Below, one piece after another: positions 1-52,405 of a stretch of DNA of 52,405 bases. The DNA is from Phycisphaerae bacterium (GTDB lineage Bacteria; Planctomycetota; Phycisphaerae; Sedimentisphaerales; Anaerohalosphaeraceae). Position numbers and translations under genes: made by a program. The notes under the pieces were generated by a model. The model saw nothing but the letters and a program-made list of their open reading frames with translations, ran no database searches and was not told the DNA's origin. The first letter of the stretch is position 1, and each line of letters begins with the position of its first letter. The stretch is from contig JADHXS010000002.1 in NCBI GenBank assembly GCA_016782835.1, positions 1 through 52,405 of the forward strand, read 5' to 3'.

Positions 1-357
1 TTTCGCTTGCGGGGAAGCCTGAAGGCGTACCTGGCGACCAGTGTAATGAACCGGTCACGCGACTATTTGCGGAGACGCCGGACGGCACCGATGGCATTGA
101 ATGACGCAGAACCGCCGACGGTAAATTCGGCTCCCGATAGCGGCATGGTTCTTGAGGAAGAGTTGGCCCGGCTCAGTGCCGCACTGGCCCAGCTTCCGGC
201 CGAGCAGCGCGAAGTGGTGGTGCTGAAGATTAAAGCAGGCCTGAAGTTTCGACAGATTGCAAAAATGCAGGATGTTTCGATTGATACGGCACAGGCGCGG
301 TACCGATACGGAATCGATAAACTGCGGTCACTCTTGAATAGCGAGATGGAAAAATGA
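1..357 (+). CDS. ECF-type RNA polymerase sigma factor (5' truncated by window edge)
   Basis: The frame is open from the first base, so the true start lies upstream. The first ~25 residues (SLKAYLATSVMNRSRDYLRR) resemble the end of sigma region 2. After a linker of about 30 residues comes region 4 with LPAEQREVVVLK and the helix-turn-helix KFRQIAKMQDVSIDTAQARY that reads the -35 element. Such factors direct RNA polymerase to a small regulon. The stop overlaps the start of the next gene by 4 bp (ATGA), which indicates translational coupling and suggests that the next product controls it or depends on it. The family is clear; the ECF subgroup cannot be assigned from a fragment. Confidence 0.88.
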   Translation, partial: FRLRGSLKAYLATSVMNRSRDYLRRRRTAPMALNDAEPPTVNSAPDSGMVLEEELARLSAALAQLPAEQREVVVLKIKAGLKFRQIAKMQDVSIDTAQARYRYGIDKLRSLLNSEMEK

Positions 358-1154
358 CACATGCAGACAATATAGAAAAGAAGCTTGAACAACTAAATAT
401 CAAATCCACCCCTGCCATGCGGGAGAAGATACTGTCTGAAGCATCGCAGGTGATGGAACAAACCATAAACGCCTCAGCCCCTAAGCCGAGCGTTGGGAGA
501 CTTATTATGAAAAGTAACATCACAAAATTCGCCGCGGCGGCGGCGATTATCATTGGAGTATTTGTTGGAATCAGTATGTTCAACGGAACACCGGCTTATG
601 CAATTGAACAAACCGTTGAGGCTATGCGTTCTGTAACATCAATTCATGCTTTTATGACTGACTGGGATGATAGTCAGGGAGAAATTTGGCTCCAGATAAA
701 CCCAGAGACAGGTCAGGAAGAAAAATATTTTGCGGATATGGGTAACCTTTTAATTGTTGCGACCCCTCAAGCCACATATTACTATCATAAGGATAAAAAC
801 CTGGTCAGAATCAAAAAAGAATATGAACCGGCGTCCGAGATAAGTTTTTCACGAATATTTGAAGATCTGCCTGTTTGGGTAGAGAAATACAGCGGCAAAT
901 ATGAGTGTTATCAGAAATTTGATGAAGAACTTAAAAAAGAGGTTATTGTTATTCATGTTGAAGTGCCGGTTTTTGAAAAAGAGTTTTATGTTCGCATTGA
1001 CCCGGAAACGAAATTGCCAATAAAGATGGAAGCAACTAAAGCAAAGCCGGGACAGGGAGTTAAAAGTGTTTACAATATTCAATACAATGTATCTATACCG
1101 GAAGGACTCTTTGAATTTGAGATTCCCGCCGGTGCCAAGGTTGTCTATGAGTAA
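354..1154 (+). CDS. Membrane-anchored LolA-like protein, putative partner of the ECF sigma factor
   Basis: 266 residues. A cytoplasmic N-terminus of about 55 residues precedes one membrane helix (about 58-76, AAAAIIIGVFVGIS) and an outside-facing domain that starts AYAIEQTVEAM. The C-terminal part, with many aromatic strands and KLPIKMEATK, resembles the LolA/RseB-type half-barrel of planctomycete proteins encoded behind ECF sigma genes. The layout (short cytosolic tail, one helix, periplasmic sensor) and the 4-bp overlap suggest an anti-sigma or co-sensor role, but no classical zinc anti-sigma motif (HXXXCXXC) is visible. The role is inferred from context. Confidence 0.65.
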   Translation: MTHADNIEKKLEQLNIKSTPAMREKILSEASQVMEQTINASAPKPSVGRLIMKSNITKFAAAAAIIIGVFVGISMFNGTPAYAIEQTVEAMRSVTSIHAFMTDWDDSQGEIWLQINPETGQEEKYFADMGNLLIVATPQATYYYHKDKNLVRIKKEYEPASEISFSRIFEDLPVWVEKYSGKYECYQKFDEELKKEVIVIHVEVPVFEKEFYVRIDPETKLPIKMEATKAKPGQGVKSVYNIQYNVSIPEGLFEFEIPAGAKVVYE

Positions 1155-1192
1155 CTTCGAAATATGAAACACATTCATAAAGGGTTTTAAAA

Positions 1193-1220
1193 AAAGGCCG
1201 AGTTTTTTAACTCGGCCTTT
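1193..1220. terminator. Bidirectional intrinsic terminator
   Basis: A perfect 12-bp stem (AAAGGCCGAGTT and AACTCGGCCTTT) encloses a TTTT loop. A-rich sequence precedes it and T-rich sequence follows it. It lies between two convergent genes and can stop transcription from both sides. Confidence 0.85.
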
Positions 1221-1258
1221 CTTATTGCTGGATATTTGAATTCACAAAACACTACCGC

Positions 1259-2707
1259 TTAATCGCGGGCACGTTTTTTGAATGAATTGGCAGGCTTTGA
1301 CTTTCCGAATTTTTTGAACGGTTTCTTTTTTCCGCCCTGATTTTTCGAGCCGGGCTGGTATCCGCCGCCGCTGTTGTTGGGCCGATTCTGTTGCTGGTCG
1401 GAATTTTCGCTCGTCGTTTTTTGCTTCGGCTTTTTAAAGCGGGACTGCTTGAAACTACCGGGCTTTGCGGCGGCAGGGTGTTGGCCTTGTTGGGTCTTGG
1501 CGCGTTGTCGCTGGGAGGAGCCGGGTTTGCTCTTTTTGCCGGATTCGTTAGGTTTCTTATCCAGTGAAACCGTGTGTTTATAGGCAAAGCCGTCAATGTT
1601 CTTCGGTTCAAATGTTCTCCCGATGAAGCCTTCGATCTTGCGGATGTGCTTGATTTCGTCGTGCGAGACAAATGTAATCGCGTCGCCGGTGGCCGCAGCG
1701 CGTCCGGTGCGTCCGATGCGGTGGATATAGTCCTCCGCGAATGCTGGCACGTCATAGTTGACCACATGCGAGATGCCTTCGACGTTGATGCCGCGTGCAG
1801 CGATGTCCGTGGCGACCATCACCTGGTACTTGCCGCGTTTGAAGCCGTCCAGTGCCTGCTGACGCTGTTTCTGCGTGCGGTTGGAATGGATGGCGACCGC
1901 GTCAATATCTGCCAGTTTCAGTTTGCGGCATATCTTATCGGCACCGTGTTTGGTGCGGGAAAAGACCAGCACGCTGTCCATGGCGTCGTCGTCGAGCAGA
2001 TGCAGCAGCAGGTCCATCTTCTGTTCGGCCGGAACCGGGCAGATATGCTGTGTGATGGTTTCAATCGGGTTTCGCGGCCGGCCGATTTGAATCATCTTTG
2101 GCTCGGTCAAAATGTCGCCGGCCAGCTTTTGTATCTCCGGCGAGACGGTTGCCGAAAACATCAGCGTCTGACGTTTCGTCGGCAATTTGGCAATGATTTT
2201 TTTCATGTCGTTGATGAAGCCCATGTCCATCATCCGGTCGGCTTCGTCGAGCACGAGGATTTCCACCTGCTGCAGGTCAATGGTGCCGCGGTTCATGTGG
2301 TCCATCAACCGGCCCGGTGTGGCGACGACGATATCGACACCGCGTCGCAGCGGCTTGAATTGGCCCTGGATGGGGGCGCCGCCGTAAACGGCCAGCGGGA
2401 TGATGTCCAGAAACCGTCCGTAACCGGCAATGGCTCGTTCGATCTGTACCGCCAGCTCGCGCGTCGGTGTCAGGATGAGCGATTTGATCCGCCGCCTTTT
2501 CGCGATGGGGTTGTGAAACAGTTTTTGCAGCATCGGCAGGACAAACGCGGCGGTCTTGCCGGTGCCCGTCTGGGCGCAGCCGATGATGTCATGGCCCGCT
2601 AACGCCGCGGGAATGGCCTGTGATTGGATTTCGGTAGGGGCGTTGTAGCCGGTGGCAAGGATCCCCTGTACGAGCGGGTCAATCAGACCCATGGTTGTAA
2701 ATGGCAT
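1259..2707 (-). CDS. rhlE: DEAD-box ATP-dependent RNA helicase, RhlE type
   Basis: 482 residues with every hallmark in order: a Q-motif region (PTEIQSQAIP), Walker A AQTGTGKT, PTRELA, GG, TPGR, the DEAD box, SAT, ARGINV and HRIGRTGRA. Residues ~1-375 form the two RecA-like domains. The last ~100 residues are a disordered basic tail rich in Lys, Gln, Asn and Gly, typical of RhlE-like helicases that remodel RNA in ribosome assembly or decay. The ATG follows AGGAAG at 5-bp spacing. The gene is single and converges on the sigma/LolA pair across a shared terminator. The subfamily (RhlE rather than CshA or DeaD) rests on the short core and tail. Confidence 0.9.
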   Translation of the reverse strand: MPFTTMGLIDPLVQGILATGYNAPTEIQSQAIPAALAGHDIIGCAQTGTGKTAAFVLPMLQKLFHNPIAKRRRIKSLILTPTRELAVQIERAIAGYGRFLDIIPLAVYGGAPIQGQFKPLRRGVDIVVATPGRLMDHMNRGTIDLQQVEILVLDEADRMMDMGFINDMKKIIAKLPTKRQTLMFSATVSPEIQKLAGDILTEPKMIQIGRPRNPIETITQHICPVPAEQKMDLLLHLLDDDAMDSVLVFSRTKHGADKICRKLKLADIDAVAIHSNRTQKQRQQALDGFKRGKYQVMVATDIAARGINVEGISHVVNYDVPAFAEDYIHRIGRTGRAAATGDAITFVSHDEIKHIRKIEGFIGRTFEPKNIDGFAYKHTVSLDKKPNESGKKSKPGSSQRQRAKTQQGQHPAAAKPGSFKQSRFKKPKQKTTSENSDQQQNRPNNSGGGYQPGSKNQGGKKKPFKKFGKSKPANSFKKRARD

Positions 2708-2745
2708 AGATTCTTCCTAAATAAAATTCGTTCTACTGATGCGGC

Positions 2746-2785
2746 ATGGCCGTCCTGGCCATGATTCACGGGCAAGATGCCCGTG
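2746..2785. repeat. Pair of small palindromes (REP-like)
   Basis: Two adjacent inverted repeats: ATGGCC/GGCCAT (2746-2762) and CACGGGCA/TGCCCGTG with an AGA loop (2767-2785), followed by GCCACT. Paired GC-rich hairpins in an intergenic gap are typical of REP-type dispersed elements. The rest of the 327-bp gap between rhlE and the next gene holds only weak imperfect hairpins and no credible gene. Confidence 0.5.
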
Positions 2786-3034
2786 CCACTACGCGGATTC
2801 AGTACAACGGATGCACAAGGAAGTCGATGAGGAGTAAACTCTCGAAATGCTTTTTATGCTTTGTATACCGGATACGCACAGTAGGCTTATAACAGATACC
2901 GGTGTTTATTGCAAGAGAAATATAAAATAACTTTTCGGCTGTGTTATATCGGCGGTCAAATACAGCGGGCAGGTGCTGCGGATACAGCCTCTGCCTGCGT
3001 GTGATCCATTTTGTTTCAAATGAATCGGTTTTGC

Positions 3035-3715
3035 CTATCTCCGGCGGTATTTATAAGACCGAGTACAAAGTCCCCCCAGTCCCAACAGAATAAGCGTTAC
3101 CGGTTCAGGTACGATAAGTGACTCACTGACATTGGAGTCGCCGTATTCAATCGAAATCACGTGCAGCCCGACCCGCAGACTGCCATTGCCGATGGCCGTG
3201 TTGATATCGGCGTAGGTTGAGCCGTTCAGGTCGAACAGCAGCCCCAGGGATTCGCCCGGATTGAGCCCCAGTGTGGGTGCCGGGTTATCGGCGCCGGCAT
3301 AGAAGTCATATTTGGTAAAGCCGTACGAAGTTCCACCGGGCATCTTGGCGGTGCCTTTATCCAGGAATTCAATGGTGCCGGTCTGCAGCCCGATGAAAGA
3401 ATCGAACGAAATAAGCGTGTCATCGATGTAAACCGCCGCGATGGAACTGTCCAGCGGGGCCGATGTCATGGGCGGAATCGTGTTGTTGTTGACAAACTCC
3501 AGCAACACCTGTGTGTCGGAGTAGTACTGCACATCCACCGTAAACTGCCAGGGGTCGATCGCCAGTCCCGGCCCGTTATTGGTTACTTTGGTTAGTGAAT
3601 ACAAACCTGCCTGCGAGATACCGCAAAGACAGGAAACCATCAAAAGGCACAGGAAACCCCTATTTCCCTTGCCGTGCCCTTCAAACGGAACCCGGGGGTT
3701 GCGTCTGTTTCTCAT
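3035..3715 (-). CDS. PEP-CTERM sorting-domain protein
   Basis: 226 residues from the ATG at 3715, chosen because AAGGGAGA lies about 7 bp upstream and a signal peptide follows (hydrophobic GFLCLLMVSCLCGISQA, about residues 20-36). The body is a beta-rich extracellular domain of unknown function (about 40-200). The C-terminus carries PEP, then a hydrophobic stretch (VTLILLGLGGL) and a basic end (YKYRRR), the signal for exosortase processing and surface or exopolysaccharide association. No exosortase gene is in the window. A longer frame upstream exists but lacks a ribosome site and would bury the signal peptide. Confidence 0.85.
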   Translation of the reverse strand: MRNRRNPRVPFEGHGKGNRGFLCLLMVSCLCGISQAGLYSLTKVTNNGPGLAIDPWQFTVDVQYYSDTQVLLEFVNNNTIPPMTSAPLDSSIAAVYIDDTLISFDSFIGLQTGTIEFLDKGTAKMPGGTSYGFTKYDFYAGADNPAPTLGLNPGESLGLLFDLNGSTYADINTAIGNGSLRVGLHVISIEYGDSNVSESLIVPEPVTLILLGLGGLCTRSYKYRRR

Positions 3716-4165
3716 TTTTTTCTCCCTTTTCAAGACCCATCCTGTATTGTTGTGAAGATCCCGAACGATCTTCGTGTCCACTGAAACAATTGTCATTGGC
3801 AATACGCGCAGACTTGGGGCATGAAATGACCGTGTTTGATGCAAAATCAGGTATTCATGGTCCAAAGAGCGCTATCTTCCCTCGCTCACTCTCCGGTTGT
3901 GTGTGCGCAAAGAGCCTCACACACAATGATTTCTTTCCTGACTCTCTCCAGATATGCCACTTTCGAATGCTTTTACATTACCTTCCTCGTCCCCCTAAGT
4001 ATGTAAATATGATAGCAGGAGGCGGTAGAAATGTCAAGAAAAAACCTGATAAAAACTTGAAATAGCCCATTAAGAGGCGATTTTTCTGTGGAAAAAACGA
4101 AATATTTTTAGTTGTGACTGGAGGGAGAGATGCCGGTTTTACAACGCCATACCGTTTTCCGGTGC
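3716..4165. other. 450-bp intergenic region with a long-stem hairpin
   Basis: No convincing gene. The clearest structure is a perfect 9-bp inverted repeat TTGTGTGTG/CACACACAA at 3897-3926 with a 12-nt loop. It lies about 180 bp upstream of the PEP-CTERM start and would be in its 5' leader if transcription begins further up. There is no T-run, so it does not look like a simple terminator. An operator or leader structure is possible. Confidence 0.35.
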
Positions 4166-4582
4166 CTACTGGCAATTGGTTTGGGCTGCATCGAACAATC
4201 CCAATTCGCGAATCTGTTCGAGCAATTTTTCCCGTGAGAAAGGTTTTGTGATGTACGCTTCGCAACCGGCATTGTAGGCCGACATCATATCTTTTGCCAT
4301 GTCTTTGGCTGTAATCATAATTACCTTGACACTGGGCAAGCTCTCCTCGGTGTTTCTGAATTCCATCCGGCGGATCTTTTGCAATGCCTCCATCCCGTCC
4401 ATTTCCGGCATCATGATGTCCATACAAATCAGGTCATACGGTTGATCTGCTGCAATGGCCCGCTCGACGGTTTCAAGTGCTTCAGCGCCATTGTCGGCTG
4501 TATCACAAGTGCCGTAATCAGCCAGGTATAATTGCATCAACTCCTGTAGCGAGCTTTCATCTTCAACGATTAGTATTTTCAT
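4166..4582 (-). CDS. Stand-alone response regulator (CheY-like receiver)
   Basis: 138 residues from the ATG at 4582 (a TTG one codon upstream is also open). This is a single receiver domain with the acidic pocket (VEDE, residues 7-10), the phospho-acceptor Asp55 in CMDIMMPEMDG, Thr91 in MITA and Lys113 in TKPF. There is no output domain, so it signals by protein contact or phosphotransfer, as CheY and Spo0F do. No kinase is adjacent; the nearest in the window is the five-PAS kinase 9 kb away, and a link between them would be guesswork. Confidence 0.9.
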   Translation of the reverse strand: MKILIVEDESSLQELMQLYLADYGTCDTADNGAEALETVERAIAADQPYDLICMDIMMPEMDGMEALQKIRRMEFRNTEESLPSVKVIMITAKDMAKDMMSAYNAGCEAYITKPFSREKLLEQIRELGLFDAAQTNCQ

Positions 4583-4743
4583 CAATAGCGTCCCACAGAT
4601 TGAATGAACATATCGGCTTTACAGTTAAAGATATATCGTAGATATCCGGAGCCGGCTTTAGGAAAATATTCTTGATTTCACGATGAGGCCCAGGATTGAT
4701 AAACGCCTGCCTGTAAAACGGCATAGATGATTTTATCGGAACG

Positions 4744-5406
4744 TCAGTGCCGGCTGGTTTCTCTCAGACAGTCACGAAGGGTGACGGGGCCGCGATTGAG
4801 GTCGGCTTCGGTGAATAATTTGGCCCGAAAGGTGTCGACGTTAGCAAAGATTTTTTCGGTGTGCTGTTCGATGCGGCTCCACTGACCGGTGAGCTTCCAT
4901 TGGCGGATTCGCATGCGGCTGTAGGTTGTGTGGGTGACAACTTCCCATACCCCGCCGTAGCTGTGCTGATACAGTGTACGTTGCTGTTCGGCGGTTTTGT
5001 CATAGACCGCCTGGGTGTAGGTTTTATGAAACGGCCACAGCAGCACCGGCACAAACCAGCCCACCGGCCCGCGGTCGTTGTCATCCTTGCTGACGCATTG
5101 GATATACGTATGCGGCTCCGGCACGCCGGATGGTTTTTGGTTTCCATTGTCGGGTGCCATGCCCACATGAGTGTGGGCATGCTTTGTGTTTAGTTGCTGC
5201 GCATAGTCATAGATAGCTTTCAAACTCGGTTGCCGGGGTTCGTTGCGGACATGATGCCGCCGTGTCGCGGCGCTCAGTGTCGCCTCGTCAAAGTCCTTCA
5301 ACCGCCAGTACCAGTCGCTCAACTGCACTGCCGTAAACTCATACCTCGGCCACTGTTGCCGAATCTGACTTTGAAACCACTTTCCAAACGCCTCTTTAGT
5401 TAACAT
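4744..5406 (-). CDS. Phage-type helicase-loader-like replication protein
   Basis: 220 residues. The ATG at 5406 follows AGAAAGGAG at 8-bp spacing, the same ribosome site used by the other minus-strand genes up to 12.8 kb. The N-terminal ~75 residues are helical (LTKEAFGKWF, then LSDWYWRLKDFDEATLSAA, then PSLKAIYDYA). This pattern recalls the phage G39P/DnaI-type loader N-domain, in which a Trp-rich helix and a 'PSL..I' segment recur. The remaining ~145 residues (WFVPVLLWPFHKTY, MRIRQWKLTG) are not recognised. A palindromic repeat lies inside the frame at 5158-5181. The family call is tentative; the phage flavour is supported by the neighbours. Confidence 0.4.
   Translation of the reverse strand: MLTKEAFGKWFQSQIRQQWPRYEFTAVQLSDWYWRLKDFDEATLSAATRRHHVRNEPRQPSLKAIYDYAQQLNTKHAHTHVGMAPDNGNQKPSGVPEPHTYIQCVSKDDNDRGPVGWFVPVLLWPFHKTYTQAVYDKTAEQQRTLYQHSYGGVWEVVTHTTYSRMRIRQWKLTGQWSRIEQHTEKIFANVDTFRAKLFTEADLNRGPVTLRDCLRETSRH
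5158..5181. repeat. In-frame palindromic repeat inside the loader-like gene
   Basis: Perfect 10-bp inverted repeat CATGCCCACA/TGTGGGCATG with a TGAG loop. A close relative (CATGCCCAC/GTGGGCATG followed by GCACCCG) occurs in intergenic DNA at 9480-9504, and on the minus strand this copy is also followed by GCACCCG. The host frame reads through it as KHAHTHVGMAP. Confidence 0.75.
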
Positions 5407-5537
5407 ACGATAAGCTCCTTTCTTGGGGATTTCTCCTAAAAGCACATCAAAAAACGAATATGCGGAATCACCGATGGATACGTAAATTGTTTTTCTATTG
5501 AGAGTTACGAAATTAATATGTGTGGAATTACTAATTT

Positions 5538-5624
5538 AATACTAAAAAGTTAAAAATTAGTATTTGAGGTGGGCGGAAAAGTCGATACACTAATTATGTA
5601 CTAAAAAGTTAAAAATTAGTATTT
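5538..5624. promoter_or_regulatory. Twin operators flanking the fic promoter
   Basis: A 26-bp sequence is repeated exactly at 5540-5565 and 5599-5624. Each copy contains an inverted repeat (TACTAA...TTAGTA; the first extends to AATACTAA/TTAGTATT at 5538-5564). A further ACTAATT half-site precedes each copy. A plausible promoter sits between them: TTGAGG at 5564-5569 and TACACT at 5586-5591, 16-bp spacing. The second copy ends 15 bp before the fic ATG. A dimeric repressor bound here would cover the promoter; the Fic protein itself, with a winged-helix-like C-terminus, is the obvious candidate. Confidence 0.75.
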
Positions 5625-5639
5625 CAGGGGAGTCGCCTT

Positions 5640-6983
5640 ATGAGAATGCCCAAGACGCCACCGGATTTTAGCCAGATCTGGAATCAAATGAAGCTATATG
5701 ACAATCCGGATAAACTTGAGCGGTTAATCCAGATACAATCGAGTTTATCCCAGTCTGTGAAATATTTGCACTGGGATAAGTTGCGCCATCTGACGCCCCC
5801 CGAATCAATGACTCATGAAGAGTGGTGGCTGGCGATCAAAATGAAACGGCAGAGTTTATATAAGCAAATTCCACTTCATGATAAAAACGGAAAGCCGTTT
5901 GTCATGCTCACCGAGGTTGACCCGATTCTTGAACGGTTGCATGATATCGATTTGGGTGCGGGTGGTTTAATTCAGATGCCCGATCAAATTACCAATCCTG
6001 ATACAAAAGATCAGTATTATATCAGTTCACTCATTCAGGAAGCGATTACCTCCAGCCAGTTGGAAGGGGCCGCAACGACTCGACCGGACGCCAAGGAGAT
6101 GATCAAGAGCGGTCGAAAACCAACGGATCGCAGCGAGCAAATGATCCTCAACAACTATCACACCATGCAGTTCATCAATACGTTGAAAGATACAGACTTG
6201 TCGAAGAGTCTTGTTTTTGAGATTCATCGACGGGTAACACATGATACGCTGGATGATTCAACCGCCGCCGGTCGTTTTCGAAAGCCTGACGAATCCGTTT
6301 CTGTGGTGGATCAATATAACGAAGTCATGCATACACCACCACCTGCGGATTCATTAGATAAGCGTCTGGACTTGTTGTGTAAATTTGCGAACAGGCAATT
6401 AAAAACTGGCTACATTCATCCGGCGGTCCGTTCGATCATTCTGCATTTTTGGCTGGCCTACGATCATCCGTTTATCGATGGCAACGGCAGAACAGCGCGT
6501 GCATTGTTTTATTGGTCGATGCTGCGGCATAAATACTGGCTGTTTGAGTTTGTCTCTATCTCACAAATCATCTTAAACGCTCCGGCCAAATATGAACGAG
6601 CCTTTTTGTATACGGAAACAGATGAGAACGATCTAACGTATTTTATCCTGTATCATCTGGATGTAATTCATAAAGCGGTTGAAAAACTCCATGAGTATAT
6701 CCAGCAAAAGACACAACGATTGCAGTCGTTGGAACGAGATATCAAGGGGTTGGCCGGGTTAAATCATCGACAGCGAATGCTAATCAGTCATGCATTGAGA
6801 CACCAGTTTTATAAATATACCTTCAAGTCACACCAGACAAGCCATGGGATTGTGTACCAAACAGCCCGGCTGGATTTGATGGACCTTGAGAACAAGGGCT
6901 TGCTTACCAGTCGCAAAGTCGGACGCACTTGGTATTTTACCCCAGCTAAAAATCTCGAAGAAAAACTCGCAAAGTTGGCTTAA
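5640..6983 (+). CDS. Fic/DOC family protein adenylyltransferase, class II, with C-terminal HTH
   Basis: 447 residues; the ATG follows GGGGAG at 7 bp. The catalytic motif HPFIDGNGRTAR starts at His276, matching HxFx(D/E)GNGRxxR of enzymes that transfer AMP to protein hydroxyls. An N-terminal inhibitory helix motif S/TxxxE(G/N) is present as S138-SQL-E142-G143, which makes it a class II Fic with the inhibitor in the same chain. The last ~80 residues (YQTARLDLMDLENKGLLTSR) look like a winged helix that could bind the operators upstream. It runs opposite to the phage-like genes on both sides, as cargo would. The target is unknown. Confidence 0.92.
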   Translation: MRMPKTPPDFSQIWNQMKLYDNPDKLERLIQIQSSLSQSVKYLHWDKLRHLTPPESMTHEEWWLAIKMKRQSLYKQIPLHDKNGKPFVMLTEVDPILERLHDIDLGAGGLIQMPDQITNPDTKDQYYISSLIQEAITSSQLEGAATTRPDAKEMIKSGRKPTDRSEQMILNNYHTMQFINTLKDTDLSKSLVFEIHRRVTHDTLDDSTAAGRFRKPDESVSVVDQYNEVMHTPPPADSLDKRLDLLCKFANRQLKTGYIHPAVRSIILHFWLAYDHPFIDGNGRTARALFYWSMLRHKYWLFEFVSISQIILNAPAKYERAFLYTETDENDLTYFILYHLDVIHKAVEKLHEYIQQKTQRLQSLERDIKGLAGLNHRQRMLISHALRHQFYKYTFKSHQTSHGIVYQTARLDLMDLENKGLLTSRKVGRTWYFTPAKNLEEKLAKLA

Positions 6984-7136
6984 CGTAAAAAATCATTTAT
7001 CCATAAACGTTTTCATGGCATGGATGTTGGTTTCGGTGGCGTGTTGGATGTCCTGTTGTTCGAATGAGAGAGAAAAAGGAGCAGGGGACCTGGCCTTCTT
7101 TTCATTCTTAATCTTCTTATCATTCTTGTTAGGTGC
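6984..7136. other. Gap downstream of fic
   Basis: No gene is supported here. On the minus strand this DNA directly follows the premature stop of the organizer fragment at 7137 and may be decayed coding sequence of that gene, but no recognisable homology is left. Confidence 0.3.
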
Positions 7137-7286
7137 TCAGGGTCTGCCGTTGCATTGCCATTTCTTCTCGGCGTGGTTGGCCATCAACAGCAGCGTGACG
7201 AGAATGACTTTCTGCTCGCTGGTGCCGCACTGCCAGAGCGGGCCGGCCAGTAGACACCGATACAATTTAATCCAGCCGGTATGCAT
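7137..7286 (-). pseudogene. Truncated replisome-organizer-like gene, N-terminal fragment
   Basis: A 49-codon frame from the ATG at 7286; GGAG lies 8 bp upstream. The product begins MHTGWIKLYRCLLAGPLW and continues EQKVILVTLLLMANH. This matches the start of phage replisome-organizer/DnaD-like proteins (GWIKL+R.LL..P.W...., then a helix ending in ANH.EK.W). Those proteins are normally 200-300 residues; here a TGA at 7137 ends the frame after NGRP. I read it as the surviving 5' end of a phage replication gene. A second copy of the same gene start lies at 9415-9453. Confidence 0.6.
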
Positions 7287-7392
7287 AATCATGCTCCTTT
7301 TTTGACGGTTTTTTGTTTGATTTTACTTGTCTTGTCGGACCGGCGGCGTGTATAATCATGTGTGATCCTTGACGATCGTGAGAAATGTTTAT

Positions 7393-8017
7393 ATGAACAC
7401 GCGCACAGGTGCATGGCTGTTGTCGGGTTTGTTGGGGTTGTCTTTCTTTATGACCGGGTGTGCGGCGAAGCGTCAACTGCCGCCGTACCCGTCCGATTGG
7501 CCCGCGGCCGCTCAACCGGGCTGTGATTGCTCGGCAATATCCGGAACGTATGCCGACACCGGCGTCGAAGCGCAGGCCGATGGAAGCCTGCACCGCCGAA
7601 TCGCTCTGGCGTCTGATGGACCTTGAAGAAGTCGAGAACATTCAGCACGTTACCCTCCGGCTTGGCCCGATTGGGAAATTCGATGAGGGTAAACTGGAGA
7701 TCGCCGCGCTGCGCGATGGACAGGTGGTCAAGACGCAAACCCTGGTTTACAAATGCGTCAATGGTGAGGCGGTGTTTGATGAGCGGGCAAACGCAGGGGC
7801 GGCTTATCTTTTTATCATGTTTTTTGAGAGCGGCGATAAAACGCTGACGGCAGCCGCTGACGGATCCTTAGTTGTCAAGTCGTTCTGGAGCGGCCGTGGG
7901 CTTATTCTGTTGTTTCCGATTCACGATGAGAGTGCCAAATTATTCCGCTTTGAACGGCTTGCCGATGCCCCCGTTCAGCCGCTGCCGACTAATCTTTTGA
8001 CACCGGAGAAACCCTAA
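7393..8017 (+). pseudogene. Frameshifted lipoprotein gene
   Basis: Two frames make one protein. From the ATG at 7393 the first gives a lipoprotein signal (LLGLSFFMTGC, lipobox Cys) and CDCSAISGTYADTG, then meets TGA at 7624. The second, shifted by +1, is open across the break and continues SLWRLMDLEEVENIQHVTLR to the stop at 8017, giving a compact soluble domain. The shift lies between about 7560 and 7624. Without it the product would be a ~207-residue envelope lipoprotein. The next lipoprotein starts 20 bp downstream, so they were probably a pair. No family is recognised. A sequencing error is possible. Confidence 0.6.
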
Positions 8018-8037
8018 GCTGTGCAGGTGAGATTCGC

Positions 8038-9420
8038 ATGAAAAACAAACGCCTTGTGGATGGGGTGACCTGTTTTGTTTCTGTATTGGTCCTTCTGACC
8101 GGTTGTGTCAGTCCCTACCCGCAGGAGTCCGATTTCCAATCTGTCGTTCGCGGTGGAAAATCAGTCGTCCTCATCGGCTTTCGCACCCACTGGAACGGCA
8201 CCCCATCCGAGCCTGTCAAAGAATTTGCGAGCATGGCGTCCTCTCCGATGCAGTTAGCCGTCAGCTCTTTCGATAAAGCAGAACGCTTGGAAAAACAGCG
8301 GGCGTTTTCGCTGGGGGAACCGGATGCTTCCGGCAGGCAATGGACCTGCTTGTTTCTGTCGCCGGGGTCCTATTATCTATGGGCCGTCCCGCCGACTTGG
8401 CTGGAGCGGGATGTGAATTTTCCGCTGGAGCAGGCAGGGGGGTTCTGGCTGCAGGTCGTGCCCGGCCAGCCCGTGCAATATGCCGGAACGCTTCAATACG
8501 ATCTGGGGGGCAGCAAGTTTATTCAGGAAAAGTTTTATAAGCGGTTCGCCTGTTCGGTCCTCGATGAACGGCAGGACGCTGCGGGCATCGCTCAAACCGA
8601 ACTTGCCCGTTTCGGCGGTACAATGGGAGTGTCAGTGATGTGTCCTTATGGCCAGGCGGCGTTGTATTCAAATTCTGTTTTTCCGGCATTGGTCATGACG
8701 CAGTCACCGGATATTATTCGTTCGCCGGATTGGAAAGCCCGGGCCAAAGACAGGGCGTGGGGTCCTGTGGAATTCATGGTGTCCGATTCTTCGGGTCAGG
8801 CGGCGATCGGTGCGGTGGGCATTGCCATCGTTTATTATCCCATCGGATGGTACCTGAGCTCATCCTGGGCCGCCGAAGATATTGAGAAATGGCAGCCCTG
8901 TGTTGCGGCGATCAACAAGCACATCGAACAGATCCTGCCCGACCGCAGACTCCGCCAGCAACTTGCGGACACGATGGGCAGCGATGCGGTCATCGTCGAA
9001 GTTAACCAAACCGCCATCGAAGACCGAACATCGCTTGTATCTGAAAATCACTGCGGAAGTTTGCTGCTGGCGGATATTCAGCGCATCCAGTTGCGCGAGT
9101 GTTATAATAAAACATATTGCGTCGAAGTGGCAACGCGGATTCGTCTTTGGGACCGGCAAACAGGCAGGTATGTGTTTGACTGGACATTGCTTTATACGAA
9201 TCCCAAAGCGCTCTTCTTTGATCAGATCGATACGCAGTATCCATGGATTCTTGAACCGCCGACACCCATGCCCAATGAAATCGTGCTTGGCGCTGTTTCG
9301 CCCAATTGCCCGATGGATGACTACTGCGGGGCGGCCGGCATCGATCTGTTTACACAGGAACTTGACAACGCGATCAGCCAAACCGTTATGTACGCCGTGG
9401 AGCGTATCGTCTCGCCGTAA
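8038..9420 (+). CDS. Uncharacterised lipoprotein
   Basis: 460 residues; ATG behind AGGTGAG. A signal with lipobox VLVLLTGC ends at about Cys23, so the product is a lipid-anchored envelope protein. The next segment (KSVVLIGFRTHW, then LSPGSYYLWAVPPTW) resembles beta-rich domains of bacterial lipoproteins of unknown function. A Gly/Ala-rich hydrophobic segment near residues 257-280 (AAIGAVGIAIVYYPIGWYL) could be membrane-embedded. The C-terminal half has QILPDRRLRQQLAD and a late Cys pair. I do not recognise the family. The stop lies exactly where a duplicated phage gene start on the other strand ends (9415-9453), suggesting that the lipoprotein pair was inserted into that gene. Confidence 0.75.
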   Translation: MKNKRLVDGVTCFVSVLVLLTGCVSPYPQESDFQSVVRGGKSVVLIGFRTHWNGTPSEPVKEFASMASSPMQLAVSSFDKAERLEKQRAFSLGEPDASGRQWTCLFLSPGSYYLWAVPPTWLERDVNFPLEQAGGFWLQVVPGQPVQYAGTLQYDLGGSKFIQEKFYKRFACSVLDERQDAAGIAQTELARFGGTMGVSVMCPYGQAALYSNSVFPALVMTQSPDIIRSPDWKARAKDRAWGPVEFMVSDSSGQAAIGAVGIAIVYYPIGWYLSSSWAAEDIEKWQPCVAAINKHIEQILPDRRLRQQLADTMGSDAVIVEVNQTAIEDRTSLVSENHCGSLLLADIQRIQLRECYNKTYCVEVATRIRLWDRQTGRYVFDWTLLYTNPKALFFDQIDTQYPWILEPPTPMPNEIVLGAVSPNCPMDDYCGAAGIDLFTQELDNAISQTVMYAVERIVSP

Positions 9421-9453
9421 ACAGCGATAGACTTTAATCCCCCCGTGATGCAT
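9415..9453 (-). pseudogene. Second 5' fragment of the replisome-organizer-like gene
   Basis: On the minus strand GAAAGGAG is followed by an ATG at 9453 and the codons MHHGGIKVYRCLR, nearly the same as MHTGWIKLYRCLL at 7286. The DNA match covers about 45 bp including the ribosome site. It ends at the lipoprotein stop codon; beyond it the minus frame is only the antisense of the lipoprotein gene. Confidence 0.5.
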
Positions 9454-9479
9454 GAGGTTGCTCCTTTCGTAAAAAATAA

Positions 9480-9504
9480 CATGCCCACGGCGAGCGTGGG
9501 CATG
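9480..9504. repeat. REP-like hairpin
   Basis: Perfect 9-bp inverted repeat CATGCCCAC/GTGGGCATG with loop GGCGAGC, then GCACCCGAGG. It lies between the organizer fragment and the end of the ParB-like gene. Same family as the in-frame copy at 5158-5181. Confidence 0.7.
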
Positions 9505-9527
9505 GCACCCGAGGCGTAAAGCTTTGA

Positions 9528-10181
9528 TTAAAACGCATCTTTGCCGAGGTAGTTTTTGGCGATGCGGCACAGGGCTAGCAGGCGTTTTTCGGTACGGCTG
9601 CCAGACTCGTTTTCCTTGACGGCTTTTTCAAATGCCTCGCTAATTAGCCGGTGCTGCGGTTCGGTGACGAAAAATGTCATCGGCAGCAGAAACGGCTTTT
9701 GACTTTTCGGTTTCGGCAGCGGCTGTTGCTTGGCAAGACAATCCAGTTTTTCGATAGCGGTCTTGCTCTCCGGCAGCATCTGCGACAATTCCTTGCTCTC
9801 ATAGCGTTTGCAGAGCTGTTCGATGAGCCTGCTTTTTTTGTGCACGTTATCCCGTCCGGTCAGTTTGTTCAGCGTCGCCAGGTACACCATTGCCTCTGCG
9901 TCGGCGGCGGCAAACACCACGCAGTCGGCGTGGGTATAGCTTAGCCGGGCCAGTGCCCGCATGCGATGATGACCGTTAAGGATTTGATAGCTGTTCTTTC
10001 GATGCGGGTGGATTCGCACGACGATGGGTTCATACTGGCCGGTGCGTTCAATGTGTTTGACGAGTTTTTTAAACGCTGCATCGCTCATGCGATTTGGATT
10101 GGCCGGGTGCGGTGACAGACGACGCAGCGACAGCGATACAACCGTTTGCGTGGGAGTTGATTGTGTGGTTTGTGTGGACAT
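9528..10181 (-). CDS. ParB/Sulfiredoxin-fold nuclease-like protein (phage type)
   Basis: 217 residues; the ATG at 10181 has AAAGGAG at 7 bp. The N-terminal ~110 residues form a ParB N-domain: LSLRRLSPHPANPNRMSD, then HIERTGQYEPIVVR, then NGHHRMRALARL, where the GHHR box replaces the ERR box of chromosomal ParB. KLTGRDNVHKKSRLIEQL begins a helical region like the linker of phage ParB-like proteins. No canonical ParB DNA-binding HTH is obvious and no ParA is nearby, so chromosome partition is unlikely. Such stand-alone proteins occur in phages and integrative elements as CTP-dependent clamps or nucleases. It lies 167 bp downstream of the GNAT gene on the same strand. Confidence 0.8.
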   Translation of the reverse strand: MSTQTTQSTPTQTVVSLSLRRLSPHPANPNRMSDAAFKKLVKHIERTGQYEPIVVRIHPHRKNSYQILNGHHRMRALARLSYTHADCVVFAAADAEAMVYLATLNKLTGRDNVHKKSRLIEQLCKRYESKELSQMLPESKTAIEKLDCLAKQQPLPKPKSQKPFLLPMTFFVTEPQHRLISEAFEKAVKENESGSRTEKRLLALCRIAKNYLGKDAF

Positions 10182-10243
10182 AATAAAGCTCCTTTCTTTT
10201 CAGTGAACAGTTAGCAATAAACAGTAAACAATAATGAACGACG

Positions 10244-10331
10244 GTCATTCCGACAGTCACATCATCCTGAACAAAGTGAAGGATATCACCTTTACGTTAT
10301 GGTTGAGATTCTTCCTAAAGCTCAGAATGAC
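10244..10331. repeat. 88-bp repeat with GTCATTC/GAATGAC ends
   Basis: Seven-bp terminal inverted repeats GTCATTC (10244-10250) and GAATGAC (10325-10331) bound an AT-balanced segment. It carries an inner palindrome ATCCT...AGGAT (10264-10284) and the words CAAAGTGAAGGATATCACC and GAGATTCTTC. This composition resembles a family of short dispersed elements found between genes of many environmental bacteria. It sits between the GNAT and ParB-like genes. Confidence 0.55.
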
Positions 10332-10347
10332 TGAATCAGGTTTGTGG

Positions 10348-11109
10348 TTATGCAATCTCCAGGCCGGGGACGGGTTTTTCGGGATTGAGCCAGAGGTAGT
10401 AATGACCGGGCGGGCCGAGTTTGCTCAGGACGAAGTCCGTTCGTTCGAGGGTGTGGAGCAAATTACGCTGGCTTTGGAATTTCTGCAGGAAATCCTGTAT
10501 CTGTTTTTCGATAAACCCGCGATGTGGCGTATCCAATGACTCGATCTGCTCATGCACCCGGTCGGTGTCGATCCACAGGGTCCGGTCAATGCCGACGGTT
10601 TCCAGTGCCGCCTGCATCCGTTCGGTCTTGACATCCGGCGGTTGACGAAATCGGCACATCCCAGCCCGTTCGAAGAACGGGTGCACCATCCCCATAACGC
10701 TGGATGTTTCGACCATTGCCGCACCCGTCAGCGGCATGGTTTCTTTGACCAACCGGCTTGCCAACCCCAGCCCGCGATACCGCGGGTCGATAATAACCCG
10801 GCTGATACACCGGACGTGCTCGTTTAAGAGTGAAAGCCCAACAGCCCGGCTCAGCCCGGAGAAGAAACCGCCGGTGACGATGTTGCGAATGGCTAGATTC
10901 GGTACGGGCGGACGATAGACGATCACGCCCACCACCGGGGCCATGATCCTGCGTCGGCTGTGGTCATCATAAATGGCAAACAGGTGCGTAAAGGGGCCCA
11001 AGGCCGTGCTGCGATAGTGAAAGCTCGCCAGGCTTTTGTAGGCGTCGAGGTCGGCAGAGCGAATAATCAGGTGTTTTTGGATGCTGCAATCGGTAATATT
11101 ACGGTACAC
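10348..11109 (-). CDS. GNAT acetyltransferase-like protein (COG2401-type N-terminal half)
   Basis: 253 residues. The start is GTG at 11109, behind AAGGAG at 6 bp. The GNAT core spans about residues 10-160. Motif A is SRVIIDPRYRGLGLASRLV, with the acetyl-CoA pyrophosphate loop R110-x-x-G113-x-G115. It is followed by MVETSSVMGMVHPFFERAGM, a signature I associate with the acetyltransferase half of COG2401 proteins, in which GNAT and ABC ATPase are fused. The C-terminal ~90 residues are helical and unassigned. Here the ATPase half is a separate gene 550 bp upstream on the same strand. The related phage enzyme Mom also has a GNAT fold, so DNA modification is one possibility; the substrate is unknown. 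Confidence 0.75.
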   Translation of the reverse strand: MYRNITDCSIQKHLIIRSADLDAYKSLASFHYRSTALGPFTHLFAIYDDHSRRRIMAPVVGVIVYRPPVPNLAIRNIVTGGFFSGLSRAVGLSLLNEHVRCISRVIIDPRYRGLGLASRLVKETMPLTGAAMVETSSVMGMVHPFFERAGMCRFRQPPDVKTERMQAALETVGIDRTLWIDTDRVHEQIESLDTPHRGFIEKQIQDFLQKFQSQRNLLHTLERTDFVLSKLGPPGHYYLWLNPEKPVPGLEIA

Positions 11110-11297
11110 AGTATTCTCCTTATGCAAAAAAGTTGTAAATAGAATTTGTTAATAACATTTCACGGCAAAATTTATAGGATGTTGTTTGGTGGGGATATTT
11201 AAAAATGTTCTTAAAAAAACAAAAGTTATTGGGTATTATTACCGATAAGAGCGTATGGCAACAAGAACGGATCAAGTTATTTGGGAGCTTCTCAGGA

Positions 11298-11612
11298 ATG
11301 ACTGAAACGGACAAAAAAGAGAATTCATCAGGGCAGCGGTGTCCCTATTTTAAGACCTGCGAATTTATTCAGTCCCAAGAGGACAAGCTGCCCCGTCTTA
11401 CAAATCAGTTCAAAGAAAATTATTGCCTCAAAAACTATTATGCCTGTTCCCGGCGATGGATACAGGACTTTCTTGGAGCTGAAAAAGTACCCGAACTGAT
11501 GATGCCGCAACAGCATGACTGGGCCGAGCAATTGCTTTTCGAGTCAGGTGTCAGATATACCGCGTTTCAACAAAAGTATCGCTCGTCCCGCCCCGACACC
11601 GATAGCAAGTAA
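11298..11612 (+). CDS. Small Cys-rich protein, conserved family of unknown function
   Basis: 104 residues from the ATG at 11298 (GGGAG about 11 bp upstream); an in-frame ATG at 11205 would add 31 residues. The N-terminal half holds CPYFKTCEF and YCLKNYYACSRRW, a C-x5-C...C-x6-C pattern suited to a metal or Fe-S cluster. I have met this pattern in short bacterial proteins beginning CP[FY].. and ending YC....CAR. The C-terminal part (PQQHDWAEQLL) is soluble. It points opposite to the GNAT and ABC genes and separates them, so it looks like inserted cargo. The function is unknown. Confidence 0.6.
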   Translation: MTETDKKENSSGQRCPYFKTCEFIQSQEDKLPRLTNQFKENYCLKNYYACSRRWIQDFLGAEKVPELMMPQQHDWAEQLLFESGVRYTAFQQKYRSSRPDTDSK

Positions 11613-11659
11613 AAAAAGCGTTATGAACTTGTCAATGAACGGTCATCAGTTATCAATTA

Positions 11660-12316
11660 TCAGGTTCTGCTTTGTGATTTATCCTTGTAGATTGTCCGTG
11701 TTGTCCCGTTCAAATATTTGATAACAATCACATCCGGCTGTAGTTCAACCAGCATATCTTCATGGCAGGATGCAAGGATAAAAATTTTCCCGGTTTGCAC
11801 AGCGAGTTTGCGAAGATTATGCGCGATGACGCAAGCAGTAATGCGATCCAGCGATGCGGTGAACTCATCGGCAAAAATCCATCGCCTGCCGCTCATGATG
11901 GCCTTTGCCAAACGATATCGCCATTGCTGGCCCGCACTAAGCACTGCGGGACTGTTCAGCATGGAAAACACATCGCTGAGTCCTGCCTTGCTGAGCATTC
12001 CCGTTGCGTTCCATAGCGAGCCGTCAACACAATCGATGAGAGCGGCATTGTGCTCGAGTGGGATATCCTCAAGACGAATTCGCTCGGAGGGGCGGATTTG
12101 TTCATACAGGGCATTCAGCAGCACGCTTTTGCCGGCGCCGCTGGATCCGGTGATAAAACAAATCTGTCCCGGCTTAAGTGTTAACCGGCAGGTATGGCGC
12201 AGACGCTGATCTTTGAGGCGATTCAGTCTCAATCCGAACAGACGCATCAATTTTGCGGCGCGGTCTGATATCGTTTGGTTCCATTGAATTGATGTATTAA
12301 CATTTAACGTGTGCAC
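11660..12316 (-). CDS. ABC-type ATPase (COG2401-type C-terminal half), no membrane domain
   Basis: 218 residues. The start is GTG at 12316, 6 bp behind GAAAGGAG; it lies 20 bp inside the end of the upstream regulator gene, so the two are coupled. Complete ATPase motifs: Walker A GSSGAGKS (57-64), signature LSAGQ (126-130), Walker B RRWIFADEF (D150, E151), D-loop SLD, and the switch His185 in SCHED. The spacing between signature and Walker B and the words LAKAIMSGRRW and LDRITACVIAHNLRKLA are typical of the ATPase half of COG2401 rather than of a transporter. No permease is nearby. It may power a DNA- or protein-remodelling step with the GNAT and ParB-like proteins (inference). Confidence 0.85.
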   Translation of the reverse strand: MHTLNVNTSIQWNQTISDRAAKLMRLFGLRLNRLKDQRLRHTCRLTLKPGQICFITGSSGAGKSVLLNALYEQIRPSERIRLEDIPLEHNAALIDCVDGSLWNATGMLSKAGLSDVFSMLNSPAVLSAGQQWRYRLAKAIMSGRRWIFADEFTASLDRITACVIAHNLRKLAVQTGKIFILASCHEDMLVELQPDVIVIKYLNGTTRTIYKDKSQSRT

Positions 12317-12809
12317 AGAGATCTCCTTTCTTATATGAGTTGTATTTTCGATTTCGTTTATTTCTCCCTTGCATCTCTGGAGGTTCTCGAACCCGGCAGG
12401 GCTGGAGTGTACTGCTGCCGTAAGCAATTAACCGCACCGCCCGGAGGATGTTACGGACGCGGTAGAGGCTAATGTTGAGTTTTTGGGCGATGGCTTTTTG
12501 AGTCAGCCCCTGAAGAAAATAGTCCTGAACGATGCGGATGTCTGTGTCGTCAATATCACACTGACGGCGCAGCAGTGATACCAGTTCTTTGGCGATAAGT
12601 TTTTGCAGGAGACGATGAAAACGCCGGCTGATGGTCGAGGGATTCTGCCCGGTCAGACAGGCAATCTGCTCAAACGTGCTGCCTTTCTCGAAAATCATCT
12701 GCATCAACGCCTTGTCTTTGGAACTGAGCCATTCGCTGCGAAGACGGATTTTCTCGATTTCCTGTATGCGCTGGCGGTACAGCGCGTTATTGCGGTGCCA
12801 AGAGAACAT
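12297..12809 (-). CDS. Double helix-turn-helix regulator (sigma region 4-like)
   Basis: 170 residues; the ATG at 12809 has GAAAGGAG at 8 bp. Two HTH units are visible. One at about 44-66 (STFEQIACLTGQNPSTISRR) resembles sigma-70 region 4. The other, at about 100-126 (QGLTQKAIAQKLNISLYRVR), resembles transposase or LuxR-type HTHs. The tail is basic (RGRNKRNRKYNSYKKGD). It is the first gene of the minus-strand module and overlaps the ATPase gene by 20 bp, so it probably controls the module. The A/T palindromes in the gap upstream are candidate sites. Confidence 0.7.
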   Translation of the reverse strand: MFSWHRNNALYRQRIQEIEKIRLRSEWLSSKDKALMQMIFEKGSTFEQIACLTGQNPSTISRRFHRLLQKLIAKELVSLLRRQCDIDDTDIRIVQDYFLQGLTQKAIAQKLNISLYRVRNILRAVRLIAYGSSTLQPCRVREPPEMQGRNKRNRKYNSYKKGDLCAHVKC

Positions 12810-13329
12810 CGACAGTGCTCCTTTCCTGTTGAATAATGCGGTCTGGTGCCCTAAGGCGGTGAAAGCGTCTCGGATAGTGAGGTAACAGATGAGTGTCAGA
12901 TCGGCGGATACGAATTTCCTCCGCCGACGCGAGACTCTTTAACGACTCCTTCTGCCTTTCGGTCGCAGCCCGTTTTTAAAAACGTTCATCATTATACGAT
13001 GTGAATGTTATGTATTTATCAAACTTTATTAAAAGTTTACTGTATAAATGGTCCCTGTCAAGAAATTTTGCCGGTTTTCTCGAAAATGTTAGATTGTGAA
13101 ATTTAAGGAGACGGTATTAAGCTTATATTGGTCGATTTTTGTCAGTACCAAGCCCTTTTTTGACGACGTTGTCTTATGTGGACATCTTATCTATAACCTA
13201 TTGATTTATAAGGGGATAAAGGATGCATGAGAAAGTTTGGGGGCAGACCTGACGGAAAAAAATACAAAAAAATTGTGAAAAATACAAAAAAATTATAAAC
13301 ATTGCATTTGTTTTGTACGTCATAATATA
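12810..13329. other. Upstream region of the ParB/GNAT/ABC module, rich in palindromes
   Basis: No gene is supported. Structures seen: CGGCGGA/TCCGCCG around 12912-12938; a perfect 14-bp palindrome CGTTTTTAAAAACG at 12971-12984; and an inverted repeat AAACTTT/AAAGTTT at 13021-13038. The two AT-rich palindromes, about 160-230 bp upstream of the double-HTH gene, are plausible operators. From 13259 on, a short tandem repeat of the form AAATACAAAAAAATT occurs twice. Confidence 0.4.
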
Positions 13330-13414
13330 TGGAAAGGCGCGAGGAACTAATAACAAACTTTTCATCACCCTCCTCCGAAGCCAGATTCAGCATAAGTGTG
13401 AATCTGGCTTTTTG
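13330..13414 (+). ncRNA. Candidate small RNA ending in an intrinsic terminator
   Basis: The 3' end is well defined: an 11-bp perfect stem AGCCAGATTCA/TGAATCTGGCT (13379-13409) with a 9-nt loop, then TTTTTG. No gene on the plus strand lies upstream to be terminated, since the nearest upstream gene runs the other way. The segment just before the stem holds CACCCTCCTCC, a C-rich single-stranded patch complementary to ribosome-binding sites such as GGAGG. The 5' end is a guess based on the AT-rich sequence near 13310-13330; no strong promoter is visible. Confidence 0.35.
13379..13413 (+). terminator. Intrinsic terminator
   Basis: Eleven-bp perfect stem, nine-nt loop and a run of five T. It acts on plus-strand transcription 280 bp before the histidine kinase gene. 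Confidence 0.8.
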
Positions 13415-13694
13415 TTGTATGTTCGCATCCCATTTTTCCAGGTATTTCTCATGCCCGTTTTGCTTGTACAATGTCTATTGATCCCGGCGGATATTGGATT
13501 ATTTTAAAACCTTGACTTGACAATTCGTATATTTAATCATCCAATATAGGCAATTCGGCGGCGATGATTTAGTAGGTCAACGGGTTACGAAGAGTCAGTG
13601 ACCGAACATCATTGTGAAGAATTCTGACAAGGCGATTTTACGAGATTTATTATTTCCATTGGGACAGAGCAGAGATTTAGAGGGTTGACGTTAT

Positions 13695-16600
13695 ATGGGC
13701 ATAGATTTAGGTGAAGTTCGGCCGTATCAACAACACGTTTTCCGGTGGTGTTGGGTTGCAGTGTTTTTATCAGTGTTTTTCGTTTGTTGGAATGCCAATG
13801 CCGATGAGCAGAAGGTCGTTGAGGCGGATGCAGTCCAAGCGGGTGCGGATTCTATTCCGGCGGCGGAGTCAAATAATGAATCGTTGTCTTCGGCAGGGGC
13901 GTTTCTGAGTGAGGCTCAGCAGAATTGGCTTCGTCAGAATATTCCTGTCCGTGTTGGGGTCACCAACATTCCGCCCCAGGTTTTCAGAGATGAACAAACC
14001 GGCCAATTGAGCGGACTCTGCATGGATCATCTGCGACGAATTGAGACGCTTTTAGGTGTGCCGTTTGAGATTGTTTACTACAATACGTGGAATGCCATGA
14101 TGGACGCGACTTTGCTGCAAATTTCACCGGAACAACGTCAAAGACTGGAGGCGAAGTGGGTCTTTCCGAAGATGGAGGCGAAAACGCTGGATTGGCGCAT
14201 TGTGTACGGTGTTCCGATTGGAATCGCCATGCTTCTGGCTTCGGTGTTGTTATGGAATGTCTTATTAAGGCGATCGGTCAAATCTCGGATATTTGAATTA
14301 CAGCAGGAGTTAACGGAACGAAAGAAAGCCGAAGCATCCCTGGTCGAAAGTGAGCGTAAGCTTTCGATGCTCATGGATAATCTGCAGGGGATTGTATTTC
14401 GCCGTTTAAACCGCGCGGACTGGCCGATGGAATTTCTCGGCAAGGGGTGTCTGGAACTGACCGGCTATCCTGTTCAGGAATTTCTTTCACGCCCAATGGC
14501 ATGGAATGATCTGATTATGGCCGAGGACCGAACGCCCGTCTGGGAGAATATTCAAGAGGCCTTGCGGAGTCGACAGACGTATCAGATTGAATATCGTATC
14601 ATCACCCATGACGGACAACTCAAATGGCTCTGGGAAAAGGGCAGTGGTGTGTTCGACGCGAACGGAAATATCGTGGCGTTGGAGGGATTTATTTCAGATA
14701 TTTCTCATAGCAAGAATATCGAGGAAAAACTGTGCCGTCAGGAGACTCAACTGGCGAGTATTTTCAAGGCCTCTCCGGTCGGGATCGGCTTGCTATCCAA
14801 CCGGGTATTTTTGCATGTCAATGACCGGGTTTGTGCCATGACCGGATACACGCAGGAAGAATTGGTCGGCCGGGATGCCCGGATACTTTATCCGAGCCAG
14901 GAAGAGTATGAATATGTGGGCCGGGAAAAATATCGCCAAATCAAAGAAGAGGGTGTCGGTACGGTTGAGACCCGGTGGCGTTGCAAGGACAGCAAAACGA
15001 TAGATGTTTTGCTGAGTTCGGCTGCAATTGATGTGCATAATTTGGGTAAGGGGGTCATCTTTAACGCGCTTGATATTACCGAGGCCAAGACTGCCACACA
15101 GATGGCGATTACTGAGCGGGACAAAGCTCAGCAGTACCTGGACATTGCCGGGGTGATGATGGTGGTGCTGGATGCCGAAGGTCGTATCAAACTGTTAAAT
15201 AAGAGGGGCTGTGAGATTCTGGAATGCACCGAGAGCCATGTCCGGGGCAAAGACTGGTTTTCCGGTTTTCTGCCGGAATCGGCGAGAAAAACTACGCAAA
15301 AAGCATTCTGTGATTTGATTGTCGGACAGGGTGATAACGTTGAATATTTCGAGAATTCCGTGATTACAACGACAGGGAAAGAAAAACTGATTGCCTGGCA
15401 CAATACGGTGATTCGAGACGAGAAAGGCACGATTATCGGAACCTTGAGTTCAGGTTTGGATATTACAAAACAAAAGATTGCCGAACAGGCGCTGGCCGAA
15501 TCCGAACAACGTTTCCGTAATATCATCGAATCATCACCAATAGGTGTGGGTACATACACGCTGGAACCGGACGGACGTTTGATTCTGACCGGAGCCAATG
15601 AGGCCGCCGAAACCATTCTCAAAAGAGATCTTTCCGCTGTGCTGGGAAAAACGATTGAAGAGGCCTTCCCCGAACTGGTCGGAACGGACAGGCCCCGGAT
15701 TTACCGGGAGATTTGCGAACACGGCGGGGCCTATCATTGCAATAACTTTGACTATCCCGAGGAGCATCGGGGGGCAGGTGGATATCATGAAATTCATGTC
15801 TTCCAGACCTCTCCGGGTAAAATTGCCGTAATGTTTATGGATATGACCAATCGTATTCGGACGCAACATCAACTGGAGTTAACCCAGTTTGCGGTGGACC
15901 ATGCGGGCGAGGCGGTCTTTTGGCTGGGTCTGGATGCAAAATTTAAATATGTTAATGAAACCGCATGTCGGGTATTGAAATACAGCCGGGAAGAATTATT
16001 AACCATGTCGGTCCAGGATATCGATCCGGACTTTCCAGCCGATATCTGGCCGCGGCATTGGCAGGAGGTCAAAGAAAAGAAAACGGTGCGTTTTGAATCG
16101 CATCACAAAACCAAGGACGGCCATATATTTCCTGTGGAGATAACCGCTAACTTCCTTGAATATGAAGGCAGAGAGTATATGTGGTCCTTTGTTTGTGACA
16201 TCAGCGAACGGAAGGCTGCCGAAACAGCCCAGCAAAAGCTGATGAGCGAGCTTCAGTCCAAAAACGAGGAACTGGAAAGCATTGTTTTTATTGCCTCCCA
16301 TGATCTTCGCAGTCCGCTGGTGAATATCCGCGGATTTACCGGCGAGCTGGAAAAGAGCCTGGCCCAGCTTCAAAACCTGCTTGCAAACGAGAAACTCGGT
16401 GAATCGGCCCGGCAACAACTGGAATACATATTCGGCAACGATATACCCGAATCCATCGGTTTTATTAATGCCGGAAATCGCAAAATGGATATGCTGCTCA
16501 ACGGGTTGCTTAGATTGAGTCGCGTTGGGACATCCCATGTTTATCCAACCGTTCTGGACATGAATCAATTGCTCGAAGGGATTATCAATAGTTTCCGTTT

Positions 16601-16997
16601 CAGAATACGACAAACGGATATTGAAATTACTATTGATGCAGAGATTCCGGCCTGCCTGGGCGATGCTGTTTTAATTAACCAGGTTTTTAATAATTTGGTC
16701 GATAATGCGATTAAATACCGCTCGCCGGACCGGCCCGCAAACATTCATATCAGCGCTGAGGCAAAAGACCGTACGGTGGTTTACTGTGTCAAAGATAACG
16801 GTATCGGCATTGCGCCTGAACACATTGACAAAATCTTCGAAATATTTCATCGTCTTAATCCTGACAGCAGCCAGACAGGGGAAGGACTGGGACTTACCAT
16901 TGTTCGACGGTTGTTAATACGTCAGGACGGACGGGTCTGGATTGACTCAAAGCCCGGCGTAGGCACTTTGGTCTATGTCGAGCTTCCCAAAGCTTAA
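13695..16997 (+). CDS. Membrane-bound five-PAS sensor histidine kinase with collapsed periplasmic domain
   Basis: 1100 residues. Order: signal/TM1 (~17-36); a periplasmic remnant (~75-160); TM2 (~168-190); a short coiled coil; five PAS domains (~216-340, 345-470, 475-590, 600-720, 725-840); a dimerisation helix with the phospho-accepting His869 in SHDLRSPL; and a HATPase domain with N box NLVDNAIKY, G1 DNGIGIAP and G2 GEGLGLTIV. The periplasmic part has only the first strand of a SBP_bac_3 domain (IPVRVGVTNIPPQVF) joined directly to its last helix (ISPEQRQRLEAKW), so most of the ligand-binding fold is missing. There is no receiver domain and no adjacent regulator. Confidence 0.93.
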   Translation: MGIDLGEVRPYQQHVFRWCWVAVFLSVFFVCWNANADEQKVVEADAVQAGADSIPAAESNNESLSSAGAFLSEAQQNWLRQNIPVRVGVTNIPPQVFRDEQTGQLSGLCMDHLRRIETLLGVPFEIVYYNTWNAMMDATLLQISPEQRQRLEAKWVFPKMEAKTLDWRIVYGVPIGIAMLLASVLLWNVLLRRSVKSRIFELQQELTERKKAEASLVESERKLSMLMDNLQGIVFRRLNRADWPMEFLGKGCLELTGYPVQEFLSRPMAWNDLIMAEDRTPVWENIQEALRSRQTYQIEYRIITHDGQLKWLWEKGSGVFDANGNIVALEGFISDISHSKNIEEKLCRQETQLASIFKASPVGIGLLSNRVFLHVNDRVCAMTGYTQEELVGRDARILYPSQEEYEYVGREKYRQIKEEGVGTVETRWRCKDSKTIDVLLSSAAIDVHNLGKGVIFNALDITEAKTATQMAITERDKAQQYLDIAGVMMVVLDAEGRIKLLNKRGCEILECTESHVRGKDWFSGFLPESARKTTQKAFCDLIVGQGDNVEYFENSVITTTGKEKLIAWHNTVIRDEKGTIIGTLSSGLDITKQKIAEQALAESEQRFRNIIESSPIGVGTYTLEPDGRLILTGANEAAETILKRDLSAVLGKTIEEAFPELVGTDRPRIYREICEHGGAYHCNNFDYPEEHRGAGGYHEIHVFQTSPGKIAVMFMDMTNRIRTQHQLELTQFAVDHAGEAVFWLGLDAKFKYVNETACRVLKYSREELLTMSVQDIDPDFPADIWPRHWQEVKEKKTVRFESHHKTKDGHIFPVEITANFLEYEGREYMWSFVCDISERKAAETAQQKLMSELQSKNEELESIVFIASHDLRSPLVNIRGFTGELEKSLAQLQNLLANEKLGESARQQLEYIFGNDIPESIGFINAGNRKMDMLLNGLLRLSRVGTSHVYPTVLDMNQLLEGIINSFRFRIRQTDIEITIDAEIPACLGDAVLINQVFNNLVDNAIKYRSPDRPANIHISAEAKDRTVVYCVKDNGIGIAPEHIDKIFEIFHRLNPDSSQTGEGLGLTIVRRLLIRQDGRVWIDSKPGVGTLVYVELPKA

Positions 16998-17233
16998 CGA
17001 TAAGCGGGGGCTCCGTTTATTTTCTGAGAGGCGTGTTTTTTGTAATAAAAAGTAAAAGAAATTTGTCTGTATTTGACGAAAACAGCGATAGCGTCTCATT
17101 TTCAGCAAGTGAAAAAATCAGACAGTCGTAGCCCGATAATATCGCATATTTCACGAAAAACAGGGATGCTCGTAGTAACACGGTATGGATGGAAATGGGA
17201 GAGGGTCATCTTCAGAAAACAGGGAGTATGGCA

Positions 17234-17563
17234 ATGGCACACAGAAACATCATCACACTTAGTGCGGCGGTTCTGGTTGCGCTGATGGTTTCCGGCTGTC
17301 TGGACAGCAGCCGAGAGCAATCGACTCAACTGCGATGGCAGCGAACGATGGACCAGGCCCGCCTTCAGGCGGCTCAACAAGGGCTACAAGAGGGGCGGCT
17401 GGTCTATGCCCAACGCATTCTCAAGGAATGTGATCAGTGCTCCGATCCGAAATCCCCGCTTGCCGAACAGATGGAGCAGATTCTGGCGAAGATTCAAAGC
17501 GAACATAACCATTACGCCAAAGCGGGCCAAGAGATTGCCGGCATCGAAGACATGACCTACTAA
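17234..17563 (+). CDS. Small lipoprotein
   Basis: 109 residues from the second of two close ATGs (17234), which has GGGAG at 7-bp spacing; the first, at 17228, is too near. A signal ends in the lipobox LMVSGC (Cys23), followed by a polar, strongly helical domain (QGLQEGRLVYAQRILKECD) with the feel of a TPR-like or coiled-coil repeat. It probably sits on the membrane facing the periplasm. The family is not recognised; the gene stands alone between the kinase and obg. Confidence 0.7.
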   Translation: MAHRNIITLSAAVLVALMVSGCLDSSREQSTQLRWQRTMDQARLQAAQQGLQEGRLVYAQRILKECDQCSDPKSPLAEQMEQILAKIQSEHNHYAKAGQEIAGIEDMTY

Positions 17564-17719
17564 GTCTGTCATTATTACCGTTTTGCCACCCAGCAATAGC
17601 CATCGAGTCGGTCAGTATAGATCGATGCACTTCTTCAGCATCATATTGGACTAAAAGTGATTTAAAAGTCTATTTTAATCTCGTTTTTTACCAATCCAGT
17701 GGTATTCGGACATTTGAAA

Positions 17720-17728
17720 TGGTATAAT
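17720..17728 (+). promoter_or_regulatory. Extended -10 promoter of obg
   Basis: TGGTATAAT: a perfect TATAAT preceded by the TGN extension, with no good -35. The expected transcription start is near 17735, giving a leader of about 48 nt before the obg ATG. Confidence 0.6.
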
Positions 17729-17773
17729 CTTCCGTTTGTATGTTTGCGCCGAAGTGGGTATGGTATTGCGTGA

Positions 17774-19616
<1,843 letters not shown>

Positions 19617-19649
19617 ATCAACGTGAATTTCATCTATTTACGAATTGTC

Positions 19650-19991
19650 TTAATGCCCAAGGTAAATCTCTGGGTCTTCGCTGTTGATTATTAAATGTTG
19701 AAAACAATCAGGACAGACCCACCCACATTCTAAATGATATGCTTCATGGAAATGTTCATGGTTCTCATTGTCACAAAAAGTGGCCCAGCAAAATCGACAA
19801 TGGTCATGATCCCAACCATCCTCTACAATATGAAACTGTTCAGAATCAAAGTCTTGTCCGGAATAAGGCGTGGCGTATTTACCGGACTTATCAAACAAAG
19901 CGGGTTGAGATATCCACTTTTTTAATGCCCATTTATGAGATTGTGCTTCTTTGATGTCATCTCTCATATCTTCGTAATATTGATCCACCAT
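19650..19991 (-). CDS. Conserved small protein with a putative zinc site
   Basis: 113 residues; ATG at 19991 with GGAG 11 bp upstream. The middle reads GWDHDHCRFCWATF and then GWVCPDCFQHLI, two CxxC pairs plus His residues that could hold one zinc. I have seen the words 'W.HDHC.FC...F' and 'W.C..CF..F' in small uncharacterised proteins of several phyla. The N-terminus (MVDQYYEDMRDDIKEAQSHK) is helical and acidic. It is encoded alone, opposite to coaX and mnmE. Function unknown. Confidence 0.7.
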   Translation of the reverse strand: MVDQYYEDMRDDIKEAQSHKWALKKWISQPALFDKSGKYATPYSGQDFDSEQFHIVEDGWDHDHCRFCWATFCDNENHEHFHEAYHLECGWVCPDCFQHLIINSEDPEIYLGH

Positions 19992-20079
19992 GCTTACTAT
20001 TACTCCAAAAAATTGTTTTCTTTAGATAGATTATCTATTAAAATATGTGCTAATCAATCATTAAATTGGAAATCAAAAA

Positions 20080-21264
20080 TTGGAAATCAAAAATACTCAG
20101 GTTTGTGTATTGACGGCACGGGGGATGGCGGCGATTGCATCGGTGGCATTGGCTGGTGATGATGCGCAGACGATTTTAGAGAAGGTGTTTCGAAGCAGCA
20201 ACCCCCTCCCCCCTTCGGGGTACTGGCCCTTGGCAGGGGGAGAGCGAATTATTTTACATGGTTCGATTGTTGATGGCAATACGATTATCGATGAGGTTGT
20301 TGTGGGCTGTGAGGACGATCAATTTGTCATTCACTGTCACGGTAATCCGCTGTTGGTTGAGCAAATCGTCAAGTTGTGTCAAGCGAATGGTGCAACACTG
20401 GTGGGGACCGAATCGTTCATGTCCGGGACGTATCAATCACAGTCAGCCGACATGATCGAAGCTGAGGCAAAACAGGCGATGCAGACATGCGCGACGCTGT
20501 CCGGTGTAAAGATCATTGCCAACCAGCTTACATACGGGCTATTGCCGTTGGCGCAAACCTGGCTTGAAACAGTTGATACGATGTCTGTGCAGGAACTTTG
20601 GGCTCAATGCCATCATGTGCTTCGCAAAACCAGCCGGGCCAAATATTTAATCAATCGCTGCAGGATTGTCATCATTGGTCCGCCGAACTCCGGCAAAAGT
20701 ACGCTGCTGAATCAGTTGGCGGGAAAAGATGAAGTGATTGTCTCTGACACGGCCGGCACCACACGCGACTGGATCCAAATCACCTGTCATATCGGGCCGC
20801 TGCTGGCGGATATTTATGACACCGCAGGTCTGGATGCGATGCTGATGCAACAGCATGAAATTGACAGTGAGGCTCAACAGGCGACGATGCAACTTATCCG
20901 TTCGGCCGATATGAATATTTTTGTCTATGATATTACCAGGGAACACCAAGCCCAGTCTTTGCTGTTTTCGCTGGGGAGTTTAAAAACTGTTATCGTTGCG
21001 AATAAATGTGACCTTCTGACGCCCCGGCAAAGAGAAAACATCTACAGTAAATATGTTCGGCTTTGTGCCAAAACCGGTGACGGAATCGACCGATTAACGC
21101 AAACCCTTCTGGTGGCAATGAAGGTTGCCGACTTTAACCCCCAAACCCCGGTGTGTTTTACCGACCGCCAACTATTACTCCTCCGCCAAATCCTGCACAC
21201 CAAAGACAAACCCACGGCAAAAAAACACATCGAAACATTGTTATTCGGCGATAATCCGGTATAA
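20080..21264 (+). CDS. MnmE/TrmE-like GTPase lacking the catalytic C-terminal Cys
   Basis: 394 residues from a TTG at 20080; the start is uncertain because a short tandem repeat (AAATTGGAAATCAA, twice) covers it. The N-domain is a divergent TrmE_N (FVIHCHGNPLLVEQIVKL in place of HGG...). A helical domain follows, then a G domain with GPPNSGKS (from residue 200), DTAGTTRDW, DTAGL and NKCD. MnmE makes the cmnm5 group on tRNA U34 together with MnmG and needs a C-terminal CxGK; here the chain ends LLFGDNPV with no Cys. The conserved GEFT..AF.NGK.DL.QAEA block is also degraded. It may be a non-catalytic paralogue. No MnmG is nearby. Confidence 0.75.
   Translation: MEIKNTQVCVLTARGMAAIASVALAGDDAQTILEKVFRSSNPLPPSGYWPLAGGERIILHGSIVDGNTIIDEVVVGCEDDQFVIHCHGNPLLVEQIVKLCQANGATLVGTESFMSGTYQSQSADMIEAEAKQAMQTCATLSGVKIIANQLTYGLLPLAQTWLETVDTMSVQELWAQCHHVLRKTSRAKYLINRCRIVIIGPPNSGKSTLLNQLAGKDEVIVSDTAGTTRDWIQITCHIGPLLADIYDTAGLDAMLMQQHEIDSEAQQATMQLIRSADMNIFVYDITREHQAQSLLFSLGSLKTVIVANKCDLLTPRQRENIYSKYVRLCAKTGDGIDRLTQTLLVAMKVADFNPQTPVCFTDRQLLLLRQILHTKDKPTAKKHIETLLFGDNPV
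20202..20241. repeat. GC-rich palindromic insertion inside the MnmE-like gene
   Basis: Outer arms CCCCCT and AGGGGG enclose an inner hairpin CCCC-TTCG-GGGG. The sequence is far more GC-rich than its surroundings. It adds about 15 residues (NPLPPSGYWPLAGGE) between two normal parts of the N-domain and keeps the frame. This looks like a mobile palindromic element that landed in a coding region. Confidence 0.6.
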
Positions 21265-21277
21265 TCTCAGAAACTGA

Positions 21278-21667
21278 AAAAGACCGGGTATCGACCACCA
21301 CGAACCGTTGTTTCGCTATATCTGGGGAATTGTAAAAAACAAACAATCCGTTTTGCATCAAATCAACGGCTTTACCGACCATCTCCATATTTTAACCAGT
21401 TTGCATCCAAGTATTGCGCTGGCTGATTTTGTCAAGGATATCAAGCTGGCCTGTACCCAGTGGATACGCAAAGAAAATCTCTTTCCGGATTTCATCGGCT
21501 GGCAGGAAGGGTATGGGGCGTTTACTGATTCGTTGCAGGAAAAGCCGCGGTTGGTTGAATATATACGGACACAAAAGGAACATCACCGCCGGACGACTTT
21601 TCAAGAAGAATACATGGCCCTGCTTCGCAAAGCTGGCGTTTCGTTCGATGAAGCCCATTTAACATGA
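21278..21667 (+). pseudogene. REP-associated tyrosine transposase (RAYT), N-terminally truncated
   Basis: About 130 codons are open after a stop at 21275. The frame has the HUH motif (GFTDHLHILTSL) and the end WQEGYGAFTDS...VEYIRTQKEHHRRTTF, close to the intact RAYT at 50680-51114. It lacks the first ~20 residues, including the strand matching NYHIVFSTK, and has no ATG or ribosome site. Y1 transposases need the whole fold, so this copy should be inactive. It starts right after the MnmE-like gene and is followed by a cluster of REP hairpins. Confidence 0.75.
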
Positions 21668-21679
21668 ACGGTGTCATTC

Positions 21680-21844
21680 AACCCCTTCAGGGTTGATGGG
21701 GGAAAGAGGTGTGGAGGTGCTTGCGATCTTTTTCCCCGGGTTCCCGTTGGTCACCCGGGGCTACCATTGTTTAAGCCCTGCGGGCTTAGGTGAAAATGAC
21801 TTATAGCATTTACCGGGGGTTATGATTGTTCAGGCCCTATGGGC
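21680..21844. repeat. REP hairpin cluster next to the decayed RAYT
   Basis: Four hairpins in 165 bp: AACCC/GGGTT (21680-21694); CCCCGGGT/ACCCGGGG with an 11-nt loop (21734-21760); TAAGCCC/GGGCTTA (21772-21788); and GCCC/GGGC (21834-21844). They fill the space between the transposase fragment and the mutS promoter. Confidence 0.7.
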
Positions 21845-21855
21845 TTATTTCTATC

Positions 21856-21883
21856 TTGAGAATTCCGGTAAGTTCTGTATAAT
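21856..21883 (+). promoter_or_regulatory. mutS promoter, giving a near-leaderless transcript
   Basis: TTGAGA (21856-21861), 16 bp, then a perfect TATAAT (21878-21883). The predicted start at about 21890 lies 2 nt before the mutS ATG (21892), and no ribosome site precedes that ATG. Confidence 0.65.
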
Positions 21884-21891
21884 CTTCCCCT

Positions 21892-24513
21892 ATGGCGAAA
21901 GCGGCTGAAAACCTGACGCCGGCGATGAAACAGTTTCACCATTTCAAGGCCAAATATCCGGATGCGGTGCTGTTTTTTCGTATGGGCGATTTTTACGAGA
22001 CGTTCCATGAGGATGCGCATATTGTCTCGCGTGTGTTGGGACTGGTGCTGACCAGCCGGGGCAAGAGCGCCGGCAATCCTATCCCATTAGCGGGTCTGCC
22101 ATATCATGCGGTGGATGGCTATCTAAAGAAAATGCTTCAGGCCGGCTACAAGGTGGCGGTCTGCGAACAGGTCGAAGACCCCAAGAAGGCCAAAGGCGTT
22201 GTCAAGCGGGATGTGGTGCGGGTCGTTACGCCGGGAACACTGACCGATGACATGCTGCTGGATGCCAAAGAGGACAACTTCCTGTGTGCGGTCAGCCTTG
22301 GCCGCAAAGAAGCGGCGCTGTCGTGGGTGGATATTTCGACGGGGCATTTTTTCGTGCAGCAGGTCGGCGAAAAGCAGATACTCGACGAGTTGCTTCGGCT
22401 TGGTGCACGCGAAGTGCTGCTGGCCGAATGCCGCGGCCAGTTGTTCGAGGCCGAACAGAAAAAACTCGTCAAACAAATCCGACAGCTCACCGGCGCCGTC
22501 ATTACCGAGCGGCCCGGCTGGTATTTCGACCCCTTCAGCACAAAAGAAAAACTCCTCAAGCATTTTCAGACCGGCACGCTGGAAGGCTTTGGCATTGCCG
22601 ATGACTTTGAGGGCATTCGCGCCGCCGGGGCGATTCTGGAATATTTAGACGAAACACAGAAGACGGCGCTGAATCATATCACCTCACTTCGCCTGATCAA
22701 GCCGACGAAATATTTGCAGGTAGACCCGGTGTCGCTACGGTCGCTGGAGGTCTTGCGGACGATACGCGGCGAGTCGACTAAGGGTACATTGCTGGAGTGC
22801 ATCGACCAGACAACGACTGGGATGGGTTCTCGCATGCTGCGGGCGTGGGTGTGTATGCCGCTGCGAGAAGTTGCCGCTATCAAGAGCCGGCAGGATGCGA
22901 TTGAAGAATTAGTTTGCAATGACGCATTGTGTGCGGACATTCGAAAACAGTTCAAGCATATCGCTGACCTGGAACGTATCGTTGCTCGCATCAGCACGTG
23001 GCGCAGTTCGCCGAAGGATCTGGTGGCGCTGGGGACAACCCTGCGGACGATTCCGCAGGTGCGCAGCCTGCTGGCCGATTGCGCGTCGCCGATGCTGAAG
23101 GATTTACACAGCCGATGCGACAGCATGGATGAACTGGCGGATTTATTGGAACAGGCGATTGAGCCGGAACCGCCGTCGCATTTACGGGATGGCGGCGTCA
23201 TTCGCGGCGGTTTCAATGAACCACTTGACAAGCTGCGGTCGATTGCTAAAGACGGCAAGACATGGCTGGCCGAATATCAACAACGTGAAATTGAGCGCAC
23301 CGGCATTGAGCGGCTCAAGATTGGCTTCAACAAGGTCTTCGGTTATTACATCGAACTCAGTCATGCCGCCGCTGATAAGGCTAACATTCCGGCTGATTAC
23401 GTTCGCAAGCAAACCATCAAAAACGCCGAGCGGTATATCACTGATAAGTTGAAAAAATATGAAGAGGAAGTTCTCGGTGCCCGTGAAAAGGCGCTCGAAT
23501 TAGAGTATCAGCTTTTTGAGCAGGTACGCGAAGAGACGACGAAATACATCCGCCGCCTGCAGGAATTGGCGATGGCGTTAGCGATGTGTGATTGTCTTTC
23601 GGCTTTGGCGTATTTGGCGCGTCAATATCATTACGTTCGCCCGAAAATCACAAACGGCAAAGAATTAGTCATCATTGAAGGCAAACACCCGGTTTTGGCG
23701 CAGACGCTGGGGGCCGAATTTGTGCCCAACGATGTGAACTTGAGCGACGACGGCAAAGATTTAGCCATCATCACCGGGCCGAACATGGCGGGCAAGAGTA
23801 CCTATATCCGCCAGGTCGCGCTGTTGGTCCTGCTGGCGCAGACCGGCTCGTTCATCCCCGCCAAAAAAGCGCAGATCGGTATCGCCGACCGCATCTTTAC
23901 GCGGGTGGGCGCTTCCGATGAACTCATCCGCGGGCAAAGTACATTCATGGTCGAAATGACCGAAACGGCGAACATTATCAACAACGCCACCGACCGCTCG
24001 CTGGTCATTCTCGATGAAGTGGGGCGGGGTACCAGTACCTACGACGGCCTGTCGCTGGCGTGGGCGATTACCGAACATCTGGCTAATGCGGTTAAATGCC
24101 GCACGCTGTTTGCGACGCACTATCACGAACTGACCGAGTTGGGGCAGCTGCTGGTCAATGTTAAAAATTTGAATGTCGCCGTGCGCGAGTGGGCTGGCGA
24201 CGTGGTCTTTCTGCACAAAATCATCGCAGGCGGCACGGATAAAAGTTATGGTATCCACGTTGCCAAGTTAGCGGGCATTCCGAAAACGATCCTGACCCGC
24301 AGCGGGGAAATCCTCAAAGACCTCGAAAACACCTTCGCCAAAGAAGCCTCGGGCGAGCACCTGTCCAAACACAAAACCGCCGACGAACAAATGCTGTTCG
24401 TGCAAAAACACAAATCCGTCCTCGACAAACTCAAAGACCTCGACGTCAACACCCTGACCCCCATCGAAGCGATTAACCTCCTGGCCGAAATCCAGCAGGA
24501 AATGGAAGGGTAA
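21892..24513 (+). CDS. mutS: DNA mismatch repair protein MutS
   Basis: 873 residues, full family length. Domain I carries the mismatch-reading motif F34-Y-E36 in MGDFYETF. The connector, lever and clamp follow (KVFGYYIELSHAAADK). The ABC-type ATPase has Walker A TGPNMAGKST at about residue 628, Walker B SLVILDEVGRGTSTYDG and the dimer-contact TLFATHYHEL. MutS finds mispaired bases and recruits MutL; no mutL is in the window. The C-terminal ~70 residues are Lys-rich with the usual tetramer helix. The gene is preceded by a strong promoter and apparently lacks a leader. Confidence 0.97.
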   Translation: MAKAAENLTPAMKQFHHFKAKYPDAVLFFRMGDFYETFHEDAHIVSRVLGLVLTSRGKSAGNPIPLAGLPYHAVDGYLKKMLQAGYKVAVCEQVEDPKKAKGVVKRDVVRVVTPGTLTDDMLLDAKEDNFLCAVSLGRKEAALSWVDISTGHFFVQQVGEKQILDELLRLGAREVLLAECRGQLFEAEQKKLVKQIRQLTGAVITERPGWYFDPFSTKEKLLKHFQTGTLEGFGIADDFEGIRAAGAILEYLDETQKTALNHITSLRLIKPTKYLQVDPVSLRSLEVLRTIRGESTKGTLLECIDQTTTGMGSRMLRAWVCMPLREVAAIKSRQDAIEELVCNDALCADIRKQFKHIADLERIVARISTWRSSPKDLVALGTTLRTIPQVRSLLADCASPMLKDLHSRCDSMDELADLLEQAIEPEPPSHLRDGGVIRGGFNEPLDKLRSIAKDGKTWLAEYQQREIERTGIERLKIGFNKVFGYYIELSHAAADKANIPADYVRKQTIKNAERYITDKLKKYEEEVLGAREKALELEYQLFEQVREETTKYIRRLQELAMALAMCDCLSALAYLARQYHYVRPKITNGKELVIIEGKHPVLAQTLGAEFVPNDVNLSDDGKDLAIITGPNMAGKSTYIRQVALLVLLAQTGSFIPAKKAQIGIADRIFTRVGASDELIRGQSTFMVEMTETANIINNATDRSLVILDEVGRGTSTYDGLSLAWAITEHLANAVKCRTLFATHYHELTELGQLLVNVKNLNVAVREWAGDVVFLHKIIAGGTDKSYGIHVAKLAGIPKTILTRSGEILKDLENTFAKEASGEHLSKHKTADEQMLFVQKHKSVLDKLKDLDVNTLTPIEAINLLAEIQQEMEG

Positions 24514-24522
24514 AATCGGCGC

Positions 24523-24550
24523 TTGTAAAATAGCGAAAATAGGGTATAAT
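24523..24550 (+). promoter_or_regulatory. Promoter of the mntA-hepT pair, predicting a leaderless mRNA
   Basis: TTGTAA (24523-24528), 16 bp, then TATAAT (24545-24550). Counting 7 bp from the last T places the transcription start on the A of the mntA ATG at 24557. No Shine-Dalgarno sequence is present. Confidence 0.65.
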
Positions 24551-24556
24551 TGGGAT

Positions 24557-24865
24557 ATGGTGAAGTTAATCGACGACAAACAGAACGAGCTAAAAACGTT
24601 GTGCGGGCGGTTTAACGTCAAGACACTTGAGGTTTTTGGGTCTGCTGCACAGGATACGGATTTAGCTGAAACGAGTGATCTGGATTTTCTAGTCCGGTTT
24701 TTGCCAATGACGCCGCCGGAACACGCCGACGCCTATTTCGGTCTGCTGAACGCCCTCAAAGAGCTTTTCGACCGTTCGGTTGACCTGCTCGAAGTCAAAG
24801 CCATCGACAATCCCTATCTTCTCGAATCTATCAACCACAATCGCGTGGAACTTTATGCGGCCTGA
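24557..24865 (+). CDS. mntA: MntA-type nucleotidyltransferase antitoxin
   Basis: 102 residues. A minimal nucleotidyltransferase with GSAAQDTDLAETSDLDFLV: G28-S29 and D41-x-D43, with one residue more than the usual GSx10DxD spacing. In type VII toxin-antitoxin systems MntA adds AMP groups to the toxin HepT and so silences it. The next gene overlaps by 11 bp and encodes the matching HEPN protein, so the pair is a unit. The predicted mRNA has no leader. Confidence 0.88.
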   Translation: MVKLIDDKQNELKTLCGRFNVKTLEVFGSAAQDTDLAETSDLDFLVRFLPMTPPEHADAYFGLLNALKELFDRSVDLLEVKAIDNPYLLESINHNRVELYAA

Positions 24866-25193
24866 AACCAAAAAATTCCTGTATGATATGCAGCAGGCCT
24901 GTGTATCGTTAACTGTATTTCTGAAAGGCAAAAATCTTGAGGATTATCTGCAAGACGAACTACTGCGTTCCGCTGTCGAACGCAAACTGATGATTCTCGG
25001 CGAGGCACTGAGTCAGGTGGTGCGTATCGATCCGGAGACTGAAATACAAATCCCTGATGCCCGTAAAATTATCGATTTTCGCAATATCCTCGTCCACGGT
25101 TACTTCGCCATCGAACACGAAACCGTCTGGGGCATCCTGCAGAAAGACCTGCCGCTGTTGATGAATCAAATCAGCCGGTTACTGAAGGATTGA
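24855..25193 (+). CDS. hepT: HepT-like HEPN ribonuclease toxin (DUF86)
   Basis: 112 residues from an ATG inside the end of mntA. It is an all-helical HEPN domain with the active-site motif Rx4HxY as R76-NILV-H81-G-Y83. In the studied HepT/MntA system Arg and His cut RNA and the Tyr accepts the AMP chain that inactivates the toxin; all are present, so both toxicity and its control look possible. Such pairs protect against phages or stabilise genome regions. Confidence 0.9.
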   Translation: MRPETKKFLYDMQQACVSLTVFLKGKNLEDYLQDELLRSAVERKLMILGEALSQVVRIDPETEIQIPDARKIIDFRNILVHGYFAIEHETVWGILQKDLPLLMNQISRLLKD

Positions 25194-25271
25194 ACGCATA
25201 ATGATATGAATCAATAAGAGGGGCAAGCGACACTTAAACGCCTGAAACATCAATGCAGGACGTGGTGCGTT

Positions 25272-25886
25272 ATGAAATTAAAGAAAGCCATCTTGCTGTT
25301 TGCGATGATCCTAACTGGTCCGTTTGTTCTATTGTTTTGTCTTTTATTACTCAACAGTGTCAATCCGATGCAGTGGGCATTTCTCACAAGGTTTAAAGTA
25401 GAAAATCGATCCGGACAGGATATCCGCATCACGCCAATCGGTACGCGAGGCGACGAAGGGAGAAAAGGACGCCTGCCGGTTTATATGATACCTCTGCCCG
25501 CATTGCCGTCTTTCAGGTCAGGACATTATCATCTGAAAAACGACCAATCCATCACGATTTGGTACGACTGGGATGATGTGAATTTTTCCGAAATTGCTGT
25601 CAGGGCCAAAGACGGCAGTTACTATGAATTCATTGTTGATCCGAACCCTTTACAGAATCAATATCATCCCCCTACATCAAAATATTTTGTTATCCCAAAT
25701 CTGAAAACGCTTTCTATTGCTCGCCCTCAAATAGTCGATGTCGTTGAACGCCCGGACCGAATGGGGATTTATTATGTTGTTTTATTGGCAGGCATTATTA
25801 TTTTCTGGAAGTTTTGGCGTGAATATAAAAAGATAAGGATTTTAAAAACTGCGAATAGTACTGGTGAGGCAGAGATTCAGGATTGA
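25272..25886 (+). CDS. Membrane protein of unknown function
   Basis: 204 residues with one N-terminal helix (AILLFAMILTGPFVLLFCLLL, about 5-27) and one near the C-terminus (about 168-185, IYYVVLLAGIIIFWKFW). Between them is a beta-rich domain (KVENRSGQDIRITPIGTRG; GHYHLKNDQSITIWYDW). The segment 'VEN.SG..I.ITP.G' occurs in small membrane proteins of other bacteria that I cannot name. The basic C-terminal tail should be cytosolic. Single gene, no clear partner. Confidence 0.6.
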   Translation: MKLKKAILLFAMILTGPFVLLFCLLLLNSVNPMQWAFLTRFKVENRSGQDIRITPIGTRGDEGRKGRLPVYMIPLPALPSFRSGHYHLKNDQSITIWYDWDDVNFSEIAVRAKDGSYYEFIVDPNPLQNQYHPPTSKYFVIPNLKTLSIARPQIVDVVERPDRMGIYYVVLLAGIIIFWKFWREYKKIRILKTANSTGEAEIQD

Positions 25887-25962
25887 AGGCGCCGAACAAC
25901 CGTTTACGCTCACCTTCAAAGACACGCAGACACTTTGACATCGACAAATGCTTTGCCGTTCA

Positions 25963-28068
25963 TCACGGACCCGGAGCCAGGTCATTTTTCTTGAGGATTT
26001 TGAACAGGTTGATATGGTCGTCGGTCCACAGGGGGATATTCTCTAAATCCGCATAGGGACGTGACTTGGCTTTTTGGATGACATTTGTGCCCAAAAAATT
26101 ATCATTCCGTGCCAGCAAAATCCAGTCTGATGCCAGTGCCCCCGGCGTTTCATCTTCAAAGCTTTCGATCCAAGCGGTTTGCAGGCCAAAGTGCTCGGCC
26201 AGTTTCCACACAATCGATTGCAGGTCCAGATGAATCGTGGAGATATGAAACGCCAGCACACCGTCGGGCGCCAGGTGTTTGAGATAAATCTCCATCGCCT
26301 CGGTCGTCAGCAGATGCAGCGGTACCGCATCGCTGCTGAAGGCGTCCAGCACGAGCACATCGTACTGCTGCGGCGGCTCGTTATCCATCACCAACCGTCC
26401 GTCGCCCAGTGCGATTTCGACTGTGGCTTTGGTATCGTCCAGATACGTGAAATATTTTCGCGCCAAGCGCTCCACGTCAGGGTTAATCTCATAAAAGCGA
26501 ATCAAATCATGCTCGTTGCCGTAAATCGCAATCGTCCCCACCCCCAGCCCGATGATACCAATGCGGCGGTTATCCTGTGCAGGCCAGTTTCGCATCACAA
26601 CACCAATGCCGCTGTTGGCGCTGTAGTAGGAGGTCGGAATGCGTTTTAATTCCGGTGCAGTAAACTGCAAGCCATGAAACGTCGTGCCGTGCTGCATCAG
26701 CAGCATGTGATTGCCCGGGTCGTTCCAGTTTTCCTCCCAAATAGTCAACACACCGAAAAAATTCCGGCTGTTGGCGATCGCGCGTTGTTGTTCGGTGCTG
26801 CGTTTGCCCATAAACAAAATTCCGATGACCCCGGCGACAAATAACACCACCACCAGCACCCGCCGCCTTTTCACAGGGTAAGTTTGCGGTTGGGCACCCT
26901 GCTCTTCGGCCAGCAGCAAAAACAGTCCGCACGCCAGCAGTCCCAGGTACAGCTCAATATAGGTTTTGAAAACCAGCGGGGCGATCACCGCGACAAAAAA
27001 ACCGCCTAATGCACCGCCCGCGGCAATCATCAGGTAATAGCCGGTCAGATGTGCCGGATCCGGGCGCAGCCGGTACAATTCACCATGACAGACCATGCAG
27101 CAGCTAAACAGCATAAATGAGTACAGCCCGATCAGCACACGCACATTGGACAGGCTTTCTTCATTCTGACGGGCCAGGATGATGCCGATAATACCGATTA
27201 TGAACAACGGCACAAACAACCATCGTTTGTACCAGCGCTGGTGTTCGAAACAGATAATAAATGACAGCAGGTACAAACTCAGCGGCAGAATCCACAAAAA
27301 CGGAATGACCGCGATGTCCTGCGTAATTTTATTGGTCACGGCCAGCAATTCTACCACGGCGCCACCGGACAGCCCCAGCCACAGCCAGATTCTTATGCGC
27401 GGCAGTTTGGCGTTGTCCTTTATCGCGGACGGTTTATTCTCAGCCGAGTGATGTTGGGCTTTACGTTGGCTCAAAAGTACCGCCGCGGCGCACAAAACCG
27501 CAAAGACCGCAAAGATAATCGACCACGCAGTCGCCATGCCTCTGCGTGTCATCAGCGGTTCAAACACAAACGGAAAAGTAGCCAGCGCCAAAAGCGAGCC
27601 GGTATTCGACAGGGCATAGAGCCGGTAGGGATTGCGGTTGGGAAAGGCCCGGCCAAACCATGTCTGGATCAGCGGTGAAGTGCCCGACAGCAGTAAATAC
27701 GGCAACCCCACCGTTACCGAACAGATTAAAAGTATTTGCAAGACAGGATGGGTCTCGTTGGTTGGTTTGAAAAAGTCTTTCGGAACAATCGGCAAACAGC
27801 ATAACGCCAAAACCAACAGCCCAATATGCAGAATAGCTTGAAGCCGAACGCGTTTTATCTTGACGATTGCGTGAGCATACAGGTATCCGCCCAGCAGAAA
27901 TATCTGAAAGAACAGCATACAGGTCGTCCAGACCTCCGACGTGCCGCCAAACCACGGCAATAAGAACCGGCCTATCAAAGGCTGCACCTGGAACAGCAGA
28001 AACGCCCCCAGAAAAATCGTCCCCGCAAACACCAGCCCCAGTCCCAATTGTTTCAATCGTTGATTCAT
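25963..28068 (-). CDS. Fused MFS-type membrane / spermidine-synthase-like protein
   Basis: 701 residues. The first ~400 form about ten membrane helices (GTIFLGAFLLFQVQPLIGRF; LYLLSFIICFEHQRW). The C-terminal ~230 are a class I SAM-dependent fold of the spermidine synthase type: IGIIGLGVGTIAIYG, RFYEINPDV, VLVLDAFSSDAVPLHLLT. 'Fused MFS/spermidine synthase' proteins are common in planctomycetes, but no substrate is proven; the polyamine link is by fold only. No ribosome site precedes the ATG at 28068; TACAAT 8 bp upstream may mean a very short leader. It stands alone on this strand. Confidence 0.85.
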   Translation of the reverse strand: MNQRLKQLGLGLVFAGTIFLGAFLLFQVQPLIGRFLLPWFGGTSEVWTTCMLFFQIFLLGGYLYAHAIVKIKRVRLQAILHIGLLVLALCCLPIVPKDFFKPTNETHPVLQILLICSVTVGLPYLLLSGTSPLIQTWFGRAFPNRNPYRLYALSNTGSLLALATFPFVFEPLMTRRGMATAWSIIFAVFAVLCAAAVLLSQRKAQHHSAENKPSAIKDNAKLPRIRIWLWLGLSGGAVVELLAVTNKITQDIAVIPFLWILPLSLYLLSFIICFEHQRWYKRWLFVPLFIIGIIGIILARQNEESLSNVRVLIGLYSFMLFSCCMVCHGELYRLRPDPAHLTGYYLMIAAGGALGGFFVAVIAPLVFKTYIELYLGLLACGLFLLLAEEQGAQPQTYPVKRRRVLVVVLFVAGVIGILFMGKRSTEQQRAIANSRNFFGVLTIWEENWNDPGNHMLLMQHGTTFHGLQFTAPELKRIPTSYYSANSGIGVVMRNWPAQDNRRIGIIGLGVGTIAIYGNEHDLIRFYEINPDVERLARKYFTYLDDTKATVEIALGDGRLVMDNEPPQQYDVLVLDAFSSDAVPLHLLTTEAMEIYLKHLAPDGVLAFHISTIHLDLQSIVWKLAEHFGLQTAWIESFEDETPGALASDWILLARNDNFLGTNVIQKAKSRPYADLENIPLWTDDHINLFKILKKNDLAPGP

Positions 28069-28192
28069 GGCCGGCGATTGTACCCCATTTGGCCGACGAA
28101 AAAAAGAAAATTGCAGTTTTTACACAAGCTTCACGTCTCATCGCGGAAACGGGGACGTCAGTGACCAGTTGAATAGGCCGCCGCTCGTTTTA

Positions 28193-28600
28193 TTACGCCT
28201 GAAAGCTCTCTTTCGCTTCCGGTTTTGTCAGGTTCATGAGGGTGATAATGCCGAGGATGGTGCCGAAGGGAAAACAGATGCATTCCAAGCCTGCGATGAT
28301 CTGGCAGTAAATCAGGTGGGTGCGTTTTGCGATGCGTCGCCCCGCAAAGAGAACCAGTGTTCCCGCTATCCACGATACCGCCAGAAACGCCATCGGCGCC
28401 AGAAAGAAAATCAATCCCAGCGCAATCAACGCTGGGGCCATATCATCCGGCTGGTCGGCCAATACGCCCGTTACCGCAATACTGCCGATACCCATAAAGA
28501 TAAATGCTATGGCTCCCTTAAGATACATCAATGCCGCCAGCACATAGTGAAAGATTGAGAGAAGGTCCAGTGTTTGCGAGTTGGAGTGGTTCATTGTCAT
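28193..28600 (-). CDS. Small membrane protein, conserved unknown family
   Basis: 135 residues; ATG with AGGAG at 8 bp. Three hydrophobic stretches: about 15-45 (FHYVLAALMYLKGAIAFIFM), 58-88 (LIFFLAPMAFLAVSWIAG) and 103-122 (CICFPFGTILGIITLMNL). The words 'FHYV.A', 'L..GR.I..R' and 'CFPFGTILGI.TL' are those of a widespread three-helix family of unknown role that ends with a short 'KP..K..F' tail, seen here as KPEAKESF. Confidence 0.7.
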   Translation of the reverse strand: MTMNHSNSQTLDLLSIFHYVLAALMYLKGAIAFIFMGIGSIAVTGVLADQPDDMAPALIALGLIFFLAPMAFLAVSWIAGTLVLFAGRRIAKRTHLIYCQIIAGLECICFPFGTILGIITLMNLTKPEAKESFQA

Positions 28601-28785
28601 CGTTTTTTCTCCTATTCAACGGAATTTTTCCATTTGAGGATTTCATTATAACTTACAAAAGCCGTGATTGCAAGAGGCATAAATTTAAGCGAAACAAAGG
28701 TTTATAATTTCTGCCTGGCCTAATTTCCTAATACTCCGGTGGTATGGGTGGGGTATGATTTCAGTATAAATACTGAATTTTCTTT

Positions 28786-28813
28786 TTGGGATAGACGATA
28801 TGTTTGTTATAAT
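28786..28813 (+). promoter_or_regulatory. Promoter of the multihaem cytochrome gene
   Basis: TTGGGA (28786-28791), 16 bp, TATAAT (28808-28813). The leader to the ATG at 28852 would be about 32 nt and contains GGAGG at good spacing. Confidence 0.5.
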
Positions 28814-28851
28814 AATTTCGTCCGGATGAGAAGTTACGGAGGATCCAATAT

Positions 28852-31182
28852 ATGCTGCGTAAACGTTCTTCTTATAGGGTGGTGGTCGTTGTTGTTTTGT
28901 TGTATATCCTTTGCACCGCTTATGCGTGGATTCCCCTGATTGTTTCCAATGATCCCCTGGTGCGCATGCCCGGCTCACAGCCTGCGCAGGGTATTGCGAT
29001 GGAGGGGCCTAACCGATGCCTGAATTGTCATGCCAATTATGTTGACGGTTCCGAGATCGAACCGGGCGATGGCTGGAAAGGGACGATGATGTCACAGGCC
29101 GCACGTGACCCTATTTACTGGGCGTGTCTGACGGTGGCGGGACAGGACAGTGTCTGGGCACTGGGTAATGCCAACGCGGTAGACTTGTGCGAGCGATGTC
29201 ATTTTCCCGGCGGCTGGTTGGGCGGCCGGTCTGACCCGCCGAATGTCTCAGCGATGACCGGCGATGATTTTGATGGTATCTATTGTGATTTTTGCCACCG
29301 CATGTATGACCCGTTTTATGAGACCACCTATAACGGCACCCGCGAAGGCAGTGACTGGACTGGCTACTGGAATGAGGCGACCAGTTTTTCGCAGACATCC
29401 GCGACGACCACCTACACCGAAGACCGTACCGAGTCGGCAGGCATCAAAATGTTTAACGGGACGGATGATTTCTATACCAAGACGTTTGTGCCGCGATACG
29501 GCACCTACACCGAAAGCGGCAGCGGGCAATTCTATGTGGCGAGCAATGCCGCTAAACGCGCCAGCTTTGCCGATGCGCAGGCGACGCACCAGATGCTCTA
29601 CAGCCGATATCATAAATCCAAATACATGTGCGGCACCTGTCATGATGTATCCAACCCGGTACTGACGAATCTGGGGCTTTCCGGCTTGTCGGATCAATCG
29701 AACGGTGCTCATCTGATTACGGAGCAGTATTCAGCGTTCCGATATTTCCATGTTGAACGGACGTTTTCGGAATTCATGTTGTCAACGTACAGCCAGCAGG
29801 GCGGTGCGGCGACCAATCCGGAGTTTGCCGCGGCCAGCGGCGGAATCGACCATGTCGCCAAGTGTCAGGATTGCCACATGTTTGACGTGGTCGGCAAGGC
29901 CTGTAATAAGAGCAAGGGCGTATTGCGGCCGACGGAAAGCACCGAGCATCCCGCCGGCGTGGGAACGGATTTGAACAGCGGGTTGCCGATGCATGATTTG
30001 ACCGGAGGTAATGTGTGGATATCGCATATCCTGGCAAGTCTCGATCCGGCCGGACCGGTCTATGACCCGGTGAATGTTCAAATTCTGGATCGACCGATTG
30101 CCGAGATTACACTGGATCTTAACGCCGGTCAAACACCCAAGTCCAATGGCGCATTGGTCAAAGCCGGCAGTGATCGTGCCAAAGACCAACTGCGAATGGC
30201 GGCGACGATTAAAAATCTCAGCTATGATTCGGTAACGGGTGCATTAAGCTTTCGTGTGCAGAACAATACCGGTCACAAACTGATTTCCGGTTTTCCGGAA
30301 GGCCGTCGGATGTTTATCAGCATCGAGGCTTACAGAAATGGGGCCAATGTTTATAAAGCCAATCCTTACGATTACACAGTCGGTACATTAAAAGGATTGA
30401 GTCTGAATTATTCGCCAAATTCGCCGACACTCGAATCGAACGAACATTATGTGGATGAACTGGTGTACGAGATTCATCCCAAAAGCGATTTGACGGGTGA
30501 AGACGAAACGTTCCACTTTGTGCTGGCGACCGGACGATACAAGGACAACCGTATTCCGCCGAAGGGGTTTAATGTGACTGCGGCCGCGGAGCGCATCAGC
30601 ATTCCGGTCTGGCATGGAATTGATGACCCGAATTACTTTACGGCCGATGAATATGCCGGGGGGTACGACGGAGTAGAGTTGCAATTACCGACGAACTGCG
30701 ACTATGTCAACGTTGAACTGTTCTACCAGGGCACCAGTCGGGAGTATGTTGAGTTTTTGCGGGATGAGATTAACGGGACAGCAACCACGCTGGCATCTCC
30801 GACACCGTCGGGTGAAACGCAGGCGTATATCATTCAAACGGACCCGTTCTTTGCACAACTGCGTGTGTGGGGCGATATTATCTGGGACCTGTGGTTCCAC
30901 AATCATGGCCTTGACGGCAGCGGCGTCGAAGTCGATTGCATTGTGCCTTTCGAGATGACGTCGGCATCGTGGGGCACCGAGCCGGTGCAGCCCGATGCCG
31001 ATCTGGTCGAGCCGTGGGGTGTGGATTTGATTGATTTTGCGGAATTCAGTCGGTGGTGGCAGCGAACCGATTGCGCGGCGAACAACAACTGTAATGGGGC
31101 AGATTTTGATGGTTCCGGCGATGTCGATTTGCTCGACCTGGCACACTTTGCCGAATACTGGCTCTGGGGAAAAACACCCTAA
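28852..31182 (+). CDS. Exported five-haem cytochrome c with dockerin-like C-terminus
   Basis: 776 residues; GGAGG before the ATG. An N-terminal signal/anchor (VVVVVVLLYILCTAYAW) precedes five CxxCH haem sites: CLNCH (56), CERCH (113), CDFCH (145), CGTCH (~260) and CQDCH (~338). Residues ~390-700 form a haem-free beta-rich domain. The tail (~716-776) has acidic calcium loops, GADFDGSGDVDLLDLAHFAE, the dockerin/EF-hand style used by Phycisphaerae on secreted proteins. The haem part resembles cytochrome c-554-like electron carriers. An outside electron-transfer role is likely; the partner is unknown. Confidence 0.88.
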   Translation: MLRKRSSYRVVVVVVLLYILCTAYAWIPLIVSNDPLVRMPGSQPAQGIAMEGPNRCLNCHANYVDGSEIEPGDGWKGTMMSQAARDPIYWACLTVAGQDSVWALGNANAVDLCERCHFPGGWLGGRSDPPNVSAMTGDDFDGIYCDFCHRMYDPFYETTYNGTREGSDWTGYWNEATSFSQTSATTTYTEDRTESAGIKMFNGTDDFYTKTFVPRYGTYTESGSGQFYVASNAAKRASFADAQATHQMLYSRYHKSKYMCGTCHDVSNPVLTNLGLSGLSDQSNGAHLITEQYSAFRYFHVERTFSEFMLSTYSQQGGAATNPEFAAASGGIDHVAKCQDCHMFDVVGKACNKSKGVLRPTESTEHPAGVGTDLNSGLPMHDLTGGNVWISHILASLDPAGPVYDPVNVQILDRPIAEITLDLNAGQTPKSNGALVKAGSDRAKDQLRMAATIKNLSYDSVTGALSFRVQNNTGHKLISGFPEGRRMFISIEAYRNGANVYKANPYDYTVGTLKGLSLNYSPNSPTLESNEHYVDELVYEIHPKSDLTGEDETFHFVLATGRYKDNRIPPKGFNVTAAAERISIPVWHGIDDPNYFTADEYAGGYDGVELQLPTNCDYVNVELFYQGTSREYVEFLRDEINGTATTLASPTPSGETQAYIIQTDPFFAQLRVWGDIIWDLWFHNHGLDGSGVEVDCIVPFEMTSASWGTEPVQPDADLVEPWGVDLIDFAEFSRWWQRTDCAANNNCNGADFDGSGDVDLLDLAHFAEYWLWGKTP

Positions 31183-31320
31183 ACGATCCCCCGAAAAGCG
31201 AAAGATGTTCGAGCTCCCCCAAAGCCGTCTTTTTTGCACGCTTCTTGGAAAAATATAGACGCAGACACCGTTTGCCTTTATGATGATGCTGGACACTCAG
31301 AACCGATTCAGGAGTACAAG

Positions 31321-31611
31321 ATGGCAAAGCAAAAAACCCGGCAGGTGTGTATCGTGACCGTTACCGGCATCGACAAGGTCGGCATCATCGCAAAGATCAG
31401 TGTGATTATGGCCAAAGCCAATGTCAATATCATCGATGTCAGCCAGCGGATTATGGAAAAGTATTTCGTAATGACGATGGCCTGCGATATTACCGACGCC
31501 ACCGCCGACATGGACAAGCTGCATAAACAACTCGGCAAACTCGGCAAAGAGATGGACCTGAACATCACCTTCCAACATGAAAACATCTTCAAGATGATGC
31601 ATCGGGTGTAG
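31321..31611 (+). CDS. ACT-domain regulatory protein (UPF0237 type)
   Basis: 96 residues. The ATG has AGGAG at 6 bp; a longer frame upstream lacks any start signal. The whole protein is about one ACT domain plus a short helix: VTVTGIDKVGIIAKISVIMA, then NVNIIDVSQRIM. This layout matches UPF0237 proteins (PF13740), small ligand-binding regulators whose effector is unknown. It is followed 48 bp later by tag on the same strand. Confidence 0.85.
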   Translation: MAKQKTRQVCIVTVTGIDKVGIIAKISVIMAKANVNIIDVSQRIMEKYFVMTMACDITDATADMDKLHKQLGKLGKEMDLNITFQHENIFKMMHRV

Positions 31612-31659
31612 CAATTGTAAATTGCTTATTGTAGATTGTATATTGGTGGAGAAGAATTA

Positions 31660-32223
31660 ATGTCGAACAGTTGTGGCTGGCCGGGGGATGATGAGTTGAT
31701 GCTCGCCTACCATGACACCGAATGGGGCGTGCCGGCCCATGACGACCGCAAGCTGTTTGAATTGCTTCTGCTCGACAATGCGCAGGCGGGGCTTAGCTGG
31801 CGGACGATTCTGCATAAACGCGAAAACTACCGCAAGGCCTTTGACAACTTCGACCCCGCCAAAATCGCCCGCTACAATCAGCGTAAAATTGAATCACTGC
31901 TGAAAAACCCCGGCATTGTTCGCAATCGCCTCAAAGTCGCCTCCGCTGTAACGAACGCCCAATGCGTTCTCGATATTCAGGCCGAGTTCGGCTCGTTCGG
32001 CGCCTATATCTGGAAATTTGTGAACGGCAAACCTATCCGCAACAAGTGGAAAACACTCAAAGACATCCCCGCCACAAGTCCCGAGTCGGATGCGATGAGC
32101 AAGGCGATGAAAAAACGCGGCTTCAAATTCGTTGGTTCCACCATCTGCTACGCCTTCATGCAATCCGCCGGCCTCGTCAACGACCACCTCACCACCTGCT
32201 TCCGCTACCCCCACTGCGGCTGA
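31660..32223 (+). CDS. tag: DNA-3-methyladenine glycosylase I
   Basis: 187 residues from the ATG at 31660 (GGAG at 8 bp). The zinc ligands of Tag are all present: Cys5 and His18 near the start, His176 and Cys180 near the end. The core has GLSWRTILHKRENYRKAFDNFD and VGSTICYAFMQSAGLVNDH, as in the E. coli enzyme. It removes 3-methyladenine from alkylated DNA. The ACT gene upstream is probably only a neighbour. Confidence 0.95.
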   Translation: MSNSCGWPGDDELMLAYHDTEWGVPAHDDRKLFELLLLDNAQAGLSWRTILHKRENYRKAFDNFDPAKIARYNQRKIESLLKNPGIVRNRLKVASAVTNAQCVLDIQAEFGSFGAYIWKFVNGKPIRNKWKTLKDIPATSPESDAMSKAMKKRGFKFVGSTICYAFMQSAGLVNDHLTTCFRYPHCG

Positions 32224-32378
32224 TTAATAACCTTGAAGAAGAGGTCTTTGTTAGCAGGGGGCTATCCGTCATGTTAAATACGTTACCTCTTTTTTTGAAA
32301 TGTTTATAGGTCGTGATTGCGGCACTGAATGGCACAATGCTCAACATGACCTTAATGTAGGCAGAAAGAGCCCGGAGA

Positions 32379-33878
32379 TTACTGCCATAATTTATGTTGC
32401 GATTCGAGTTCTTTTTCGTGTTTCTTTGCCGTCTGTTTGATTTCTTGAATTCCGATTTTTGATTTTTTACTGCAAGCCTTCGGGCACTGGCCGGTCCAGC
32501 AATACAGACAGAGTTTCTCTTTCTGCATCCCGATGGCCTCGACCATGTCCTCGACGGTCTGATACCGCAGTGTTGTGACGCCGATATCCCTGGCAATCCA
32601 TTCAACCATACGTTTGTATTTTTCAGACCTGTGATCGATATAGTCGGAAACATTCTCCAGATCGTGGCCTTCAAGGTCGCGAATCGCTTTTCGTGCAGCC
32701 AGTTCATGAATAGACCGTGTTGACAGGTTGAATCGGCACGGGAACATCAGTGGCGGGCAGGCGGGTCGTACATGAATCTGTTTGGCACCGCAATCCCACA
32801 GTTTCTTAATGGTGAAGTTTTTCAGTTGTGTACCCCGGACAATCGAATCCTCACAAACCACAATACTGTTGCCTTTAATCACTTCTTTGATGGGAATAAG
32901 TTTCATTTTTGCGATATGATCACGCGTTTGCTGGGAAGGGGGAGTATAACTGCGGCCGTATCCCGGCGTATATTTGACAAGCGGCCTTCGGAAGGGCTTT
33001 TGGGATTCGATCGCATACCCCAATCCGTGGGCAAGTCCCGAATCCGGGATCCCGGATACGACGTCGACCTGAATATCCGTATCATGTCTGGCGAGTGCCC
33101 TGCCGCATTTTTCTCTGACCATCTCAGCATTGATCCCTTCATAGCTGGACGCGGGAAATCCCGTATAAATCCACAAAAAGGCGCATATCTGATTGGTCCG
33201 GGACGTGCCCGGTTTTCGCTGCACAACGCCATCTTCATTGATCAGAACGATCTCTCCCGGGTCAAGATATTTGACGATTTCAAATCCGATGTTATGGAAA
33301 GCGGTTGTCTCGCTCGTCACCGCCCAGGCATTGCCTTTTTTCCCGATTACCAGCGGGGTGTAACCAAACCGGTCTCTGGCGGCAAAAATACCCGTTCGAT
33401 TTAATAACAACAGAGAACATGAGCCATCAATCATTTCAAACACCTTTTCGATACCGTGTACGTAATCAGTTCCCTGATTGATTAGTTTTGCAACAAGTTC
33501 GGTTGTGTTGACGGGTCTTGTGCTAACTTCGCTGAAAGAGACCCCTTTTTTCAGCAGGGCGGCAGCCAACGCCTCATCATTTTCTATAATCCCGTTTGTC
33601 GCCAGGCAAAAGGGACCGAATTTGGAGTTCAGGTAAATCGGCTGCTCGTCTAAGGCGCTGATGACACCGATGCCTTTATTGCCTTGCATGTGCTGATAAT
33701 CGGTGAAGAATTTGGACTTGAACTGACTTTGGCCGAGTGCGTGAATCTGACGTGTAAACTCGGTTCCCAGGATAGCCATGCCGCCAAATTCTGTGCCCAA
33801 ATGTGAGTGATAGTCGGTGCCATAAAGTAAAAGTTCAGCACAGTCATTCTTCGAAACAACTCCGAAAATACCGCTCAT
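32379..33878 (-). CDS. PurF-like amidophosphoribosyltransferase without the glutaminase Cys
   Basis: 499 residues. The C-terminal PRTase has an intact PRPP loop (VVCEDSIVRGT, about 340-350), and the N-terminal half is an Ntn-amidotransferase fold with the Asn95-Gly96 oxyanion pair. The nucleophile Cys that starts mature PurF is Ser2 here (MSGIFGVV), and the Asp that binds glutamine is also replaced (VNTTELVAKL). A Cys cluster C457-x2-C460-x4-C465-x3-C469 near the end may hold a metal. Similar Cys-less PurF relatives exist in other phyla, so this is a subfamily rather than a mutation. It may use free ammonia or another amine; the substrate is unknown. Confidence 0.8.
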   Translation of the reverse strand: MSGIFGVVSKNDCAELLLYGTDYHSHLGTEFGGMAILGTEFTRQIHALGQSQFKSKFFTDYQHMQGNKGIGVISALDEQPIYLNSKFGPFCLATNGIIENDEALAAALLKKGVSFSEVSTRPVNTTELVAKLINQGTDYVHGIEKVFEMIDGSCSLLLLNRTGIFAARDRFGYTPLVIGKKGNAWAVTSETTAFHNIGFEIVKYLDPGEIVLINEDGVVQRKPGTSRTNQICAFLWIYTGFPASSYEGINAEMVREKCGRALARHDTDIQVDVVSGIPDSGLAHGLGYAIESQKPFRRPLVKYTPGYGRSYTPPSQQTRDHIAKMKLIPIKEVIKGNSIVVCEDSIVRGTQLKNFTIKKLWDCGAKQIHVRPACPPLMFPCRFNLSTRSIHELAARKAIRDLEGHDLENVSDYIDHRSEKYKRMVEWIARDIGVTTLRYQTVEDMVEAIGMQKEKLCLYCWTGQCPKACSKKSKIGIQEIKQTAKKHEKELESQHKLWQ

Positions 33879-34026
33879 ATTCGTACCTCCTGCCGAAATG
33901 TTTGACTTCGAAAGAGTCTATCGTCCGTAGAACCCGTTTTTCAGTGATAATCAGAATAACCGATTTGTTGCGAAAATGCAAAGGGCAAAAATGGTAAAAC
34001 TGCTCAAATGATCTGAGTATTTTAGT

Positions 34027-34057
34027 GTAGCCGGTGGGCCTTAGGCCCACCGGCTAC
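34027..34057. repeat. Perfect 14-bp hairpin (REP-like)
   Basis: GTAGCCGGTGGGCC and its exact complement, with a TTA loop. The core CCGGTGG...CCACCGGCTA is the same type as the central hairpin of the REP units at 50.1-51.4 kb. It lies in the 266-bp gap between two minus-strand genes and might also act as a transcription barrier. Confidence 0.75.
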
Positions 34058-34144
34058 TGCAATCTGATCTGAAATTATGCGATTTCCACCACCTTGATTT
34101 CGAAGTTCAAATCCTGTCCCGCCATGTTGAAGTTTCAGGAGTAT

Positions 34145-35266
34145 TTAATTGGAACCTGGAGTCGTGATGGCAGAGGGGGATGATGTTTTCTGAGACGAAA
34201 TACTTTTGTCGTATTCATCCGCTAATCGCTGCATTAAGGTTTTGACTGAGATGATCTCGTTGCATCGATACGCATTCGAGCCGGCAAATGCAAACGCCTG
34301 ATCCATTTTGCCTTCGGCGGCATTGGCCAGAACCCGGGCAATACAATAGGGAGCCGTTTCGGGATTACAGGATTTCAGGCACTTGTAAGGACAGCGGAAA
34401 GGAACCGTTTGGCCGCTTTTAATCTTCTCTACGAAAGGACTATTAACGACCTGCCCGGGGAGTCCGACGGGGCTTTTAATGAGGGTGATATCGTTCCGGG
34501 TTGCGTTCAGATACGCATTTTTGAAATTCATATGGGCGTCGCATTCTTTGGTGCAGACGAATCGCGTTGCCATTTGGACGCCGGAGGCGCCGAGTGCCAA
34601 AACGCGTGCGATGTCGGCTCCGTCAAAAATTCCACCGGCGGCAATGACGGGAATCGCCGGCGTAAATGAGTTTGCATACGCGATGACCTCTGTGAGTATT
34701 TGGTCAAGAGAAGGAGCCCGGTTTTCAGCCAGTTCTTCAAAGTGATACCCTAAATGTCCGCCTGCCATCGGACCTTCGACGATTACCGCATCCGGCAGGC
34801 GGTCGTACCGTTGCTGCCAGCGTTTACAGATTAACTGAAACGACCGTACCGAGGAAATGATCGGAATCAGTTTAATATAGGTTCCTTTGGTGTGCAGCGG
34901 CAGATTGAAAGGCAAGCCTGCGCCGGAGATAATGATATCAGCTTTTTCTTCGACGGCGGTTTCCACCAGACTTTCATAGTCCGAAAGGGCGCACATGATA
35001 TTGACGCCAATGATTCCCTTGGTCCGGCTTCTTGTTTTTTGGATTTCCTTCCGCAACGCTTCTTTATTCACGTCGGAATAATTTGCCCTCGAATAATCTC
35101 CCAATTCTCCCAGGCCGACACTTGCGATAACCCCGACCGCTCCTTCGTTGGCAACCGCAGAAGCGAGATTGGATTTTGAGACACCCACTCCCATTCCACC
35201 CTGGATCACAGGCGGGTGGATGTTCAAGTCACCAATTTTTAACACGGGCATATGGCTACTTTTCAT
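34145..35266 (-). CDS. Nitronate monooxygenase / FabK-like flavoprotein with Cys-rich insert
   Basis: 373 residues, a TIM barrel with FMN-binding signs: PPVIQGGMGVGVSKSNLASAV at the N-terminus, PVIAAGGIFDGADIARVLALGASGVQMATRF in the middle. These fit the 2-nitropropane dioxygenase (NMO) family, which includes FabK enoyl reductases. A Cys-rich segment, FRCPYKCLKSCNPETAPYC (around 300), is found in one NMO subgroup and could bind a metal. The reaction cannot be told apart (nitronate oxidation or reductase) from sequence alone. Confidence 0.82.
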   Translation of the reverse strand: MKSSHMPVLKIGDLNIHPPVIQGGMGVGVSKSNLASAVANEGAVGVIASVGLGELGDYSRANYSDVNKEALRKEIQKTRSRTKGIIGVNIMCALSDYESLVETAVEEKADIIISGAGLPFNLPLHTKGTYIKLIPIISSVRSFQLICKRWQQRYDRLPDAVIVEGPMAGGHLGYHFEELAENRAPSLDQILTEVIAYANSFTPAIPVIAAGGIFDGADIARVLALGASGVQMATRFVCTKECDAHMNFKNAYLNATRNDITLIKSPVGLPGQVVNSPFVEKIKSGQTVPFRCPYKCLKSCNPETAPYCIARVLANAAEGKMDQAFAFAGSNAYRCNEIISVKTLMQRLADEYDKSISSQKTSSPSAITTPGSN

Positions 35267-35352
35267 TGTTGTTTCCTGTAAAAGCGATGTGCAAAAAATA
35301 TTTTCCGCCGTCTGGTTTCTTTAGCATGGTCGCATAAAATAATATCAGAACG

Positions 35353-36045
35353 TTATCTGCTTGGTTTTTTAATGCCCCATGGCTGCTGGAGTCCGCCGCG
35401 GCCATTTGATTTGTGGAAATCGGTAATGATCTTTGCGGTTTCTTTCGGGTTATCACAGATGGTGAAAACATCCAAGTCGTCCGGCGAAATATAATCGTGT
35501 TTTTTGAGCATAACGTCCTTGACCCAGTCGATCAGACCGTTCCAGAACTCGCTGCCCATGCAGATGATGGGGAAATGGGCCTGCTTGAGTGTCTGGATGA
35601 GTACGAGCGATTCGAAAAACTCGTCCATCGTGCCGAAGCCGCCGGGCATAACGACAAAGCCATGCGCGTATTTGAGGAACATGACCTTCCGGCAGAAAAA
35701 ATAGCGAAAATGCAGCGACAAATTCTGGAAATCATTAGGTTTCTGTTCCTGCGGCAGTTCGATGTTCAGGCCGACACTTTTGACGCCGGCTTCTTTGGCG
35801 CCTTTATTGGCGGCTTCCATGACGCCGCCGCCGCCGCCGGTAATAACTGAAAAGCCGGCCTTGCCGATTTCGCGGGCAGTTTCAACCGCCAGATCATAAT
35901 AAGGTTCGCCGGGCTGGGTTCGGGCAGACCCGAAGATCGAGACGGCCGGGCCGATATTGGCCAATTCCTCGAATCCTTCGACAAATTCGGCCATAATCCG
36001 AAAAATACGCCACGTTTCTTCCGCGGAAACGTAAAAATCCGTCAT
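35353..36045 (-). CDS. LOG-family (TIGR00730) Rossmann-fold phosphoribohydrolase
   Basis: 230 residues; the ATG has AGGAG at 6 bp. The family motifs GGGGGVMEAANKGA and PGGFGTMDE are present; they bind the nucleotide phosphate and act on the N-glycosidic bond. LOG proteins split cytokinin or purine nucleoside monophosphates. The ~35-residue N-terminal extension before VSIFGSAR matches the long bacterial type (PpnN-like in function, shorter). The actual substrate is unknown. Confidence 0.88.
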   Translation of the reverse strand: MTDFYVSAEETWRIFRIMAEFVEGFEELANIGPAVSIFGSARTQPGEPYYDLAVETAREIGKAGFSVITGGGGGVMEAANKGAKEAGVKSVGLNIELPQEQKPNDFQNLSLHFRYFFCRKVMFLKYAHGFVVMPGGFGTMDEFFESLVLIQTLKQAHFPIICMGSEFWNGLIDWVKDVMLKKHDYISPDDLDVFTICDNPKETAKIITDFHKSNGRGGLQQPWGIKKPSR

Positions 36046-36130
36046 TTTAAACTCCTGATAAGACTCTAAAAACCATGTTTATTAGGTGTACTATCGTGTA
36101 AATCAGTTGCTGTGTCCAGTCAAATTTTTA

Positions 36131-36817
36131 TTACCACAGCTCGGGATTGCCAGCGGAGGGGCAGTATTGGGCGATGGAACAGGCGGGGCAGTCGGGTTTT
36201 CGGGCTTTGCAGATATTGCGGCCGTGAAAGATGAGGTAGTGGGAAAACATGGTCCAACCGCCGAATTTGGTCTTGGGAACGATGTTCATTAAGTCGAATT
36301 CCAGCTTGACCGGGTCGCTGTTTTCTGATAAACCCAGCCGGCGGGACAGGCGGATGACATGTGTATCGCAGGTGATACCGGGGATTCCGAAAGCGTTGCC
36401 GAGAATGCAGTTGGCCGTCTTGCGACCGGCACCGGGCAGGGTTAACAACTCTTTCATGGTGTTCGGGACGGTGCTGTTGAAATCTTCGATGATTTTTTGG
36501 GCGGCGCCACGGATGTTTTTGGCCTTGTTGCGATAGAAGCCGGTGGGGTGGATGTCCTGTTCTAACTCCTCTTGTTTGACAGCGCGATAATCTTCAGGCT
36601 TTTTGTATTTTTTAAACAGGTCTTTGGTCACGATATTGACCCGCACGTCGGTACACTGGGCCGAAAGGATGACCGCTACCAACAAGTTCCAGGGATTGTC
36701 CCAATTCAGGGCGATTTTTGCGTCCGGATAAGTTTTCTTCAAAATCGGAATAATTTTGAGAATGCGCTCTTTCGCTTCGGCCGGTTCAACGTTGATTTTA
36801 TTTTTCACTTTTGCCAT
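36131..36817 (-). CDS. nth: Endonuclease III
   Basis: 228 residues from the ATG at 36817, one base after the stop of the upstream methyltransferase gene. A GTG 16 codons earlier would overlap that gene. Helix-hairpin-helix LTLPGAGRKTAN carries the catalytic Lys133, and Asp151 lies in CDTHVIRLS. The 4Fe-4S loop is C203-x6-C210-x2-C213-x5-C219. The enzyme removes oxidised pyrimidines and nicks the abasic site. No clear ribosome site, so translation is probably coupled to the gene before. Confidence 0.95.
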   Translation of the reverse strand: MAKVKNKINVEPAEAKERILKIIPILKKTYPDAKIALNWDNPWNLLVAVILSAQCTDVRVNIVTKDLFKKYKKPEDYRAVKQEELEQDIHPTGFYRNKAKNIRGAAQKIIEDFNSTVPNTMKELLTLPGAGRKTANCILGNAFGIPGITCDTHVIRLSRRLGLSENSDPVKLEFDLMNIVPKTKFGGWTMFSHYLIFHGRNICKARKPDCPACSIAQYCPSAGNPELW

Positions 36818-36818
36818 T

Positions 36819-37517
36819 TTAGTTTTTATTACATTTAAACAGGGGTGTTCCTTTTCCAATTCCACATACTCTTATCCGGTCAGTATTCAGGAAGTCTTGT
36901 GGTAATACTATTTCCGCGTGGAATCCTGATTCCTTGACTCGTTTAATAAAATCGGGTCCGTATTTGCGAACATGGTCATGTTGCCCAAAAAGCCTTTCTC
37001 TTTCTTTTGGATTGGTTACGGACAGGTCTTCAATTGTGCGGTCAACATTGATAGGTACTAAAATCAGCGCCCAGCTATCTTTTTTGAGGACACGATAGAA
37101 TTCCCGAATTGCTTTTCTGTCATCCGGAACATGCTCGAGTACATGGGAACAATAAATAACATCAAAGGTTTCATTGTCGAATGGAATTTTAGTTACATCC
37201 ATTTTTATTTGTGCTTTTGGGTTATTCAGATCGGCGGTGATATATTCTGTACCCAAGATACGTCTGAACTTGGTTTCCAAGCATGGTTCAGGTGCAATGT
37301 GGAGCACTTTGCGGGGAGAACCATCGAGCAAGGTCGTTTTTTCTTGAAGATAGAGCCAGACCAATCGATGTCTTTCAAGTGAATTGCAATGTATACAGAG
37401 GGCGTCCTCTCGTGCATTTATGCCATATTTATCAAATTTTCTGGAATATTTTTCACAGATTGGACAGTATCGTTTATTTCCGAAGTAGACAAAACGTTTT
37501 AATAAACTTGGTTTCAA
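36819..37517 (-). CDS. Class I SAM-dependent methyltransferase with N-terminal zinc site
   Basis: 232 residues. The start is TTG at 37517 behind AGAAAGG; no ATG fits. The N-terminal ~45 residues hold CPIC and CIHC (residues 18-21 and 41-44), a likely zinc knuckle, followed by ERHRLVWLYL. The methyltransferase core starts at KVLHIAPEPCLE and includes DVTKIPFDNETFDVIYCSHVLEHV. The 'C.IC...C..C..LERHR' type is often seen with glycan or surface-polymer genes; here nth follows directly. The target is unknown. Confidence 0.82.
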   Translation of the reverse strand: MKPSLLKRFVYFGNKRYCPICEKYSRKFDKYGINAREDALCIHCNSLERHRLVWLYLQEKTTLLDGSPRKVLHIAPEPCLETKFRRILGTEYITADLNNPKAQIKMDVTKIPFDNETFDVIYCSHVLEHVPDDRKAIREFYRVLKKDSWALILVPINVDRTIEDLSVTNPKERERLFGQHDHVRKYGPDFIKRVKESGFHAEIVLPQDFLNTDRIRVCGIGKGTPLFKCNKN

Positions 37518-37729
37518 TAAATTAACCTTTCTGTATAGTTCACAGATTCGCTTGGACGATTGCCTTTGCTATTTTAGATATTGTACTCATGGTCCGGAAA
37601 TTATTCAAGTATTTCATGAATTTTTGACAGAAAACAGACAGTGAGTGTGAATAGATTGCAATTGAATTGCCCGCAGCATGCTGAGGTTATGTTATACGGT
37701 TACTGACGTTCCCAGCTCGAATTCTGCGA

Positions 37730-38254
37730 TTATAAATTTTTGCGTACGACTGAGCCGGTAGCCAGCGTTTGATTGACTTCACCGAGGTCGTCGGTCAGGG
37801 TCATGACAATTCGCACACTGCGGATAGCACTGGAGTCATCGGGAACGGTGCTGCGATTAAACGTCATTGCAGTCACATTATTACAAAGCACATAATTTGC
37901 CCCGGTGGCATTGTTGTCGTAATAAAGGGTATTGTCGACACTATTAAATCGATAGGTAATGTCCGATCCGTCGCTGAGAATGATACTGCACTGGCTTAGG
38001 TCGAGGGGGTCTTCGTTGGCTCCGGTACCGATGAGTTGTACGGCCTGGGCATTTCGCAGGTCGTTGGTAATTCGCAGAAGGGCTTGGCGGGCGGTGTTGG
38101 TGGTTTTGTAAATACCCTGGTTGGCGTGATAATTTTTGACCGAGGCGTCAAAAGCAAACCCGACAGCCGCCATGAGCATGGCCATGATTGTCAAGGCGAC
38201 CAAGAGTTCGACAATCGTAAAGCCATTTTGTTTTGTTCTTTTGGGAGGATGCAT
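37730..38254 (-). CDS. Type II secretion/type IV pilus minor pseudopilin (GspJ-like)
   Basis: 174 residues; ATG with GGGAG at 8 bp. A prepilin signal KQNGFTIVELLVALTIMAML: cut after Gly, methylated Phe+1, Glu+5, then a hydrophobic helix. The C-terminal domain is beta-rich (ITYRFNSVDNTLYYD), as in PulJ/GspJ. Last gene of a nine-gene minus-strand operon beginning at 45935. Confidence 0.8.
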   Translation of the reverse strand: MHPPKRTKQNGFTIVELLVALTIMAMLMAAVGFAFDASVKNYHANQGIYKTTNTARQALLRITNDLRNAQAVQLIGTGANEDPLDLSQCSIILSDGSDITYRFNSVDNTLYYDNNATGANYVLCNNVTAMTFNRSTVPDDSSAIRSVRIVMTLTDDLGEVNQTLATGSVVRKNL

Positions 38255-38272
38255 AATTTTGTCTCCCTTCTT

Positions 38273-38698
38273 TTATAATTGTGCCCGAATCCAGCTTGCC
38301 GAGCTGATGGGGCTGTTATTTTTGGTAATCGTTACGGTAATCCGAACAAAATCGGTAGGGCCTGTCACGACATTCTCCAAGTTGGATGGATTCACATATT
38401 CAACGGTTACTTGTTGTGAAAAGGCACTAAATTCGGCCATTGATGCCCCGCTGATATCTATCGGCGGATTGTAAGTATTGTTGTGGTAAGCAAGGATGTT
38501 GTCAAAATCGACCGATGCGGTTTGTTCGCGGATTTCTTCGATGAGAAATTCTGCAGTGGACAGGTCAATACTGACACCATTGGCCATGGTTGCAGCTCCG
38601 CTTGAAACGGCAATCGCGGCAACAACCAGCCCAATCAGCATGGCCGCAAACAATGCTTCAATTAGCGTAAATCCGTTTGTTTTGTGTTTACGTTTCAT
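38273..38698 (-). CDS. Minor pseudopilin (GspI/PilV-like)
   Basis: 141 residues; ATG with GGAGG at 7 bp. Prepilin signal KTNGFTLIEALFAAMLIGLV with Glu+5, then a polar globular part (LSTAEFLIEEIREQT; FVRITVTITKN). The second hydroxyl-rich strand set is typical of GspI/PilV. It sits 18 bp upstream of the GspJ-like gene and both need a prepilin peptidase that is not in the window. Confidence 0.8.
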   Translation of the reverse strand: MKRKHKTNGFTLIEALFAAMLIGLVVAAIAVSSGAATMANGVSIDLSTAEFLIEEIREQTASVDFDNILAYHNNTYNPPIDISGASMAEFSAFSQQVTVEYVNPSNLENVVTGPTDFVRITVTITKNNSPISSASWIRAQL

Positions 38699-38716
38699 AT
38701 CTATTCCTCCAGATGA

Positions 38717-39889
38717 TTAGCCGCTTACCACGCTGGACATCTTGAAAATAGGCAGAATAATACTCATTGCGATAAAACCAACCAACACGCCCATCAAGAC
38801 GATCATAATGGGCTCGATCATACTGGTGACGGTTTTGATGACCGTTTTTAATTCACGGGCGTAAAAGTCAGAGATATCGCGCAACACATCGCCCAGTGTT
38901 CCGGATTCCTCGCCGCTTTGAAGCATCTGGACAACATTAGAGGGCATAAGCCCGTATTGCTCCATGCTGGGCGCGATTTTTTTACCCTGGCGAACCTGTT
39001 CGTGAATCCCTTTCCACATGTTTTCAAATAATTTGTTTCCAGTAATAAAAGCGGTTATTGAAAGCGTATCGAGGATGGGGACACCGGCATTGACCAAGAC
39101 ACCCATCGTGTGCAGGCTGCGTGTGATGTACAGACTTCGACATAACGATTTCAACAGGGGTAAGGCAAGTTTGGTCTTGTCCCACCAGTATTTGCCTACG
39201 GGTGTTTTATTGGTGAAGTACCAGAATCCCATAATAGCACCGGCGATAGCGGGAAAGATAATAAACCAGTAATGCCGCATTCCCATGCTCATGGCCATGA
39301 TAATCTTCGTAGGAGCGGGGAGCAGGTGTTCTTTGCCGGCGAACACAGTTAAAAATCTTGGCAGCACAAACGTCAGCAAAAAGGTAACACAGGTCACCGC
39401 CATAACAGCGATAATAATAGGATACACCATGGCACTGATAACCTGATTGCGTGTGTCAGTTTCCTGATCGAGGTATTCGACCAACTGCTGCAGCATTGAA
39501 CTCATGGAACCGGAGATTTCGGCCGCGGCGATCATGTTGATATATAGATTTGTGAATACATCCGGATGTTCAGCGAGCGCTTGAGAAAAGCTTTGTCCGC
39601 CTTCGATACGCGCTTTTAAATCCAACACCACGACGCGAAATTTCTCTTTTTCAATTTGTAAGCCAATGGACTCGAGCGAATCCTGAAGACTGATGCCTGC
39701 CCGAATCATCACGGCCAATTGATTGGTGAAATTGAGGATGTCTTTTCTACTTGGCCCAAAATCCACTCGGAAACCGCCTTTTTTGGCTCCGGCGGAGTTC
39801 GTCGATGCAATGGCGCTGGCCACGTGCTGACTGCGCGGGGTATTTTGTTGACGGGCATCTTCTTTTTTTAGTTTTTGAAGAAACGACAT
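38717..39889 (-). CDS. pilC: PilC/GspF inner-membrane platform protein
   Basis: 390 residues; GGGAG 8 bp before the ATG. Two copies of the T2SSF domain: about 50-170 (FTNQLAVMIRAGISLQDSLE) and 255-375 (LHTMGVLVNAGVPILDTL), each with its membrane helix; a third helix lies between. The platform anchors the assembly ATPase and guides subunits into the fibre. Directly after pilT. Confidence 0.93.
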   Translation of the reverse strand: MSFLQKLKKEDARQQNTPRSQHVASAIASTNSAGAKKGGFRVDFGPSRKDILNFTNQLAVMIRAGISLQDSLESIGLQIEKEKFRVVVLDLKARIEGGQSFSQALAEHPDVFTNLYINMIAAAEISGSMSSMLQQLVEYLDQETDTRNQVISAMVYPIIIAVMAVTCVTFLLTFVLPRFLTVFAGKEHLLPAPTKIIMAMSMGMRHYWFIIFPAIAGAIMGFWYFTNKTPVGKYWWDKTKLALPLLKSLCRSLYITRSLHTMGVLVNAGVPILDTLSITAFITGNKLFENMWKGIHEQVRQGKKIAPSMEQYGLMPSNVVQMLQSGEESGTLGDVLRDISDFYARELKTVIKTVTSMIEPIMIVLMGVLVGFIAMSIILPIFKMSSVVSG

Positions 39890-39916
39890 TGTTTTCGCTC
39901 CCGATTATGGTTTTAG

Positions 39917-41020
39917 TTATTGCTGCAATTGCATCTGGGGTTCGGCAACAGGGGTCGAGGTTGAAGCGGGGAGTAATTTGTCCATTTTTCCGGGATTACT
40001 GGAACGCATCACTGCCTCATCACGATCAAGATACCCTTTCAGGTAATTTTGCTGAATACTGTAGTCCATTGTCTGCATTCCCAGCCGGCGAGATGTTTCA
40101 ATAATATTCGGAATTTCATAGACGCGATTTTCACGAATACAGTTTCGTACTGCCGACGTACATAACAAAATTTCAACGCAGGGTACCATGCCGGGTTGGT
40201 CGACTCGGCGGAACAGTGTTTGAGAAAAAACGGCCTGAAGCGTATTGGCCAGCATGGCCCGAATCTGGTTTTGCTGACTGGCAGGATAAATGTCAATAAT
40301 ACGTTCAACGGTCTGGGACGCATTGACCGTATGCAGGGTCGAAAAGACCAGGTGACCGGTTTCGGCAGCGGTAATGGTTGAACTGGTTGTTTCAAGGTCT
40401 CGCATTTCACCGACCAGAATGATGTCGGGGTCCTGACGCAGTGCGTGGCGAAGGCCGGAGGCAAATGTTGTGCAGTCTGAGCCCATTTCTCTCTGCTCAA
40501 TCATGCTGGATTTGTTTTCAAGCATGTATTCAATCGGGTCCTCAAGGGTAATGATACGCTTGTGATATTTACGGTTAATGACATTAACCATCGATGCCAG
40601 CGAGGTACTTTTACCGGAGCCGGTGTGTCCGGTGACAAGAATCAGTCCGCGGGGCAAATCCGTCAATTCCTTGACGATTTCCGGCAGGTGAAGACCATCA
40701 ATGTCGGGGATCTGATTGGTAATTGCACGAAAAGAGATCGCACAGGTTTCCTTCTGAAAATGGGCGTTCACACGAAAACGGCTGCCGTCCTCGATCATGG
40801 TTGAGAAGTCCATATCTCGTTTTTCAAGGAAGGTTTTAAATTTGGCTTCGCCGACCATTTCCAAAACCATTTGACCGACCTCATCGTTTGAAAGTTCTGG
40901 GAGATCCATCATAATCAGATCGGTGTTAATCCGCATAATCGGAGGCATGTCCGCATTAATATGAATATCCGAGGCTCCTTTTTCAATCGCCATTGCCAGC
41001 ATTTGTTTTGTGTCAATCAT
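39917..41020 (-). CDS. pilT: PilT-type retraction ATPase
   Basis: 367 residues. Walker A TGHTGSGKST, Asp box LRHALRQDPDIILVGEMRD, His box TGHLVFSTLHT, and the PilT mark AVRNCIRE (AIRNLIRE type) in the C-terminal part, which sets it apart from PilB/GspE. Pure type II secretion systems have no PilT, so this locus probably makes retractable type IV pili. The ATG has CAGGAG at 8 bp. Confidence 0.92.
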   Translation of the reverse strand: MIDTKQMLAMAIEKGASDIHINADMPPIMRINTDLIMMDLPELSNDEVGQMVLEMVGEAKFKTFLEKRDMDFSTMIEDGSRFRVNAHFQKETCAISFRAITNQIPDIDGLHLPEIVKELTDLPRGLILVTGHTGSGKSTSLASMVNVINRKYHKRIITLEDPIEYMLENKSSMIEQREMGSDCTTFASGLRHALRQDPDIILVGEMRDLETTSSTITAAETGHLVFSTLHTVNASQTVERIIDIYPASQQNQIRAMLANTLQAVFSQTLFRRVDQPGMVPCVEILLCTSAVRNCIRENRVYEIPNIIETSRRLGMQTMDYSIQQNYLKGYLDRDEAVMRSSNPGKMDKLLPASTSTPVAEPQMQLQQ

Positions 41021-41051
41021 TTTATCAACTCCTGACTTATTGTTTTATCGA

Positions 41052-42980
41052 TTATCCTTCGACCTGATGAACAGGAATATTTTCCTGATTGCTGTTTTCA
41101 AGCTCATGGAAATTGTTTTGATCATTATGGAAAACGCTATGTTCATTCACCACATCGGCGGCATCGGCCACTTCTGCGACGCGCAGCACTTCATCGATGG
41201 TGGTGATTCCTTTTTTAATCTTTTGCAGTCCGTCTTCAAACAGGTTTGGCCATCCGCTTTGACGAAAAGCACGCCGCATATTATTCACAGTAGCATCGAC
41301 ATTAATGGTTTGTCGAAATTCATCATCGACGATCAGCAGCTCGTGAATACCGCATCGGCCGGAATATCCGCTGTTTCGGCATTGGTCACAGCCTTTTCCT
41401 CGCATGAGTTCATGCGGCTGGATTTGTGCAATGTCCAGGTATTTACGGAGATTATCCGGAGCCGTGTAATTTTCTTTGCAATTTTCACAGATACGCCGTA
41501 CCAACCGCTGGGCAAGAACACCGTTTAATGATGCGGCAATCAAATAAGGCTCGATGCCAATGTTGACCAGACGCGAAATACTGCTGGGCGCATCATTTGT
41601 ATGTAGCGTTGATAATACCAAATGTCCGGTTAATGCGGCTTGTACGGCGATACGGGCTGTTTCTGAATCACGAATTTCACCGATCATGATGATATCGGGG
41701 TCCTGTCGCAACAGGGATCGTAACGCCCCCGAAAAGGTTAGCCCTGTTTTTTCATTGACCTGAACCTGATTGCAAAACTCAAGGTTATATTCAACCGGAT
41801 CTTCTACGGTCGAGACATTCAATCGCTCACTGTCCATTTGTGCCAGTGCTGAGTAGAGCGTAGTACTTTTACCACTTCCGGTTGGGCCGGTTACCAGCAG
41901 GATTCCATGCGGCTGAGCAATTTGTTCGCGGAAACCGTCGAGGATACGCGTTTCCATGCCGGATTTTTCAAGACTAATCATAATACTCTTGCTGTCCAAC
42001 AGACGTATGACGACTTTTTCCCCGTGACAGGTCGGCAATACGGAGACACGAAGGTCAATACCGCGTCCGCCCATAATAACGGCGATTTTCCCGTCCTGGG
42101 GAATACGCCGCTCGGAAATATCCAGGTTGGACATGATTTTCAAGCGTGAAACAATTGCCGGATGCATCTTGAAAGGAGCCTGCATGGAGTCAAAGAGGAT
42201 ACCATCGATACGATAGCGTATTTTGGTATATTTTTCTTTTGGTTCAATGTGGATATCACTGGCGCCTTCATGCAGGGCGTTACTAAGAATATAGTTGACA
42301 AACTTAATAACAGGCGATTCTCCGGCGCTTTTCTCAAGATCCTCAACTTCTTCCTCATTATCCTGTATTAACTCAACGTCATCCATATCGGTCATGAACG
42401 CATCGACGTTATAATCGAATTTACTGTCGTCAAATTTTTCACAGACCGCCTTGATGTCCGCCTTTGTGCATACGACGACATCCACGTTCATGTTTGTCTG
42501 TCGCTTAACATCATCGATCGCAAAGACATTCGCTGGGTTGGTTGTGGCGACCAATAAGGTTCCATCTTCGTTAATTTTGACAGGTAACAGATAATTGGTA
42601 CGAATGTAATTCATATCGAGCAGGCCAAAGGCCTTTTGTTCGACCTGCTCCGGGATAATATTTTTGAATTCAAAACCATACAGTTTGGCTTTAGCCTGAA
42701 GAATTTGCTCGTCGCTGATATTCAGTTTGGCAAGCAGTTTTTCAAGTTCTGTCCCGGTCCGCTCCTGCTCTGCACGGGTTTGTTCGACCTGCTCACAGGT
42801 TAGTGTTTGTTCTTCAGCGAGAACATCCGCTATGTCACGTACCCGGACTTTGTTTATTGTCTGGGGACAGTATAAATTCCGCAAGCCGGGCGACAATTCA
42901 GTCTGCCCGGCATCTAGTTCAACCATTTTGGAATAATCGGTCTGCCGTTGTTCTGTGCTTTTTGTAAATAGTCGTTTCAT
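41052..42980 (-). CDS. pilB: PilB/GspE assembly ATPase
   Basis: 642 residues, full length. The N-terminal ~200 residues hold a GspE N1-like domain (LLAKLNISDEQILQAKA). The ATPase core has GASDIHIEP, Walker A TGPTGSGKSTTLY, LRQDPDIIMIGEIRD and TGHLVLSTLHTND. The zinc motif is CENCK...GCDQCRNSGYSGRCGIHEL. Assembly ATPases drive fibre extension. The ATG overlaps the gene before by 4 bp (ATGA). Confidence 0.95.
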   Translation of the reverse strand: MKRLFTKSTEQRQTDYSKMVELDAGQTELSPGLRNLYCPQTINKVRVRDIADVLAEEQTLTCEQVEQTRAEQERTGTELEKLLAKLNISDEQILQAKAKLYGFEFKNIIPEQVEQKAFGLLDMNYIRTNYLLPVKINEDGTLLVATTNPANVFAIDDVKRQTNMNVDVVVCTKADIKAVCEKFDDSKFDYNVDAFMTDMDDVELIQDNEEEVEDLEKSAGESPVIKFVNYILSNALHEGASDIHIEPKEKYTKIRYRIDGILFDSMQAPFKMHPAIVSRLKIMSNLDISERRIPQDGKIAVIMGGRGIDLRVSVLPTCHGEKVVIRLLDSKSIMISLEKSGMETRILDGFREQIAQPHGILLVTGPTGSGKSTTLYSALAQMDSERLNVSTVEDPVEYNLEFCNQVQVNEKTGLTFSGALRSLLRQDPDIIMIGEIRDSETARIAVQAALTGHLVLSTLHTNDAPSSISRLVNIGIEPYLIAASLNGVLAQRLVRRICENCKENYTAPDNLRKYLDIAQIQPHELMRGKGCDQCRNSGYSGRCGIHELLIVDDEFRQTINVDATVNNMRRAFRQSGWPNLFEDGLQKIKKGITTIDEVLRVAEVADAADVVNEHSVFHNDQNNFHELENSNQENIPVHQVEG

Positions 42981-43639
42981 TCGCTCATCTTTAGTTCGAC
43001 AAAGACACCGTTATATTCAAGTTCAACCGTTTTTTCGCCAATTGTCTTAACCGTCATCCCGTTAATGCTGTCTCCCGTGTAGAGGAGTTTGTCATTGACC
43101 ATGCAGCACCTGCCTTTGGGGGTGGATGTGATACTCCAGAGTTCCAACTCCACGGCCTGTTGCCGGGCTTTTTCGCGAATATACTTCAATTCATTCTCGC
43201 CCATGTCCTGGACAGACACGTTCTCTGGGGCTTTGCCTAATTCACGTTTAAATGGATTTTTCTTTAGTTCGTTGACTTCGACCTGCTCGACATTACTGAA
43301 CTGATAAAATTTTCCCACCACGGAATCCATTTGGGTATTCATCTCTGTTTGCATCGTGTCGAGTTGCGCTAATGCTGTTTCGAGTTGTGTCTGGTCTTCA
43401 TTGGTCGCAGCCGTCGCCGTCGCCGGGGTTGTTTTTTTAACCATAAACCATACGACAAGGGCAGAGACAGCAAAAAGTACGACCAGCATCATTGTACTTT
43501 GACGCAGTTTTTTACCGTGACCGGAGACCGTTAAAAAATCATCCTGTTGGCAGAGACTGCTATTCTGTTGAGATTGTGTACTCTGCGTTTCGGTGGCCGC
43601 GGGTATCTGGTTTTGTCCATCTTTTTGATAGGAAAGCAT
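42977..43639 (-). CDS. PilP/GspC-like inner-membrane protein
   Basis: 220 residues with one membrane helix (about 51-67, MMLVVLFAVSALVVWFMV), a coiled coil (about 84-112, LETALAQLDTMQTEMNTQMD) and a C-terminal beta domain ending VELEYNGVFVELKMSE, with LLYTGDSINGMTVKTIGEKT. The final domain resembles the HR domain of GspC/PilP that contacts the secretin. No lipobox, unlike classic PilP. The role is inferred mainly from its place between pilO and pilB. Confidence 0.6.
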   Translation of the reverse strand: MLSYQKDGQNQIPAATETQSTQSQQNSSLCQQDDFLTVSGHGKKLRQSTMMLVVLFAVSALVVWFMVKKTTPATATAATNEDQTQLETALAQLDTMQTEMNTQMDSVVGKFYQFSNVEQVEVNELKKNPFKRELGKAPENVSVQDMGENELKYIREKARQQAVELELWSITSTPKGRCCMVNDKLLYTGDSINGMTVKTIGEKTVELEYNGVFVELKMSE

Positions 43640-43670
43640 AATTCATCTCCATGAACTGAAAAGTATTTTT

Positions 43671-44204
43671 TTACGCCGCACCCTGGAAAAAGATGCTCAT
43701 GACAAACGTTGCTTCGGTTTGCCCTTCATGTTTCGATTTCTTTTTGAGTTTTAATTCACGAATCTTGGTAATTCGATCGAGTTTTTCAAGCTCCAGAAGA
43801 AAAGCATAATAGGAATTGAAATTCCCGTCTAATTCCATTTCGAGGGGCTGTTCGATATAACCGCGGTTTTCCTCATTCTTCAGTGTCCTGATTGTTTTTG
43901 GTGTTAATCCGTGTCGTTGTGCAATCAGTGTCACATTTTCCAGAACGGTGTGAATCTCACTACTGGGAGGCAGCTTACTTTCAAAGACCTGGATTGCCTC
44001 TTCAATCTTCTTCAGTTGCTCGCTTAGATCTTCGGCTGCAATGGTGGCGCGTTCAAGCTCATTCAGTTTTGAACGCTGCACCTCCATCTTTGCCCGTTCC
44101 TGTGTCAGATATTCATTAGCGGGCTTGATCATGTAAGCCCATGACACATAAGCCATCCCAAGAATGAGAACGAAGAAAATCACATGTCGCATACTACTGG
44201 TCAT
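43671..44204 (-). CDS. pilO: PilO-like alignment protein
   Basis: 177 residues; AAAGGAA before the ATG. One membrane helix (about 5-27), a coiled coil (about 35-80, LNELERATIAAEDLSEQLK), then a small ferredoxin-like domain with IEQPLEMELDGNFNSYYAFLLELEKL, the signature stretch of PilO. It pairs with the PilN-like protein to link the platform and outer parts. Confidence 0.82.
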   Translation of the reverse strand: MTSSMRHVIFFVLILGMAYVSWAYMIKPANEYLTQERAKMEVQRSKLNELERATIAAEDLSEQLKKIEEAIQVFESKLPPSSEIHTVLENVTLIAQRHGLTPKTIRTLKNEENRGYIEQPLEMELDGNFNSYYAFLLELEKLDRITKIRELKLKKKSKHEGQTEATFVMSIFFQGAA

Positions 44205-44240
44205 TTCAGGTTCCTTTCGGTTTTAGGGGTCCTGATACCT

Positions 44241-44948
44241 TTAAATTGTTTCCTTGGCCTTCTCGCGAATCTCGTTAATATCCTCTTTTGTCAGCGTCAT
44301 ATTGGGTTTCAACGATGCCTTGAGACGAAATTCACGAAACTTGACGTTTTCGATTTCAAGTTCTTTGGATTCCACCAGCTCCACATTGCCCAGCAAAATC
44401 GATGAGCTCAGATTCGCAATATAACTGGCGACCTGAATATCACTGGGGGCAATGCCTTTGAGATTTAAGTTGGTTTCGGTTTTGATTTCAGGGCCGACTT
44501 GTTCGTTATTGGCCGTGGCGCTTTTGCTATTATATTGGCTGTCTGATATGGCATTTTTGCTCACCGGTTTATGGATTTGAATTTCTTTGGTATCCAGACT
44601 GAACTCAATCAGTGAAACGCCGGAAGGCAGGTCGTTGGTCAGCTCTGCCAAAACGATACTGCGAGGTACGGGTTCCAGCAATTCAGCCGTCATCACCATG
44701 GTTTTCATCATGGTCTTGCTTTTTGTTTTCAGTTCTTCAAGCTGAGCGATTTGCTCGTGGGCCTTGTTCATGCGTGCGTCTAATATCGCCAGTTCGGACT
44801 GGATGGAACGCTGACGCATTTTGATGAAGCCGAATGTAACGCCGATAGCGCCCAGCATGGCTGTCAGCAGCATTAAATAGAGCAGATTGGTCCGACTGGA
44901 CTGCCGTTGTTCGATATAATCGTCGGGTACAAAATTAATGGTTGCCAT
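44241..44948 (-). CDS. pilN: PilN-like protein
   Basis: 235 residues. Starts MATINFVPDDYIEQRQSSRT, the short cytosolic tail that docks into PilM (usually INLLP..Y/E); a membrane helix (about 23-45) and a coiled coil (about 60-95) follow. The C-terminal part has SLDTKEIQIHKPVS and NLNLKGIAPSDIQVASYIAN, with an extra ~35-residue polar loop between. It lies 18 bp after pilM. Confidence 0.82.
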   Translation of the reverse strand: MATINFVPDDYIEQRQSSRTNLLYLMLLTAMLGAIGVTFGFIKMRQRSIQSELAILDARMNKAHEQIAQLEELKTKSKTMMKTMVMTAELLEPVPRSIVLAELTNDLPSGVSLIEFSLDTKEIQIHKPVSKNAISDSQYNSKSATANNEQVGPEIKTETNLNLKGIAPSDIQVASYIANLSSSILLGNVELVESKELEIENVKFREFRLKASLKPNMTLTKEDINEIREKAKETI

Positions 44949-44966
44949 GGTTGTTCACCTTTATTC

Positions 44967-45935
44967 TTAATTGCCATCTAAACTCAACCCAAATGTTGTT
45001 GCCCAATCGATACGATTGTTTCTTCGGTCAATCAAACAAGTGGGTCCCTGGTTTATTTCGACCGCACTCAACACATCTCCGATTTGTGCGGGGATTTGCA
45101 TTTTTTGTGCCAATTCAGCAACTTTTTCGCATAACGTTGTACTGACACCACTGCCCGTAAAAAAGAGCAGTCTGTCAATCTGTACGTTTCCGGCTCCTGT
45201 TTCAAAGTAGCGAATACACGCATCGATTTCAGAAAACAATCTCTGGACCATCTGTCCCTGTTCCAGTTGAACGTGTCCAATGGATATCATGCGGGCGAAG
45301 AGTAAATCCATCCCGCGGGCAATCACTACATTGGTATGGTTGGCCCCGATGCTCAGTAAAATCGCAATCTTGTCCTGTTCGTTTTCACGTCGGCAGAAAA
45401 AGCCTGTAAAACTGCGGATCATCGCAACGGGCCAGATGCTGATGCCGACGATATCAAACCCGATTTTTTCATAAATGGCCAAATGGCGATTAACGGTTTC
45501 TCGATCCGCGGCAATGGCCAGGACGTCTGTTTCTGCGGAGCCATTTTCGTTGAATTCGACAAGGACATGCTGATAGAGGGCATTTTTAGCGGGAAACGGT
45601 AAGTGTTTATGGATTTTTTGCGGGATGATATCGTCCAGACGTTCCAGGGCAGAGCGGGGGACTTTGATCGGTTCGATAAACAAATCATACACCGGCAGGG
45701 CGGTGATAATATTTTTTCCTTTAAAAGATTCTTTACGCACAATCTCTTTGATTGAATCAATAGCCCATCGCTGCCAGGCGGGGCTGTTCAACTCAATTTC
45801 AGCCGATTTTTGAGCAATCCCCGCAGACTGCAGGAATAGTCCCTGTTTATTTCTGCCCAGTTGGGCCAGCCGAACATACTCGCTCCCCAAATCAATACCA
45901 ATCGGGTATGTTTTTTTGCTGTCAAAACCAATCAT
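44967..45935 (-). CDS. pilM: PilM-like actin-fold protein
   Basis: 322 residues, the first gene of the pilus operon. Actin-like ATPase fold: GIDLGSEYVRLAQL (phosphate 1), IAILLSIGANHTNVVIARG (phosphate 2) and LLFFTGSGVSTTL (adenosine part). PilM sits on the cytosolic side of the membrane, binds the PilN tail and links it to the assembly ATPase. The ATG has AAGGGA 10 bp upstream. Confidence 0.88.
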   Translation of the reverse strand: MIGFDSKKTYPIGIDLGSEYVRLAQLGRNKQGLFLQSAGIAQKSAEIELNSPAWQRWAIDSIKEIVRKESFKGKNIITALPVYDLFIEPIKVPRSALERLDDIIPQKIHKHLPFPAKNALYQHVLVEFNENGSAETDVLAIAADRETVNRHLAIYEKIGFDIVGISIWPVAMIRSFTGFFCRRENEQDKIAILLSIGANHTNVVIARGMDLLFARMISIGHVQLEQGQMVQRLFSEIDACIRYFETGAGNVQIDRLLFFTGSGVSTTLCEKVAELAQKMQIPAQIGDVLSAVEINQGPTCLIDRRNNRIDWATTFGLSLDGN

Positions 45936-46396
45936 ATCCGTATTATCCCTTAGTTTATGTCCTTATGCCGTCAATAACGATATAACGCACACAGAGAAAA
46001 ACGACCGAGCGTTATCGTTTCTAACGTCGTCAAAAACAGCCGTGTGGTTAACCACGTTCATTTTTCCCGCTGTGCGGTGTATCTTGACATAACCATATAA
46101 AGCTTAAGATACATCTCCTGAGGTGGCAAAAGCCGGTTTTGTATTAGCAGTGCCGAAAAGCGATGTCCGATAAAAAACATCGGATCCGTAGATAAATAAC
46201 ACCGGATTGAAATCACATGAGAAATGATGGTCTAAATTTCATATTGGATCGGTTTGGTTTGCCAACAGATTCTTTTTGCTTTGTTAGATTGGCTTACCTG
46301 AAGGGTCCCATAACTCAAATCTTCCTAAGTTATGATTATAAGCTGGAGTTTGTCGGTTATGCCATCAATAATCCTTAGCTAAGTCCTTCGGTGAAA
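45936..46396. other. 461-bp intergenic region upstream of the pilus operon
   Basis: No gene is supported. It holds a perfect 12-bp palindrome GTGGTTAACCAC (46044-46055), about 110 bp before pilM, and a hairpin TCCGAT/ATCGGA (46167-46185) that can also pair with a neighbouring CGATGT/ACATCG. These may be operators or leader structure of the pil operon. No good promoter or known riboswitch pattern could be fixed. Confidence 0.35.
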
Positions 46397-47551
46397 TCAG
46401 GACAGACGGGATTTAAAGTCTGTGTAAGTAAAACGGCGCTGGAGTTTGTATTCGTTTTTGTCGGGATCGAAGAGGACGATATCGGGCAGGTTAATCCCGT
46501 TGAACATCGTATTCTTAACCATAGTGTAGTGAGCCATGTCGCCGAAAATGAGCTTATCTCCGATTTTGAGAGGCTCATTGAAAGAATAATCTCCGATGAT
46601 ATCACCGGCCAGGCAGGTCGGACCGGCCAGGCGGTAGGTATATTTCTTTTCGTTCGGTTGTCCACCGCCGGTAATCGTCGGGCGATACGGCATCTCCAGC
46701 ACATCGGGCATGTGAGCCGAAGCAGAGGTGTCCAGAATGGCGATATCCATCGCGTTATGCATGATGTCCAGAACGGATGCAATCAGAACACCGGTATTTA
46801 GCGCGATGGCTTCGCCGGGTTCGAGATAAATGGTTTCCAGATTGGGATAGCGTTGATAGAAGTTGGTTATCAGTTCACACAGCAGGTCGATGTTATAATC
46901 GGGACGTGTGATGTGATGGCCGCCGCCGAAATTGACCCAATCCATTCGTTTGATAATATCGCCGAATTGTTTTTCGACCGCCAACAAGGTTCGCTGTAAG
47001 GAATCTGCATTCAGTTCACACAATGTATGAAAATGCAGGCCGGTAATCTCGTCCAGTTGGTCCGGGGGGAATTGGTCAAGCGGGATTCCCAGTCGGGAAC
47101 CGGGAACGCAAGGGTCATAGATTTTTGTTTTGACTTCTGAATGCATCGGATTAATACGCAAACCGCAGACGATTTTTTTCGGAGCGGCCTGGACTTTATC
47201 CTTGAAACGAGCCCACTGGGTAAACGAGTTAAAGACAATATGGTCTACGATTTTGATGTATTCGTCCATGTCGTCGTCGCGGTAAGCAGGTGTGCACAAA
47301 TGCAGTTCGCCGCCAAAGTATTCGTGTGCCAGGCGCGCTTCGTGCAGGCTGCTGGCGGCAGCCCCAGCTAAGTATCGCCTGCAGAGACAATAGGTACTCC
47401 ACGCGGCATAGCCTTTTTGGGCTAACAGAATTTTGCACCCAGTACGAACCTGCACGTCCTGAAGGATTTGCAGATTTTTCCTCAGCAAACCCAAATCGAT
47501 TAGATAACAGGGCGTTTGCAGTTTGTCCAATTGATAATTCACTGGAGGCAT
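46397..47551 (-). CDS. nspC: Carboxynorspermidine/carboxyspermidine decarboxylase
   Basis: 384 residues, the usual NspC length. Alanine-racemase-like TIM barrel with the PLP Lys in KILLAQKGYA (ordinary NspC has AxK), GLRINP, the Gly-rich phosphate loop NFGGGHH, and the end motif AGPTCLAGD with its Cys, needed across the dimer. It makes spermidine or norspermidine from the carboxy form. Its usual partner, carboxyspermidine dehydrogenase, is not in this window. The ribosome site is weak. Confidence 0.9.
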   Translation of the reverse strand: MPPVNYQLDKLQTPCYLIDLGLLRKNLQILQDVQVRTGCKILLAQKGYAAWSTYCLCRRYLAGAAASSLHEARLAHEYFGGELHLCTPAYRDDDMDEYIKIVDHIVFNSFTQWARFKDKVQAAPKKIVCGLRINPMHSEVKTKIYDPCVPGSRLGIPLDQFPPDQLDEITGLHFHTLCELNADSLQRTLLAVEKQFGDIIKRMDWVNFGGGHHITRPDYNIDLLCELITNFYQRYPNLETIYLEPGEAIALNTGVLIASVLDIMHNAMDIAILDTSASAHMPDVLEMPYRPTITGGGQPNEKKYTYRLAGPTCLAGDIIGDYSFNEPLKIGDKLIFGDMAHYTMVKNTMFNGINLPDIVLFDPDKNEYKLQRRFTYTDFKSRLS

Positions 47552-47565
47552 CCGTTAAACAAAAC

Positions 47566-47598
47566 AACCCCCTTTTTGGCGCATGACCAAAGGGGGTT
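47566..47598 (-). terminator. Intrinsic terminator after the THX gene
   Basis: On the minus strand AACCCCCTTTGG pairs with CCAAAAAGGGGGTT (two-base bulge) and is followed by TGTTTTGTTT. It lies between the THX stop and the nspC start, so nspC must have its own promoter or depend on read-through. Confidence 0.7.
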
Positions 47599-47629
47599 TA
47601 TTTAGATTCCAATTATTGTGAAAACCGTC

Positions 47630-47782
47630 TTAAGCGGTTGCTGCTTCGGCCGGTTTTTCTTCTTTTTTGGGAGCGGCTTTGGCGGCTCTGGCCCTGACTT
47701 TGAGAGCTGTTTTGTTTCTGGCTTTGCCGTAGGAACTACGTGCCCGTTTGCCCTTTTCTGTTCTCTTGTCACCTCGACCCAT
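47630..47782 (-). CDS. Small basic ribosomal protein, bTHX family
   Basis: 50 residues; the ATG at 47782 has AAAGGA at 6-bp spacing. The start MGRGDKRTEKGKRARSSYGK matches the bTHX/S31 family pattern MGKGDKkTkrGKi..gsyG.sR. These peptides lie in a pocket at the top of the 30S head and stabilise it. The C-terminal ~25 residues are an Ala/Lys/Glu-rich tail (AAPKKEEKPAEAATA) not present in the Thermus form. The longer open frame upstream has no start signal and is not part of the gene. Confidence 0.8.
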   Translation of the reverse strand: MGRGDKRTEKGKRARSSYGKARNKTALKVRARAAKAAPKKEEKPAEAATA

Positions 47783-47963
47783 GTATGTTCCTTTCACATT
47801 TTCAAGTTTTAATCGGTTTTTTCTGTTCGTTAAAGTTCCTGATTGTACCGATACCTGTGAGAAAATGCAAGGGTTTTGGTGATGATAAAATGCGCTCGAC
47901 GAATACCCCCCAGACCGGTACAATAGCCTGAAAACACGGTTTTTTTCATTGAAGGGGACCAAA

Positions 47964-48176
47964 ATGGCTAAAAATAATGTTCTGAAGGTCGTGAATGTGG
48001 TTTTGCTGGTGCTGATTATTAACCAGGCTGCTACCGGGATGCTGGCAAGAAAGCTGCCGCATGAGGTTTTTGAGTGGGGGCATGAACGAGCCGCCTTTGT
48101 GCTGCTTGTTGTCGCGGCAGTACATCTGGTACTGAACTGGAACTGGGTCAAGGCCAATTATTTCAAGAAGAAATAG
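47964..48176 (+). CDS. DUF4405-type small membrane protein
   Basis: 70 residues; GAAGGGGA before the ATG. Two membrane helices (about 7-27 and 43-59) with His33, His40 and His54 (VVAAVHLVLNWNWVKANYF). The second helix with 'H...LNW.W' matches DUF4405, a cytochrome b-like family that may bind haem between helices. Full-length relatives have four helices; this one would have to act as a dimer. Single gene. Confidence 0.75.
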   Translation: MAKNNVLKVVNVVLLVLIINQAATGMLARKLPHEVFEWGHERAAFVLLVVAAVHLVLNWNWVKANYFKKK

Positions 48177-48221
48177 CCAACCGTTTTTTAGTGCGGCATT
48201 TGATTTTTGTAGAGGCGATTG

Positions 48222-49352
48222 ATGAAACAGCGATTGATACTGTTATGGATGTTTTTATTGATCTTCGCTTGGGTTCAGGCACAACGGTCGGACATCACGG
48301 TTGGCGTCTATTACTACACCTGGCATGGCCCGGATGTCGGCGGTCATGATTTCACAACGACTTTGCGCGACCATCTGGTGCCCGCTCAGCAGCCAAAAAT
48401 GGGACACTATAACAATAACGACCCGGCCGTCATCGAATCGCACATTCGACAGAGTCTGCGGGGCAATATTCATTTTTGGGCGTGCAGTTGGTGGGGGCCG
48501 GACAGCTTTGAAGATAAGGTTCTCAGGAACGCGATTCTGCCCCATCCTTCGGCATCCAATTTGCGATACGCGATCCTGTACGAATCGACCGGACGGTTGG
48601 GTTCGCCCGACAATCCGAATTACGACAAACTGCAAACGGATTTTGCGTATTTGAAAGAGCACTATTTCAACCACCCCTTCTATTTCAAAATCGACGGACG
48701 CCCGGTCGTTTTCATCTATCTGACCCGTGTGTATTTCAGGAACCGGGGCGAGCAGGCGTTGACCGATTTGCGTGCGAATTTTCCCAAAGTGTATATTGTG
48801 GCCGATGATATCTTTGGGCGTGGTTACAAGCCTACCGATGCCGCCAAATGGGATGCGGTGACGGCGTACGACGTGTACGGGCAGACGTTGAGTCCTTATG
48901 GCTCGACACATAAATCGTTGAGCCAGTTGGAATTAATTTTGCAGGATGCCAGAACCGTTGCGAAAAGTGTAAGCGTTGGGCTGATACCGTTTGCGTCTCC
49001 GGGCTTTAATGACGGCGGTGTTCGTTCAGGACACGATGCGGCACCCCGCTATTTTGTAGATAAGCCTGAGCCGGTTGAAGGCGACCTGTTCCGAGGTATG
49101 TTGCGGGATGCCGTGGTGCCGGCGGTTGACCCGCTGGCCGACAACATTCTCATGGTGACATCGTTCAACGAATGGCATGAGGATACACAAATCGAGCCGA
49201 CAGCCGGAACGATTCTGACGACATCACGGGATGATTCAGATGGGGCGATGAATTATACGCAGGGGTATTTGTATGCCGACTATGGGAATTTGTATCTTGA
49301 TATTTTGCGAGAGGAAACCCTCATGGCCGTGACGGACCCGAATGATACATAA
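48222..49352 (+). CDS. Secreted GH99-like glycoside hydrolase
   Basis: 376 residues from the ATG at 48222 (AGAGG upstream; a TTG one codon earlier is less likely). Signal peptide (LILLWMFLLIFAWVQA). The mature part begins ITVGVYYYTWHGP and has HFWACSWWGP, FYFKIDGRPVVFIYL and the active-site strand FNEWHEDTQIEPT. There Glu317 and Glu320 fit the E-x2-E pair of GH99 endo-alpha-mannosidases/mannanases, which work through an epoxide. Secretion points to use of an alpha-mannan-like polymer. The stop is immediately followed by the cmoA start. Confidence 0.8.
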   Translation: MKQRLILLWMFLLIFAWVQAQRSDITVGVYYYTWHGPDVGGHDFTTTLRDHLVPAQQPKMGHYNNNDPAVIESHIRQSLRGNIHFWACSWWGPDSFEDKVLRNAILPHPSASNLRYAILYESTGRLGSPDNPNYDKLQTDFAYLKEHYFNHPFYFKIDGRPVVFIYLTRVYFRNRGEQALTDLRANFPKVYIVADDIFGRGYKPTDAAKWDAVTAYDVYGQTLSPYGSTHKSLSQLELILQDARTVAKSVSVGLIPFASPGFNDGGVRSGHDAAPRYFVDKPEPVEGDLFRGMLRDAVVPAVDPLADNILMVTSFNEWHEDTQIEPTAGTILTTSRDDSDGAMNYTQGYLYADYGNLYLDILREETLMAVTDPNDT

Positions 49353-50087
49353 ATGACAAAATCGAAAGATACAATTTATTCCGAATACCGCGAACGGGTA
49401 GCGGACTTTATCTTTGATGAGAAGGTTGCATCGGTCTTTGATGATATGATTCGCCGGTCGGTGCCGGGTTATGCGACGGTGATTGCAATGACGAAGGTTT
49501 TTGCTGAGCATTATGCGCAGGCTGATAGTGTTTGTTATGACTTGGGGTGCTCGTTAGGGGCAAGTACGCTGGCAATGCGCAAGGGGATTGACAAACCGGG
49601 TTGTAAGATTATCGCCGTGGATAATTCGCCGGCGATGGTGAAACAGTGCAGCGAAGTCATTGCCGCTGATGATAGTATTGTGCCTGTGGAGGTTCGACTT
49701 TGTGATATTCAGGATGTGCCGATTGAAAACGCCTCGGTGGTGGTGATGAATTTCACACTGCAATTTTTGTCGCCGGACAGGCGCGACGCGATGATACAGA
49801 AAATTTATGATGGTTTCCGTCCCGGCGGGGTACTCCTGTTGTCGGAAAAAATTGCCTTTGCCGATTCAGACAAACAGATGTTTGAAACGGATATGTATCA
49901 TGAATTTAAGAAGCTGATGGGATACAGTGATACGGAAGTGGCGCAGAAACGCAAGGCACTGGAAAAAGTTTTATTGCCGGAAACACTGGACGCGCATCGC
50001 ATGCGTTTGAAAAACGCAGGCTTTGCAAAAACGTATCTGTGGTTTCAATGTTTCAACTTTATGTCCTTGGCGGCGTTTAAGGAGTAG
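49353..50087 (+). CDS. cmoA: Carboxy-S-adenosyl-L-methionine synthase
   Basis: 244 residues. The start ATG touches the stop of the gene before it. Signature FDEKVASVFDDMIRRSVPGY at the N-terminus and SAM-fold motif CYDLGCSLGASTLAM; VMNFTLQFLSPDRR follows, all as in E. coli CmoA. It makes carboxy-SAM from SAM and prephenate. CmoB at 51459 uses the product on tRNA U34 to give cmo5U; the two are usually neighbours but are separated here by 1.4 kb of repeats and a transposase. Confidence 0.96.
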   Translation: MTKSKDTIYSEYRERVADFIFDEKVASVFDDMIRRSVPGYATVIAMTKVFAEHYAQADSVCYDLGCSLGASTLAMRKGIDKPGCKIIAVDNSPAMVKQCSEVIAADDSIVPVEVRLCDIQDVPIENASVVVMNFTLQFLSPDRRDAMIQKIYDGFRPGGVLLLSEKIAFADSDKQMFETDMYHEFKKLMGYSDTEVAQKRKALEKVLLPETLDAHRMRLKNAGFAKTYLWFQCFNFMSLAAFKE

Positions 50088-50111
50088 TTTTTAAAAAATG
50101 AAGATTCTTTC

Positions 50112-50196
50112 GCCCTTTCAGGGCTTGGGATTTTTTTGCGAATCCAATACCGGAGGCTTACGCCTCCGGCTAAATGACTTGACGCCCCTTCGGGGC
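50112..50196. repeat. Composite REP unit, type A, copy 1
   Basis: Three hairpins in order: GCCCT-TTC-AGGGC (50112-50124), CCGGAGGC-TTAC-GCCTCCGG (50150-50169) and GCCCC-TTC-GGGGC (50184-50196), with spacers ending CGAATCCAATA and CTAAATGACTTGA. The same order and spacers recur at 51125 and 51250. Confidence 0.9.
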
Positions 50197-50213
50197 AAAT
50201 GAAAAGGATAAAT

Positions 50214-50593
50214 ATGGGAGTTTTTGTTAAATATATTCTGCCGATTCTTGGACTTATGATTGTCTTTGGCATTCCTTTTTTTTATGTGCTCTTAACAGGA
50301 AGATTTGGCAGGGGCGTTGGTTTGACGTGGTTTCTGTTAATCGTATGGTATATATTTTGTCGGTTCCTGTTTACCATATTCTTTGGAATACGCATAAAGA
50401 ACTATGTGTTAAGTTTTTACCCGAGGGAAATTCAATTGTGGCGGCTCTTTTTACTGGTTGGCTTCACGGACTTATAATTTCAGGATTAGCAGTCCTGTCC
50501 AGAAAACTGATGTTGAGGTATTGGCCTTCAGTGCTTGAAAAGAAAGAAAAACAGGTCATTATTGAAAGTAAAATAGGGCCGAAGGCCCGATAG
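50214..50593 (+). pseudogene. Frameshifted small membrane-protein gene
   Basis: The ATG at 50214 follows AAGGA. The first frame gives two hydrophobic stretches (YILPILGLMIVFGIPFFYVL; FLLIVWYIFCRFLFTIFFG) and stops at 50477. The other plus frame is open across the same point and continues naturally (FTGWLHGLIISGLAVLSRKL, then basic EKKEKQ) to 50593. A shift at the T5 run near 50450 would join them into a ~125-residue three-helix protein. Its end overlaps the first hairpin of the next REP unit. Function unknown; a sequencing error or a real break cannot be told apart. Confidence 0.45.
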
Positions 50594-50658
50594 TTAATTA
50601 GCCGGAGGCGTGAGCCTCCGGGAAGGGAGTCAATAAAACCAACCAGCCCCAATGGGGC
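50576..50658. repeat. Composite REP unit, type B, copy 1
   Basis: Hairpins GGGCC-GAA-GGCCC (50576-50588), CCGGAGGC-GTGA-GCCTCCGG (50602-50621) and GCCCC-AAT-GGGGC (50646-50658), with the spacer GATAGTTAATTAG after the first. It ends 21 bp before the transposase ATG. A second type B copy follows at 51344. Confidence 0.85.
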
Positions 50659-50679
50659 GAAAGAAAAGGGGCTTGCAGG

Positions 50680-51114
50680 ATGTCGTACACAAATCTGAAT
50701 TATCACATTGTGTTTTCAACCAAAAATCATAAGCCATTTTTAGATGATTCACAAATGACTCGGCTTTTTGAGTATATTAGCGGGATTACTCATAATATGA
50801 AAGCGACATTACTATTGGCGGGCGGAACGACAGACCATGTCCATCTTGCTGTACGGCTGCATCCGGAGATTTCGTTGACTGAATTTGTCCGCACAGTAAA
50901 GACGAATTCTTCCAAATGGGTGCATGATACGTTTTCGAGAGAATTTGCATGGCAGGAAGGATATTCAGCCTTTTCAGTTTCGCAATCGATTATTGGTAAA
51001 GTCATCGAATATATCAGAGGCCAAAAAGAGCATCACAGAAAACTAACCTTCAAGGAAGAGTTGCAATGTTTTCTGAAAAAGCATAATATTGAGTATGATG
51101 AGAAGTATTTGTGA
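50680..51114 (+). CDS. REP-associated tyrosine transposase (RAYT, IS200-like Y1)
   Basis: 144 residues, complete. Starts MSYTNLNYHIVFSTKNHKPF; HUH metal motif TDHVHLAV (around residue 50); WQEGYSAFSVSQS and VIEYIRGQKEHHRKLTF, where a Tyr is the nucleophile that joins DNA. RAYTs cut at REP hairpins rather than at IS ends. This one is surrounded on both sides by REP units, the expected 'REPtron' layout. The truncated RAYT at 21.3 kb is a relative. The ATG has AAAAGGGG about 11 bp upstream. Confidence 0.92.
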   Translation: MSYTNLNYHIVFSTKNHKPFLDDSQMTRLFEYISGITHNMKATLLLAGGTTDHVHLAVRLHPEISLTEFVRTVKTNSSKWVHDTFSREFAWQEGYSAFSVSQSIIGKVIEYIRGQKEHHRKLTFKEELQCFLKKHNIEYDEKYL

Positions 51115-51124
51115 TGATACTTTC

Positions 51125-51209
51125 GCCCTTTCAGGGCTTAGGGTGTTTTTACGAATCCAATACCGGAGGCTTACGCCTCCGGCTAAGTGACTTGATGCCC
51201 CTTCGGGGC
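51125..51209. repeat. Composite REP unit, type A, copy 2
   Basis: Hairpins at 51125-51137, 51163-51182 and 51197-51209, the same words and spacers as copy 1 (CGAATCCAATA, CTAAGTGACTTGA). It begins 11 bp after the RAYT stop. Confidence 0.9.
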
Positions 51210-51249
51210 AGATTTTGTGTAGAATGGAAACCCGGACTTATGACTTAAT

Positions 51250-51331
51250 GCCCTTTCAGGGCTTGGGGTTTTGTGGTTCCAGTCCCGGAGGCTTGCGCCT
51301 CCGGCTAAGTGACTTGGTTCCCCTTCGGGGC
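51250..51331. repeat. Composite REP unit, type A, copy 3
   Basis: Hairpins at 51250-51262, 51285-51304 (loop TTGC instead of TTAC, read CCGGAGGC/GCCTCCGG) and 51320-51330 (reduced to CCCC-TTC-GGGG). Slightly more diverged than copies 1 and 2. Confidence 0.85.
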
Positions 51332-51343
51332 AGACATTAGTTA

Positions 51344-51439
51344 GGGCCGAAGGCCCGATAGTTAATTAGCCGGTGGCGTGAGCCACCGGTATGAGTAAAT
51401 GTTAAATTTTTTCTATTAATAATTTAGCCCCGGCGGGGC
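51344..51439. repeat. Composite REP unit, type B, copy 2
   Basis: Hairpins GGGCC-GAA-GGCCC (51344-51356), CCGGTGGC-GTGA-GCCACCGG (51370-51389) and GCCCC-GGC-GGGGC (51427-51439). In the middle hairpin A:T has become T:A on both arms (GAGG to GTGG), a paired change that keeps the stem. It ends 19 bp before cmoB. Confidence 0.85.
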
Positions 51440-51458
51440 GGAAGAAATTATAAGAATC

Positions 51459-52405
51459 ATGATTGATTATTCGGATTTTTTTGACTATTTGAGGATGACC
51501 GCATTAACGGATGTTGCGGGGGAGTTTGCATCTCGGACGTGTGAGGTGCTGCGCGGGCTTTCGCATGGGGATTATGAAAAATGGTGTGCGGCGATTTCGG
51601 CGATGCCGGAAGTGAAGCCGTCGCGGATTGATCTCTGTGCGGATGTGGTGACCGTTGCAGGGGATATGGAAGAAACCGCACACCGGCAGTTAAAAGAAAA
51701 GCTCATGCAACTGCATCCGTGGCGCAAGGGGTCATTCGACTTGTTTGGTATTCATATTGATACGGAGTGGCGGTCGGATTTGAAATGGTCCCGGCTGGGA
51801 AATTATATTAACTTAAAAGATAAGCTTATTCTCGATGTCGGCTGCGGCAATGGGTATTACCTGTACCGACTGCTTGGCGCGGGAGCAAAAGCGGCGGTTG
51901 GCGTTGACCCGTTTTTGTTGTATGTGATGCAGTTTCATGCAATTAATAAGTATGCTCGAACAGATAAGGCCGCTGTGTTGCCTTTGGGGATTGAGGGAGT
52001 GCCGAAAGGCTGCGGCTGTTTTGACACGGTTTTTTCGATGGGACTGCTCTATCACCGCCGGGAGCCGAAAAACCATCTCGCCGAATTGTTCGGCTTTCTT
52101 AAACCCGGCGGACAACTGGTGCTCGAAACCATCGTGTTGGACAAGCGGGCAGAAGAATTGCTTGTGCCCGAAGGCCGCTATGCCAAAATGCACAATGTAT
52201 GGAATATTCCGTCGCCGAGACTATTAGAAAAGTGGCTGGCCCAAAGCGGCTTTGAGAATATTCAGGTAATTGACATCACCAAGACTACATCAAACGAACA
52301 GCGCAAGACCGATTGGATGACGTATGAATCACTAAACGACTTCCTCGATCCCAATGATAAAACAAAAACCATCGAAGGCTATCCGGCTCCGGTCCGGGCG
52401 ATTCT
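51459..52405 (+). CDS. cmoB: tRNA U34 carboxymethyltransferase (3' end beyond window)
   Basis: 315 codons are open to the window edge; only a few terminal residues are missing. The match to E. coli CmoB is unmistakable: LHPWRKGSFDLFGIHIDTEW, ILDVGCGNGYYLYRLLGAG, FDTVFSMGLLYHRR, LVLETIVLD and the end FLDPND...TIEGYPAPVRA. It moves the carboxymethyl group of carboxy-SAM to 5-hydroxyuridine-34 of tRNAs. The ATG at 51459 has GGCGGAAGAAATT upstream, of which GGAAG may serve as the ribosome site; this sequence overlaps the third hairpin of the REP unit before it. Confidence 0.96.
   Translation, partial: MIDYSDFFDYLRMTALTDVAGEFASRTCEVLRGLSHGDYEKWCAAISAMPEVKPSRIDLCADVVTVAGDMEETAHRQLKEKLMQLHPWRKGSFDLFGIHIDTEWRSDLKWSRLGNYINLKDKLILDVGCGNGYYLYRLLGAGAKAAVGVDPFLLYVMQFHAINKYARTDKAAVLPLGIEGVPKGCGCFDTVFSMGLLYHRREPKNHLAELFGFLKPGGQLVLETIVLDKRAEELLVPEGRYAKMHNVWNIPSPRLLEKWLAQSGFENIQVIDITKTTSNEQRKTDWMTYESLNDFLDPNDKTKTIEGYPAPVRAI

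Follow-up and report, generated by a model that had tools for sequence, protein, structure and literature searches.

A DNA base-acylation system made up of a GNAT enzyme and an ABC ATPase was reportedly predicted by Iyer et al. in 2013 (NAR gkt573). That prediction, in which the GNAT is coupled to the ATPase, is restated for phage pT24 in a passage of a later paper on jumbo phages (PMC7824862). A search of one literature library on COG2401, the family name attached to such proteins, found no paper. The Mom protein of phage Mu, responsible for adenine momylation, is likewise a DNA-modifying enzyme of the GNAT superfamily, although it has no ABC partner. The gene transfer agent (GTA) of Rhodobacter capsulatus, RcGTA, is a different kind of system, encoded by single-copy, vertically inherited, phage-derived packaging genes at several chromosomal loci; its capsid and portal belong to families other than SU10_MCP (PF17236) and the SPP1-type portal (PF05133). 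The evolution of RcGTA-type large terminase subunits has been treated elsewhere (PMC7947584).

The locus considered here lies in a stretch of 52,405 nucleotides from a Phycisphaerae bacterium (the window) and comprises genes for a double-HTH protein, an ABC ATPase, a GNAT and a ParB-fold protein, the last three being called the trio below. With the predicted GNAT-ABC system (pT24, COG2401-type) it shares the same two domains, fused or adjacent and of the same subfamilies; the Phycisphaerae version adds ParB, HTH and the small and large terminase subunits (TerS and TerL), and is chromosomal and class-wide. SSU5-type phage-plasmids and other trio phages have these genes too, usually ahead of the terminase, but these are complete phages, whereas Phycisphaerae keep packaging and head genes at scattered loci, with an unrecognised block in about half. 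Single-copy, apparently vertically inherited phage-derived packaging genes at several chromosomal loci are also the likeness to RcGTA, the Phycisphaerae set being known from its genes alone; the differences are the HTH-ABC-GNAT-ParB arm, the PF17236 capsid and the PF05133 portal. We read the four genes as the upstream half of a phage-derived chromosomal packaging operon that is accompanied by a separate head locus and most likely encodes a GTA or an equivalent (probability roughly 0.58).

The four-gene locus in the window

The four minus-strand genes (Table 1) lie where an earlier note on this DNA had placed them, and Pfam confirms the families it had assigned. Their arrangement is not due to chance, since the same order recurs in most of the Sedimentisphaerales. 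Strong ribosome sites of the AAAGGAG type precede the HTH, ParB and ABC genes, as the note had said of all four; no clear site was found ahead of the first start codon of the GNAT gene (TTG 11127). The start codon of the ABC gene is GTG 12316, with AAGAAAGGAG ahead of it; the longest ORF reaches instead to TTG 12427.

Table 1. Coordinates of the features in the window, and of the TerL and capsid loci in closed genomes
Feature	Position	Strand	Evidence or remark
Double-HTH (sigma70 region-4-like) protein	12297..12809	-	Pfam Sigma70_r4, two stretches, 7e-13; first gene of the operon
Soluble ABC ATPase	11660..12316	-	Pfam ABC_tran, 8e-15; longest ORF 11660-12427
GNAT-fold acyltransferase	10348..11127	-	Pfam Acetyltransf_1, 2.4e-4, over cut-off
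ParB/Srx N-domain protein, NGHHR box	9528..10181	-	Pfam ParB_N (PF02195), 4.8e-8
233-aa ORF, family c29	4744..5445	-	Family downstream of ParB in relatives L043 and L095
TerL and capsid loci, G041	2.16 and 3.14 Mb		Closed genome
TerL and capsid loci, G046	2.08 and 2.77 Mb		Closed genome
TerL and capsid loci, G015	0.10 and 0.27 Mb		Closed genome
TerL and capsid loci, G050	Only about 10 kb apart		Closed genome

The key residues are kept, as had been claimed: over 14-20 relatives the ABC protein conserves Walker A (GxSGxGK), the signature LSxGQ and DEF...LD, the GNAT conserves PRxRGLGLA and the ParB-fold protein conserves NGHhR. The GNAT fold is confident in the AlphaFold model (pLDDT 92.6), with GNATs as the best PDB matches, and bears an added C-terminal helical domain at about residues 166-250. 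The nearest solved chain to the ParB-fold protein is Noc. Of the ParB-type clamp that had been proposed, the ParB_N domain is present, but no central HTH domain for parS was found, HTH_ParB having no Pfam match in this 217-aa protein. The HTH protein is a candidate late-gene regulator; its homologue in L112 has a weak match to Phage_antitermQ, below the cut-off. As regards the decayed replication genes that the note had seen beside the module, the c29 family is in relatives positioned between ParB and TerS in the same operon, and the c29 ORF in the window is probably a displaced operon gene.

A prophage is ruled out for the window as a whole, the right half of which holds type IV pilus, ObgE and metabolic genes. 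A known defence system was also rejected, PADLOC matching only a generic ATPase, methylase and regulator. A search of viral contigs with the window GNAT alone gave zero matches. The terminase setting described below is invisible from the window because TerL, which is intact in this genome, lies on another contig (C93).

The packaging operon and head locus in Phycisphaerae

Neighbourhood clustering of relatives in the order Sedimentisphaerales gave the operon order HTH-ABC-GNAT-ParB-TerS-TerL, with a small subunit of phrog_2538 and a large subunit of phrog_2 (Terminase_6C). The trio, which the note had taken for a free-standing module, instead forms the leading part of a terminase operon retained across the class. 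The full operon is likewise found in other Phycisphaerae families (L225, L226, L230 and L232), and L227 has the order HTH-[ABC-GNAT fused]-TerL. Such ABC-GNAT fusions occur as orthologues within Phycisphaerae, in related families. DUF1376 primosome-like genes are found inside the operon of some relatives, and the chromosomal flanks, a PAS kinase and an FHA gene, are common to different genera. In families f9 and f19 the fused ABC-GNAT stands alone between housekeeping genes, with neither TerL nor capsid; the enzyme is therefore also useful outside packaging.

The second locus, a portal-scaffold-capsid-m3 cluster, lies between the operon genes or far from them, the spacing of TerL and capsid being 0.17-0.98 Mb in several closed genomes. 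The capsid belongs to SU10_MCP (PF17236, 1e-84; phrog_1328, 6e-79) and the portal to PF05133 (1e-18; phrog_64). About half of the genomes have a conserved gene block after the capsid, which several genera lack beside theirs; m7, a gene of this block, is present in just 43 of 98 relatives. No tail proteins were recognised by PHROGs, Pfam or PDB sequence.

Named GNAT matches are from Sedimentisphaerales and other Phycisphaerae, and the gene is rarer elsewhere in the phylum. GNAT was found in 72 of the 98 relatives and 50 of the 57 high-quality genomes, mostly in one copy each; the corresponding high-quality counts for the order are 51 for TerL (nearly always single copy, with few stops), 47 for portal and 44 for capsid. 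Among the 244 high-quality genomes of the class, GNAT (174), TerL (149) and the major capsid protein (114) are again mostly single copy, and across 247 Phycisphaerae genomes the counts are 176, 151 (129 of them strong) and 115. Capsid-positive genomes of the class nearly always have TerL (97%; P(TerL|capsid)=0.97) and GNAT (94%). GNAT likewise accompanies TerL, with P(GNAT|TerL)=0.93 versus 0.47 without TerL (class-wide Fisher p ~5e-16, the genomes not being independent).

Sequence evolution was compared in 20 genomes from several families of Sedimentisphaerales. Median pairwise identity was 71% for capsid, 72% for rpoB, 56% for portal, 54% for TerL and 38-42% for the trio, and the pairwise identities of GNAT, ABC and ParB track those of capsid and portal (Spearman 0.85-0.89). 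Gene trees agree with rpoB well beyond chance, though only in part (nRF 0.47-0.69; null from permuted trees, 0.98). Estimates of dN/dS were 0.05-0.30, placing all tested genes under purifying selection, with dS often saturated; such selection points to functional genes, in line with the note's view that the module is probably active. Two viral contigs with no recognisable GTA genes have capsid proteins 64-69% identical, so capsid identity alone is no proof of host inheritance. Domestication is supported because prevalence, dispersal and co-evolution combine, and the packaging loci were, as far as these gene comparisons indicate, most likely inherited largely vertically in Phycisphaerae.

The window's own genome departs from this pattern of conservation. 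Its capsid gene is interrupted, with residues 1-324 and 318-381 lying 11 kb apart, and the packaging machine may therefore be dead there. Since m7 was also not found in this genome, the genus may be losing the system.

Phage relatives and the predicted chemistry

The window-type ABC protein matches 86 phage records, and its gene occurs in 895 plasmid records, many with an annotated ParB gene alongside. The trio lies upstream of terminase, separated from it by at most a few small genes, in unrelated phages: Rhizobium X66, Stenotrophomonas BUCTxx99, Gordonia NHagos, Lactococcus P335 (where the ParB gene is unannotated), Streptococcus MismyG, Pasteurella Pmp13 and Leptospira LE4. In the deposited sequences of SSU5 and Nican01 the trio comes last. 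The earlier note had been prepared to give up its reading if the three genes did not co-occur repeatedly in other genomes; the trio recurs in both phages and Phycisphaerae, and this test is passed.

ABC and GNAT form a single protein in Gordonia, Porphyromonas, Pasteurella and Leptospira phages, and the next gene in Gordonia, Porphyromonas and Komp_PAO1 phages encodes a formyltransferase-like protein. Phage GNATs can be aligned with the full length of the window GNAT (hhalign 99.3%, 235 columns), which also matches the ABC-GNAT fusions at profile level (99.9%). The proposal that GNAT and ABC correspond to the halves of one fusion family is borne out by fusions in phages and in Phycisphaerae, and the link to COG2401 is supported by a Klebsiella phage homologue that carries that title. 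The module was not, as had been thought, undescribed: base acylation by GNAT and ABC had been predicted already in 2013, and pT24, a Tenacibaculum phage, has a homologue of a phage fusion in this family (37%, 3e-41).

The note had also pointed out that Mom has a GNAT fold. The similarity holds at the level of the fold; as a sequence relative Mom was rejected, with hhalign probabilities of 0.3-5% and no profile similarity. New support comes from gene position. Two prophages from Porphyromonas have adjacent tail proteins that share 94-96% identity, and the same site is occupied by ABC-GNAT plus formyltransferase in one of them and by Mom in the other; this swap suggests that ABC-GNAT and Mom are equal in role. 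ParB-fold neighbours of Mom, directly adjoining it in Antuna and with one small gene between in Zartrosa, point the same way. TmcA and NAT10, in which a GNAT is joined to a different ATPase for RNA cytidine acetylation, had low TM-scores among the fold matches and are an analogy only.

Interpretation

The packaging operon is almost certainly of phage origin, and it has very probably been kept for a function within the host class. Phage-type packaging and head genes are present in single copy in most clade members, and vertical inheritance is accompanied by purifying selection, the agreement with the rpoB tree being partial; both are marks of a GTA. That the whole works as a GTA is our prediction, somewhat favoured over its denial, and its origin would probably be separate from that of RcGTA. 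The HTH protein would switch the operon on. GNAT and ABC would then acylate a DNA base, with ATP spent on remodelling either the DNA or the active site, and the ParB-fold protein would guide or regulate this acylation on DNA before TerS and TerL drive that DNA into a capsid of SU10 type. For nucleobase acylation as the job of the GNAT-ABC pair, we put the chances at about even.

The loci might be ordinary prophage remnants, prevalent through repeated integration with no domestication. Every part is of phage type, related capsids and trios occur in real phages, the window's own genome has an interrupted capsid and the gene trees match rpoB just partly, all as such remnants would have it. Against this, most genomes of the order mainly have one copy, the loci can be as much as 1 Mb from one another, and the same PAS kinase and FHA genes flank them in different genera; the frames are intact with dN/dS well under 1, and no integrase was noticed nearby. 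We consider this origin improbable. Scarcely better placed is the idea that the packaging genes are kept for a use other than transfer, for instance a capsid filled with DNA but lacking a tail, which would serve storage, release or defence. Terminase, portal and capsid do persist more widely than the downstream, possibly tail, genes, which several genera lack next to the capsid; against it, about half of the relatives have the conserved post-capsid block expected of a tail, and tail genes may have diverged or moved.

A rival that touches the chemistry rather than the packaging deserves more weight, though we still think it unlikely: GNAT, ABC and ParB may modify a protein and not DNA, the target being terminase, capsid or a nucleoid protein, and so act as an assembly or transcription switch. 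Among solved structures the nearest folds are those of generic acetyltransferases acting on small molecules and proteins, ABC-GNAT genes can stand alone without packaging genes, and sequence similarity to Mom is absent. DNA as the substrate is favoured by the exchange with Mom at one locus of sibling Porphyromonas phages, by the partner of ParB fold, by the formyltransferase partner in several phages and by the base acylation prediction already in print, as a passage of PMC7824862 gives it. Returning to the packaging operon as a GTA, a fuller version of that reading is doubtful when taken as a whole: an ancient, class-wide, independent GTA that marks DNA before packaging by ParB-guided, ABC-driven GNAT acylation, which would label or protect it in the recipient.

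What is new here is the context, a GNAT-ABC module inside a class-wide chromosomal packaging operon that is a probable GTA. The predicted GNAT-ABC DNA-modification enzymes thereby gain a strong functional setting, DNA packaging, and the trio phages P335 and NHagos, which have laboratory hosts, would allow a direct test of the chemistry. A search of one literature library found no report of a GTA in Planctomycetota. If our reading is true, this would be, to our knowledge, the first GTA in that phylum and the first with a DNA-modification arm, and an abundant environmental phylum would have a new route for exchanging genes that evolved independently.

Split terminase and head genes

In many of the IMG/VR contigs L201-L213, the ATPase and nuclease halves of TerL match separately, 1-4 kb apart, with the nuclease half preceding the ATPase half. 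Judged from these matches, a split terminase is recurrent among viral relatives of the Phycisphaerae TerL. In the genome from which the window comes, the gene for the major capsid protein is in two pieces (residues 1-324 and 318-381), separated by 11 kb, the second sharing its frame with a 651-aa ORF; this may be an insertion, a rearrangement or an assembly artefact. In some relatives the block downstream of the capsid gene encodes m7, present in G095:C16, G087, G083 and other genomes; searches of PHROGs, Pfam and PDB sequences gave no match for this protein, which is a candidate tail or baseplate component.

Coordinates of features (window or locus)
Feature	Locus	Position	Strand	Remark
Split TerL example	L204	7249-7722, 9974-10870		Two separate match sites
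Capsid pieces	L136 (G000:C103)	3495-4463, 15342-15533
m7	L134	6908-8746		Conserved, 600 aa
Fic/DOC-family protein	Window	5640-6983	+
Small Cys-containing protein (CPYFKTC...)	Window	11205-11612	+	Between GNAT and ABC, opposite strand to both
PAS-type sensor histidine kinase	Window	13695-16997	+	Adjoins HTH end of operon
Formyltransferase-like gene (PF00551, or so annotated)	L005	1826-2473		Immediately downstream of phage ABC-GNAT fusion
Same	L006	7092-7565		Same
Same	L245	5113-5730		Same

Neighbours of the operon and of phage fusions

Related kinases flank the operon in L035, L037, L041, L079, L092, L111 and L112, which points to conservation of its position, and the kinase beside the HTH gene perhaps regulates it. 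The Cys-containing protein has homologues in the equivalent place in L035, L039, L079 and L111, and Fic/DOC homologues also lie close to the operon in L070, L072, L074 and L085. Since formyltransferase-like genes directly follow the phage ABC-GNAT fusions in L005, L006 and L245, a formyl donor or formyl product is suggested for the predicted modification.
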